A DNA stretch of 64,000 bases from Beverwykella pulmonaria (taxonomy: Eukaryota > Ascomycota > Dothideomycetes > Pleosporales > Melanommataceae): NCBI GenBank assembly GCA_001599595.1, contig BCHH01000010.1, forward strand, positions 989,392-1,053,391, written 5' to 3'. This document shows, piece after piece, positions 1-64,000 of the stretch; position 1 is the first letter of the stretch, and the number at the start of each line of letters is the position of its first letter. The position numbers were made by a program, and so were the translations under genes. The notes under the pieces were generated by a model. It was not told the origin of the DNA, made no database searches, and saw only the letters and a list, made by a program, of their open reading frames with translations.

Positions 1-901
1 GTTAATGTATTTCGTGATGATACCGCACAATACCACGGCTTATGCAAATTGATTTTAGAACCTTTTTTCTTCAGTCCGTGGGTGTTAAATTTTAAAATCC
101 TTTGCGGACCTACGACATTCTCTCCTTTCTACTTGACGTGATCTGTTGAAGACAAAATGGGCATGAACCAACACATCGCAACGCTCCGAGCAGTCATCTC
201 GACGGAATACAAGTAGAGAAGCTCAATATTTTCTCAACTGAGAGTTTGTCCCATGGTGATAATAAGCGTGGAAATAACACATGGCGCTTATGCTCTATAA
301 TCAGATCCCAAGAACGTGCTACTGTTCCTTGACAACCTGTATAAGTGACTACTGTTCTGCCGGCGTCAAGAGTGAGAGCTAGTCGCAAATCTACAATAAG
401 ACAAGGGTGCCACAGGCGCAAGCCCTCAAGTACTAGCTTCATTTCTGCGTAGTATAATTTCCATTACATCCACGCTTGCCAGTATAAAGTATGTGCTTGC
501 TCTCATCGCCGTTCTCGCTTTTTCTGCTGCCTTCTGTACATACCAGAGCGTTCCCAGTGGCAAGATGGAAGGAATAGCATTAACCTGGCAGTGTGGAACG
601 CAGTAGAGTGGAGTAAAACGTGTAAGCGAACTAGGGGAGATTATTTGGAGTCGCAAGACAACAATCACAGCAAAGGAGGAGGCAGATTTGTTTCACTTTT
701 TGGTTGATTGACATTACTTGTATTGACATTTGGTATCAAACTGTATGCAGTCTCTCACTCGTAGATACAACACCGCATCCCATTCGCCATGCCATTCAGT
801 TGAGTTGAAATAAGAAAATATAAACACATATGTTCATGAAATCGTCCTGTCCTTCCAAGACTCACCCACTCTACTCCTCACTTCTCATATGGCGACATTA
901 C
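1..901. other. Left-edge intergenic stretch, no supported gene
   Basis: Two short minus-strand reading frames (about 80 codons each) lie here. Neither resembles a family I know, and neither shows splice structure linking it to another exon. The last part should hold the 3' untranslated region of the aspartic protease gene, which ends at 902. Confidence 0.5.
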
Positions 902-2432
902 TTAAGCAGTCACACCAGCCTGTTGGGCGAAGCCCAGGCGAGGGGTCGAGCTGAGTTCGTGCACAACGTACTTGCTCTTGAGGAAGATGTCGCCGAAGAT
1001 GCTGAAACCAATGCCGGTGTTATCTTGGATGCCTCCGTAGCATGTGGACGAGCCATCGGTGACGGGAGAGTAGTTGATGTACTTTCCGGGCACGACCTGG
1101 TTGACACCTCCAATGACGGCGGTGAACGAGGGCAGAGTTGCGGTGCAGGGGAACACGTATCCACCGTATGTGGCAGAGTTGGATGATCCGGTGACCTTGG
1201 CGTAGTAGGCTTTGACAACGGCGGGAGGGAGGTACAGAAGAGTGGTTCCAGTGTCACCAATGGCATCAATGGACGTCTTCACAACGGATCCAGTGCCTAC
1301 AGCGTATCCAGTAGAAGTAAATTCCCAGAAGCCGTTGGCCGTGTTGACATTGACGTAGGTGATGTCGCCAGTGTACTTGGCGGAGTCGATGAATCCGAAA
1401 TCATAGGTTCCAGCCGCATGGTACTTGAGCGCGACGGAAAAGACAGGGGCAGCAAGCGAGGAGTGGACGGTGTCAAACCAGGTCTTTTGCTTCGTGGGCG
1501 ATACGGTGTTGAGAGAGCTGAAGGCTAGGCCGAGCAGACCATCCGTATTACGGTCTGCCGTGAATGCGCTTGAGACTGAGGTTGCAGCCTCCACAGCCTG
1601 GGAGGTCGCTGTCACGCCTCCAACCACGACCTTGTCGGCATATACTGTCCCGGCAGCGCCAGATCCGTCACCATAGGAGATTTTCCAGCTAGCGCCAGCT
1701 ATCTTCTTGCTCGCATCAACTTTGTAGTAATCGTGACCGGTCAATTGGGTAGAGCTCTGGAGGGAAGAGAAGGCCCAGCTGTGTAAAAGTTAGCGACGCT
1801 TCGTGGCGAGATTCAAGCGAGATTTAAGGTTGTGGCGGAACTAAATTTCTTGCCGACAACTGCCGCAAAGTGCTAAGGAAGGAGAATAATATCGCAAAGT
1901 GCCCAGAGATACGAGCTCTATGCAAAACAATCCATCCATATCACCCAATGGCCTCTGACCTGCCTATTCAACGAAACACCTTGCTGCTTGCATATTACGT
2001 CATGCAAGCGAATGATGTGCTGCGTAGAATAGGCGCGCCAGGATGAATGCGGCTTGGCAGATAGCCCAAAATGATCAAGCATGATTGGAGTTGATATATT
2101 ACTTACAGGTCAGCACTGCCGGTGTCGAAGTCGAGTTGCAGCGTGGTATTGCCAATGGAGACAGGACTCAGATAGAGGGAGTCATAGGCATCTCCGGGCA
2201 CCGCAGGCGCCGATCCGGTTGGGCCAGCAGCAGCAGCGGCGAGGACTTTGGCGGGAACGGGTTTGCCAAACTTGCGGAGGGTGTTGACGCGGGACTGAGC
2301 TCCGTTCTTTGCGAATACCGCGCGCTCCTGCTGGTGGACGGTGAAGGCCTTGCGCTTGTAGAGATCGACTGGGTTGGCGACGACAGCGCCAACGAAGGCG
2401 AGTGCCGCAGTGAGGGAGGCAATGGAAGGCAT
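902..2432 (-). CDS. Secreted pepsin-like aspartic protease (A1 family)
   Basis: Two exons, 2432-2107 and 1778-902, joined over a 328-nt GTAAGT...ACAG intron, give 400 residues. The start at 2432 begins with a signal peptide (about residues 1-20, ending VVAN-P), followed by a basic propeptide. Both catalytic motifs of the bilobal A1 fold are visible: D-T-G-S near residue 103 and D-T-G-T near 284. The flap tyrosine is in I-S-Y-G-D-G-S near 144. The length and intron position, directly after the first active-site motif (DTGSAD/LW), fit the endothiapepsin/aspergillopepsin group. There is no serine-rich GPI tail, so the enzyme should be released. Expected role: extracellular protein degradation at acid pH. 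Orthology to a named protease cannot be decided by eye. Confidence 0.93.
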
Positions 2433-4928
2433 GTTACAGGATCTAACAGAGGAATAGAGGAGAAGTGGGAGTGAGAGTGGAGAGTCCTCGTTGGCTTGGA
2501 TGAGAGAGGATAAGGACTCACTTGAGGGTGGGCTCCCTCCTTTATAGGGAAGCAATCATGGTCATAAAAGCTCAGCCGGCAGGTATGCTGGTGGTGCTCC
2601 ATGGCTCCTTCCTCGCACAACCCTGCGCTGGTCCCCGCCGACAATGATCACGTCTTCAATTAGAGACGGCGACCACTCAAGGCGAGAGAGGCCCAGCTTG
2701 GCAGGTACTGTTGTTCTGCATTTCTTTAGATCGGCAGCGCGATTTACCTGCTGCTTTGGGTAGCAGTCCGGCGCATGAGGCGCATGGGCTCCCTATCCGG
2801 CGCGGATCGCAGTGCTGAAACGCAAGGCAAAATATCGAGATATTGGCCTAGAGGCCTGCCTTATCCTGTACCCACGCTGAGCCGGATGAGGAAATTAAGA
2901 CGCTCAATGCAAACAATTGGCTCTGGAAATGATTAAAAGCGCTAGCGCTGGCTCGGAGCGGACCGAATCTGTAATCTCAAATACAACTGACATGTTCAAT
3001 GGTATGAAACAAAGCCAGAGCATCCAACCACGAGGCATAGCCATTGGCCTCTGCGCCAGATAAAAGGGGAGATAATTCGACTCAAGTTGCTTGCTTTGCC
3101 GATCTGTTTCTAGCCTGTACGCTAGAGAAGAAAGGAGCTTGATGGTGCAGGGGAGGAGTTGTTGATGCAGCCCGCCAGTCAAGTCTTCGAAGAGGAGATC
3201 CAAGCATTCACCCCGGTCCTTGGCAACGGCAGGCTTTTGATCTGAGAGCCATAGCCGCTGCTAGCTGGCTACGTGCTGTGATTGCAGGTCCAAGCCACGG
3301 GTCGACTCAATAGGACTGTATATCCGTGGGTTGAATTGCATGCGGTACACTGACAGCTGAGAGACAGATTATGGCGCAGGTAGGTGGGCAGGCGTACCGT
3401 GTCTTACAACCTCGCCCCAGGCCACCCAAATCCTCGAGAATCCGCTGGCTATCAGGATCCTAACGATGACACCATGGATGGACAGCACGTAAGGCGACGA
3501 CAAGAAAACGCGATGGTCAGGCAGAAACAACAGTGGCGAAGTTTCCTGACCGTTCCGCCAATGGATGTGCAAGAGAGAGATTGAGCTCTCAACCTGTACT
3601 GCAGATAATAGATTAAATGCTAGAACCTAGCCAGACCACATGGGTGCGAGCGTGCGAGATGCAAGCGGGGGTGTCGATAACGGTTGTGCGGTCAAAAGAA
3701 AGTGTGAAATGCCCCATAGCTAGCTGTGCGACTCCCGCCCGCTAAGCCCTTTTTGGCGCATTCAGAAACGCACCATCTGAACCGTCGACCACGCCGGCTT
3801 TGCATCGCATCCAATCCGCTTCTCCAGCCGACTCGGTGCCTGTCCTCTCATATCAAACAAAGAGCCAACCAGACATCCCGGGCTCCTACCTGCTGTCACG
3901 AGGCTGCCTAGTTTCCATCAACCTGCCTATTCGGAACGACCCCTTGCTGTTGATCCTCGGTCAGCCACCACATACACGCTCTCTGCATTCTTATCGTGGG
4001 GAGAAGAGACGGACGACGTGCGATCAAGCAACACGGCTGAGCACCAAGCTCTTGCCCAGATATCAAGACGACAAGAAGCTTTGCAGGAGGTCTTGGTGCT
4101 GTGCGAGGCGTGGTTCCTGGGATGTTGACGTTGAGACAGGATGTGTGCTTGTGCTTGAGCTTGAGACCTACATACCTGAGCCTCATGTTGTGTGATCCTA
4201 GACGCACTTCTCCCGCACATAGCGGTGGGTCAAATCACGATCTGCTGCGCCTTGTGGCCGTCACTTAGCTCGGTTGACATCCCAGGGCTGTCCTGTTCTC
4301 CATCACGGTGTCACTTCGCACACACACCTATCAAAGGTCAGACGGCGTGACCGATACATCCACAATTTGGAGTTGCTCCCAAGGCGCAATCCTCTCGCCA
4401 AAAGATGTCATCAAATAGCCCTGACAACACGCGATTGAGGTCGCTCGCAGTGAGTGCAAGCCGCCCGTCTTCCGTGCACAGAACAAGCTCGACTTAGCGG
4501 TCCAAGTCCGGGGCTAGATAAGCAACTAAACGGCGGTTATGCAGCGCGCTGTAAAGTGTACACGATCTGAACTTCCCAATCCGGCGCCACAGCCGTTGAT
4601 CAGGATATGCTAGATTCACTAAGACTACGTAAATCCGGAGGCCCCACTACGTAAGTTTCCATTATGAGGACAACAGTGTCTCCGCTACTGAACGCATTTG
4701 GCACATACGCGATTCTACGTAATATCTCTCCCGCAAGACTTCAATATTATATTGTGACCTGCGCTTTCAGGCAAGAGGTGATTGATGCAGGAGGTAATTC
4801 ACCATCGAAGATACGAGTAGTGAATACCCGTTTGGATTGTCTGTCCCTTGACACAAGCGGGCACAGAGTTTCAGCATCGGAGGTGTCCGTCCGTCCGTCC
4901 GACCTCGCAAGTTACACTATTCCGGTCA
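2433..4928. other. 2.5-kb intergenic region, no supported gene
   Basis: It should hold the promoter of the aspartic protease (start 2432) and the 3' flank of DBP6 (stop 4929). Frames on both strands are short and of low-complexity composition. I recognise no domain, tRNA or repeat family. Confidence 0.5.
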
Positions 4929-7195
4929 TTAGTCACCAGCCCCCACGGCGCCCTGCAAATCGAGCAGCGCAGCTTGATACGTCCTCCTCCTATTCCAAGT
5001 AACACTCTTCTTCTTCAACTCTATCCGCATGACCTTCTTCCCGCCTCGTTTGATAGTGCCACCTGTGGCGACTTGTTTCCAGAACCACGCAGCCTCGGTT
5101 TTGGTGAATAATGTCCACGCTTCCCCCGATTTGCCTGCACGTGCAGTTCTTCCCACGCGGTGCACGTAGCTAGTGACACTAGAGGGAACGTCGTAGTTAG
5201 CGACATGTGTGATATCTGGGATATCCAGGCCTCGGGAAGCTGCATCGGATGCGATAAGAATCTTAAAAGCGCCGTTGGCGAAGGACTTCAAGAGTTTTTT
5301 GGCCGCTTTGTTGGTTGAGGAAGGTGTCATCGTTTTTGTGAACGGTTTAAGATTAGGTTCAAGAATGGAGATGAGGTGTGTCAACCTGGAGGCACTTTCG
5401 TTGCTCTTTGTGAAGATGAGGATGCGACTTTTGTTCTTTGAGATCGTCTTCGCATCTAGCGTGCCATGCTCACTTGGATCCTTGTCTGAGTCATTAGACG
5501 ATTCATCAGAGTCTGATTTTTCAGATTCCTCGTCGTCCTCTTTGCCATGCTCAATGGCTGCAGCTCCGTTCCGAAAGACTCGATGGAGAAGTAGGTGGAG
5601 TAGGTATAATGGTTTGTTCGACCCATCACCAACTGGAATTGCAAATTCATTCAAGGTTGAAGGCAACTCGAACATGTCTCCATCAGTGATCAGCGGCTCT
5701 TCTGGCATCTCATCTTCAATCACGACTAATTTTGGTCTTTTGAGTTTGAGGGTACCCAACTTCGTCAAATCTTTCCTTATCGTCGCGCTCAGCACAATCT
5801 TGGTAACGTTCCGACGTGTGGGGAGGGCAATGGACCAGGAGGAGCTTTTTCGCTGTTTGCGGAGTTGTTCCTGTGGGCTCATGAAGTCTTCTGGGGTCTC
5901 CCCGTGTAGACGCTCCATCAATACAGTGGACCATCCTTGGAAGTTTTGGCTTAGTAGCTGGTCCGCTTCATCAATCACTAGCCATCTAACAGAGCGGAGG
6001 AGGAAGCCGGTGGTCGATTCGAGATGTTCCACGAGGCGACCAGGGGTGCATATAAGAATGTCGACACCAGAGTCATACTGCGGCACATGATCAATAGGCA
6101 TCGCCTCTAGGTCGTGAAGAATGCCACCCTCTTCAACAATGCCTCTCTCTAGCTGCCGTGTAGCCCTCTTGTGCAACTCCTTCGCACGTATCGGGTCATA
6201 CTGAGCTCTCATTTTGACCAGCAATTTCTGTTCAGTGGCAAACTGGACATTGCCAATGCCTGTTCCAACTTTGAGTTTGGTCCCAGCGCATAGTTCCTCG
6301 GCAACCGTCAACGCTTGATCCACAAGCTGTCTGGTCGGGACAACAATAATTGCTGATAGTGTTGTGACATTGTGATCTTTCAAAGCCTCGATTATGGGTA
6401 GCAGGTATGCGAGCGTTTTTCCCGAGCCTGTTTTCGCCGAAACGCATATGTCACCGAGGTGCTGTTCAAATCCGGGGTGTATCATAGGCAGTAGTGCAGA
6501 TTGGACGGCCAATGCATCGTGATAGCCCTTCTTTTCCAGCTTCTTCAAAAATGATGGGTGGACCCCTAACTCGCTGAAAGGTATAACTTTGGACGACTCG
6601 ACCACGACAGGTTTGGCAAGCCATGCTGGCAGCGTCGAAAAGGTAGGTTCGAAGGCAGGTTCTGGTATCGGGTCGGGTTGTGGGAGAGGTTCTAGGTCGT
6701 GAAGCACCTCAGCGGGTGCGCTATCCTGCTCATCATTCTCTGATGAAGGTTTCGCCCTGGCCCGCACAGCTTCTACCAGCTTTGACGACTTCTCAAATTT
6801 TGATAGTATGGCCTTATGTTTCTTGGGAGTCACCTCTTCCTCTAACTCAGCCTGCTCATCTGCCTTCGATTCCCGCTTCCGCTTCTTTGACTTCTTGTTG
6901 GGTTTTGGTGAGTTGGTCCTATGGCGGTCAGCAAGACCGTAGATAACTAAGTCTCATTGTATCTGCCAGCCCCCTATATGGTCAATCGGCTTTATTGGCC
7001 TCAAGGGTGGGCTGAAATAGGGTCCTAGGGCAAACGCATCGATTGTACATACCCAAGACTGTCGAGGACTGCTGCTACTGGGGACGACTCGACCGGCGAT
7101 TTGGGCGTCGGAGCTGGCAGTGATGAGGTGATAGGTGGAACTTTCTTGACCATTGGCTTAGGCGGCGCCCATCTTGTGTATATAGGGGCTGACAT
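4929..7195 (-). CDS. DBP6: DEAD-box ATP-dependent RNA helicase, Dbp6/DDX51 type
   Basis: Two exons, 7195-7053 and 6918-4929 (134-nt intron, CTGAC branch site), give 710 residues. The first exon encodes the short conserved start M-S-A-P-I-Y-T-R-W. Helicase motifs are in order: A-K-T-G-S-G-K-T near 209-216, P-T-R-Q-L, T-P-G-R-L, D-E-A-D near 364-367, S-A-T, then the C-terminal block with A-S-R-G-L-D and H-R-V-G-R-T-A-R. The R-x-A-R-A-G ending and the long insert between motifs Ia and Ib suit the Dbp6/DDX51 branch. An acidic serine-rich insert lies between the two RecA lobes. In yeast this essential nucleolar enzyme acts early in 60S ribosome assembly. The gene is head-to-head with GPI3, 262 bp apart. 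Assignment to Dbp6 rather than another DEAD-box paralogue rests on insert pattern and N-terminus. Confidence 0.9.
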
Positions 7196-7457
7196 TTTTG
7201 CGGAGGCTAGTTTCTGGAAGAGAGATAGATATAAGTTGAAGCAAGCTCTCGAAGAAATTCTGGATGATCCATGCACGCCAAGATTTCGCGGGGTTTGAAA
7301 ACGCCGACATGCATCACTGCTAAGTGTTGACTTCAACTCCGCGACAGTTCCCATTTCACGTCTCAACCGATTGAGCCCGGTTGATTGTCGCTCGCTGTCT
7401 TGTCATGCATCCAAGTGTTACTCACCATCGAGGAGCTTATCCTCGAGTTCACTCAAG
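7196..7457. promoter_or_regulatory. Shared divergent promoter of DBP6 and GPI3
   Basis: The 262 bp between the two start codons must contain both promoters and both 5' untranslated regions. No TATA box or named factor site stands out to me. Confidence 0.6.
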
Positions 7458-9166
7458 ATGCCCTACAATATTGCGTAAGCTCTTCCAAAGCTACCTTCGG
7501 TCAACAACAACTCATCCATACCAGCATGTTCTGTGATTTCTTCTTCCCGCAACCTGGTATGGCCTTGAAATCATCTAGTTATGGCAACTCATCTCACGCA
7601 TACCAGGTGGAGTGGAAAGCCACATATACCAGCTCTCAAGCGTGGGCTCAACCTATCCTGTTATACCACCCGCTTAGCTCACCATTGCGTACAGAAACTC
7701 ATCGACCGCGGACACAAAGTCGTAATAGTCACCCACGCCTATGCAGGTCGTACTGGCATCCGATACCTTACCAATGGTCTCAAAGTTTACCACGTCCCGT
7801 TCTTCGTCGTCTACCGCGAAACCACCTTCCCAACCGTCTTCTCCTTTTTTCCTATGTTCCGGAACATAGTGATCCGCGAGCAGATCGATATTGTGCATGG
7901 TCATGGTAGTCTCAGCAGCTTCTGCCTCGAGGCCATATTGCATGCACGAACTATGGGACTGAGGACTGTCTTCACGGATCACAGTTTATTCGGATTTGCC
8001 GACGCTGGGAGTATACTTACGAATAAGCTGTTGAAGTTTACCCTGAGTGACGTGGATCATGTTATCTGTGTCAGCCATACTTGGTGAGTAGCACTTCAGC
8101 CTTGGAGCCAGTGTGCTAACGTTGAAACAGCAAAGAGAATACGGTTCTGAGAGCTTCATTAGACCCCCTGATGGTCTCTGTCATTCCAAACGCCGTCGTC
8201 GCCGAGAACTTCCGTCCCCTATCGTATACCTCCCGCGATTCGCACGCCCGCAATGCGCCTGGACCTCCACAGCCACTTGGTCCGCATGATACCATAACAA
8301 TCGTAGTAATCTCTCGTCTTTTTTACAACAAAGGTACCGATCTTCTCATAGCTGCGATTCCTCGCATCCTCGCCACCCATCCCAACGTTCGATTTATAAT
8401 AGCCGGCAGCGGGCCGAAAGCCATCGATTTGGAACAGACAATTGAGCGGAACGTCCTTCAGGATAAGGTATCGCTCCTCGGCCCGGTGCGCCATGAGGAG
8501 GTCCGAGATGTGATGGTTCAAGGCCAAATATACCTACATCCGTCTCTCACGGAGGCATTCGGTACGGTCATTGTGGAAGCCGCATCATGCGGATTATATG
8601 TCGTTTGCACCCGCGTCGGCGGTATCCCGGAAGTTCTACCCAGCCATATGACCGAGTTCGCGGCGCCGGAAGAGGACGATATTGTGGCTGCCACTGGACG
8701 CGCAATCGCAAAGTTAAGAGAGGGCAAAGTCAGAACCGAGTTGTTTCACAACCAGGTCAAACAAATGTACTCGTGGACGGATGTCGCTCAACGAACGGAA
8801 CGAGTATACGATGGAATCAGCGGCGTGCTGAGCCATGATGACTTCTACCGAGGAGCAGGAGCTGGTGGTGGCTGGAGCGCAACGAGAGGACGCGCGGGCA
8901 TTCAGAGCTTCGCTCTCATAGAGAGACTCAAGAGATATTACGGATGCGGCATCTGGGCCGGGAAGCTCTTTTGCATATGCATGATCGTCGACTACCTCCT
9001 CTATGTTTTCCTGGAGATCTTCGCACCCAGATCGCACATCGACATAGCCAGGAATTGGCCGAAGAAGGATCTAACGGACGGAAAAGAGAAGGAAGTTGAT
9101 GCATCGAAAGATGGTATTGGCAGAAAGAAAAGCTCACGGCATCGCAGAGAGAAAGAGAGCTATTAG
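7458..9166 (+). CDS. GPI3: GPI N-acetylglucosaminyltransferase catalytic subunit (PIG-A/Spt14)
   Basis: Five exons: 7458-7474, 7525-7556, 7607-7641, 7695-8083 and 8131-9166, giving 502 residues. The first 28 residues are split over three tiny exons (17, 32 and 35 nt). Joined, they restore the conserved opening with [13 protein letters not shown], which supports the model. The enzyme makes GlcNAc-phosphatidylinositol, the first step of GPI-anchor synthesis, on the cytosolic face of the ER. The GT4 E-x7-E pair falls near residues 299 and 307 ([10 protein letters not shown]). One hydrophobic span at about 432-457 is the usual C-terminal membrane anchor. The third intron uses a weak GTGGGC donor. 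Residues 7-9 read M-F-C, where the family, as I remember it, usually has M-V-S. Confidence 0.95.
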
Positions 9167-9422
9167 AACTCTTACATTCACAACCAATCTCTAGGAAGAG
9201 AGCCTTGAAAAAAAAATTGATATTTTAAGAATTACGACTCTCCTAGGCTATCCCTCGTCCAGCCAACTGGACTAGACTCAGAATACCAAAGCGATCGTCA
9301 AGAAAGTAATATATCTACGGCCGGTCCATCGCGGCCCATGATGAAAATGCTAGACAAAACGCCGACCCAATGCTCTGTACATGCAACACACGCTCCCCAT
9401 ACCCTTGAGAATGATCAATCGC

Positions 9423-10199
9423 TCATATCATGAACCAGTACTCGGCAGCATATGGCACAGAGATCATCCCTTGGACGCCTTCGCAGGTCTTAGGTGCAAC
9501 GCCACCAGCTGTGTTGAGGCGGTACACTTCCTTGAAGTCGCCGTCAGTAGCAACAAGCTTCAACCACGGCACACTGCCTAGTCCATTTGTGCCCTTGGAC
9601 GCTGTCGCAGGCGCATTAGACGTTGCATTCTTCTTTGCCTGGATGTATCCATATTTATGCAGGTCGGTGTTGAGAGTGAAGAACGGAGCTCCAGCGGTGT
9701 TGAACTCATGGTGGCCAGACAAAAGATGTTGTGCGATTTCGCTCGTGGGAACGGCGTAGTTGAGCGCGAGGGCTGTCACGTCGGCGAGCACGCTGGGCGA
9801 TCGCACTGCGCTGCAGGTTGCGTTGAAAAGGGTCGCGATGGCGCCGACTTGGACGGGGATGTCGGTTGCTGATGCGGAGGCGCACGTGTAGTTTTGCACG
9901 CCCCGGCCGATGGCGACGTGGGAAAGTCTGAGGCCGGCACCTGGTACAGGGAGAGGTGTAGGAGCTATGAAGGGATTAGAAGACGTTTTTTAGGAGAGAA
10001 GATGAAGAGGGGGCTTACCAATGGGCATCGCAGCAGCAGAGAGGTCACACGTGCCGTCTTCTAGCACTTTCAGGGCTTGTGCTGGAAGATTTCGTCGCGC
10101 GATGATCTCGACTATTGACTCTGCCGTCCTTGTAGGAGCAGCGAAGAGGGTGGCGGGCGCGAGGGCCAGGATGAGCGTAAGAGGGGATGTGAAGAGCAT
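9423..10199 (-). CDS. Secreted DUF3455-family protein
   Basis: Two exons, 10199-10019 and 9964-9423 (54-nt intron, GTAAGC donor), give 240 residues. The start codon opens a clear signal peptide (L-T-L-I-L-A-L-A-P-A-T-L-F-A-A-P). The mature part has the pattern I associate with DUF3455: V-A-I-G-R-G-V-Q-N-Y-T-C, then G-A-x-A-T-L-F-N-A-T-C, G-H-H-E-F near the middle and a V-Y-R-L-N-T-A-G-G-x-A-P-x-T-C block near the end. Four mature cysteines could form two disulfides. The function of the family is not known to me, although many filamentous fungi secrete members. It lies convergent to and just downstream of GPI3, with stops about 257 bp apart. Confidence 0.85.
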
Positions 10200-11934
10200 T
10201 GCTGCGGTTTTTGTGTGTTTTTTTTGTTTGGTTTATTATGTCGAAGACGAGATCCAGATCTCCAAGGAAAGAGAAACCTAAGAGAAGACGAGACAGTAAG
10301 GAAATCGAAACTGGAATTGGAACTGGAACTTGATGGACTTGATGGTAGTGAAAGAAATGTTTTGAGGCCCACGGCAGGCCCATATATACAAATCCCCTAC
10401 CACAAGTCTATCCTTCCTCCCGCAGAGCCGTTTGTGGTCGGCGCCACGGCGAGGGCAAAAATAGACGTCGACGATGGCCATTGGCTGGTGGGATTTATCC
10501 TCCGAACCGCTTGGTGGCTCGACATGGATTAGTGCCCGAGGCATGGGGAGGGGTAAGCGCTTCCAAAGAGAGTTATTTTGGGGTCTTTGAATGGGTTGGA
10601 CGTTCTCATAAGGATGTCGAATCTATGTTGCATGGTTGTGCAGCGGGTCAAAGGTTCCCGGTATGCGGGATAGATGATGGGAGGCTTTGTATAGATCTAC
10701 AAAGATGATGGTAGGGAAAGTTGGAGACGAAGCGATCGGCTCCTCTGGTGACAGGATGGTGGATTATTTTCATTTGGTTTGATGCTTACTACGATGGTTC
10801 CTCATGATCGATTGCTAGCAGTGAACTACCAAATCAGAACTCCCTCCGGGCCGCAACCTCAATCAAGGTCACGTTTAGGAATAGACCGCTACCTTGTACG
10901 CGTATCTTCGACCACAACCCCTCTTTCCAAGAGCTTGCAGAGCTCGCAGAGCCGCCCGTGCAACGTTCCCGCCCTGGTCCGACCCATTAATTAAAGGCCC
11001 ATAATTGACAGCAACTTTCTGGATGCAGCCTCGCGCTCATGCACAAGTGGAGCCAGAATCCGGTAAATTAACTCTTGATAAATATACTTGGTCAAGAATA
11101 AGCCGCTAATATCACCTGCATGGCTGGATTGGGCGCGTAAGCGCTGGGGACGCGCTATTGGTCGCTAGAATCGTGAGGACAGGGGTTCGAATGGTTCTAT
11201 GAGGGAAGGACGATTGGGCCCTTGAGGATTGCGAATGGAGGGTCGGTCTGGGGTGGTGATGGGAGGGGCGATTGCGTGTTTGATCGGGATTGGGGACGTG
11301 GGATGGTTGGATGGGAGCGCTCGGTTTAGAGGCGCGAACGTATCTCGGTGGCGATCTTGAGATCTGGGGTGGGTTCGATTATTCGAGGCTCTCTCACACT
11401 CTCTCGGACACGGAGCATGTGCCTTGATGAAAACAATTATGGACTGTCTATTTCCGCCTTTTTCTCTCTTCCAAATCCTGCTTCATGTACTGGAACATAC
11501 CCCTCTGGCTCATATTACCCGTCCAAATCTAAGAATGAATATTTGGGATGTAAGGTAAGCACATTACTGGCCTCCTTGACGGATCTGTGGTGAGCATCAC
11601 CTGTTAACTTTTAAAATTGACGAAGGATCCAGATCCAGAGGAAGCTTACACGGACGCCACATCCGGATTCTCAAGTACCGAAAGCCTACCTCCTTTCTCG
11701 CTAACAGCATTCATCGTCATGTTGACCTTTCAGACTCCCAGGCCCAAAACTGACGGTGCAAGAAGAAACCCGGCAGGAATGACCACAAAGAAGCTGGATA
11801 GATTAAACGTACTAAGCGCCCACGGCACAGATAACCAATTGCGCTACCATGCCCAACCAGATACGCCTGATGAATGATAGTACAGTTCTCCACACACACG
11901 TACACGCAAGCACCCCCATCCACCACTCAACCTC
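10200..11934. other. 1.7-kb intergenic region, no supported gene
   Basis: It contains the promoter of the DUF3455 gene and the 3' flank of the CASP gene. A GGTTCGAA string near 11195 recalls a tRNA T-loop, but no cloverleaf closes around it. Nothing else is recognisable. Confidence 0.5.
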
Positions 11935-14279
11935 TCAGTCCACCTTCACCCCCTCCTGAAAGTCATCCTTCTTCCACACCCCCGCGTCCGCCACGCCATC
12001 AGGAACCGGGCCCCCAGGCGGCAGCGGCACCGTTTGCACCACGGCCGCTGCGCTCGCCCCAGCCCAACTCCACAGCATCCAAAACACCATCAAATGCAGT
12101 CCTAAACAATATGCCGCAAACAAGTTCCTACTCATTCTCGTCTGCAGCACCAGCCTCGTTACCCTAAACACCATCCGCTCAAAGACGCTCATCCTCTTCA
12201 GCGCCCTTGCCGATTCCCTGCCTCTAAATGCAGCGAAGGGCGATATCGAGGACTCGTACGCGGACCGGTACCGGTCCATGGCCAGGCCCGAGGGACTGTC
12301 AGGAGAGGCGTGGATGTGTGATGGGTTGGGGTTTGCAGAGTAAGCGGAGGCAGAGGATGCGGGGCCCCTGTTGTAGGTGGAGACGTATCGTGTCTTCTCG
12401 TAGAGGTCTAGATTGTCTTTTTGGAGGGAGGCGATCTCGGATCGAAGGGAGGAGACGGTTTGGTACGTCTTTTGGAGCTCGGCTTCGAGCTCCGAGTTGC
12501 GCTTCTTGAAGCGGTCGCGCTGGGCTGTTACCATGGGGAGGATGCCAGAGCCTCCGCCTACGGGCTCGCCGGCGCGCAGTGCGGCCAGTGTGTTCTGGGA
12601 GGAGTGGGCTGGGTCGAAGCCCGAGATGATGGAGGAGGTAGGGGATGCCCTCCGCGGCCGCCCACCTGCGTATGAGGACTGTGGGTATCGGGATGTATAT
12701 GTCCCCGCGACTGACATGGCAGAGGAGTCGAAAGCATGTGATGCCTGATTTTGGACCTTTTCTAGGTCGGCTTCCAATGTCTCGTTCAGGATTCTCGACT
12801 TCTCCAGATCCATGTTCGTGTTCGACAACTCCTCTTGCAAAGCCTCGAGACGAGTTTGGAGATCCTGATGTGAGACTCGCAAAACTGTAAGTTCATTGCT
12901 AAGTTTCTTGTTACGAGCAAGAAGAAGTTGCTCCAAGGTCTCGCCCTTCCCTTTTATAGCAGTGCCGTTCTGGGATAGAGCGACTTCGGTTGCTTCATCG
13001 TCGTCGTCTCCAGTGGCAAACTCAATGGACTGTCCACTGTCAGAAATGATCAAAGACTAGGAGTCATTGTGTTTTACCTTGAGCACCTCCAGCTCCTGCT
13101 TTACGTTCTCATAATCGCTCCACTTTTGGACTTTCTCACGCAGCGCGTCCTTCTCACTCTTCAGCGACTTGATCTCCCGCTCCAGGCTTCGAGTCTCTGT
13201 CTGGAGACGCGTCCGTTCGGAATCTTTTTCGAATCGCGAGGTTTCTAGTTTCCGCATGAGTGACGAGTTCTCGGAGCGCAGGCGGAGGAATGCGGGGTCA
13301 TCTTCAACAGGAACCGGTTTCGTAGCGTGTGCGGAGGCGGACTGTGCCAATTCTAGGCGCAGTTGTTCATTTCGTGCCTCAACTTCGGCCAGGCGGTGAC
13401 TCGTCCTCTCCAGTTCCGAGCTGACAATCTCGAGCTCCGCAGCGGTCGCGCCCCGATGTGTCTCTCCGTCGGCATCCTCTCCCTTGCCAAGCCGCTGGGA
13501 GACCTCGTAGCTGGCCTTGAGCTCTTTCAGCAGGCGATCCTGGTTCTCCACTTTGTCCTCCAGGCTCTTCTCTTTCGCCTCCCAATTGTCCTGCTTCTCG
13601 CTGAGCACTGCGGACCATGTTGCCTCCACCTCTTTGATCTTGGAGTCGCGGGAGTCTTCCAGCGCCTTGCGCGCAGTCCGCTCTTCCTCGAGCTTTCTTT
13701 CCGTCTCCTCCAGTTGGGTCGTAAGATCGACCACCGTCTTTTGGAGATGCTGGTTTTCAGAGGTAAGCTTGGGCAGGGTCTCTTCGGCAGTGACGAGGGA
13801 ATCGATGGAGGCTTCGAGGAGCGGATACGGATCGGGAGCTTCGGACAGCGGAGAATAGGCCTGGAAGAATGCGGCCTGGACGGCCTTGGATTGGTTCGAT
13901 ATGAGGTCAATGAAGCTCTGGTACGCTGTGCATGTTAGCATGCGGTCGTGATCCTGGGCACCATAGACAGCATACACTTAAGCAGTCCCTTAAAGTCGTT
14001 GAGCTTGCTCGCATCGTCCAGCTTTCGGAAGTCCTTGGTCTTCTGGGCCAGGTCTTTGCGCTGCGTAAGCGTGTCCCGTTGATGTGCAACGATGTCCGAG
14101 GCGACGCTGTCGAGCTGGGGAATGAGCGAGGTCAGGTCGATGGTCCGCCACGCGCCGATGGCCGTCTGGAACTTGTTGTCTTCGGTCGCCTCAGCGCCGG
14201 CGTCGTGCCCCGGGGCATTCTCGCGCGGCGCATCGTGAGAGCTTCGAACATCATCGTGATCGTCCACGCCTCCCTCCAT
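11935..14279 (-). CDS. CASP/Coy1-like Golgi coiled-coil membrane protein
   Basis: Three exons, 14279-13976, 13925-13078 and 13029-11935, give 748 residues if the ATG at 14279 is used. An in-frame ATG at 14489 would add 70 residues, so the start is uncertain. Residues from about 20 carry the CASP opening (G-A-W-R-T-I-D-L-T, K-D-F-R-K-L-D-D-A-S-K-L). A long coiled coil rich in E, K, L and R follows. The conserved C-terminal CASP block ends in a transmembrane span (L-F-A-A-Y-C-L-G-L-H-L-M-V-F-W-M-L-W-S-W) with a short lumenal tail. Family members (CUX1-CASP, yeast Coy1) are tail-anchored golgins tethering vesicles in Golgi traffic. Phase requires GTATGC as donor of intron 1 and the second AG (GGACAG) as acceptor of intron 2. 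Divergent from the Vps3-like gene. Confidence 0.9.
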
Positions 14280-14599
14280 CGCTGCTGGTTGCACTGCTGG
14301 CTGCGGAGCAGTGTGCGTATAAGGCTTCCAATACAATTCACTGCTCTCAGAAGGATCGCGATCGTAGGGTCTTGGGCGATGGGTGGGTTGCGGGGTTATG
14401 GCATGGGTGTTCGTGATGTTCGATGGTCTCCAAGGCCAGCTTGCTTGCTTGACCGGCGAGACCGGAGATTTGATTGGCTGACTGGCCATCAGCCTTCCAT
14501 CCAAGCTCCCAAGGCTCCAACCCACACTCTCTAGTCATGAACACGGCGAACTCCCTCTTCGTGTCGCACTCATAATGGCGAGGTCGGCGCCTGTGAATC
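14280..14599. promoter_or_regulatory. Shared divergent promoter of the CASP and Vps3-like genes
   Basis: There are 320 bp between the two chosen start codons. If CASP instead starts at 14489, the shared region is only 110 bp. Both flanking genes act in vesicle tethering. Confidence 0.5.
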
Positions 14600-17500
14600 A
14601 TGGCAGAAGCATCCTCGTCTGTTCCATTGGCTACCCGCCCGCTCCCTCAAAGTGGAGCCTTCGTTCTTCACAAGCTCGCGTCCGACCTTCCCCTCTCCGC
14701 CGACGGTGAACCGACCACCATTACTTGCGTCGAAGTATGGAGTAAGTGGAGCGCATGCATCCCGAGCGGTAGCCATGCATTTGGGGCGCATGGCTAACTA
14801 CTACTGCAGACGGCAACCTCTACGTGGGCACCTCGGCCGCAGAGATTCTTCACTTTGTCCTCCTTCCCCCGGAGCCCGGTGACCCTTCGGGCGAGCCGAC
14901 TACCATCATCGCCTCGAGATTAGAGCCCACCTATAACAATCCAATTGGTGCCGGCGTGCAGCAGATCCTCCTGCTCCCCAAGGTCAATAAAGCCTGTATA
15001 TTGTGCAACAACACCCTCACCTTTTACTCGTTACCAGAGCTGAGCCTGGATTCGAGTACGAAGCCCTTGACTTGTTCATGGGTCGGCGGCGTGGATTTGA
15101 ATGCGGACGAGGATGAGTCGGGTGATGGCGGAGTGGTTGTAATGCTGGGGCTGAAGAGCAGAATTCGGCTGATAAGGATATCTGAAAATGCCCCCTCGAG
15201 AAGCCTCAAGACCATAGAGTATGGAGGATGCCTGGTCTCTGTCCGGCGCGAAGCCTTTTCGTGCGCTGCCGACTCTCATTCGTACGCCCTCCTGGACGTT
15301 GAGCACCAGCAGAAGATCGGCCTATTCCCAATCTCGTCCCTGGACCCGGACGCCGGCCATGTCGGTGGAGCTGCTGAGGATATCACTACCACGCAGCACG
15401 TGCCTTCGAGAAGTGTTTCGTCGGCTAGCGTACACCCGCGGGTCTCGGCCGCCCAGGAAGAACAGCGGGGTCATGGACGGAGTACAAGCTTGGGAGTCTT
15501 TGGGACAGGTGATCCTGCAGCGCTTCGCACAGCAAGCCCACGCCCACCTAGGCAAAGGTACGGATTCGATGTTCCCGAATCGCTATCAAGAACAATGTCC
15601 CCCGCCCCTGGTACTCCCCCTCCCGGTACGCCAGGCCGTTCGCCGGACAGGTCTCACCCAGAAAGGACTTCCAGTCTACCAAGGACTGGCGCTACATCAC
15701 CGGATAAGCTCTTACCTCCGGTCCCACAGGAGGCTGCTGCAGATCAAGAAGCGCAGGACGAGCCTCCTCAGGCTCCACCGTTTATCCCACTCAAGCCACA
15801 TGTCGCATCACCGTCACCCGCCGAGTTCCTGCTTACGGTTGGCACGACGCCTGCCGAGCCCGGCGTCGGGATGTTTGTGAATTTGGACGGTGACATGTGC
15901 CGCGGGAGCATCCAATTTAGCAGCTATCCTGATGCCATTGCTGTAGACGGGACTGGCATCGATATGTCAAGTTCAATGGGCCCGGACATGGACGCCGAAG
16001 AAGGATACGTCTTAGCCGTCGTTCATCGACAAGTAGAGGAGCAGACCGAATATGGAGTCGAAATACAACGATGGGACGTGGATCCAGGGGAAAGCGAAGT
16101 TTCCAAGGAGTGGCTGAACTTGGACTCGCTCGGTGATGCTGCTGCGAAGAATGGAGAGCAGGTCACGATACCCCTAGGCATGCGTACAGTTGTCCAGCCT
16201 ACCGACCTGATCCTCTCGGAGATCGGTGCGAAACTTTCTGTGAAGCGCCTGCGACTCTCGTCGTCAGAACCATCAACCAGCCCTGTGAAAAGCAACAAGA
16301 CTAAGACGGCGCAAGAAAAAGCAGATCGCGAGTTCACAGAGCGACTCTCAAAACTCAAGACTCAAACCGTTCTGTGGGCCGGGAACCAGATCTGGTGGGC
16401 CGTTCGCAACCCCTTAGTCACTCGCCTAGATGCTCTTCTAGAGCAAGCAAAGTCAACTCCCACAGGTGATGGAAAGCGCATTTTACCGAACCGGAGTCGG
16501 TTGGAACAAGTACTGGGCGACATACGCGGACAAGAGCCTCGCAATGAATCTGAGTATCTCAGCCTCATCTACATTCGACAAAAGGCTTCGGTACTACTTC
16601 TTATGGAGTTGATCCTCCGTAGCAGCACGAACATCATCATCTTCGAGAATGAAAAGCGTATCACTGAACAAGCTCTTATTGATGGAGAGATTGATCCTCG
16701 AGTCATAGTGTCTCTGCTCCCCATACTAAACACAGAGGTGGTGCAAGGCCCAGAGGGTATTCAGATCTCTGGTGGCATCACCACGCTTGTGGAGCAGTTT
16801 CTGCAGCAAAATGACCTGTCCACCATGCCAGCAGTTGTCAATGGTCCATTCGGCGACAACCTTCTCCATTTGGTGAAGAGATATTTACTTTTCTGGAAGA
16901 AACAGAAGGGTATGGCTAGTGTGACAAACGATCCATATGTATTTCAAACTGTCGACGCCGCCATACTTCATATCTTGCTACTCCTAGACCGAGATAGCCC
17001 CAAAGGTCCTGCAACAGCCGGGTCACTACGAGCCGAGTTAAACGAGCTGGTAGACAACGAAGTCGACTGCTATGATCGGGCCGTCACGCTACTCGAAAGC
17101 TTTAATCGTCTATACGTCCTGAGTCGCTTCTACCAGCGCAATAGCAAGGCATCGATGAAAGCGTCCATGGTTCTCGCTACGTGGAGACGTATCCTAGAAT
17201 ACGAAACGGATGAAGGAGGAGAGTTTGTTGATGGTGAATCTGAGCTGCGGAAGTACTTGTCCAGAATTCGAGACCAAGCGTTGGTCGAAGAATATGGTGC
17301 TTGGCTTGCGAACCGGAACCCCAAACTCGGTGTCCAGGTCTTCGCCGATGACAATAGTAGGGTGAAATTCGAGCCTACACGCGCTGTGGCTATTCTCAAA
17401 GAAAAGGCGCCTGGTGCGGTCAAGGATTATCTCGAGTATCTCGTCTTTGGCAAAAAGGTATGCCTCTCTTTACTCCCATCTTTCTTCCCACCTTATGGTG

Positions 17501-18306
17501 TAACTAACACACCCCAGCACACCCACTACGTCAACGAACTAATAACCTTCTACCTCGACCTCGTAACCACCGAGCTCTCCACCAACCCCGCTTCCCGCAC
17601 CGTCCTCCTCTCAACCTACACTACCTACCGCACTCTCACCCCCCCCAAACCCACCTATCGCGAGTTCATAACCGACAACGCGCTCCCCACAGAATGGTGG
17701 ACATCCCGCCTACGACTCCTCCAACTCCTCGGCTCCTCGCAACCAGCAACCTCCTCCTACGACGTTCCCTCCATCCTTTCTCGCCTCCAACCCTACGAAC
17801 AAGAGCTCGTCCCCGAGATGATCATCTTAAACGGCCGCCAAGGCCACCACCAAGAAGCGCTCCGACTCCTGACCCACGGCCTGGGCGACTTTGACACAGC
17901 AATTAGCTATTGTTTGTTAGGCGGGTCCTCTATCTTCCGCGCCCCACAGTCGGGCTATGTTCCCCCCTCCTCAATCCCCAGTCACGCCTCCCAGTCCCAG
18001 CTCTTCGGCTACCTCCTCCGCGATATCCTCGCGCTTCCCGACATAGCCGAGCGCATCTCTCGCACGTCTGAACTTCTGGAAAGATTCGGTGGCTGGTTCG
18101 ACGTAGGCGACGTGTTAGCGTTGATACCAGACGAGTGGGGTGTTGACGTCCTGGGCGCTTTTCTAATCCAGGCATTGAGAAGATTGGTGAGGGAACGAGC
18201 CGAGAGCGAAATTGTAAAGAGTCTGCACGACGCAGGGAACTCGATTGTGAGTTGTGAACTAGTAGATCGGATTGAAGGGCTAGGACCGACGGTTGAAAAG
18301 GTTTAA
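14600..18306 (+). CDS. Vps3/TRAP1-like vesicle-tethering protein (CNH and Vps39 domains)
   Basis: Three exons, 14600-14741, 14810-17457 and 17518-18306, give 1192 residues. The N-terminal part (about 30-400) has the beta-propeller character of a citron homology domain (V-E-V-W-N-G-N-L-Y-V-G-T, then L-L-L-P-K-V-N-K-A), interrupted by a proline/serine-rich low-complexity insert at about 220-330. The C-terminal half is helical, with the Vps39-type blocks I expect in TGFBRAP1/Vps3 proteins (F-G-K-K-H-T-H-Y-V-N-E-L and the L-Q-P-Y-E-Q-E-L-V-P-E-M-I-I-L-N-G-R-Q-G region). Such proteins are subunits of the CORVET complex, which tethers early endosomes through Rab5-type GTPases. The sister HOPS subunit Vps39/Vam6 is the main alternative, but the N-terminus looks more like TRAP1/Vps3. 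Intron 2 (60 nt) has no stop and keeps frame. Confidence 0.85.
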
Positions 18307-19533
18307 TGATGATGAAGTAAGTAGTACGTGGATGGAGGTTGTGTAGTGTATGTAGTATACTGGCTTGATGCCTCGATTTGGTTATTGTGGACATGGATTG
18401 GTCGTATGGTCTATCGTATGTAGAGTGAGTGGTAGTATGGAACAACGCCTGATTGATTTGAAGATCAGGACTTATGCAGATATTTGTGTGCATCAATGAG
18501 ATGTCGAACGTAATTCTATCACACGGCCGAAAGCCGATGCTGCTCTACTCTCCATGTCTCTCCCCGTTTCACAAAAGAAGTAAAAGAGTTCCGAAAAAAA
18601 TACTCAGACACAAGCCAAACCTTTATTAGGAAAATCCGAGGAACGGCAGGCTATACAAGAAAGTGCATCAAAAGGCATACGACATAGGGGTTTAATATCA
18701 AAGTTAACATCACTATCATATTCAGGGGCAGGAGGAAAAGGCCGGCGCGGTCCAAATCGGGAAGAGTACACACATGCAGCACCAACCACCAATCTACGAA
18801 AAGAGTCTAAAAAAAGGTATCTGGGAATTGTGTGATGTGATTAAAAGCAGCTACCAAAAAAAATTGTTGGTGGGCATCAAGACATGTGGTATTAGGTGCC
18901 TTAACGAATTTGTGGGATTTTCCTTTTTCTTATTCTTTCTTTTCCTCCTGGCTGTACAAAGATCCATTCCAAACCTTGGAAACAATAGGACTTTGTCTGC
19001 CGTACATGAATTTATGGGGCTACATGACTTCTTGGAGGCGTGTATTCGATTCGAGGGTGCGGGGCGAATGCGGGGAGGGTAGGGTTGGTGAGGGGAGTGG
19101 TGCCGAGGGGAAGGACGCTGCTGTGCACGGGGTCGGGTCGGGGTCGCGGGGTTCACGCTCTTCGATATGGCGAATCGTCGTTCCATCGTAGCGTGGGGTG
19201 AGTACAGAGGGAACGCATCGCATCTTCGATGTTTTACACTCCTTGAGCGGTGATTAGGTCAAGTCTTCCGCAAAGGGGTAATGCCCAGGATCCCACAGAC
19301 CCCCCACTTCTCGTGGGAGCCGAGCTCGCTGCGCCATGGAGTTGGGTTCCGGATCGTCTAAATCCACACATACTGGGGGGTGGGAGGTCGAGACTCGTAG
19401 GAGACCTGAGAAACAAGAAGCTTAGTCAAATGCCAGATAGAGTTCCCAAAAAGGGTACCCGACATCAGAACCAGACTCTTATTCAAAGGAAGTCCGTACT
19501 GTACGGGACAAGGGACGGACTTAAATACGGCAC
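18307..19533. other. 1.2-kb convergent intergenic region
   Basis: Both flanking genes end here, so it should be mostly 3' untranslated sequence and terminators. It is rich in A/T runs (for example near 18593 and 18856). No gene is supported. Confidence 0.55.
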
Positions 19534-22500
19534 TCAAGCCATGATGCCTTGATTACCTCCTGGGGGCAATGTATCAGCGATAGTAAATATGTTGGGGGTA
19601 CTTCGTTTGCGCATAGTGAGAAGCGACGGTGGGGCGAGAAGTAAGAAAAGGGGCGTTGACTGGCAACGTACCAACTTGACGTTTGATTTGCTCGCGTGCC
19701 CACCGAGCGGTATCTCGCGTTCGGCTGAGGAAGTCTTGGTTGGCACGGGTTTCTCTTGTCATAGCAGTCAGGAAATCGTGTCGGAAATATTCCCTGTATT
19801 CGCCGTTGGGGAAAGCCTCAGCAAGATCGCTAGTGATTGTCAGCATATAGAGCTTGAATAACAACTGCTGTATGCTCACCCAATGACACCACACGACGAT
19901 CGCAGAAGACCTTCGGTACGGTTGCTGTCTGCATGAATTATGCGCAGGAGCTCGAAGATAGAATCGAGGAACGGAACAATGAGTTGAGCTATTGGGATTA
20001 GCATACGGCTCAAGGCAAAATTGTTGAAAACATACTCTTGCCGCTCGACTTCATCGCAACGATGCAGCCATCCCAAGCATCCATAATACCTTCACGAAGA
20101 GAGGTAACGTAGTCCATCATTTCAAAGTTACCCTCCGTAGCTATCGACACGCCGGAAGCTTGTTGTAGTACTTGGGCAACTACCGCAAGATACGTCTCGA
20201 AGTGGCCACCGATGGCTTGAGCGATATCTCCAAAGCACTGTAGGATCGCCGGCTTGAATTGGTTGCCAAGCTGATTGCTCTGATCCAAATAGTTAGTATT
20301 CGTACGAAGTGTCAAGGCTGGAATGGTACTGACTCGTAGATTGTTAAGTAGGTAGTTCATGAATGCATCGCAATATGGCTGAATCTTCTCGCCGAGCGAT
20401 CGTGTGATGTCGCTGACCAAGCCAATGGCCATGGAGCAAAGACCGGGCTCTTCCTGATTTCCAAGAGCATTGTAGAGGTAGGGTGTGAAAGCCTCCATGT
20501 ACTTGATGAAGTCGTCCTCTAAAGCGGTCGCAATCGATCCGATCGCAGCAAAGACAGTGTCAGGAACGCTAGACTTGGCACCAACCGTTGAAAGCAGGTG
20601 CAATAAAACCTGCATAATGCGGTCCGCTTGCGGCCGGATGTCGCCCTCCAAACGTTGAACAATCGACTATATCTGTGTTAGTAGGTCCAATCCGAGCATC
20701 GAGAGAGGAACACGTACCATGACAACGCTAGCTAGGCTAGTTTGCATTTCCTCTAGTGTGAGCTTATCTTCGACACTGACGACCTGCGCTTGCAGTTCAA
20801 TGGATTTTTCCAATCGCTCTAGGATTACGTTGGACAAAGTAGCTACCAGCCCAACGCTGTCGCCAGCGGAGTTGGTGACAAAAGCGTTGAGCACTTCATA
20901 GGCTGCAGTCCGCAACTGATTGTCTGCATCAGCGCGTTCGGTGACGGTAAGGAGATGTTGAATGCTTTGCTGGAAGTGGGTTGATAGCGGATTGGTGTGG
21001 CAGCCTGGCTCTCCAGCAAACCTATCGGCAAGATTCATCAAAGCCCAGCAGCACGACGCTGCCATTTTAGGATGACTAGACAAGCCGTTGAATAGAGCAC
21101 CGATGAGGGACGGGAGATGCTCTTGTGCATCAACAGCGTTGGGCGCCGTCTCGCAGATGCGACCCAGGGCGTACGCTGCAGAATCTTTGACGTGGATCAC
21201 TTGGTCATCCATCATTGCAATCAACACGGGCAGAGCTTGCTTGACAATGGGGTCCAAAACAGACTCCTCCGGCCCTTCCATGATGGCGCCGAAGGCAGAG
21301 ACAGATGCATCCCGATAGTGCCAGTCCTCCGAGCGAAGATTCTTCTCAACGAAAGCAAGGACAGGCGGTACAACACCGCTGCCCACGCACTGGGCCCAGA
21401 GCTGCAAGCACTGGTATGCCGCACGAGATGTGTTATATTCGTTGTCATCGGCGTCCTCATCCTGCTTGGCCAGAAGCTCAAGCAACACGGGGACGACTTC
21501 TTGGGTGGCCACTCTCGCGAAGTTGAAGTAATCCCTCAACTCGGTAGAGCCTTCGGCCTGAGCCTGGTCACATGTCAATCTCACTTCGGTAGGAGAGGGG
21601 AGTTCGGAATCCTCGTACCTGTGTGTTGTCGTCCTCGATTGTAATTTCCTCTTCGCAGACTGTGCACCAGAACTCGACAGCGAGCTTGGCAACGTCCTCT
21701 TCCTCGCTCTTCATGCCTTGGATGGTGAGACCAAACAGGGCCTTCTCCATATAAAACCGCATTTTATCATAATACAGGCCCATAATGCGGTTCAGGCAGC
21801 CATACGATCCTTGCTGAATGCGGCTATCGTCCGCTTGTGTAGCCTCGCAAATGACCTGCATAATGTAGTTGCGCTCGCCCTCATTCTCAAAGTTGGACCG
21901 GACGAACTCGACCGAGTCGCTCAGGGCGGAGATGGCAGCATTCCGCACGTCGTTGTTGGTCTCTTCCTTGCGGGCACCCTGCACCACAGCGGTGAGGATA
22001 GCGTTGGAGTGGTGTTGCAGGGCTTCCCTCAATTCCAGATCGTCGGTATCGCAGATATACCCGATGGTGGTGAGCGAGGCCTGCTTCTGGTGGGCTGCGC
22101 CCTGGCCGACATTTTCGACGAGGGTGGACATGAGGTCCGGCCATTGTTGGCGGGGTATTTCGATGGCGGCAATGGACGCAATGAACTGGGCGGCAGACTG
22201 GCCAGCACGCGAATCGGCCGACGAAAGTGTGCGGAGGGCCAGTGTCTTGACATTTGACTTGATCTCTGAGCTAAGGTTGAGCCATCGCTCTTGGACCTGA
22301 CGTAACCGGGCGTATTCGCGCGCCGAGAAAGTGTTCTTAAGTGAGAGGCCGGCGGCGACTCGAATGTGGGGTTGGGCAGACTCGTTTGCGAGTTCTTGGG
22401 CGAGGATGGTCAGGTATTCGGGCTGCAGCGACACAGGGCGCGGTTAGTACGTGTATCGTGGTACCCGGAATAGGAGGACGAGGGATGGGAGCCTTCAGCG

Positions 22501-22672
22501 GCGGCGGGGCACTCACAAAGTTGGCTTCCGCAGCCTGACTGAGAGAAGCTTCTGCGCTCTGTCTGGTGGCCGTATCTAGCGACAGTCAGCGGGGGTCTGG
22601 ACGGCGGCGGAGCGTGCACAAGGGCGATTTACCAGGACTTATTGTCCCTGCCAAAACGTGGGTGATGTCCAT
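19534..22672 (-). CDS. KAP95: Importin beta-1 (karyopherin Kap95)
   Basis: Nine exons: 22672-22633, 22575-22517, 22422-21619, 21563-20718, 20666-20334, 20279-20036, 19988-19880, 19829-19672 and 19559-19534. All phases agree and give 872 residues, the usual size for the family. The protein starts M-D-I-T-H-V-L-A-G-T and consists of HEAT-type helical repeats throughout. It includes the acidic loop E-E-E-I-T-I-E-D-D-N and the block N-N-L-R-S-N-Q-L-G-N-Q-F-K-P-A-I-L. Kap95 binds importin alpha, carries classical NLS cargo through the nuclear pore and is released by Ran-GTP. The last exon is only 26 nt and encodes the conserved-looking tail G-N-Q-G-I-M-A. The fifth intron (54 nt) is frame-neutral with a perfect TACTAAC branch site. 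Confidence 0.96.
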
Positions 22673-23554
22673 GATTGCGGGAGGGTATCTTCAGTATTGG
22701 AGGGGTGGGCGTGGGTACGGCGGGGGGCGCAGCTGGGTGTGCGAGTGTTGTGAGGTGGGCAGCTGCGGGGGGGAAAGAATGAAAGTGGTAGAAGTTGCGG
22801 TCGGCGGCCTGTAGGGAGGTAAAATGTATGAAGCGAAAGCGTCGTCGTTGACAGGCCCCAAACACGTGAATTTAGCGCAGACCGCCGCCTCTTGAGCCTC
22901 GCCCCTCGTCTCACGGCGCAATGGGCTGCTATGAACGGGTGCAGCAAAGTAACAAGCGGTGCAGCTTTGCCAGACAGTAGAAGCGCAGCAAAGGCAAAGG
23001 CAGTCTAGGAGTTGCAGAGCAGGCAGCGTCCACGGTTCATTTCTGTCCTTGCAGCAGCATCCGCAAGGCAGCAAGAGCCAGCCTCGCTTGTTGCCGCCAA
23101 ACCGCCCTGCCCCAGATTCATCCGCCTGCAGCCCTGTCGGAGCGACCCCTCTGGCTGTGAAACACGCGAGCACACGCTCTCTCTGCACTCGACCCGGAAC
23201 TGCCAGCGACGGTGTGGTCTTGCTTATTAGACCATGCATCTGGGACTTGCGTCTCACAGCGTCAGATCGGCTGCCAAGCGGCTCTTGTCGCATGGCTGCC
23301 GCATCGCTCACAGGCCATTGGGCGGACATGGCAGATCCCCTGAGGATGGACGAATGCCATGCAAATATCATGCGAATACCATGATATTGCCTTTCCACCA
23401 TCTCAAACTCATATGTTGAATATCTACTGCTACGAATACAGTTCTCTAACGTATGAATATATACAAATGCAAATATAATCATACCCAAAATGCTTCTTCA
23501 CGAAACGCCCGGTACATGTATGCAAGTCTCGTGACAAACAGCTCCCTCTCCACC
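22673..23554. other. Intergenic region between KAP95 and the PP2C gene
   Basis: It holds the KAP95 promoter and the PP2C 3' flank. No coding or RNA signal is supported. Confidence 0.55.
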
Positions 23555-25432
23555 CTACATCCTCCCCCGCGGACTATTCGCCTCCGCCTTCCTCCAATCC
23601 CTCAACTCCCTCGTCCCCATGCTCCCCAATCCGCCCTCGCACCTCCTCTCCCACCCACCGAGCCTAACTACCAACGTCGTCGCATTGTCCGCGTCGGTGC
23701 TGACCTCGGTCGCAAAACTCGTGACGTCTCTCGCCGCCTGCTCGGGTGTCTTCGCCTCCTTCACAATATCCACAATCTCCTGGTCGCTGAGGGGGCCGGA
23801 CACGCCGTCCGAGATGAGAATGAGGAAGCTGTACTCGGCGGGCAGCAGCTCGACGCGCCGGATCTCGGGCTCGGCGGAAACCCCGATGCGTTTGGAGGCC
23901 ATGTCGCCAAAGGCGCGCGTGTTGGCGAGCCCGGAGACGCGCTCTTCGCCAAAGGAGTCGGTTACGAAGGTTGCGGCGTACCGGCGGAGACGGGTCGCTT
24001 CCTCGGGGAGGGAAGGGTGGTGGTTGGAGGTCAGTGGGACAGCGAGGCCGGTTGCGGTTTCGCAGAGGAGTATGCGTGTGTCGCCTACATGGGCTGCAAC
24101 GATCGTTGACGGGGATGCCGGGTGCCAGTACGGCGAGGGTGTTGGCGTAGATATAAGCGCAATACTGCACGTGCTTCCTCCCTTGAAGCGGTTCTTCCCG
24201 CCAATGTGTTTTCCTGAGCGTGAGGGGTGGCCCAGGATGTCGTCGTCATTGATAGCTCGGTCTGCGGCAACTGGGTCCTCCTCTCGCTTCCCAACTTGGG
24301 CCGAGACGAAGTCGTAGTCGGCCTTTAAGAACGCGTATTCCAGCACCGTCTCGATTCCAATGCCTTCCGCGGCGCTGTCGGGAATAGAGGAGTTTGGAGA
24401 AGTGCGCTTGACAACTACATCCTTCTCTGCGGGATACCCACGGCCGCCAGCAGACATGGAGAAGTACTCTGGTTTAAACCGCCTGAAGTACCCTCCCACC
24501 AGCTCTTTCCACTCCTTGACCAAACACCGCTCCAGCTCTTCCGCCTTTCGTATACTGTCGGATTGCTTGATTGGCGGCGCGCTATCCATAAGTTCCGCCT
24601 TATGATCCTTTCCCGCGGGCGGCAGCTTTTCGCTCGTCCCAGGTGTTGGAGGCTTGACCGGCTTGACACCCGCAGGCGTATGTGTCTCGATCGCAGCCAA
24701 ACTCTCCTTTCCCGCGCCCATCCTGTCACTCCTATCACCCCTCTCGTCTAGACTGCTCGGCCATCCGCTCTGTCCTTTCCTCTTCAAACTCAAACTGCTC
24801 TCCAACTCAAAGAGCCTCGCGGCCCCCTCCACATATGTATGCAGCTGCTCCCTCAGGAAGCCCGAGCACTCGCTCCCACCATGCCCATCAAACACGCCAA
24901 AGTAGAAGACCTGGGGATCACCACTCGCACTGTCTGCGGGAGTGACCTCGGGCTTAATCCCTCCACTGGGATTGCGCGTCAGCGACACAGGGCGCCTCTT
25001 GGCGAACGCCGGGATGTCAATTGTGCCCGCCTGGAACGCGTCTTCGTTGTAGGGCCGCGTGCCGCGCGATAATGACACCCCAAAGTGATGCTTCGCGCTC
25101 TTCAATGGTATCCGCACCACGGTCATTTCGCGCGACGACCCCGGCATCAGCGACGCCGCGGCCGGCGACCTGTTTGTCCCGCCCGCCTCGTGCGGCGTGC
25201 TCTTGTCGCGTGGCAGCTTGTGGTGAGGGCCATGGCTGGATCGCGAATCCGGGTGCAGCGAGCTCGAGGGGAGATGCGTGACGAAGTATTCGTGGAAGCG
25301 GCGGCGGGGGCAGGAGGGGTATTGAGTCGAGTGGGAGGGAGTGGGGGAATCGCGACAGCGGCAATTGGAGATTGAAAACGGAATGCAAGGCCTTCGACTG
25401 GCTCTGTACACGCAGATTGATGGTTTCCACAT
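23555..25432 (-). CDS. PTC6: PP2C-family Ser/Thr phosphatase, mitochondrial Ptc6 type
   Basis: A single exon of 625 residues. The first about 60 residues are arginine/serine-rich with few acids, as in a mitochondrial presequence, and include F-H-E-Y-F-V-T-H-L-P-S-S-S. The PP2C fold follows: R-P-Y-N-E-D near 126-131, F-D-G-H-G-G near 181-186 (first metal-binding Asp), A-A-H-V-G-D-T-R, L-A-N-T-R-A-F-G-D, L-I-S-D-G-V-S-G and the late D-N-A-T-T-L-V with the last metal-binding Asp. A charged low-complexity insert sits at about 210-300. PP2C enzymes are Mg/Mn-dependent monomeric phosphatases. Yeast Ptc6 works in mitochondria and has been tied to pyruvate dehydrogenase control and mitophagy. The Ptc6 name rests on the presequence and the first domain block. 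Confidence 0.9.
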   Translation of the reverse strand: MWKPSICVYRASRRPCIPFSISNCRCRDSPTPSHSTQYPSCPRRRFHEYFVTHLPSSSLHPDSRSSHGPHHKLPRDKSTPHEAGGTNRSPAAASLMPGSSREMTVVRIPLKSAKHHFGVSLSRGTRPYNEDAFQAGTIDIPAFAKRRPVSLTRNPSGGIKPEVTPADSASGDPQVFYFGVFDGHGGSECSGFLREQLHTYVEGAARLFELESSLSLKRKGQSGWPSSLDERGDRSDRMGAGKESLAAIETHTPAGVKPVKPPTPGTSEKLPPAGKDHKAELMDSAPPIKQSDSIRKAEELERCLVKEWKELVGGYFRRFKPEYFSMSAGGRGYPAEKDVVVKRTSPNSSIPDSAAEGIGIETVLEYAFLKADYDFVSAQVGKREEDPVAADRAINDDDILGHPSRSGKHIGGKNRFKGGSTCSIALISTPTPSPYWHPASPSTIVAAHVGDTRILLCETATGLAVPLTSNHHPSLPEEATRLRRYAATFVTDSFGEERVSGLANTRAFGDMASKRIGVSAEPEIRRVELLPAEYSFLILISDGVSGPLSDQEIVDIVKEAKTPEQAARDVTSFATEVSTDADNATTLVVRLGGWERRCEGGLGSMGTRELRDWRKAEANSPRGRM

Positions 25433-26096
25433 GCTGTACCTTGCAGCGAAGAATGCATGGTGTTACCGACCGGAGGTGGCTATGTCATCGTGGAGGATGG
25501 AAGGGTAAACATTTCCTGGAGTCGTGAAGCCGGAGGGTCTGTGAATGTAGAGCTGGTTGATCCTCAACCGCTGGCACGACAACGAAATAGTGCGAGCCGG
25601 AGGAGGCCCAGCGGGCTTTAGCACGAATTGCGGAAGCGGGAAGCTGAATCGTGATGTCGCTCTGTTGAAGCTGGAAGGAGTTGCTAATGTTCCCGATTGT
25701 CGGAAGGCAGCCCGATTGGACGGCGCAACGTCACGTCTTCTCCTGCAAATCGCTATATTCACACAAGCAGGTCTACATGTCAAAATGGAAGCGGTTCACG
25801 TATATAAACATGACGAAAAATAGCCATGTATTCTTGAAATTTCCTCGGTTTTCCTGAGAACTATCATACCGTCATGTACTTGATCTAGGAGCACACATAG
25901 TGTCGGACACGCCATTGTAATCATTAGTAACCGTATCCATGTTACCCGAATATCCCTTTGCCATGATAGCCAACCTTCTTTGATGAACCAATCTCCTCCT
26001 CTTAATGAACGCTGCGTACGTTACTCATACCGTCCTACCCAAATATCATTTGCTCAATCCAACTTGATGAACCAGCCTTCATGATAGATACCCCAG
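25433..26096. other. Intergenic region upstream of the PP2C gene
   Basis: It holds the PP2C promoter and the 3' flank of the next minus-strand gene. No coding signal beyond short frames. Confidence 0.55.
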
Positions 26097-27338
26097 CTAG
26101 CCAATGCGATAGCTCTTTCGAGAGATATGAATCAAGGCCTTGTGGATGATGTCCTTGTGCTCTAAGCCGCTAGAGTATTCGTACTTGTATATTGTCGGAG
26201 ACATGGCGAAGCGAACGGTAAAGTTCTTCGGGCACTCGGTGATCTGGTTGAAGGTTTGCAGAGTATCCCCACACAGAGTGCGAGTCTCGTTGACCATCAG
26301 GTTTCCGTCGAAGTCCTCGCCGTTGTCGGGCCAGTTCATATGCCATTTAGCCAAATCCATACGCATGCGAAATCCGATACGATAGCCTTTGATGTATAGC
26401 TCTTGCAGCCCATGGTCACGGCCGGCAATATTGGTCTCAAGGATGAGACCGTTCAGCCTGCTAACGAGATTCGTGGAGAGCTTCTTCGCGACATTGTTCC
26501 TCCACCTTCGGTAACCAGGATAGTTCTTGATTTCCGTGTAAAGATGCTTCTGCTCCAGAAGAACTCTATGCTTCGCTACATTGTCGAAGGGTCCGACCTC
26601 CATATATCTGTTGTGCAAGTCATTGCACGCCTTGGCGGCAGGGTGCTTCGAATTATAGAGGAAATAGTCGGAAACTCCGTTGTAGACGATGTCTCGGGCG
26701 ACGATGGCTGCAACAAGCGCACAGCGGAGGACCCTATCGACGACAAGTGGCTGAACGTCTGAAGTCTTTCGCAAGAATTCTCGGATCGCAGGGTGGATAG
26801 TAAAGGCCTCCTCGACGTCTGATGATAATGCATCTGCCTGCAGAGTCCACTTCAGGGTCCAAGCTTTGATTTCATCAAAGAAGTCGCTGAAGAGACCTCG
26901 GTCGTCTTGAGGCACAATTCCAAATGTCAAAATTGGTGTTCCACGACCCAAAGTCTGATTTGGAGTCTCGGTACGCCTGTGACGGCGGGCAGAATTTCCT
27001 GATCCAGAGTTCATGCACGCAGGTCCAGAGGGAGTACGGATAGGCGTCGGAGTCCCTGGGACAAAACCCTTGCGCTCGAATCGTTGAGATCGAATAGCGA
27101 CGGCGCCGACGTTGGAGTTGAGCACGCTTCCCGACCACGAATTCCTCGCGCTAGCTACATTATTGCTACCCCGGGAAGTAGGGGTGCTGAAGCCGCTGGC
27201 TTGACGAGTATCCCTCTGGTGGTTCTTCTTCTTCTCCTCCTTGAGCTCAAGCGATAAGTGTTCGATGCGAGTCTTGAGATGAACAATCTCGGTCTGAGCC
27301 GAGCCGAGCTGAACAGCGAGACCCACGACGTCCGACAT
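26097..27338 (-). CDS. Unrecognised protein with N-terminal coiled coil
   Basis: An open frame of 413 residues from the ATG at 27338; the true start may lie in exons further 5' (27405-27871). Residues 1-40 have coiled-coil spacing with hydrophobic heptads and a charged end (E-E-K-K-K). A serine/arginine/threonine-rich disordered linker follows at about 40-120. The remaining 290 residues form a dense, probably helical domain without cysteine clusters, signal peptide or membrane span, with patches such as P-G-Y-R-R-W-R-N-N-V-A-K-K. I do not recognise the family and give no function. Codon use and composition look like the neighbours, so it is likely a real host gene, perhaps lineage-restricted. 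Confidence 0.7.
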   Translation of the reverse strand: MSDVVGLAVQLGSAQTEIVHLKTRIEHLSLELKEEKKKNHQRDTRQASGFSTPTSRGSNNVASARNSWSGSVLNSNVGAVAIRSQRFERKGFVPGTPTPIRTPSGPACMNSGSGNSARRHRRTETPNQTLGRGTPILTFGIVPQDDRGLFSDFFDEIKAWTLKWTLQADALSSDVEEAFTIHPAIREFLRKTSDVQPLVVDRVLRCALVAAIVARDIVYNGVSDYFLYNSKHPAAKACNDLHNRYMEVGPFDNVAKHRVLLEQKHLYTEIKNYPGYRRWRNNVAKKLSTNLVSRLNGLILETNIAGRDHGLQELYIKGYRIGFRMRMDLAKWHMNWPDNGEDFDGNLMVNETRTLCGDTLQTFNQITECPKNFTVRFAMSPTIYKYEYSSGLEHKDIIHKALIHISRKSYRIG

Positions 27339-27404
27339 GGTCACGCTAGAGCAACACAATCAGTCTTGCGCCTTTATTGATTCTAGGACAGATGACTTGC
27401 TTTG

Positions 27405-27871
27405 GAGTGATCAAGGAGTCTGGAGTAACGCCAGCAGCCAGGAGGGAGTAAGCTAGGTTGGAGTTGTTTGTCGGATACTGCGTGTCAATGCCATATCCAG
27501 TACCGTAGACGCTGGGAGTGAGGGCCGGTATACATCTATTGTTGTCGTTCCGTAAAGTCATGGTCAATACACAGCTCAAAACTCAGGACTGGGAGTGGGA
27601 GTAAAAAGCATACCATGAAGCCAGTAGCGTTGGCGCCGCTCATGATGTTGAAACCGTTCGTGCCGTTCGTGCCATTGGCACCATTGGCACCGTTGCTGGC
27701 CTTGGTGAAAGCACCGCAGTGGGTGCGATTCACGTTATCGATCTAACATGAGCGTTAGTATACAGATGACTCAGGAGTAGGCGGGCAGCAACATACCCTG
27801 CCGCCGGGGCTGTCGAGACTCTGCATTGCGATGCCTAGACCGCGGTTGAAGTGACGGTTCTGGTTATCCAT
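27405..27871 (-). other. Probable 5' exons of the preceding unknown gene, junctions unresolved
   Basis: Three protein-like stretches precede the 413-residue frame. Exon a, 27871-27797, starts at an ATG (M-D-N-Q-N-R-H-F-N-R-G) and ends in GTATGT. Exon b, 27742-27614, follows a TACTAAC...TTAG acceptor; it encodes N-G-A-N-G-A-N-G-T-N-G-T-N-G and ends in GTATGC. Exon c lies around 27537-27405 and reads P-S-V-Y-G-T-G-Y-G. Exons a and b join in phase. With the natural acceptors, b to c and c to the long frame are each out of phase, so one or two borders are misread, the DNA carries a frameshift, or the gene is decaying. Confidence 0.55.
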
Positions 27872-30800
27872 CCTCTCGATGTTCGTAAACAACTTTGACT
27901 CATCCACATGGGGAGTGGGTCACATACTTTTGATCTTGATCTCTATGGGAGAGCGAAAAGCGAAGTCCTGAATCCTAGCTATTGCTGGGGCTACGAGTGT
28001 TAGAACGCTGCTTAAGAGGGCGGCTTGAGAGCCTGAGTGAGAAGAGTGAGTGAAGAAAGAGACTAGCGATGGAGAGACATGACAGAAAGGAGACAGTAGA
28101 GGCTAATCTAAGTGAAGTGGATTGGGCTGGAGACAGAGTGGATGCCAAAAGGGGAGAGAGTAGTTGGGGAAGGGAGGCTTCTCTGAGGAGAAATAGAAGT
28201 GGGGGGGAGGCCTCTTAAACTCATAATAACAGGCAGCGTGTGGACTAGCCTCAATCTGGGGTATCAGTCATGGGTCTGCCATCACGGCAACCCCTACCCC
28301 GCGCCTAGGGCAACGAGTTGAAGTATGATATGTCGCTATGGAGGGGTAAAATTTCTTATTGTTGTCGTTGCTACCTTCGTGAGGCTCCACCCCGCGGGAG
28401 GTAGCGCCAGAGGGTGGTCAAGGCTCGGAGGTGTGTCACGAAGCTCGAGGCCTCTAATGTCCCTCGAGCCCCGTGCTGGAACCTGCTGCGGGTACGATAG
28501 CGCTGCCAGGGCGTTTGTACAGTCGCGTGGTGCCTCTGCACCCAAGCCCTTGTAACGACGGGGACAATATGGGCATGATTTGCACCTGTCTTCTCTACAC
28601 TGCGGGCCTACCTCTGTGACAATTCCAAGCGCTTGCCACTACGGCTGAAAAGTTAGAAAAAAGGATAAGGGCAAAAGCATGGGAGGTGGAGGACGGTGAA
28701 GGTGCCATAGGGGGTCCTTACAAAGCTTGGGCCATGACTTAACGTAGAGATGAGGTTGCGGTGTATCAATTGGCATATTGCACAGTGCACTAGTGCTGAC
28801 GGACGGACTGGACCTAGACTTGATTTACAAAACGCAATCTCAGAACATAGAAGACATCATAAGGAAATGTGATGTGAGGGAACTTCTTCTCATATATGCG
28901 CAGTGGCGTTCATAACAAAGATAATTGAGATCAAGAGGCCAGATTGAAAAGAATAAGAAGAAAGAGCCCCCGCAGTCCATGCACTTGTCGTCGTGAGAAA
29001 CTGTCTACGGGCCCTCCTTCTTCATTGGCCTCCCAAACAGCAACAGCGAAGTTGACAAATCCGGGACATCTTGGCCGAAGTGCCCAATACTAATTGGAGG
29101 CAGGTTGTTATTAACCAGCGAGAATCGGCCCAGCATGAGAGGAGGCAAAGAGTGAAGTGGCGAGAAGAGGATTAAGAAGGGCATGGTATTACCGGAAAAG
29201 AGGAGATCCATGATTCAGGGAGACACGCCACTATATGGTTCAATCGCAACGGTAGCTTTGTATTACGCGAAACTCTTCTTATGGCCGGTGAGGGAAATAG
29301 TGCTTCTGTGAAGCAAGGCATTATGAAAGGACCATATGCCCAGTAGTTCCACAACCACATACAACAAGATGTAGCTAACTCTGTATTGACAACGAGCACA
29401 AGTCATCGGGGAAAGAGGATTCGGAGGAAGAGAGCCAGGATACAATAAAGTCGAGCACAACAATTGCTGATCTTGGAGGCAATGATACCGGGTACAAGTA
29501 GGTTCAGTGGCTAGAGAATAAAACCGTAGATTAGACAAGAGAAAAGAAGCTCGACGAAGCAGAACAATACATCGCCTGGAACTTCGCATCTTCCCAATAA
29601 CCAAGGCTTAGCTATATCAAAACTTGTGTTTACCAATCCAGTCATCTCCTATGAGGCTCGACCTGGTAAATATCTTCAGTCACTGTACTCCGGGAACGAT
29701 TCATCAAACACGGTCCAAGTGGCATGGGTCTCGAAACACGAACTTACAGAAAAGCCAAAAAAAAAAGTAGAGAAAGGGAAGAAGAACAAGGGAAAACCTT
29801 GTTTTAGACAAAAAGCCAAACCTAATACCAACCGTCGCTATAAAGCTACTTCTCCCACTAAAACAAGCCCACCAAAGTTGCATAGGTGAAGATTCAGTTT
29901 TTGGCCCGCTCGCATACCGTACAGTCCGATGCAACATACTTCATAACGCGACGCCATAGTTTCGCTTCCTAATTTCTGAACTCGCAAATGCCAAAGAACG
30001 TATGCCACGGCGAGGCGCCGGGTAAGTATGCTATTGTCTAGCACGGTGGTAACTTGTTCAAAATTATCATCGTAGTCAAATTTCTCCCTTCCAGTCGAAG
30101 TATCAATTAGCTGCCGTTTTACAAGGCATCGCTGGGAGAGCGACAAAGCTATTGTACACCATCTTACCCAGTTAGGTCTCTCATCATCACACATCTCTGA
30201 GGAACAAGAGTGATGAGCCAAGTCACGACCGCAGCAACTCTTCCTTGAGACACTGCGAGCTCATGATAATTTATCTGGCCAGATTGGGTAAGCCTCTGGA
30301 CTTGCAAGATTGAAGAAGAGGGCTAGCCTTTCCATAGTCAGGTGATATCTGCCGTGAAGCGGAAGCGCGGCACTTAGGGCGTGACAGGACACTTTACTAC
30401 ATTGACACTTCGATGAACTTCTTTGCCCTACACAGCGCTCTCTGTTCAAGACCAAGATGAGCTCGAGGACCGGGAAGTACTTGCCTTCATGCAATGTTCC
30501 CCACTGACAGACACAGTAGCGCTGTAGAGACCAGATTCGATCCTTTTGACTAACTGCCAGCATCGCGTTGGCTGACACAAAGGCAAAGAGCGACGGAAAA
30601 GTGACGTATGACAGTGGAGATAAATGGTTGAACGTCGGGGGATAAGATGATGGGTTGAAAAGAGCATAACTGCGTATTTGCGAATCGATAGCAAGGGGCC
30701 TAAAGGTTAATCACAGCATAACACAGCACAGACGACTATCAAGACGTCATGAGCAAGATACTGCAGATGTATCAGCATCGTAGAGGGTTATGGGGGAAAG

Positions 30801-31451
30801 GGGTGTATCATTGCCGGCCAACCGCCTAGCCGCATGTCCTTGTTTACTGAGACTTCCAAAGGGCAAACCTTTCTCTGGCACCGTCAAGCCACCACAAGAC
30901 CAAGCCCCTATCGCCACTGTACACGGTTTCCTTCACCTAGGCTGTTCGTGCGATCATGAAACTTTTGTAGCCTGCGCCGACGTCAATCCATCCTCGATAC
31001 TCGACCAGTGAACCAGCCCAATCCAGATCCGTCCCCATCGTTTCTCCCTCAAGTCCATCACCATACCTTTTTGTGCAAGTGCACGCCCAGCATGAAACCG
31101 ATCGCCAAGAGAGAGAAAAAAACAACGGGTCTCCAAGGTGGCGGCCTCGAGGTGCCCGACGCCAGCGCTTGAAAATGACGAAATTTGTTGGAGTTGTGTA
31201 CACTTACCATTGAAACCACTTTGAAAATTTGTTCGTTACCGCAGTGCACAAGTTCGTCGACGTCATCAACCACATAATATCGCGAGAGTTGGAGGCGGAA
31301 TCTACGTATGCTAGCGTGAAAAAAGACTTGTGGATGTTGATACCACCGTACTACTGAAAGTGAGCGTAGAACCTGCAAGCATAAGCGTCAAACTAACAAT
31401 ATGCGTTCGTTGTATACAGACCATTGAGATTTGTGATGAAGTTTGGAGACT
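27872..31451. other. 3.6-kb intergenic region, no supported gene
   Basis: The region begins with the promoter of the unknown gene and ends with the 3' flank of the RBM39-type gene. The longest frames (127, 113, 106 and 105 codons, all minus strand) match nothing I know; the longest starts with TTG rather than ATG. I see no transposase, tRNA or tandem array. Confidence 0.5.
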
Positions 31452-33495
31452 TCAGAACTTGGCAGCCGCGGAATAGAGCGAGTTGTAGATCTTGTCGACG
31501 ACGTATGAGGCACGGATGGTGCGGTAGTTGAAGTTACGTCCGTTCAGACCCTGAAGGGCCTTCTCGCCGCCAACAGCGGTCTCGAACTTCACATAAATGT
31601 CGCCATCTGTGTTCGGGTCAACAGCGATGTGAACCACCTTGCCGTACTTGGCGTCGCATTCAGACTTGACCTCAATTTCGAGCTCCTTGGCCCAATTGAC
31701 ACCCATTTCTTTAAGTTCCCTAGAAAGCGTGTTAGTAAAGGTACGTCAAAAAAAAGGGAGAGTCACTGACTTGTCTGGGTCAAAGGCATTCTGGATCTTG
31801 ATACACTTCGACGGTTGCGGCCTGTCAACAACGGGAACTCGGGGCTTCTGTACAGGTTGCCTGCTCTTAGTCTGCTCCTCAGGTTCATGAGTACGAGCGA
31901 GTGCACTCATAAGTTTGTTGCGGCTATAGGTACTGAAGTTGACACCAGCAATGTCACTGTCGTCAAGAGCAGATGCGCCACTGACACCTCTATCGTCGCG
32001 ACCGTTAGCGCGATCGAAGACACCGCCAGATCCACCCGCATGGGCACCGCGACCGCCAGCACCGCTGAAGGCAGAGCCTTGGTAGTTCTGAGCCTGAGCA
32101 TTGAAGTTCCGGAGGAGTGTGGCGGTTGACTCTGGAGTGAACTTGTCATTACCAAGACCAACGCGAATCTGACGGCCGGCAAGCTCGAAACCATTCATGT
32201 CGGCCAAGGCCTTTTTTGCATCAGCAGGGTCAACATACCTATTACTCTATTAGCCTCAAATGAACGCCATATGAACCAGTTGAACTTACTGCACAAAGCC
32301 GTAACCTTTGGATCGGTTGCCAGGGTTCAGCTCATCACGCTGCAAGGTGACATGCTCAAGCTCCCCGAAAGGTGCAAAAATCTCCGTCAGGTCCTCCTCC
32401 GAAACGCTGAAATGAATATTGCCGACGTAGAGACGATGGAAGGGAGCTCCAGTTCCGCCATTGGCGGCGGCGACCTCAGACGCCCGGGATGCCCTATTCT
32501 TCTCAGCTTCAGTGAGTTGTGCAATGATTGGCACGCCCTTGAGCTTCTGGCCAGTCATTTCAATAGCCTTGGGGACCGACGACTCATCCTTGAACTCCAC
32601 GTAACCGACACTGTAAACAGTTAGCATTGAATATAAAGCTCTCCCAGTGATTTCAAAGGAAGAAGAGGACGCGGTGTGAACCTCGCACAGTCCTCATCAG
32701 TTCACCCAGACGTTGAACTACTTCTCATGGAAACAAAGCGAGAGTAGGGAGTACATACCCCTTAGAGCGACCGGTGACACGATCCTTGACGATCTGGGCC
32801 TCAACAACAGGACCGATGACCTCGAAGAAGGCGCGCAGGTGGCGAGTCTCAGCGCGAGCGGAAATCTGCTGTACAAAGATAGTGCGCTTGTCACGATCGT
32901 CCTCTGTTGGCTCCTCAGGTGGGGTGGGATTGCGACGTCCACTTCCTCGGCGGTCGTCGTCAGGCCGGCGACGCTCCCGTGAGCGATCACGCACGTGGTC
33001 GCGGGTAGAACGGTACCTGTCACCATCACGACGGGGGGACCTAGAGCGAGCGCGACCACTTCCGCTATAGAAGTCGCCGCGACGTCCATCGCGATCTCCA
33101 CGATCTCCACGTCCACCACGAGCGCGTTCTCGGGAGCGGTCATGGCGGCGGCCGTTCCTATCTTCACCTTCATCTGTGTCAGCATCCTTGTTCGACTGGC
33201 TTCCTTCTTTCCGCCGGCGTTCTCGGCTCCTATGTCGTTCACCGTTATTGGACTCACGATACGATCGATCTCGGTCGCGATCACGGCTGCGATCACGACC
33301 TCGATGGGATGGTTCGGGGCGGCCGTCGCGGGCGCGGGTGCGGTCCCGATCACGGTTGTCGGAGCCGCGAGGGGCGTCGTCGCTGGAGTGACTAGCACGG
33401 TGAGCGGTGTTGGTCGGCTTCTCTTCCATCTCTTTTGCTGCCTCTTCGAGGAGCGCCTCGACCTTCATGGCGTCTGGCATCTCCGTGTCGGACAT
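31452..33495 (-). CDS. RBM39/Rsd1-type splicing factor (RS domain, three RRMs)
   Basis: Four exons, 33495-32759, 32610-32290, 32238-31771 and 31719-31452, give 597 residues. Residues 1-200 form an RS-like region dense in R-D, R-S and R-E pairs. RRM1 (about 203-278) has R-T-I-F-V-Q-Q-I and V-G-Y-V-E-F. RRM2 (about 297-375) has H-R-L-Y-V-G-N-I and K-G-Y-G-F-V-Q. The last 100 residues form a divergent RRM (E-L-E-I-E-V-K-S-E-C, G-K-V-V-H-I, then D-I-Y-V-K-F) of the U2AF-homology-motif type. This order defines the RBM39/CAPER-alpha family (S. pombe Rsd1, fungal Pad-1), nuclear factors that bridge SF3b/U2AF during 3' splice-site choice. All splice phases fit. Confidence 0.93.
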
Positions 33496-33845
33496 GCTGG
33501 AAGTGAAGCTGACTAGAAGGAGGGTAAGAGATATTTGATATCTGATGATGTGGGTGCTGCGAGTAGTCACACAGCAGGTGAAGGGCCAAGTAGTGCTCGA
33601 TGGTCTTGAGCGACAGTCAAAGAGATTTTGCAAGTGAGTCGAGCGGATGTAATAGGGTCACGGCGTGCCTGGAGAGCGCAGAGCAACGTGACGGATAGAC
33701 TGTGCAGTTAGTGCGCAGCGACTGATAGATTGCTTGTATTGTCGAAGCTTTGCGGTGCTGAGGGAGCAGTAGTACAAGGTTGTGAATAGTTGAAAGTGAT
33801 GGAGGGAAGAAGTGGAGAAAGCGAGGCCGGCGAGATTTACAGGAC

Positions 33846-33863
33846 GCTAGCGTTAACGCTAGC
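33846..33863. repeat. Perfect 18-bp palindrome
   Basis: gctagcgttaacgctagc equals its own reverse complement. It stands at the border between ordinary and AT-rich DNA and could be a trace of a transposon terminus. That reading is an inference. Confidence 0.6.
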
Positions 33864-34114
33864 CTACCGCGCTAGTGTCGCTACGGGAAAGCTTCGGAGA
33901 ATAGCCAAGGCCTGATGAATACACTATCCTTAGGAGGTCGTGTTTTTCGAATCCCCACACAATGAGCCCTTCAACCACGACGCGGAAATAACATTCTCTA
34001 TATCTTTCTATGCTACTCTCTAGTATTTTATAAAACAACATGTACAGTGTGAACGAATTTAGTGAGGAGGGTTAAAATTCAAAAAAATACGAGCGCCTTC
34101 GTATACCATATTGT

Positions 34115-34177
34115 GTTGGCTCAGACGCCTTTGTATATGGCAGGTTTACCTCCGAAAATATAAACCCTTGAGCCAAC
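34115..34177. repeat. Short inverted repeat in AT-rich DNA
   Basis: gttggctca at 34115-34123 is matched by tgagccaac at 34169-34177 with 45 bp between. Two similar GCCTT(C/T)GTATA strings flank the left arm. Possibly a remnant of a small element. Confidence 0.45.
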
Positions 34178-34360
34178 GATTTTAAGGCTCCAGATTATAT
34201 TATTTCCGCGAAATTCCATCGCCAGCTGTAGTAGACCATGCTCCTCTGCATGCTCTATATTTTCTATTCAACTTTAGAATAAGCTCGCTCATGGGGTTTC
34301 CGGCCACTTTAATCAAAGATAGGGGTTGTACAGTTACTCCGATAACTCAATTGATATATA

Positions 34361-34628
34361 TTACCATGTCCACTCAGTGCACATAGATTTAGGAATTGCT
34401 GCTGCCCTCTCTGTAAATTTTTTGGAGTTTTGAGCTTGTTCACCAGCTGTCTGATCAATAGCCTGCTTGATACTCTTGATATCTGCAACCCTCCGATTTG
34501 GATCAATTCTTACTCGCTTACGCTTGTGCCGAGGCTTGGTTTGATCAAGTTGGTATTTGAGTCGTTGATTATTAGACTCGAGCCTCGCTGCCCTCGTATT
34601 TTGTGTTGCCCTCGTCCTGCCGCTTTAA
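34361..34628 (-). mobile_element. C-terminal fragment of a Fot1/pogo-type DDE transposase
   Basis: On the minus strand, 88 codons are open up to a TAA at 34361. They read R-T-R-A-T-Q-N-T-R-A-A-R-L-E-S, then Q-R-L-K-Y-Q-L, a basic K-R-K-R-V-R-I-D-P-N and V-A-D-I-K-S-I-K-Q-A-I-D. This is the tail I know from fungal Fot1/pogo (Tc1/mariner superfamily) transposases. An in-frame stop lies just upstream and no catalytic D,D,D region is present, so it is a dead fragment. It sits 105 bp beyond the receptor gene's stop codon, on the same strand. Confidence 0.75.
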
Positions 34629-34732
34629 ATCTGGGAAACCTCATTTCCTAGGGTCTTCTTTGGCCCTTAAAGTGCTCTTTTCGCAGGATATCTAGCACAC
34701 CTCTCAGCATATAGCATACAAATAGAGGCTAT

Positions 34733-37341
34733 TTAAACGCCAATATTCATCTTCTCCAGCCGCCATTTGCTCAGACGCGAAAGTGATGATGTTGTATGTG
34801 GATGATGTGGACCAAGAATTTGCTCTTGCAGCTGGAAGCACTCCTCCATCAATGATATAGCCTTGTCGTAATGGCCTTGGCTCATTAACGTAAAAGCCAG
34901 GTTGGCCATGCTGATCAGTGTGTCTGGATGCTCCCCCCCAAGCACCCTCTTTCTCATCTCCATCACTTGCACCTCTAGCCCTTCAGCCTCCTTCCACCGC
35001 CCTTGGTTCCCGTACGTCAACGCCAGGTTGCACATGCTGGTCAGCGTGGAAGGATGCTCCTCCCCAAGCACCTTCTTTCTCGTCTCCATTACTTGCACCT
35101 CTAGGCCTTCAGCCTCCTTCCACCGCCCTTGGTTCCAGTACGTCAACGCCAGGTTGCCCATGCTGATCAGCGTGTCTGGATGCTCCTCTCCAAGCACCCT
35201 CTTAAACGTCTCCATCGCTTGCACCTCTAGCCCTTCAGCCTCCTTCCACCGCCCTTGGTTTCTGTACGTCGACGCCAGGTTGTCCATACTAATCAGCGTG
35301 TCTGGATGCTCCTCCCCAAGCACCCTCTTAAATATCTCCATCACTTGCACCTTTAGCCCTTCAGCCTCCTTCCACCGCCCTTGGTTTTCGTATGTTGACG
35401 CCAGGTTGCCCATGCTGATCAACGTGTCTAGATGCCCCTCCTTAAACACACTCTTTCTCATCTCTATTACTTGCACCTCTAGCCCTTCAGCCTCCTTCCA
35501 CCGCCCTTGGTTTCTGTAAGTTAACGCTAGGTTGGCCATGCTAACCAACGTGGAAGGATGCTTCTCCCCAAGCACCCTCTTTCTTGTCTCCATTACTTGC
35601 ACATTCAGCTCCTCAGCCTCCTTCCACCGTCCTGCAAGGCTTGTTGCTAGCCCTACCATCTCTATACTACTTAACGTGTCTATATGCTCTTTACCAAGTA
35701 ATTTTTTCCTTACCTTCATTGACCTTATTGACAGGTTTTCAGCATCACTTAGACTTCCTTTTTTCCACGCATACGACGCCGCGTTGTATAATAATAGAGC
35801 CCACTCCTTCAGTGACTCCCCCTTCTGAGGCCTCTGTGATAATGCTGACTTTACATGCGGAAAAATCGCCTGGCATTTGCCCCAGTTCTCATACCTCCCT
35901 AACGGAAACTTTGCGCAAAGCTTTGTGATAAAATGCTCCTTCCATGCTTCTAATTGGCCCTGCTCTCCTAACCACTTCTGTGTGGCTAGCTGCACAAGCC
36001 TATGCATGTTAAACGTGGTAGCATCAGTGGTAAGCGCAATAAATGAGTAGTTCCGTAGCATGAGAATATCCTCTTCAAACCCATCGTCAACACTGGCTTC
36101 CAACTCACTATCGTCGCTGTCACTGTTTTCGCCGTTTATATTAATGGCTTCTACGCCATTGTAGCTGCTCCCTAGCCTACTTTGATTGCGTACAAGCTCT
36201 TCAGGAATTCCCTGTCGGTCAAAGAAGCTCATTAATGACAACAGGTCTGCCGCTGACCGCCTCGCATGAAGGATATGATTGAACGAGATTTGCCACGTTC
36301 TAAGAATAGAGTTCTTGGCTTCGTCATCTCTCCGGAGACATCCTCCGTCGTAGTCTAATAGACTTGTCCTTTTCCTGTCGCTCTTGTGGAACTCCTCTAG
36401 GTATTGTTGTACTGAACACCTTGGTGACCGTTGTCGGATGTACGCTGCTGCCTGCGCAAGAGCGAGTGGCATAAATTCAAGGGCTGCTGCTAACTCGGCC
36501 GTGCCGCTGTTGTCAAACTTGTCTCCCAGCTTCTTTTGTAGAAGAGCTTGCGCGCCGGCGTTGTCCATGGGCTCGATGGGTATAATATCGCTCTCCTCCA
36601 CCAGCTGCGATGCCATGCTCTTCGTTCGACTGGTCACCAGAACCGAGCCGTTCTTGCTCTGGGGCAGATACGATTTGAAGTAACGTGGAGGAGCGCCTCT
36701 CGCCTGTGTCTTCTGGTCATTGCTCGCTGGTAGAGAGAGAGCAGCGGCATCGTCGGCATTATCGAGAACCAACAACCATTTTCCGTTCTTCTCGTTGCGA
36801 AGCCAGTTAGAAACGAATTTGAACACATCCGCTTGTGGGTCTTTCCGGCCAGCAAGCTTGACCTGGTCCGCGATGTCTCGGTAGCCTTGTTCAATACGGA
36901 CCGCGTTGCTGGCATGCACCCAGAACACCCACGTGTCCGGTGACCGATCCGCGGTGCGATAGCAGTACTCGATGGCAAGCTGTGACTTCCTTTGCCTGTG
37001 TTAGGTGCAAGCACTGGCCCAAGTGTCCTTTCGGCTTACCCCACACCGCCGAGGCCCACAAGCGCTATGCGAGATGCCGGCACGGAGCATTTTTCGCGAA
37101 TCCGGTCGAGCAGCGTTCCGCGATCGACGAAGTCAGGGTCGCGGCGAAAGGGGACGGCGCAGGAAGGGTTCAGCGGGGTCTCTGGCCGCTCTGGGATGGG
37201 GATAGCCGTTAGCACAGTCGAGCATTGACCGTCCTTTAACCTACCAGGCGGTGGATGATAGTGAACATGGCCGTTGATGATGCCAGCCTGAAAGCCGCAG
37301 TTGCGGTCTCCAAAGGCAATCGCCGTGCTGGGTTGTGCCAT
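34733..37341 (-). CDS. NOD-like receptor: amyloid-type N-terminal motif, NB-ARC NTPase, TPR repeats
   Basis: Two exons, 37341-37040 and 36989-34733 (50-nt intron inside the P-loop), give 852 residues. Residues 8-24 read I-A-F-G-D-R-N-C-G-F-Q-A-G-I-I-N-G, the same motif that ends the divergent neighbour gene. A proline-rich linker leads to an NB-ARC-type NTPase: Walker A G-L-G-G-V-G-K-S near 96-103, Walker B K-W-L-L-V-L-D-N near 171-178, sensor S-V-L-V-T-S-R, then a G-x-P-L-A-like helix (F-M-P-L-A-L-A-Q-A-A-A). The rest, from about 530, is seven 42-residue TPR units of the kinesin-light-chain type (E-H-P-D-T-L, N-Q-G-R-W-K-E-A) plus a partial one. Fungal NLRs of this plan sense a ligand through the repeats, oligomerise and pass a fold to an effector. 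The ligand is unknown. The frame is intact, so the gene is probably functional. Confidence 0.92.
34790..35705 (-). repeat. 126-bp coding tandem repeats (TPR array) in the receptor gene
   Basis: About seven units of 126 bp encode the 42-residue TPRs. Units 2-6 (roughly 34950-35620) are near-identical in DNA as well as protein: the CTTCAGCCTCCTTCCACCGC string recurs at each period. Outer units (the first and last) are more diverged. Such internal homogeneity points to recent unit exchange by unequal recombination or conversion. Confidence 0.85.
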
Positions 37342-37536
37342 GTCGAATGTACAGGCAGAGGGCTTCGCGCGGCGTAGTAGGAGGTTCGTAGGGCCAATGT
37401 CTTGAGATACGGCGGCTTAGCTGAGCCTCGATCTCAGCCTCGCTCGTTGTAACCTCGCGCTCCATTGTTTGTATACTTCTTCCATCTCAAATCGGCATCC
37501 GAAATTTTTGGTCTTCATCACGTCAATTAGATCGAA
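37342..37536. promoter_or_regulatory. Shared divergent promoter of the receptor/effector pair
   Basis: Only 195 bp separate the two start codons, so the receptor and its partner are probably co-regulated from one control region. I recognise no specific factor site. Confidence 0.6.
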
Positions 37537-38427
37537 ATGCCCGATCCTCTTAGCGTTGCCGCAAGCATCGTCAGCGTTACTACCCCCGCCCTGCACGGTA
37601 CACGCCTTCTACTCAATGACCTCAGCAACCTCATCGATGCTCCACAGACCCTCCAGAACCTGAAAAATGACGTTGCATCTGCAGAGACGGCCCTTCAGTC
37701 ACTTCAGGGCATACAGGACCCTGAATGGGATGTCCTTGGTCAAGGTGTAGCTAATCAGTCCAAGGTGGCAATCAAGAACTGTGAGAATGCATGCAGCAGC
37801 TTCCAAGCCAACCTACAGCGCTGGACAAGACACTCTCAAGAAGGAAAGCTATCATGGCGAGACAGAGCAAATGTTGGCTTCTTCAAAGAACATCAGATAA
37901 GAGCCATGTCTGAGCAGCTTCAGAGCTGCAAAATCACTTTCAATGCAGCTGTTAGCGTGGCGACGTTGTATGCAATCTATACGGGGCCTATGAGCACGCC
38001 CACTATGCTAATATGCTCGCACAGGTATAGCTCTATCCGCCATACTCATATTACTGAGGAAATAAGGCGGACGGTTTTAGTCAGAGAGGAGGAGATTTCT
38101 AGTGCCATCACATTAACAGATACGCAACTCTCGGCAGTGGATAGAAACTTAGGGGAAATTAGTCTTGAGTCTGACCGCCGAGAGGGCCAGGATAGAGAGG
38201 AGGTGAGGAACACGGTGCAGCAGATCGAAGAGGAACGAGCTGCACTTGGCTGTTTGCAAAATTTGCTCAAGAGTCTACAGACAAAAGCACAAGAAGACGC
38301 TGTGGCAAAAGCTGCTAGTAAAAGCCAAAAACTGTCTACCAATGTGACGTTTGGAAATAACAATACCGGGTTCCAAGCAGGTATTATCAACGGTGGTGTT
38401 AGTGGGCTTACTTTTGGATCGAAGTGA
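37537..38427 (+). CDS. Putative effector with HeLo/PigL-like N-domain and C-terminal amyloid-type motif
   Basis: Exons 37537-37967 and 38025-38427 give 277 residues. The 57-nt intron (GTATGC donor, TGCTAAT branch, ACAG) is frame-neutral and stop-free, so an unspliced 296-residue form is also open. The N-terminus M-x-D-P-L-S-V-A-A-S-I and the helical run to about 140 match the fungal N-terminal domain often seen on STAND proteins (PigL_N/HeLo-like group). A charged coiled coil (about 155-240) follows. The last 28 residues contain V-T-F-G-N-N-N-T-G-F-Q-A-G-I-I-N-G, 12 of 17 identical to the receptor's N-terminal motif. In known fungal pairs the effector's helical domain attacks membranes once the motif is templated into amyloid. 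That role is inferred here. Paralogues with other N-domains exist, so the domain name is tentative. Confidence 0.85.
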   Translation: MPDPLSVAASIVSVTTPALHGTRLLLNDLSNLIDAPQTLQNLKNDVASAETALQSLQGIQDPEWDVLGQGVANQSKVAIKNCENACSSFQANLQRWTRHSQEGKLSWRDRANVGFFKEHQIRAMSEQLQSCKITFNAAVSVATLYAIYTGPMSTPTMLICSHRYSSIRHTHITEEIRRTVLVREEEISSAITLTDTQLSAVDRNLGEISLESDRREGQDREEVRNTVQQIEEERAALGCLQNLLKSLQTKAQEDAVAKAASKSQKLSTNVTFGNNNTGFQAGIINGGVSGLTFGSK

Positions 38428-38532
38428 CCATACTTCCACAATAGCGCAAAGCACTCGGAGTATGCAACGATACAATAGCTAATGAAATGGTTTATCTGCT
38501 ATACATGAATGTCCTGAGTGTGAGGAGCAAGG

Positions 38533-38772
38533 CTGAAACCTAGGCCCAGCTGGGAAGACGTTAATGGTTCTTGCCAATCTGTTATCCAATGGCTCTCACG
38601 TGCCCAGAGGGAATGGTTGGTCGTCCTCGATAATGCCAATCGAGATTACGTCAATATTGAGGTTTGCATTTTAAACGGAAGACATGCAAACGTCATAATC
38701 ACAAGTAGGGATCGGAATCTTCGAACGCAAATCGGAACAAAAACCTCAAAAAGAGGTTGGAAGCATGGATAG
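38533..38772 (+). pseudogene. Relic of a STAND/NB-ARC NTPase domain
   Basis: 80 codons without ATG, ending in TAG. They contain W-L-S-R-A-Q-R-E-W-L-V-V-L-D-N-A-N (Walker B pattern), followed after 19 residues by N-V-I-I-T-S-R-D-R-N-L (sensor pattern). The spacing and wording match the middle of fungal NB-ARC/NACHT proteins. P-loop, helical and repeat domains are absent. It lies 105 bp after the effector stop on the same strand, so it may be the leftover of a former receptor that carried the same N-domain. Confidence 0.7.
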
Positions 38773-38858
38773 AGAATTTGTTTGAATTCTATCTTTGTGT
38801 TTCCGATTGCCTAGGTGTACTGGTTGCGAAAGAGGCTGACCTCCGTTGTAGTAAGGAT

Positions 38859-38902
38859 AAAGGAGCTTCACGAATTGACAAAAGGAGCTTCACGAATTGA
38901 CA
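38859..38902. repeat. 22-bp direct tandem duplication
   Basis: The string aaaggagcttcacgaattgac occurs twice with a 22-bp period, just downstream of the NTPase relic. It is non-coding and probably a recent slippage duplication. Confidence 0.8.
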
Positions 38903-39113
38903 AAACGAGCACCAGACGTATGCGAGCACCCTATTACATTACAGCTACTTTGGTATCATCGAGGAGCCTACCGACGCCCCATTTCCAAGCTACCCTCCAC
39001 CCCAAAATGGACCCTAGTGTACTCATACAGAACCGTGTCAAACGCCGTGAAGATGCCCATCTATGCATGACATCAATTACAGCATAACAATTTATCCTCT
39101 TCATCCTAAAACT

Positions 39114-40396
39114 CTACGTCGCCTTGACAATCTTGGGCTGTCCCATGTCCAGCTCCGTGCCAAATACCCAGTCCCAGAAGCGGCTCGTGACGCCAAAGCC
39201 ATTCTGGTAGTCGGCGAAGTGGTGCTTGAGGTGGTATTTCTTGAGCGATTGGTAGAAGGAAGGGAGTCTTTGTCATGTCAGACCAATCACATATGTGTAA
39301 GAGATGGAGGAGTACTCACTTGCGGTGGTGGAGGAAATAATGTGTCATGTCGTAGCAGATGTATCCAAAGAGACCACCGGAGAAGGCCGCAGTACCCGCA
39401 TACCAATTGTAGAAGAACACGGTGTGGGCAAACTTCCAGAATGGGGCTGCGAGCGCTGAAAGCATGACTGGAGGCATGACTAGTCTGTACTTGTCCATGG
39501 GGAGGTAGTGGTGGATGCCGTGGAGGAGGAAATGTGCTGTGATGGCGACGCGGTTATTTGGGAGGTGGCTGTCATGAGGTCAGTATGGTCATATATCGTC
39601 TTCACGACACAGATAGGGCCACGTACGCGTCCAAATGGAACAAACACCTGTGAAGCACATATTCGATGATTGTCCAGAACCCCAGCCCAAAGACCCAATA
39701 CCCCACCAAGGCCGTACTGTTCAACTGCTGCGATCCAAGATACCCCGTATAGGTAACCAAGGGTAGCCACAGACTCGGCACAATCCACCACGCCGTCTTG
39801 CTCAAGGGCTCCAGGAAGTTGCCAAAGAGGGGCGCGGAGGGGCCTCCCCTATAATGTCGCGGCCGGTGCACCTGCTCGAGGTAGAAGTCCTTGTCGAAAC
39901 CGCCAAACCACACCTGCAGGAACAGGGGCTTCGAGAGGTCGAGGAACTTGTGCGTTTGGTAGTCCGCGGTTGGGTCCGTGGGCTTCGAGAGGTCTTCTGC
40001 AGTGGACACGCCCGTGGCGGCATAGAGAGGCTTGCCGTTTGCCTGTGCCCGGAGCTCCGCCTTGCCCGCCGCCGACGGTGGCAACGGGACAATCTCTGCT
40101 GGCTTTCCGCTGCGCACCGCCCCGTTGAGCAGCTCCTCGTCTGCGACAAACCCAATTAGGCTCTCATCCAGGATCTCGTACGCCGCCTCTGAGTGGTTAT
40201 GCGACGCCTCGTCCTTCAGTATGTCACCCACATCTTGCCCACCATGTTCGAGAATCAGGTCGCCGCCGCCTGGGTGGTCAGAGAGAAAGGACGTCACATC
40301 GTAGACCTTTGTGCCGATGGTGACATAGCACGAGGCCTCTGTGTTGTGCGCCTTGACGTCGGCGATGGGGATGGTGGGCAGAGTGCGGGCAGGCAT
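39114..40396 (-). CDS. SCS7: Fatty acid 2-hydroxylase of ceramides (Scs7/FA2H)
   Basis: Three exons, 40396-39627, 39568-39320 and 39267-39114, give 390 residues. A cytochrome b5 domain opens the protein (D-H-P-G-G-G near 40-45, second haem histidine in S-H-N-H near 65-68). The membrane-bound di-iron hydroxylase follows, with its histidine boxes H-R-C-L-F-H, H-G-I-H-H, H-Y-F-L-H-H and K-H-H-F. Several hydrophobic spans lie between. The enzyme adds the 2-hydroxyl group to very-long-chain fatty acids of ceramide in the ER. ATG 40396 is chosen because the frame upstream is not conserved-looking and lacks another good start. All splice phases close. Confidence 0.95.
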
Positions 40397-42614
40397 CTTG
40401 AGCGCGGTGGTGGAACTTCGGACGCGATTCCCGTCGCTGCAAGCAATACGGTCCTGGTGGCTGCAGGTGCAAGTCTGGTAAGGGAGGTTTGGCAATATAT
40501 TCGAGGCGCTGTCGAAGTCGGTGGAAGAAGGCGGGTATAGTAGGAAAATTGTCTGCAGACGCCGCCGGATGCCGCGGACGAGTACAGGGCGAGCGGGAGC
40601 GCAAAGGGGAGTTTTCGGTCGCTGCAAGCCACTAATACGGCTACGGGCTGATCAATCAAGTCAATTACAAAAGGGAGGAAGAATGCGCAAAAGGAGAATG
40701 CGGTCAGAGTCAGGAGACAAGCACGATGTTCAAGCCTTGTTTGCCAAGCGCAGGTCGCATGGAGTGCTCATCTCACGGCCAAGTGGCACCACGAGTGGCG
40801 CGACATGAGTGGAGCGTTGTCTCTCTGTCTTCCGACCCCAATCGCGTCGCGAGATTCGACACGAAAGGAAAAAAAAGGGAGTGCTGATGCCGCTAGACCA
40901 AAAGAAGGATGCGTTATCGATAACATTACCCCTACCACGAGACCATTTCTCGTGATCCTCTCTCTAACCGTCCATCTAGCAAAAACGCAATAATGGACAT
41001 ACCCAACGATGGCTTGAAAGAGGAAGGGTGTTATGAAAAGAAAAGGGAGAAGGGACCAATAGTGAGAAATTCGGACTTTTCTCGCGCCCTCGGCCATCCA
41101 CGCCTCTCATCTCAACCGAGCGCAACCTCAATTTCGCCTATCCAACCTCACCCATCACCTTCGTACAACCCACATACATAATCTGCCCTCCGCACAGTCC
41201 TCGTCCAACTGCCAGGTTCGAGGTACGTACCCAAAACACGCACTACCGAACCCAATTCTCCACACACAGCACATTAATATCGCATCCCCGACAAATCCAT
41301 GCAAGAGCGTTGGACAGATGGAAGATAGAGGGGGGCCGAGGGGGGGCGCTTGCACATTACCCAATCTCCCGAAGCACGAAAATTCCCGGTTTCTAGAAGG
41401 TCTCGCGAAAGTCGTCGGCTCCGGATCTAGTTTCCTAAGTACCGTGCCGTCTCTCGTGTACATACATGCAGGTGCCGTACGTAAGGCGAGCAGCATACAT
41501 GTGGTCAAAGTCCAAGTACAGGAGGTGATATGCATCCACTGCCCCGAAACCTCAAGCAGTTCCCCCAGCGTTCGTGCGACCGCAAGCCCTGCGGTTTCAA
41601 GATCCTTCGATCCTGCAACTTGGCATGCAGTCCCCGCAAAGCCTTGCTCTTCTTCCCTCAAAACGGAAGGTCACTGGCAAAATGAACAAACACACGCTTT
41701 TCACAAATGCCTAAACACATAGCATCGACACGTCGGAGGGGGTATATGTGATGCTCAAACTATATACAATGGGTGTATATGTACGTGATGCGCGGGCTAT
41801 ATCTGATCTGAGGGGTATATGTGGGCAGACAACGTAGACCTATATGGGCCGTGATATACCGAGACGGATCGCTAGATAACCGTTGGTTCACTCAATCCAC
41901 AAATGCTAGCGCATTTGTCTTTATCCGCTGCTTACTTGGTCTCGATCTCTGTAGTAGTGACTAGCGCCAATATCACCTCCCTTATTATCTTGTATATGGA
42001 ATACACTCACATGTGTCCGAGTTGTAGGTGACTAAGTGTACCTAAGCATAGCCCGACTGGTATTATGTGCCATGATATGCGTTTACCAACAAGTATCATG
42101 GTAATGCGTACAGTATGTACAAATCCTCAGGTCCTCATTTCGCTTCGCTTCGCTCCGATTTCCCCTCAAGCTGCACGTGTATACGACATTTAGCCTCTCC
42201 CCAGACAAGAATCTGGGGGATCGCAAGATATCCCCGTCTATAACATAACGCCCCACCCAAGCCGATAGAGACCTTTTTTGACAACAGCCGACGACACGTT
42301 GCTCATGCTGAGAGTAACCCAAACAGAACAAGAGCTCATGCGTTTGCTTGCTCGCTCGATCGCTCGATGCTACCCAGCCGAGGTAGTAGAATGAGAGGAA
42401 AGGGAAAGGGGATAAAAAAAAAAACTACTAAAAAACTCCACAATGCTCCGTGATATCAAAATAATAAAAACTGTGACAGACAATGAATGAATGACGGTAC
42501 ATGCAAAGCAACTCAACACGACAACACCCACCAACAATGCCAAATGCAGAACAAAACTAAAGCAAAAACAAAAACCTGCCCTCAGACCATGCGCATAACC
42601 CCCCATCTCTCCAC
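40397..42614. other. 2.2-kb intergenic region, no supported gene
   Basis: It contains the SCS7 promoter and the 3' flank of the regulator gene. Around 41730-41850 GGTATATGT-like words recur without forming an array. No coding frame is convincing. Confidence 0.5.
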
Positions 42615-45081
42615 TCAGTGCATCGAACTCCCTTGCATCCAACCCACCGCATCCTGCGGTGCACCCTGATACTCAAACCCCTCCCCTACCATGCCAAACG
42701 GGGTATCCAGCATATCCGGCAAGTTGGTGTCCCACATCATATCGTCCCAGAATCCGGCCAGCTGATTCGCATCGCCGACGTTGTTACTCCAAGCCTGGGC
42801 GTGTTGTGCGTTGAGATTCTGACTCGGATTCGGGTTCATCGTTAGCGGGCTGATATCCGGGACGGAGGTGTAGTCAAATGAGGATGGCGGGGAGATGTTT
42901 GTGTTGAGCGGGTACTGGACGGGATGGCCGTGCTGTTGTTGTTGGTACTGCATGTTCGAATGTTGAACCTGAGTCTGCTCCGTATGCACTTTCGCGGCTC
43001 GATACAACTTCTCCACTGCATCTAGACTCCTCTTCGCGGCAATACTCCACAGCTTCATTCTCTCGAAAAATGCTAGCGCTGTCTCGACACTAGCTCTCCA
43101 CTTCTTCGCCTCCTCGGGCATGCTCGCGTCACTGAAGAGAGATACTAATGGCACCATGCATGCCTGGAACACGAACCAAACAGCGTTCCAGCCAGAGATT
43201 AGATCGGGGAGACACTCGGAGGATATATCGTCGATGGTCTTAGCAGCGATGATGCGGCACTTTCCCACAGCTACTTTTTCGTCTGCACTCAGGTGGCTGA
43301 AGGGACAACGGCGTAAAGCAGTGCTCAGTAGAACGGGACGGTGGAGAACAATGCGGATGTTTTGGAAGCGCCACTTCATCACGAAGCGCACGCGGTGGAG
43401 GAATTCAGGACACGACTCGTTCATATTGAAGAGGATGGAGGGTAGGTCTTCGTGCCAGCGGACGATTTCGGCGTCGTAGGAGGATGTTTCGGTGGGAGTG
43501 AGGAGAGGCGACTCGACAAGACGGTCCTGTATCCTGGTTGCGATTTTGCAGAACTCAGAGGCGTGGATTAGGGGGAGAACTTTGAGCTGCTCAATGTATT
43601 GGGGGCTATTTGGTTGGGGGAGAAGGTGTGCCTAAAATGTGTCTTTGTTAGTCTAGGCTCTTGTTAATTAGTAGTGTTGAACGTACAGAGGTCGTCGTCC
43701 CAGGAAGCAGAACGGTAATCGAGGGTCCCATCCTTCCCAGAGACGGTCTCCCAGTTGTAGTCGAAGCCCAAGTATCGAGACAGAACAAACTCCACCATAT
43801 GCGCCTCCTCATCTCAGGGGGTATCGAGTCTGTCTCTCCAGGAGCAATGGCGTTGAGATGTCCGCCAGAGTCGGTTTTGGAAGCATCAGAGTACTCGCGG
43901 TGCAAGCCCAACGCAGTAGCCATTCGCAGTGTGCCGCCCATAAGAGAATGCGCCTCATTCGGTCTGTTCAAATAGTGCATGTAGAATCCGCTCATGATGG
44001 CCAACGCTTGCAGGACCTCCAGACTCCCACTGCCAAATGATTCCAGGGTGAGATGATGCCGAGCACGACTGAAGTAGACATAGTGTGCCTCGTTGTCGGA
44101 TGTGGACGACGCAAGCGATCCCAGAGCAAAGACCATATTCAGCAGTGCCAGCCATGCAGAATCTCTTCGATCGGCGTACAAGTACGTGGTCCAGAACTTG
44201 CGTTCTTCGATCATGGGGAAGAACAGATGTACGCGCTCGAAGTAACTCTTGATCAGCTCCTGTCCGAGTGCTTGGGGCGGTAGAGCATGTGCTTTGTCGT
44301 CGCCTAGTTCGGGAGGAGGAGAATTCGCTCGGCTTGGGAGTGCCGTTTCCTGGTTGCCGTGGGCGATTAGTGGTCCAGCTTGAGGCGCACACTTCACAAT
44401 GACTTTTAGTGCTGCAGTGATGGAAGAGATGCCAACGTAGGAAGACAGGCGGTCAACCGACATTGACAGACCGTTCACGTCATCTGAAATGCCTTGGACT
44501 CTGACTTGGTGCTTGCGGGCCTCATCCCAGAAGGGATCCTCGGGGGGCGCTTGCTCGAGGGCCTCGAGGCTTTCGTTTCCCTCGGAGCCATGGGCGACTT
44601 CGGAGATGGCCTGCGTACCAGCCGTGGATGGGGATCTCGTCAGTTGGTCGGCCGGTGTCGAGAGAGCCAATTCCAGGAGTTCCTCTCTGGGCATCGAGAC
44701 GAGGGAGTCGAGCTCCTTAGCCGGGTACAGTCTTGCCAGCACGTTCTTGTACTGCTCGATGTTGCTCGATAGCCTATCCACCAGCCTAGTGTCTGTTCAG
44801 CACACGCTCGCCTCCTGAAGGGTGCCGATGGCTTACTTTCTGCTTGGCACGACTCTCTGCGCCGGTTTCGAGTACCCACACGCCTCAGGATGCTGGTACC
44901 ACTGGCACTGGCCGCACGGTTGCGAGCCATCGCAGCGGATCTTCCGCCGTCGACATTCGACACAGGCGTTGCTCGTCGATATCCGCCGCGAACCCGCTGC
45001 GCGGGCAGGCTTGTTGCTAGTCCCGTCGCTCTCAGCACCAGGTGACCGCAACCCCACAGAAGACTGGAACGTGTGGAACAT
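42615..45081 (-). CDS. Zn2Cys6 transcription factor with fungal-specific regulatory domain
   Basis: Three exons, 45081-44837, 44785-43687 and 43631-42615, give 786 residues. The binuclear zinc cluster is complete: cysteines near 40, 43, 50, 56, 59 and 68 in the spacing C-x2-C-x6-C-x5-C-x2-C-x8-C. A coiled-coil-like linker (L-V-D-R-L-S-S-N-I-E-Q-Y-K) follows, as in dimeric members. The middle region (about 220-560) has the fungal transcription-factor fold, with R-R-R-I-W-W-S-L-F-C-L-D-T and G-R-P-S. The tail is rich in Q, N, P and acidic residues, probably an activation domain. Targets cannot be read from sequence. The next gene upstream on the same strand is a beta-mannosidase, which hints at but does not prove control of sugar use. 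Confidence 0.92.
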
Positions 45082-46778
45082 GGTAAATGCCGTCTTACAG
45101 ATCCTCGCCGCAATTCTGATGGAAGGAAATAGAGGGGTCAACCGCTCACACGCAACACGCCTCGGCAGGCATGAAAGTTCGCGGACAGTTCGCAATGGAT
45201 GGGGATGGATATGGGAAAAAGATAAGATGGAAAGGTAAAGTGCAAAGAGGATGCGCGGAAGAAATGGAGAAAAGCACGTGAATGAATTGCCAGCTGGGTG
45301 AGTATGTGTATGCCAGAAATAGTGGAGCAGCAGTGAATCCAGACGTCGGATTTCCTCTCTTCAGCGTGCAGATTACCTGGCGGCCCCGTCGTCGCTTTCC
45401 ATATGTCCAGTGTTATGTCGGCCGTATTGTCTGTCCTCTGTGCTCTCTCCAGCGAGCGCTCGATGCTAAAGTACTCAACGGCTTATACTCCCCGCATTAT
45501 ACCCCCCGGATGATAGGGTCTTAGAGGGCGGCGGTGGGCCAGGGCGGCGCGACCGCTGGGACGGTTGGACGCAAAGCGCAAAGCACGCCGCCGACGAAAG
45601 AGGCCCGCATTCGAGGGCCTGGGCAAGCGAGCGCTGGAGATTGAGCTGGGTTGTTGCTGGCCGTGTTCGAGAAGCCTTCCCCAAGCGGCCCTGCACGCCC
45701 GTTTCACGCCGCGGATCACATCACACATCACACCTCAGGCATCAGGCATCGGCAAGCATGATCCAGGAATTGCTGGCCGCTACACTACACGGCAAGGCCA
45801 AACACTGGCCGCTCTCTGCTAAGATGTGGCCGTTGTGTTAACGTTTTCAGGGCGCACGCCATGCTGCATCGCCCAGCGGGCCAACGGTCGCCCGCCCGCC
45901 GCTGTCAGCGCAGATCGTTGCTCAGGCCGCTGCGCAGAGGGGCCGTGGGTGGTGGAATTGCATGTCAGATTGCCAGTTGCCAGCCCTGCGCGGCCAGCCC
46001 TCCCGTTTGCCGACAGCAGCACTCTCGCAGCATCCGGCGCCCAGGTTCAGCAACAAAGGCATATATGGCACGCACTCCACCACACATCTACTGCATATCG
46101 CCGACACCACACCACTTGCTCCCATGCTCCCGCAGGGCGAGCGTTTTGATTACAGGCGTTTCCAGGCAGCGCCGCACATTGGCCACTCGTCCCACACGCG
46201 CCCATTTCGGCGCTGGCAATAAGGTGAGGTGCCTGGCATGATATTGACAGCCTATATCAGCCAGCACGTATACCCCCCGGCCAATATCTGTGTGCCAGAC
46301 GCCAGACGCCCCCCCGACTTCACCCATACCCTGTCTTATAACGCAATCCATCCGCCATCCCTCCTCATCCGAAAGGACCTGGTTTGCACTTCCCGGCGTC
46401 AGATCGCCGTGGCCTGCAGCTGCCCCCTCGAGGTGCGCACCAACTGCGGTCTGCTCAGTGCTACTCAGTCAACATCTTGCGAATTCCACGTCAGGTCGTT
46501 GCATGTGTTGCTGTACGTACATACATGTGCGCCGCAGAGAGTCAGCCAGATGCGGTAGCGCATCTTGTCACTCCCGGGGCAACAAACCATTCCACTTGCG
46601 AGTCCGACCGTCAGCCTGCAGCATCTGCATCTGCATCTGCATCTTGCATCTCCACTTCCACCTCCTGTTTTCTGCCTTCGCCTCTGCATTCCTTTGGCGT
46701 TTCTGCTCCACCTCCCCCTCCACTTTCCAGGCACCGGTGTGGCACCGCTGCTGCAGGAGCATCATGTGAGCCTCTGCA
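45082..46778. other. 1.7-kb intergenic region with CT-rich low complexity
   Basis: It includes the regulator's promoter and the beta-mannosidase 3' flank. The sequence is GC/CT-rich with overlapping spurious frames on both strands. No supported gene. Confidence 0.5.
46621..46644. repeat. GCATCT hexanucleotide microsatellite
   Basis: About four copies of gcatct in a row, ending in gcatcttgcatct, within CT-rich DNA downstream of the beta-mannosidase. Confidence 0.75.
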
Positions 46779-49716
46779 TCAACTCTTGCCCAGATACGTC
46801 CACTTGAGCGGCGCATCGCCTGTCGCAAGCCCCCTCACTTGGATAACCTGTTCATCGCCCGGCACAACGTCAATGGCACTATCGTGTATGAGCACACCTG
46901 TTCTCTCCTCAAACACCAGGCCCTTGGTCGGCTTGTCGGCCTTGACCACTATACGATTACCCTTGTGCTCGACGCTCACCCCACGGTCTTCGAAGCTGAG
47001 ATACTTGAGCGGCTGCGGCCAGTCGACGTCGCGTGCGACCAGCTCTCCGTTGACCCAGATGCGTGCTGCTAGGACATGGGGTTCTTCGTTGATGTTGTCG
47101 ATCGACCCGGACATGACATCCGTTGTCCCATTTGCCGTGATTTTGATATCTTTCTGGACCATCTTTTCCTTAATTTCTTTGCCTGTTGAAACAGATATGA
47201 ATCTTAGTTCGACAGTGGTCGTCAGTTCCGCCGGCTGGTTGCTCGCAACCCAAACTTCAAAGTCGCTCTTTGGTGGGACTCGGGCATGAACAACGCTCCA
47301 GTCATGGTGTGCTCGTTTGACAGCAACTGCAACAGGCGCCAAGACACGTCTCATGGCATAGTATGCTGGCTTTTTGCGCAGGAAGTAATCCACAATAGAC
47401 CACGATGTGACGGGCCAGCAGTCGTTCAGTTGCCACACAAGAGCACCTCCGCAATGGCGCTTCTGGCCCCACTGTCTGCGCCAGCCACGGTACCCGAACA
47501 TTAACGCCTCGGCTTGAGAAAGCTGCGTCAAATGGATAAATGCCTGCCATGTCCTTAGCAAACACCCCATATACCTATTAACAACCACACGAATATCACC
47601 ATGTTTGGTACCTACCTCTAAATCCGTCTGCGTTCGGAAATTCTCCACCAAATACGTTGCGATCCTGCGCTCATGCCCATCTGCTTTGTTGTGGAAGTCT
47701 AGCATATGCGACTGCGGGTACAGCTGCGAGGGATCCGTGCAATAATACTTGATAGTATCAATATGAGGGAAAGCCTCCATGCCGAATTCTGAATTGAAGC
47801 GTCCACCAAGCGTGTCGAAGATCTGATATTTCTCCTGCGTGCCATGCCATACTATCGGCCAATTAATTAGTAGACGTCTATCTTCAATATCAAGTACCAG
47901 GTGGAAGGGCTTTCTCACCATTCCATTGGTGCATGTCGCCGACTTTGTTGTTTGACGTTTTTAGACCGTCGCCCCATGGGCTTCCCGGATGGTATGCCAC
48001 ATGAGGACTTTCTGCGGCAACGACTTCGGGTAAGAGCTGGTCGAAGATGCTTTCGTTAGGGCGATTGATAGACTGGTTGAGGGGGAGGTGCTGCATAAGC
48101 GCTTACCTTTTCGTATATATATCTCGCAGGAAAATTAGTCTGGAGCCAATTTTCTGGATTCTTGTCCTCGTAATCGTACGTCAAGCCAAACGATTCTTGC
48201 ACCTGGTAGTCTTCATTGTTGCCCGCGTAGATTATGACGGATGGGTGATGCCGCACTCTGGCGACATTGGCATTGCATTCGCTGCGGATGGACTCGAGAA
48301 TCTCCGGGAAGGCTGGGTAGTTGCCGCAGCCAAACATGAAATCCTGCCAGACTAGGATTCCAAGCTCGTCACAGAGATCGTAGAAGATGTCTTCTTCCCA
48401 GATGCCGCCTCCCCAGATACTGATAGTCGGTTAGCTGTGTTGTAGCGCTGGATAGCTTTCAAAGTACACGTATGAGGTGCATGTGCGCATACCGAATCAT
48501 AACCTGGTAGCCATCGACCATCAATTCCAGCCACTTACGATATGTCTCCGCAGACACCCTTGGGGTAAACGAGTCGGCAGGAATCCAATCGGAGCCGCCG
48601 CAGAAGACGTCCACACCATTGACGCGAAAGTAGAAGGTCTTACCTATCTCGTCCGGGTTCTGGACAAGTTCCCCTCTGCGAAATCCGGTGCGTCGGGCCG
48701 AGTGATGCAAGCTAACGCCATCTGCTGATACGGTTGCAGTCACATTGTACAGAGGCTGGTCGCCGTATCCGTGCGGATACCACAACTTAGGGTCGTTCAC
48801 GTGAAATTCCACCTTGGCCACTCCGTCGCTGACGTATGCCGACTCTTTAAACACCAAATCATCACCACTATACACTTCGAAGACTACGAGCTCTCCCGAC
48901 GGACCCTCTACCTTCGCTGCAATAGTACCCTTCACGGCCTTGAGGCTGTCATCTAGTGTGTAGTCGATTCGGAGATCGGCGATCCTTGAGTGGTACGTCT
49001 CTAATCGGACTGATCGCCATGGACCGCAGGTGTTGAGAACGGGTCCCCAATCCCATCCCCTATCCCCGATTAGCGTGTCTGACTGGGGTTCCCAAAAACA
49101 ATCGAGCTCACCAGTGGTACTGTGCCTTTCGGACGGCTAGACGAGACATGTCGCCATTGAAGCCAACCCAGGTGTGCTCCGGATGTGCTTCACGAATCTC
49201 AATCGCTCGCAGCCGCGCAGAAGCAAAGTCAATCTCCAGAACATTGTCCGAGCCTGGCTTCAACTGCTTGGTGACATCGACACGGTGCGGGATGAACATG
49301 TTGTCGCTTTCGAGGATGACATGGCCATTGAGTCTGACCGTCGCAAAAGTGTCGAGTCCATCGAAGGCCAAGACCGTGACTGTGCCATCCTGTGGGGATC
49401 CAACTTCGGGGAGCTTGACTTTGTACGTCCACGTCTTGTCTGCCACCCACTCCGCCTTGAGCTCATTGAAGCCTAAAAAGGGGTCCGGAATTCTATGCAG
49501 AAGGCTCCGTCAGTCATGCCCTGAAGCAGTTTTTCAAATACTTCCCCCCACCCCACCCCACGCGCACGTGATGACGTACTTTCCATTGTCGATGAGGTCG
49601 AGATGGACATTGGTTGGGACTCTTGCCACGGGAAGCCAGGCGTCTTCTCCAGGGTCGTCAGCTTGTTTGAAGGACCAGCCATCCGTGAGGTGGTGAGCAG
49701 CGAGAGCCTGAGGCAT
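46779..49716 (-). CDS. mndB: Intracellular GH2 beta-mannosidase (MndB type)
   Basis: Seven exons: 49716-49580, 49492-49112, 49059-48493, 48419-48107, 48036-47919, 47851-47616 and 47543-46779. They give 838 residues, close to the length of Aspergillus MndB. There is no signal peptide, so a cytosolic enzyme is expected, cleaving terminal beta-1,4-mannose from manno-oligosaccharides or N-glycan fragments. The sugar-binding beta-sandwich comes first (G-F-N-E-L, G-W-D-W-G-P), then the TIM barrel. The acid/base glutamate is in A-G-N-N-E-D near 431 and the nucleophile in F-N-S-E-F-G-M-E-A near 527. The sixth intron (72 nt, 47544-47615) is open in frame. I removed it because V-G-T-K-H-G-D-I-R-V interrupts the conserved D-L-E-A-F-I-H-L-T-Q-L run and has good splice sites. 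Confidence 0.94.
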
Positions 49717-51266
49717 GGTGAGGATGGATGGCTTATGTGCAGATGCGGCCGACTAGGCCGACAGGGAATGCTCTGAGTCGAAATCAACGGGACTTGGAGC
49801 TCTTCTCTGCGTACATATAGCGCAATAAGTATTCGTTTCCGACACGGCACAAGACGCTCAGCGTGGCCGGAACGATTGAGGCGGCTTGTGTCCCGCCTAG
49901 ATAGTTTGTAGCACCACGAGCTGCAGAGCTTCTGGAGTAGGGCACGAAAAGGTCCAAGGCACGACGAGGTCCGTCTCCAGAACGGCTAGCGAGGGTTCGT
50001 AGTCGCGGAGCCGTCGGGAAATTCTGGCACAACCACGTGCCGTGCCGTGCAAGCGGTGCAAGAGAGACCTCGGAATACCAGAAATACCACGACGAGAGCG
50101 GGCCAGCACTCTCCGTGGTGCGAAGAGGGTCGTGAGGCGGCTGTTACACGCGAGCGTCTCCCGCGGGGCGAATTGAATATGCAATGGATGGAGTGCGAGA
50201 CAGCGTGATGCGAGGATTGCTGCGACATTTGTCGGCGGAACGCTTCCGGACGCCAAAATGGCTTCAACATCACGCTTCAACGTCTCTCGACGGCATCACA
50301 AACACCACACACGGCCACATCCGCAGCATCACCACCTGCACTTCCATCTGCTCCAAGGATTCGCAACCTCCGTCCACCATACCCTCGAGATTTTTCCGTC
50401 CCATATGAACCACATCCCTTCCCAAAACCCCATCGCCACCCCCACGCGGGATATCAAACCCAATCCCGTCTCAAAACACACCTTGTGCAACCAACATTCT
50501 TCCTCCTTTTCCTCCGTACACCATGTCTCTTCCCCAATAGCAACGTCCACATATAACATGATCTGCTTACCATGTCCCGAGCATTGCGCCTTCCTTGTGT
50601 CCTGCCGAGCGAGATCGTTGCATCAATATCGATCCCGACGGAAGAACATGACGCACATAGGCGCACGCACGCATGCCCTGCAGCTCCTCCCGAGCCGCTG
50701 CTCCCCGTCCCATGGGCCATGCGTTTGTGCCGTATGTACTGTATAGCCATCTCCGGTCTCCAATTTTCAGAAGCTCAGCGAGCCCGACAACGTTCGTCCA
50801 GCCACGATAGAGCAAGGGTGATCAATATTTTCCGAAGACATCTAGTGTCTGTCTGTTAGGAGGGCAGTATAGTTGCACCTGCAGTGTTACGTAGTGGGTA
50901 GCAATATGCAGTACATTGGGTTCCTGCAGTGCAGTGGTACCTGACATATAGTACATCACTCAAGCTCGGCGGAAATTTGCATCCGTATGAAGACTGCTGT
51001 CTGACAGCGGACAATAAAAGGGTATCTAGAACAATTAACGACGCACTCATTAGAACCAACGACCGCACCCCTCGCATCCCTTCGCAATCCGCACAACTCT
51101 CTTACGCACAGCCCTCCTACGCACAACCTTATATGATCGCCGCACCCAGCACGCCAACCATTGTCAAGGAGCTTACCACCAGCACGGTACCGTCTAACCG
51201 GGCGCTCCTTGCTGCAGCGCTCCGGCGGAACATAGTGTCCCTGATCCTTTTCATGCTCATGGCGGA
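49717..51266. other. 1.5-kb intergenic region, no supported gene
   Basis: It holds the beta-mannosidase promoter and the thaumatin-like 3' flank. A plus-strand frame at 50929-51270 has a small S-Y-A-Q-P repeat but starts with GTG and runs into the neighbouring gene. Confidence 0.5.
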
Positions 51267-52503
51267 TTAGTCCAAGTTCTTATTGACATGTCCGCTTTTG
51301 GCAAGCTGACGCAGCTTCTCTGCCTCCGTAGCTAGAATGTTCGTCGAGCGTGCTCCGGGACAGAAGACGACTTCGAAGCCGGCACCGGCTGGGATGATGA
51401 ATGTCGATGTTTGGTCGTCAAAGGCTGAGTGCCGTGTCAGTCAATTTGCTCACACCAGAATCGTAATGAAGAGATAGCCTACCGTAACTGTATGCATCTG
51501 GACAAATCTTCTTGACTGATTTCGAGTATTCGCTCGGCGAGCACGAACTCGGTGAGTTGTGCTTTCCTGTACAGCAGTCTTCCGGCTTATTGTTCTTTGC
51601 GCACGCGGAGAAACATGGGTTGAATGCCGGCCTCTCTATATGGTCGTCGGGGTAAGGGTACACGCCGTCACCAGGCTTTTCTGGAGGCTCCTGTTGCAAA
51701 TTCCACGGACACCATCTAGAGACTTGATTGTCGTCGACCTCTTGCTCGAATGGCAGTGGGTACGAGCTGTTTGTCCTTAAGAAGGTTTCAAATCCACTCG
51801 AATACGGATCGTAGCCCTTCTCCTTTAAGAGACCAACAGTGCCTTGGCACGAGGGGTTGGTCAGATTGGGAGGGATGTCGTCTAGACTGGCGTTCTGGAG
51901 GGGCTGAAGGACGATCGCCATCGGGATGTTGTAGCCGTCGACTAATGAGATGTCGTAGTACGTGTTGCCGTCCCCGGCGTCGAGCGTGAACTCTGCAAGA
52001 GAGACTGGCACGTCACCCTACAGTAGTATGTCAGTTCTCGGAGCAGAAATACACATGGAAGGACTTGAACGTACACCAACGACGCAATTCACGATGCCAT
52101 TGCAGTCGCCACTACGACACGCCTTCCCGCTGCCCCCCTTCGGGCCCGTCCCGTCGTCATTAAAAGAGCAGTTTGTCCGGCCCCATACCCGGCCCTGCCA
52201 GTCTTCCGACACGGTTTGATTGTATGTCTTTCCCGGCTCTAACTTGAAGCCGTTCTCCTTCGGCCCGTCGCCGGACTGCGTCGAGATACCGGGGTAGATG
52301 GTCTCGGGACAGTTGTTGGTGACGAGAAGAGGCGTAATGGGTTCTTTCCTGAGCTGCAATCTGCGCGGTGGTTTGAGGGCCATGTGATGCGTTCCACCAA
52401 CGAGCGGCAGACTCGACAACGCTATCACTGCCACGCATGCTTCAGTAATAGAGGAGGTGAACGTTGGAGGACGGACATGGCCTCTGGGCCTCGTAGTACG
52501 CAT
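51267..52503 (-). CDS. Secreted thaumatin-like protein
   Basis: Three exons, 52503-52075, 52017-51483 and 51424-51267, give 373 residues. The ATG at 52503 is followed by about 20 polar residues and then a hydrophobic stretch (A-C-V-A-V-I-A-L-S-S-L-P-L-V-G), which can serve as a signal peptide with a long n-region. The thaumatin pattern is clear: N-N-C-P-E-T-I-Y-P-G-I near the start, D-W-x-G-R-V-W-G-R-T-N-C, C-R-S-G-D-C-N-G, S-L-V-D-G-Y-N-I-P-M, a C-x3-C...C-C cluster and P-D-A-Y-S-Y-A-F-D-D near the end. About 14 cysteines remain in the mature part. Fungal members often act on beta-glucan in cell walls; activity here is not proven. Confidence 0.9.
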
Positions 52504-53381
52504 GATTGTTGACCAGCGGTGCGAGAGATGGAATTTCGACTATTTGAGGAGAAAGTACCGTAATCCTGTGTTTGAAGAATGATTATGTCGTGAGTTATAG
52601 GCTCTAGGTTGGCCAGGGATCCCGTCCAGAGGGATGAAGCATGTAGAGTTCAGGTTGATGGAAGCAGTGATGACAGATTGCTGCGCAAAATCAGGGAATG
52701 CCGTGGGTTAAGGGCGATCATTGTCGAGCCTGGAAAGTGAGTAGTTGCAAGTCCGTGAGACGGGCTATCGGGCAGTGACGCAATGGTGCCTGCCAAGAGC
52801 GGTTGAATCAGGGTCCAAACAACGGTCTTGGCCAATCATCGATATTCACGATCCTGTTAGCGAAACCGTGGAGGAAAAATGCCCTCTAAGCGCCGAAGCA
52901 TATAAAGGCAACGAGCTACAAGTCACAGTGGGATAATTATAGGGAGCACTTCAACAAGGGAGAAGATGTATTTCTATGGTTTGGCTGCTAGGAAAGAGGA
53001 GCATTTTCCACACTGTGGGTGAAGAATTCTGGTCACCAGGGACAAGAATAGAGACAAACTCCAGATCAAAAATAGGACAGTGCGAGGAAAGAGTATGAAA
53101 TCAGACTTGACAACCTGTACACTGCAACGACATATTAAAATCTGGCTTGAGAGTAAGAATATAATTATTGCCTAATGTTACGATGATCTATGGTAAGTCC
53201 AGCCATCTTTAGACGTGCAGTCGAAGAAGAAAAGAAAACGCCCCCAAGCCTATCAAAGTCTCCGTGATCGCTAGATCTTAAACCACAACCGCGCATCAGA
53301 ATGGTATCACAGGTACATCTCCCACTTCCCCTTCCACCCAACTATCGAACAAGAACGACTCGCGCCTCGACTTTCGGTGCT
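52504..53381. other. Intergenic region, no supported gene
   Basis: Promoter side of the thaumatin-like gene and 3' side of the cupredoxin gene. Short frames only. Confidence 0.55.
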
Positions 53382-54440
53382 CTATAGTACCAAGAAAGCA
53401 GCAAGACCACCCAGGCCAAGACCAAGGAAGGATTGCCTGTTGAGGGCGGGCGCGGCATTGGTAGTTTGTTGCGCGGGATTGGCTCCAGAAGATGTGGTAG
53501 CAGCGGCGCCGCCAGCTCCCGTCGCAGCACCGCCAACGCCTGCACCAGACGAGGAGGCGGCGCCAGGGGCTCCAGATGCGACAGCGCCACCTCCAGGCGC
53601 CTGGCCGGGGCTGAGGTTCTCGGTTGCGCCTTTAGCGAGGCCTGCGAATGCTTCGATGGTCTTGTTTCCAGTGGTAGCACTTGGTGAATGTTAGTATAGG
53701 CGGAGGCGTTGCGAGTGTGAAGGGTACTTACGCGTTGATAGCTCCGACCATGCCGCTTTGGCAATGCATGCCTTGAGAGCAGTAGAACCAGACGGGCTTT
53801 GTGTCCATGACGCGGATAGTGTAGGTAAGCATTTTCGTGGCGTTGGCGGCGGTGGGCATGAAGCCAGAGAAGAAAGCATCCGTCTTGTTTGCCATGATGT
53901 TCTGGATCGGGACACAAGGGTTGTCGAAGGTAGACTGGACAACGGAGTGGTTCTAATCACTGTCAGTGAAGGATCTCCCAATCGAGAGCACAACATGCCA
54001 AAGCTTACCTTGGGGTAGAACTGGAACTGGACGAGGTCGCCTGCTGCGGCAACGACGTTGGAGGGAGTGAATGTGAGTGTCCCACCAAAGCCAACCTGAA
54101 CGACGTGGGTGTTGACTTGTCCCGCCGCCGGAGCAGCTGCGCCGGTTGCTGCTGGTGCCTGTGCTGCTACTGCCACCGTTGACTGCGCCATCACGACCAC
54201 CGATGACGAAGCTATGGTCTCGGAGACTGCAGCTGCCAATTCCGTTGAAGCCATGCCCATGCCCCCATTCTTGCCTTTTGTCGCTTTTGAACCCTCATGC
54301 TTCATCGAAGTTGCCTCCGCCGCCGCAGCTGTTGCCGTAGTCGCAGCCGCTCCGTACCCCATTCCTCCTCCTCCGCCCTGGTTGGTTGCTGCTCCGAGCC
54401 CGATGAGGGCGGCTACGACGATTGATCTCGAAAAGTACAT
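53382..54440 (-). CDS. GPI-anchored extracellular cupredoxin-domain protein
   Basis: Three exons, 54440-54009, 53952-53732 and 53679-53382, give 316 residues. A signal peptide (S-I-V-V-A-A-L-I-G-L-G-A-A) is followed by a glycine/alanine/threonine-rich region. One plastocyanin-like domain (about 110-220) carries the copper-ligand pattern: His in N-H-S-V, Cys in F-Y-C-S-Q, His in M-H-C and Met in S-G-M-V-G. A serine/glycine/alanine-rich stalk ends in a hydrophobic tail (F-L-G-L-G-L-G-G-L-A-A-F-L-V-L), the form of a GPI signal. Fungal proteins of this build (extracellular serine-rich proteins) sit on the wall or membrane. Roles in copper binding or surface interaction are plausible but unproven. 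Confidence 0.9.
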
Positions 54441-55824
54441 GTCTGCTAATTATGGTTGTCGAAAGAACGAGGTGGTTGATATTACGACGACTGAAAGGCT
54501 CGAAGAGAATGTTGTGTAGGCGTCTAGCGCTCTAAACTGGACTAGCCAGATGGATATTAAGAATGGAAGTTGAAAGACCGTAAGGTAGAAAACGAAGTGA
54601 AAGACGGTAGGAAAGCAAAACACAGGTCTGAAGCGGATGAGAAGAAAATGGAGCCAGGCCACATGGCTATAGACGCCTCTTAAGGCATGAAGAATTGCGT
54701 GTAATGTTGGTTAGTGCGCTTGCCCAGACATACTCGCGGCGGTTGGGGGTACATCCGAAGCATGGAGAGGACTTCTGCGACATGTCAGAATCTGTTCGTG
54801 CTTCAGCCACGCGGTCGGTTGTTGCCGACCCGAGCTTTGAGGCTCGTCGCGCGGGTAGAGAAGTATTCCCCGCCGCGCCGCATGCAGATCCAACAAGCAC
54901 AAGCGTAGATTCAAATTGACCAGAACAATCAGCAGAGTTGGCAGCCGTAAGATGGATGTTACTTTGACTTGCTGGTGTTGAGCTCTGGCGATGAGAGAGT
55001 AAATTGGACGTTGGTGGAAGGTTGGACGCTAGCGATAGCCTGCCGAAGCACTCCCTGTTTGGTCTGTGTTTGAGAATGCTTCAACCCACGCCCGCTGTCA
55101 CAACACGCCGGGAATGTTCATACCGTCCCTGAAAGGCGTTCGGCACGCTCATTCGCGAAATTGGACGGTTGCCTGGCCCGACAGTTTTCAATGCCGCGAC
55201 TCATATCGTTTGCTGCTCTCCAAGGCTGGGCAGTACGTCAAAATGCATGTTTGCAAACAAAATTGGCACCCATTAACCGTAGTATTGACACCTGAAATCT
55301 TGATCCTAGGTTTACGCGCAAGCATCTGTTTCATTCCTCAGTCCGTAATTTCGCACGCGGTGTGCTTGCTGTTTGCAGGCCAAGTGTTTTGCCTTGAAGT
55401 CCTGACGGCCTCATTGCTTCATCAGACCGCGGAATGCTTGCGACGGTCGTTTGGCATGCGGCATCGACGGAAACTTTGCGACGAATCTGCAAATAATCGA
55501 CATGTGCTTTCCCATGCTTTTCTGAACACCCGCAACCAAGTCTCAAATCCTAGACCACGCAACAGGAGTCCAGAAGACTTGTTGCCGCATTCTAATTATG
55601 CGTTTATAGGGTTTGTTGTGCCGTCCTAGGCCCTGCTATGCAGATCTCGATCTGTTCCCATACTCATTCATGGATGCACACGAGACAAGCTCGTCGTCCC
55701 AGATCTACGCTATAAAGTCTGAAAATCGTCCGACCGCAATTCAGTGAAAGGCCCAAATCATACTTCAAACCATGGCAGGCTGAACTGCTGCCTTCAGTCC
55801 AGAAACGCGAGCAAAGAATCGTCG
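54441..55824. other. 1.4-kb intergenic region, no supported gene
   Basis: A plus-strand frame at 55066-55629 (187 codons) starts with a non-ATG codon, has no recognisable domain and no splice context, so I did not call it. Confidence 0.5.
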
Positions 55825-56385
55825 TTAGAAGTCCAACACCAATTGCGGCGCCAGCTTCTCCAAGTCCTCGACCTGCAACGAGTTATCAGTAGCGTCGCCC
55901 ATCTTCGCCGCATCGCCTCGCTCTTGCCTCGCCCTCGCAATGGCCTCTCGCACAAATGTCTGTAGGTAGGTATCCACAAGATCCATCGCGCCCTGCTGAA
56001 TCTGCGTCTTCTTATCTTCGAACCCGTGGTGCAGTAGCATGTTAAGCAGCTTTGGCGGTATAGGACTCGGTTGCGGTAGCTTTGGCACAGCGCGTCGTAT
56101 CTGGGTTGTGTCATCGATGTTGGAGAGATCGTCCATCGGCTCGTCGCGATCTGAGTAAAACAGCGCGTCGTTCTCTTGTTCGCTTTCCGATGAGGAGATG
56201 ATGGTTGCGTCGGGCTGGAAGCTCGGTCGTGCGGTCGCGACTTTCTTCGCTGGTGCTGGGCGCGATGTCGCAGGGTCAGCTCCTCGCTTTGTGGAAGTGG
56301 TAGCTTGGGCGGCAGGCTGCATGGGGCGTGGAGGCTTGAACGCAGGTCCCTTTCGTCGTGGGGGTACTGACGTCTTCGGTGGCAT
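55825..56385 (-). CDS. MHF2: CENP-X/MHF2 histone-fold protein
   Basis: A single exon of 186 residues from the ATG at 56385. The first about 105 residues are a basic, proline/alanine-rich and then acidic disordered extension. The last 80 form the CENP-X block: P-P-K-L-L-N-M-L-L-H-H-G-F, A-M-D-L-V-D-T-Y-L-Q-T-F-V-R-E-A-I-A-R-A and V-E-D-L-E-K-L-A-P-Q-L-V-L-D-F. CENP-X pairs with CENP-S (MHF1) as a histone-fold tetramer at centromeres and with the Fanconi-type helicase FANCM/Mph1 at stalled forks. The extension is longer than in human CENP-X but common in filamentous fungi. Confidence 0.9.
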   Translation of the reverse strand: MPPKTSVPPRRKGPAFKPPRPMQPAAQATTSTKRGADPATSRPAPAKKVATARPSFQPDATIISSSESEQENDALFYSDRDEPMDDLSNIDDTTQIRRAVPKLPQPSPIPPKLLNMLLHHGFEDKKTQIQQGAMDLVDTYLQTFVREAIARARQERGDAAKMGDATDNSLQVEDLEKLAPQLVLDF

Positions 56386-58991
56386 TGTGGTAGATGTGGC
56401 TTCAGAGTCAAGTGTGGTGATGATAATCGATGTTGTGTGTTGTGGTGCAGATGTTGGAAGTGGGTTGTTGACGCAATTCTGAATGACGCGCCATCATCTG
56501 ACTCGCAAGCTAGCGATTGTACTAAGCAGCCCAAAACATAAAGCGACAACCTCAACTCCCCAGGTTATTCGATCGAATTTCTTCATTGTGACGAGCGGTG
56601 GATAGGGGAGGCCCTGAAAGAAGGGATACAAATCTAATGCGCAGCAGCCGTTCAGTTGCAAATATATTTGATCTACCAAAGCTTAGTGCACTGGCCCAAG
56701 CATCACCAATTAATGATTTTTGGCTCCTACTACTACGCAAACACTATGCCTCGTACTGTAACCGCTAGAAAGAATTATTGGGGTTGGGTCACACCCCTCG
56801 CTCAGAAGTGACAAATATGGATGATCGCCACAAGACACGGTTTGCCACAATATTGAAATCCTCGTGATCCCTCACTCAAAAGAGAGCGATGCCCGGGCCT
56901 ATTCACTGGTAGGCCTTAATATTGGACGCTGGATGGAATCAAATATTCCGAATATCTTCACTCATCACATCAAGGTAAGGCGGAGCTGTCCGTTGGTTTT
57001 TCTTCCAGCAATCACAACACTATGGGCGGTGGTACGGCGTATAGCTCTTGTTGAACATGTACTGCTCGAATCGCCAATATAAATATGCCGGGAAAGGAGC
57101 TGGTGGACATGGGTGGCGAAGGCAGGGTTTCAATTAAATAAACGAGCCGCACAGGATGCAAACGCGAAAGGAGAGCCAACTGATTTCCGTACGAGAGCAA
57201 TTTGTGCCTGCAGAACCAGCGAGGTTCGCCGTGATACGATGTCTGCAGTAAGACGAATCTTGAAAAAGTTCTGACATGCATCCTCGGTTCCGCCTAGGCA
57301 AATGTCTGTGCATGTCCCAAAACGTAACACACAAGATCCGTTGCAGTTGGATTTAATGAAGTCCATGCACATTGTTTGCCGCCAGTGGTTCCTTTGCCAG
57401 CCGTCCCAGCAATTGGGGAATTAGATTCGATGCTCGTGATGCTGGCCCCAGTGAGTGGTAGCTGCCTTTGTATAAAGCGCAGGTGCACATATCGCGTTGC
57501 TAGGTGAATAGCAGCCTCGACACGACAATGTTTATCCTCGGCTGTTTCCCAAATTGTATACTGGGCGGAGACTGGTGTCCCTCGAAGCAGGACATTGGCA
57601 CTGAGGTAACACAACGATAGCACAACAGCGGAAGGAATGGTCTTAGGGAGACACGGGTTGCGCTCCTGCAATGTGTCCGCCCGTCGGCTTGCTCCCGGAG
57701 AGTTCTTGAGTAATACTCTGGAATTTGGGGAGCGCAAATGACTGCAGTGTTGTGGGAGGGTAGCACCAGCCGCTTGCGGGAGGTGGTAACACGGAACAAG
57801 ATGAACGTGAGGAACAGAGATGCTCGGTCTGGGGACGATGGTAGAGGTGAAAGGTCGACACGGAGTAATCCGCGGGGAGATGGGCACGATGTGGAGTCGG
57901 GCGTGAACTTGTGCGACACGTTCAACCCAGGATACAGCAGTCCGCCGAGCATCTCAGTTCTGGACGCATGCCTGGCGCACGCGATTGCTAAAGCAGAGGT
58001 GCTACACAGTGTCGAGGAGAAAGATAGTTCGAGACCACCGCAGCCGAAAAACACAGCTCGTGGCTAACGACACTTATACTTGGAGGAGGCGGCATAGGAT
58101 TTACAGAGATGCAAGTAGCAGCGGTTATGGTGGAGAGGCCGAAACACTGTGCGACTCTGGAATGCTCCTTCAGGCGATGGCGCGTGATAAGCTCCCAGAA
58201 GCAGCAAGCCTCAAAAAGCCACATTAGCGTAAGCTGCCCAACACAGATAACAGAGAGGATCACGGCGGGCCTCGCCATGGCGCGACGCCCGAGAGGCTGC
58301 TTCCGCCAACCGATCGTCTGTATTGCGCAGTGGTGGTGGTGGCGGCTGCTCACCACGAAGCTGGACCCCGGCAGTCGTCCCTCTTCCCCCAAAGCGCCGG
58401 TGTGGGCGGTCTTGGAGGGCATGGGACTCATGGGACACATGGGAACAGGCTTTCTTCCAACTACGGCCGGCACAAGAATATATACATAGACAGAGCGGTG
58501 CGCTGCAGTCCCGTCCCAGCTCCAGTTCCAGCTCCAGTTCTTGTTCTGGTTCCCACCCTGATTCCAGTTCGTTTCCAGTCTCAGCACCTCGCACCTGCCC
58601 CTCCTGCTGCTCCTCGACTTGCCGTGCCTACCATTTACCGTCAGGCCGCCTGCATTCCACGCAGGTCTCTCCTCCAACACTCCCATCCATCGCCGCCGTC
58701 ATCTGGCCTTTTTTTTTTTTTGGCGCGCCCAGCACTGCTCGCCAGACACGCCCACACCCACACCCGGCCTCAGCCTGCGTCTTGCACATACGAACGGCTT
58801 ACGGACTTCCCTGCTGATAAGACTTCTGTCCATTATTCGAGGGCCCGTGTTCCGCACGCACTTGTATCCATAACTTAACACCAAGATCCACTCCCGTTCT
58901 GCCTAGGTGTGCCCAAGGAATTCACGGCTCCCCTCACAAAACAAACTCTCACTCCCGCATCCACATACTCTTCAGAAAGAGTATCGCCAGC
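56386..58991. other. 2.6-kb intergenic region, no supported gene
   Basis: Promoters of CENP-X and the MIF-fold gene flank it. A minus-strand frame near 57130-57372 is cysteine-rich over its first 30 codons but has no signal peptide. A larger overlapping frame (57294-57887) starts with GTG. Neither is convincing. A poly-T run of about 12 lies near 58710. Confidence 0.45.
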
Positions 58992-60211
58992 ATGCCACAC
59001 TCGGTGAACGCCTCGACACACACAATGTCACGCCCGTCGTCCGCCTCCACCAGCTCCGCCACCGCTTTCCCCAAGCAGGCGGGCGCCACCCTGCTAGCTC
59101 CCGAGGCTGTTGGAGAGCAGCTGTCGCCATCGCGGTCCACCTTCTCATTTTCCGACTCGTCGCCAAAATCTGTCCAGGGCTCCGACCGACCTGTTGATGC
59201 CGCCTTGATACGCCCTGTAAGCCAAGGTGCTGTCGTGGAGAAGAAGGCTCCCAGCTCGCCGGTGCAGAATGGCGCGCCGCGCAGGCGCACGCTATACTAC
59301 GAAGAACAGTTCGCATACAAGGATGACTCAACATCGTCTGCGCGCGAGCGCGTGACAAAAGATGCCCCCATTGTGGCAGAACTGCGAACCAACGTCATTG
59401 TATGTCTGCGGTCAAACGTTTGATGTCGTGAATTGTACTAACAGGGGCACAGATTAAAGATGAATACACCCTGGTCACCGACCTATCACATCACCTGTCA
59501 ACGCGGTACCAAAGACCTGAATCTTCTATTATGATCACGGTAAACCACTCGGCATGCCTCTTGCTGGGGGGCTCTTTCGAGCCCACGTACGTTCTCACCA
59601 TCAGCGCACTGCCGATTCAGGTGCAGCCAACCACCAACAAACGCAACGCTTCCATGATACAAGCCTTCATGTCCGAATGCATCGGTGTGTCCGCAGAGAG
59701 GGGCATCCTCAAATTCGTTCCGATCCCCGAGGACAGTTTGGCCATAAACGGCATGACCGTCCTCGGCGATATCGAACGCCTCGAGCGGCAGCAAGCTGAG
59801 GAGAATGGTGGTAGCTTGAAGCGTGCCTTGACCAAGGGCTCGCGGAAGTCTATTATTTCCAAGTCAAAGAGTAGCATGCAGCTTTCAAGAAACAACTCAA
59901 AGGCGGCTAATGGAGGAGTAAGAGCAGTTGTCACGCCCCCACTCCCTAGTCCCGGACCGTTCGACCCCGACTTTTCCATGAACAGCAAAGGAAGCGACCA
60001 GCTCTCCCCGCTACAGGCAGGACAAAGTTTCCACGCCCGCAACAGCTCCCTGGGCCGTACTAATGCGAAACCGGGCTCTTTCGATATGTCTGGAGTCAAA
60101 ATGAGTACCGCGGCTCTCCACGACAAAACTGTTACCATGTCGACTCCTGATGACGACTTCAAGGCCAAGATTGGGAAGCGAAAGAGTTTCATGACTGTGT
60201 TCCGACGGTAG
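58992..60211 (+). CDS. MIF/tautomerase-fold protein with long N- and C-terminal extensions
   Basis: Two exons, 58992-59399 and 59453-60211 (53-nt intron, GTACTAAC branch), give 388 residues. The core (about 126-240) follows the macrophage migration inhibitory factor pattern: P-I-V-A-E-L-R-T-N-V, then a strand with M-I-T-V-N-H and L-L-L-G-G-S-F-E-P-T-Y-V-L, then N-K-R-N-A-S and G-I-L-K-F-V-P-I. A serine-rich 125-residue N-terminal extension and a 150-residue basic, serine-rich C-terminal tail (R-K-S-I-I-S-K-S-K) flank it. MIF enzymes need a free N-terminal proline; here the matching proline is internal (near 126), so tautomerase activity is doubtful unless the protein is processed. A second ATG at 59025 is possible. 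Confidence 0.87.
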
Positions 60212-60719
60212 ACGGCTAAGCTCAATTTTGAACTGACTACCGATGGGGTCCATGTTCCATCTCGCTACTGTAATCGACCCTCCGAGTTGTAAAAGTTACA
60301 TAACTCACACCCAATCTTGACGCGCGTCCAATGTCCTCGGCGACAGGACCTCGCTCGACGGGACGGCACACTCTACATCTGCATCTGCACAAGGCATCCA
60401 ATTGCACATATTGTTTTTCTCTTCCATTTTCCGCGAACGAGCATATATCATTGGCATTCGGGAAAATGCACAACACGGCAAAGCTTGCTCACATGTTAAC
60501 ACGACCAAATCATGGCAGGGCGTTTTGGAGGGCGGGCGGGGCAGTCGCGGCGGTAACACATCGGCACGGAGGGCGGTAACACATCGGCATGGAAAACCCA
60601 ATTTGAACAATATTTTTTACATACCCTCCACGACATGTTCAGGGGACAGGACTGGACAGGGTTGGCATTCGACGGTCAACGCGAATCAGGATAGGAGTTG
60701 GACGGGGCGCGTGCACACG

Positions 60720-60780
60720 TCTTCTTAGTCTCTTAGTCTCTTAGTCTCCTAGTTTCTTGGTTTTTAAGTCTCTTAAGTCT
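60720..60780. repeat. Degenerate TCTTAGTC tandem repeat
   Basis: tcttagtctcttagtctc and close variants repeat across about 60 bp, decaying toward the right. Non-coding simple sequence. Confidence 0.7.
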
Positions 60781-61280
60781 GCTTGTCTAGATATTTTAGA
60801 AGTGCATAATGTTTTCTCAACCAGAGGTCTAGAGCTAGTTATCGAATTCAAAAAATCAAAATTCTTGAACCAAGCTCTCGTTCTCAACGATAGTAGAAAT
60901 GTCTCAGCTCCCGAACTTCTGCAGATATGAACATCTGCATGTCACTAACCGAAAATATGTCATGAAAATGTCGTTTGGTCACTTGTCGACCGAAGTACAT
61001 CCTATCGCGCGTTGCGCTCTCCCTCTCTTTCGGCATCCCTGCCAATCAGAGACACGAAGCGAGCGAATGCAAAAGGGTAGTGATTAGTGGGTTTCCATTC
61101 TCCAATCGCTACTCCCCGTCGCCTAACTCAGGCGCGCCGCAAGCGCACATCTCACATTGGGTCTAGCCTTGTCTTAACCAGCGCCTTGGAGGCGCCAAAC
61201 ACGATGACACCGCGTCCACCGTCGATTACGCTAAACCGTATGCAGTAGCATGACGGAAGCGAAGGTTGGAGGTTCTGTGG

Positions 61281-61332
61281 TGGGCTGAAACTGTACGGTG
61301 ATGGGCTGAAACTGTACGGTGGTGGGCTGAAC
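61281..61332. repeat. 21-bp tandem repeat, about 2.5 copies
   Basis: tgggctgaaactgtacggtg recurs with a 21-bp period, two full copies and a partial third. On the minus strand it would encode V-Q-F-Q-P repeats in a short frame I do not believe is a gene. Confidence 0.7.
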
Positions 61333-62892
61333 GGGGCGCTCAGCGAGTGGGCCAGCGATTGAAGATGCTGGTTTGGTGGCTTTTGCGTGGACAAGTAAAG
61401 TTTTGGTGTAGGTTGCTCGGGGTACAAAGATTGCTACGTTAGAGTCGTATCGAGATGGAGTGAGCTCGGCCACTTTGGTTTCACTACATTTGGGTTTTTG
61501 GGTTTAGACTGTGGTGAATCCGGGAGTGATGGACAAGCCGAAGGAGGGCTTTGGACCATGGTTGCGAATCCCGAGCCCGGGGTTCTGGCCTTGGATACGA
61601 GGATCTGGCTTTGGGATGCTGGGGTGTAAGGTTTCTGGATTTGGTGGAAGGCGAAGGCGATGAACGGGATGCGACGTTTTGGGGATTGTAGTAAATGATC
61701 TACGGAGATAAGTGATCTCCCGTATGAGTATGTCCATCCCTCTCTTTTCTTTCGCACTGGAATTCGAAAATTTTACCCAGCCCAGAAGTTCCCATGAATC
61801 CAATTCCCCATTTAGAAATCCCAGATGTAAGGGAGCGGGAAGATGGAAGCTCGTGCTGACACGCGGTCTACGGCACGTGGGGAGCCCTAGGTGCGCATCA
61901 GCTATCAGTGACGAGATACAAGGCTGAGCTGGCAGTGGCTAGCTTAGGTGGGTATGTGTGGATATGCATGTAAGCCAGAATTGCGTTTGTTTGCAGGTGA
62001 GAGCTGGCTAGACGCGGATGACTGAGTAGGAGGGTGGGCTGAAAGGGGATTCTTGGAGGGTTATGGTTGGTTGTTGGTTGAGGTGAGCTGGTCAGAAGTG
62101 AGGCTATGGACAATTTCAGCTAACATGGATAGACAGGTACACCGGTTCTTTCGTGCAGATATAGCTTTATTGGGTAAGCGTGTGAGACTTGCTGTCGACG
62201 GTTTTTCGATTTCAACGGTACAACCTCCTTCGAGCCAGGATTCGTAGCTTCACGCTGGCGCTCATTCACAACCCCTTATTAGCCACATACCCCAGAAATC
62301 CCTCTTGCACAGTCCGAAACTTTCTTGCAGAGGCCTCTGCACACATTGTCAAGGGCGTTAAACCTTAAAAGACCTGTAACGAGGGTACAAGTCAAATCAC
62401 CTAATAGTAACCAAAGCCCCGTCCAGATCAGCAACTACAAATCTTGGCGCGAAGTAGTTTGTACACAGTGGAACGAGAATGTGCCAATGTGCCCATGTGC
62501 CACACAACTCAAATTTCCACGATAGGATGGACCCAAGACACAAGTCGTCCAGAATGGCGGCACTATGCTTGTAGCCTCCATGGATCTCTCATCATTGCCA
62601 CACATTTGATTAGACTTGAGTGTTCGAGAATGTGCATCTGGAACATGATGGCCCTCTTGGAGAAAGAAAATCGCTCAAAATCAGCAATCGTTATTCGCCC
62701 CTCTTCTCCTTTTTCTGTCTCTCGGTACCTTTTACCAAGTTATGCCCCGCGCCACCGCAAGGAGTGTTGTGACAAAGGAGACAAACAATCTAGAAGCCAG
62801 TTAGCCGAGGTTCGGTGTCCACGAAGAAGAGTGTGTGAAATTTGTATTTAGACTTTTTCGATACTTAGAGTCGAAAGATCGAGTTCGAGTGA

Positions 62893-63995
62893 TTATTGGT
62901 CAGAGACGGGTGGTACGTTGTCGTCCTTCGAGTCTGTTGGACGGAGGCTGGCCCATCGCTCGAGAAGTTCCCTCTTCTTTTCAAAGTCCTCTTCTACGTA
63001 TACCCTGTTATTAGGTGATGTATGTTTTGTCTGTAAGAGTCCAAACGGCGAGTAATTGCACTACTGGCAGATCTTAGAAGTGGATTGTATGTGGTGAGAG
63101 TCGTGATCGTACAGTTTCCAGTCATTCTCTAATACCGGTACACTGGCCAGACAGGTGCAGCCATCATAGATAGATTAAAGACCCAATATGCCTTCGTTAT
63201 TCAATATGTCCACATTCACACCATATTGGTACATCAGTTCGACGCCATCACAGTTGGTGGAAAGCAGCATTGCATATAAAGGCGTGTTTCTGGAGTTATT
63301 GGTGTTATGGAAATTTACGCGGCTGCGCAACAGAATCTTAATTATCCTGTTCATCGTTGGTTGGGACAAAATCATAGCCTTTTAGTGCATAGGGTGCTTC
63401 GTCATTTTGTAATCAATATCACAGCATAATCGATTTGCCCGACGCAAGCAGGCAAGATGAAGCGGATAGAATCGCAAGTGCAATGCCCGTATTGCCATTA
63501 GGATCTGCCGCATGAATATTTGGTCCATCAGCCATTATTCAAGCGATTTCTCATTAGATAGTCGTGCGTCTGAAAAATTGCTAGGATATCGATGCAAACG
63601 TAAGTGTTCGAACATATTCGCGAAACGTTTTGATCGCTTCACTGACTTCGGAGTCGTGATGCAAGCTTTTATCAGCCGTTTTGGTCTTTTCTGCCCTCGA
63701 ATCTTGCGGGTCTGCATGAATTTGGAGAGTATAGCATAGAGCTGTGTGATGGCCGTTTGACACGCTTTTGGAACGCGAAGGATGTCACACTCTCTATCCT
63801 TATCGCCAAACACCGCGGTGAAAGCTTCCTTCAGTTGTTGCAGGGTAAACTCGAGGACTGGAAGTTCAGTCGTGGCCTATCGGGTATTTCGGAGGTCTGG
63901 TCATGAAAGTCTTGCAAACGTCCTAGAGTCGTGCAGGCAAAATCGACCAGTTGAAGTACGCTTGCTACAACGCCAATAGCGGCGAATTCCATCAT
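62893..63995 (-). pseudogene. Frameshifted fungal N-domain plus ankyrin-repeat gene (NLR-like relic)
   Basis: Read from the ATG at 63995, the protein begins E-F-A-A-I-G-V-V-A-S-V-L-Q-L-V-D-F, the opening of fungal STAND/ankyrin N-terminal domains (SesA-like). That frame stops after about 50 codons. The domain continues in a second frame (E-L-P-V-L-E-F-T-L-Q-Q-L-K-E-A-F, about 63840) and then in a third (D-S-E-V-S-E-A-I-K-T-F-R-E-Y-V-R-T-L-T-F, about 63620). Ankyrin-like units lie lower down (N-I-H-A-A-D-P-N-G-N-T near 63490; N-T-P-L-Y-A-M-L near 63280). A possible last exon ends at 62893 after a CTAATAACAG acceptor. At least two frame changes argue for decay, unless unrecognised introns explain one. 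Confidence 0.7.
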
Positions 63996-64000
63996 GATAG

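Follow-up and report, generated by a model that had tools for sequence, protein, structure and literature searches.

A receptor/effector gene pair sharing a PP-type motif, probably a two-gene signalosome of the PNT1/HELLP kind

Background

The two-gene layout considered here and the PP motif have both been defined in print since 2012, in the accessible text of PMC3321046, which prints the PP consensus as FxGx(x)NxGLQLxGxNxGxL. The strict PP core is NxGxQxGxN, and PP motifs usually lie near residues 5-9 of the receptor (PMC9815663). According to the accessible part of PMC7885112, the PP motif of Podospora anserina forms prions and fibrils, and the designation HELLP(214-271) used there implies a length of 271 aa for P. 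anserina HELLP. Moreover, the available text of PMC4986451 associates prion-motif NLRs with highly conserved repeats.

Here we describe a divergent gene pair which we consider, with a probability of about 0.86, to form a PNT1/HELLP-type signalosome based on PP motifs. The observations behind this reading are direct ones: a shared motif, the family memberships of both proteins, their linkage in relatives, and a gene model that agrees with relatives. The PNT1/HELLP layout claimed in a preliminary description of this DNA was borne out by a PF17111 effector, an NB-ARC/TPR receptor, a motif of the PP family and a pair that often lies on one contig in relatives.

The locus and its shared motif

The genome, which its genes and their relatives mark as fungal, comprises 45.6 Mb in 31 contigs. 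The window, by which we mean the whole 64-kb stretch of DNA analysed (G000:C10:989392-1053391), contains a receptor gene and an effector gene on opposite strands, which diverge from each other:

34733..37341, minus strand: receptor gene (NLR with NB-ARC, DUF7779 and TPR); exons 37341-37245, 37190-37040 and 36989-34733; 834 aa; modelled from GT/AG sites and relatives
37320..37270, minus strand: receptor PP-type motif IAFGDRNCGFQAGIING, receptor residues 8-24
37342..37536, no strand: region between the two start codons, 195 bp
37537..38427, plus strand: HeLo-like effector gene; exons 37537-37967 and 38025-38427; 277 aa; PF17111
38344..38394, plus strand: effector PP-type motif VTFGNNNTGFQAGIING, residues 270-286 of the 296-aa ORF, 251-267 once spliced

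The preliminary description had placed the two motifs and the 195-bp spacer correctly. The start of the receptor and the end of the effector are identical at 12 of 17 residues, and the alignment of the two proteins scored 77, above all shuffles: this score was reached by 0 of 500 whole-protein shuffles (best 63) and by 0 of 5000 shuffles of the 60-aa ends (best 40). Four of the codons at the 12 identical residues are the same and eight are synonymous, while the motif DNA of receptor and effector is identical at 33 of 51 nucleotides. Because 8 of the 12 identical residues are on differing codons, the likeness is maintained at the protein level and does not stem from a fresh duplication of DNA. 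A six-frame scan of the 64-kb window for N.G.Q.G..N returned the two motif sites only.

Past the effector gene there is a broken NB-ARC-like piece. The stretch upstream of the receptor ATG, which extended alignments hinted might be the leftover of a duplicated effector tail, scored -2.0 with the profile against a shuffle mean of -1.25 (882 of 1000 shuffles scored), and this candidate was rejected.

The effector

The splice sites of both genes are predictions, made from GT/AG boundaries and comparison with relatives. The effector carries a single predicted intron:

37968..38024, plus strand: effector intron, 57 nt, in frame within the 296-aa ORF

The 19 residues corresponding to this intron are missing in 7/7 aligned relatives (271-284 aa), where ATL is followed directly by YSS or HSS, and the gene calls of several relatives end at or soon after the same place. 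The spliced product of 277 aa has the commonest length among the listed relatives (20/120). It belongs to PF17111 (HeLo-like), with an E-value of 1.3e-20 and 74.1 bits against a cut-off of 27.2. Its homologues number 131 at E <=0.001, and all 120 of those listed are annotated as PF17111. One of them, P0110 from Podospora pseudocomata (271 aa), displayed 36% identity to the window effector over 99% of the length, and is probably the orthologue of HELLP, as suggested by its having the same length as that implied in the available text of PMC7885112, and not by an accession match.

A structural model of the relative P0003, built from 60 sequences, reached a mean pLDDT of 76.4 and a pTM of 0.68, and displayed nine helices between residues 7 and 247 followed by a tail without regular structure. 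Fold searches with the effector-family model gave no match at E <=0.001, and neither MLKL nor HeLo structures stood out in them. Sequence searches of the PDB found no match for the effector query and four weak ones with alignment A1, all at E >=0.49. With the effector tail, a 32-aa query of little power, they found one unrelated match and no RHIM chain up to E 10.

The receptor

Two predicted introns interrupt the receptor gene, which ends in a repeat array:

37191..37244, minus strand: receptor intron 1, 54 nt, in frame, GTAGGT...CCCAG
36990..37039, minus strand: receptor intron 2, 50 nt, at the P-loop codons, GTAAGC...AAAG
34888..35633, minus strand: TPR array, 126-nt unit, 5.9 copies, 85% matches

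The first intron corresponds to 18 residues after the motif that are missing from four aligned relatives, and its removal restores the alignment to all of these (P0121, P0135, P0226 and P0131). Removal of the second yields GLGGVGKSQLA, as in the four aligned relatives; a 44-nt alternative gave an odd P-loop, and the 50-nt version was preferred. In paralogues from the same genome (L045, L046), a frame break also falls immediately ahead of the P-loop lysine. Once spliced, the 834-aa receptor is free of inserts and shares 76% identity with P0121 of Mytilinidion over 657 columns.

Over its first 585 residues, the spliced model matches NB-ARC with 33.2 bits against a cut-off of 23.5, and NACHT barely over its cut-off (28.8 vs 26.7 bits); the exon-3 ORF alone gives 14.0 bits for NB-ARC, below the 23.5 cut-off. 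The receptor carries a P-loop and the Walker B-type sequence KWLLVLDNADD. DUF7779 also exceeds its Pfam cut-off, as do TPR_10 and TPR_12, in agreement with the TPR domain claimed earlier. At the protein level the array consists of six 42-aa repeats, and the 85% likeness of its DNA units is in line with the repeat association reported in the available text of PMC4986451. The architecture comprises NB-ARC and TPR with no other N-terminal domain, and the motif begins at residue 8.

Other motif places in the genome

The genome holds at least five matches to the effector tail, two of them inside the window and the rest fragments (L039, L040 and L041, on contigs C5, C3 and C6). No full effector or receptor stands beside these fragments in the 9.9-kb stretches examined. 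Since the three other places are fragmentary, the window pair is the only complete motif pair found by this search, which sets a lower bound. Receptor paralogues on contigs C2 and C8 displayed 74% and 71% identity over their aligned bodies; the former begins with a different N-terminus, and the latter displayed no such motif upstream of NB-ARC in the stretch read.

These fragments, together with the broken NB-ARC-like piece beyond the effector, raise the question of whether the window pair is itself a functionless relic in decay, like the motif remains elsewhere in the genome. We consider this very unlikely: both genes are open throughout when plausible introns are removed, NB-ARC scores over its cut-off with P-loop and KWLLVLDNADD present, and the motif residues have been retained despite synonymous divergence.

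The motif family

Both window motifs read NxGFQAGIIN, with Ala as the second core hydrophobic. They miss the strict core NxGxQxGxN because their second Asn stands one place later. The consensus printed in the accessible text of PMC3321046 is also unmatched, with G at +3 after Q there and at +2 here. PF17046 was the sole Pfam family matched by either motif peptide, at 12.7 and 13.7 bits and under the 23.2 cut-off. Its model is described as 'PP (misnamed SesB)' in the available text of PMC12261475. A search for this family gave no match in the same genome, and none in 14 control genomes either, so that the absence of matches is uninformative.

We typed motifs by the position of the second Asn (or His), which occupies either the classic place or the next one ('shifted'). 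A profile of 16 classic-PP effector tails detects the effector motif of the window at 26.0 bits (i-E 6e-7) and its receptor motif at 13.8 bits (i-E 0.0039). With a profile of classic-type NLR starts, the effector tail of the window goes undetected (6.7 bits, i-E 0.81); the shifted-type NLR-start profile scores it at 34.9 bits. Judged by these profiles, the window motif is PP in the broad sense, of a sub-type outside the strict definition. The PP resemblance proposed in the preliminary description stands for the classic effector profile, which detects both motifs, but not for the strict core or the PF17046 threshold. Its suggestion of a profile comparison led to the PP model as the sole family matched, though below cut-off, while the sigma model PF17106 was absent from the Pfam scans. 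The proposed likeness to RHIMs is confined to G-F-Q-A-G and Q-x-G-x-x-N. In a literature search that covered text outside figures and supplements, GFQAG was not found together with amyloid.

The matching Pfam model bears the name Ses_B, which could point to a sigma (sesA/sesB/het-eN) system instead of PP. We place the chance of this close to nil: the model in question is regarded as PP under the wrong name SesB (available text of PMC12261475), the repeated GxGxQFNxx and GGTQNINT units given in the accessible text of PMC3321046 are absent here, and NACHT_sigma (PF17106) did not appear in Pfam scans of the window proteins or motifs. Alternatively, the shared stretch could be a non-amyloid homotypic docking peptide, by which receptor and effector would bind and signal without cross-beta templating. 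The Ala at a core position that is mostly I, V or L in RHIM and classic PP motifs would fit such a peptide, as would the unstructured tail of the P0003 model, and the evidence at this locus is sequence evidence. This explanation nonetheless seems unlikely, given that the window motifs are in sequence continuity with classic PP motifs and conserve their G, N, Q pattern, and that the PP motif of P. anserina is prion- and fibril-forming (accessible part of PMC7885112).

Motif and linkage in relatives

The shared motif extends beyond the window proteins. Figures for NLRs refer to 120 listed of 558 matches, and those for effectors to 120 listed of 131. A profile of the relatives' effector tails detects the start of the window receptor (residues 4-27, i-E 5.2e-6) and, at i-E <0.01, also detects 55/120 listed NLRs within their first 60 residues. 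Conversely, the NLR-start profile detects the window effector tail (i-E 4e-6) and the last 60 residues of 83/120 listed effectors at i-E <0.01. In these cross-profile searches, 0/2400 shuffles matched in either direction. Among listed effectors 245 aa or longer, 82/92 carried the motif, as did 89/120 listed NLRs; PF17046 at E 0.01 matched 13/60 effectors scanned.

By manual count, receptor and effector occur on equal-sized contigs, from which we judged linkage on one contig, in 9 of the 18 named organisms common to both lists: Lepidopterella, Acephala, Trapelia, Leptodophora, Coleophoma, Cadophora AT-0126, Bimuria, Mollisia and Ophiobolus. In Ophiobolus, the effector listed (P0104) is a short protein without the motif. 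Locus numbers are consecutive in three organisms, namely Leptodophora (ACEPPN_000485/486), Trapelia (MMC30_009216/009217) and Coleophoma (BP6252_09458/09459). The neighbourhood of the two genes, as claimed in the preliminary description, is therefore also seen in relatives. The metagenome proteins P0024 and P0179, each from a 3,872-bp contig, presumably share one contig and would make a tenth linked case. For the remaining 9/18 organisms no receptor and effector on one contig appear among the matches listed (120 of 558 for NLRs).

Motif identity averaged 10.0 of 17 residues within linked pairs and 9.84 between pairs (permutation p 0.32), in a test of 10 comparable entries of 11 that left out the motif-less P0104. 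As the two values are about equal, no pair-specific co-evolution was detected.

Two matched versions of the motif

Among 133 effectors of at least 215 aa pooled from two listings, 65 displayed the shifted form only, 16 the classic form only, 5 both and 13 neither, and 34 had no registered motif. For the 120 listed NLRs the corresponding counts were 41, 28, 11, 4 and 36. On a tree of 96 HeLo-like domains, the shifted form falls into clusters (13 changes vs 27.2 when shuffled) and is not of single origin.

Profiles of each effector type scored the matching receptors higher. At i-E 0.05, a profile of 60 shifted effector tails detected 41/41 shifted NLRs (median 34.0 bits) and 8/28 classic ones (7.7), and the profile of 16 classic effectors detected 28/28 classic NLRs (29.2 bits) and 37/41 shifted ones (17.5); no shuffle passed in these searches. 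Masking of the two type-defining positions left the NLR types separable by effector-derived scores (AUC 0.997), in statistics that keep the relatedness within each set. The classic effectors used are, as we take it from genus names, nearly all from Sordariomycetes, and the classic NLRs presumably come mostly from Dothideomycetes, with few from Eurotiomycetes and one from Xylariales. Since they come from different classes, shared taxonomy is not a simple cause of the matching. None of the 10 linked NLRs, vs 39 of the 74 other typed NLRs, are of classic or double type (Fisher p 0.0014), a contrast biased by the use of the shifted-type window proteins as queries for both lists. NLRs of both types occur in Mytilinidion resinicola (P0121, P0181) and Pyrenophora tritici-repentis (P0182, P0136).

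By these profile comparisons, the window motif GFQAGIING belongs to a widespread sub-type whose receptors and effectors match beyond the type-defining positions, and the PP tag seems to come in two matched versions. The sequences themselves show both versions and how they match, and we hypothesise that the two are insulated from each other. It is possible, if rather doubtful, that there are at least two PP versions, GFQAGIINGxV and G[L/Q]QVGxNSGxI, which have their own receptors and effectors, co-occur in one genome and act as separate channels that do not cross-seed; the window pair would then be a complete example of the first.

Proposed mechanism and implications

The two-gene PP-motif signalosome would work by analogy with its characterised homologues, from which we infer amyloid templating, membrane targeting and death. 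The receptor would sense a cue via its TPR array, and NB-ARC would drive oligomerisation of the activated receptor. The N-terminal receptor motifs, clustered in this way, could nucleate an amyloid fold and template the tail of the effector, whose HeLo-like domain would then attack the membrane. Such a pair may act in defence or, as the preliminary description proposed, in incompatibility.

Our analysis contributes a complete receptor/effector pair of the PP type, whose gene models, with their predicted introns, are here corrected. It also presents a PP sub-type whose motifs, in both window proteins, score under the cut-off of the Pfam model. Should cross-seeding between the two versions not occur, they would offer a natural test of how short amyloid motifs separate parallel death pathways, which would have a bearing on RHIM signalling too.

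Comparison with known systems

Animal RHIMs have the Q-x-G-x-x-N spacing of the window motif. Those of RIP1/RIP3 also have a G-x-Q-x-G core, according to the accessible part of PMC7885112, but they belong to different host proteins, and the 32-aa effector tail matched no RHIM structure. In NWD2/HET-S, as would be the case in the window pair, the receptor N-terminus templates the tail of an adjacent death effector; the HET-s motif, however, consists of a solenoid repeat of 21 residues, and the receptor belongs to the NACHT/WD type (available texts of PMC7885112 and PMC5485727).

The HeLo and NB-ARC/TPR pairs of Arthroderma, in which PP was first defined, likewise comprise a receptor and a neighbouring effector with a common motif (accessible text of PMC3321046). 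According to the same text, their effectors are HeLo, whereas the window effector is HeLo-like, and the printed PP consensus has a different spacing after Q.

PNT1/HELLP differs from the window pair in motif forms such as GQQVGVNSG (P0110), against GFQAGIING here, and the 64-kb window has no third N.G.Q.G..N copy. In common with PNT1/HELLP, the locus pairs an NB-ARC/TPR receptor that bears the motif N-terminally with an adjacent HeLo-like protein that bears it C-terminally, and the window effector is homologous over its full length to the 271-aa Podospora protein.

Receptor N-termini in Beverwykella and its relatives

The receptor paralogue L045, located elsewhere in the genome, begins with a stretch other than the PP-type motif.

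Contig C2, about 912876-912986: start of the L045 receptor paralogue, with the differing conserved stretch TTGTKAFGAISNNYGVVVGD

The body of L045 is 74% identical to the window receptor, and its N-terminus begins with this other conserved stretch. Similar starts were seen in the NLRs of other species (P0145, P0149, P0168, P0175, and P0187). No second copy was found in its own genome. The L045-type start could be another signalling motif.

In several public NLR records of relatives (e.g., P0124, P0140, and P0160), the motif is followed by PPGK..., which replaces the PPERPETPP of other NLRs, suggesting that these gene models keep intron 1, the predicted in-frame intron shortly after the motif.

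A possible receptor relic and a decayed pair

A broken receptor-like sequence lies directly past the effector gene.

Window 38524-38769, plus strand: NB-ARC-like fragment with the stretches WLVVLDNA and NVIITSR

It matched nSTAND_NTPase5 weakly (14.3 bits vs 34), and none of the 120 NLRs among the matches listed reached E 1e-3 against it. Perhaps this is a relic of a second receptor. A tandem repeat (22-bp unit, 2.4 copies, 96% matches) occupies window positions 38859-38910.

A further locus, L039, was detected on a different contig.

Contig C6, 1061778-1062216, both elements on one strand: degenerate effector-tail motif and receptor-start stretch

These elements are separated by ~80 bp, the receptor match stops short of a complete P-loop, and no effector body was found at the locus. 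L039 is a decayed pair, with a layout that differs from that of the window pair.
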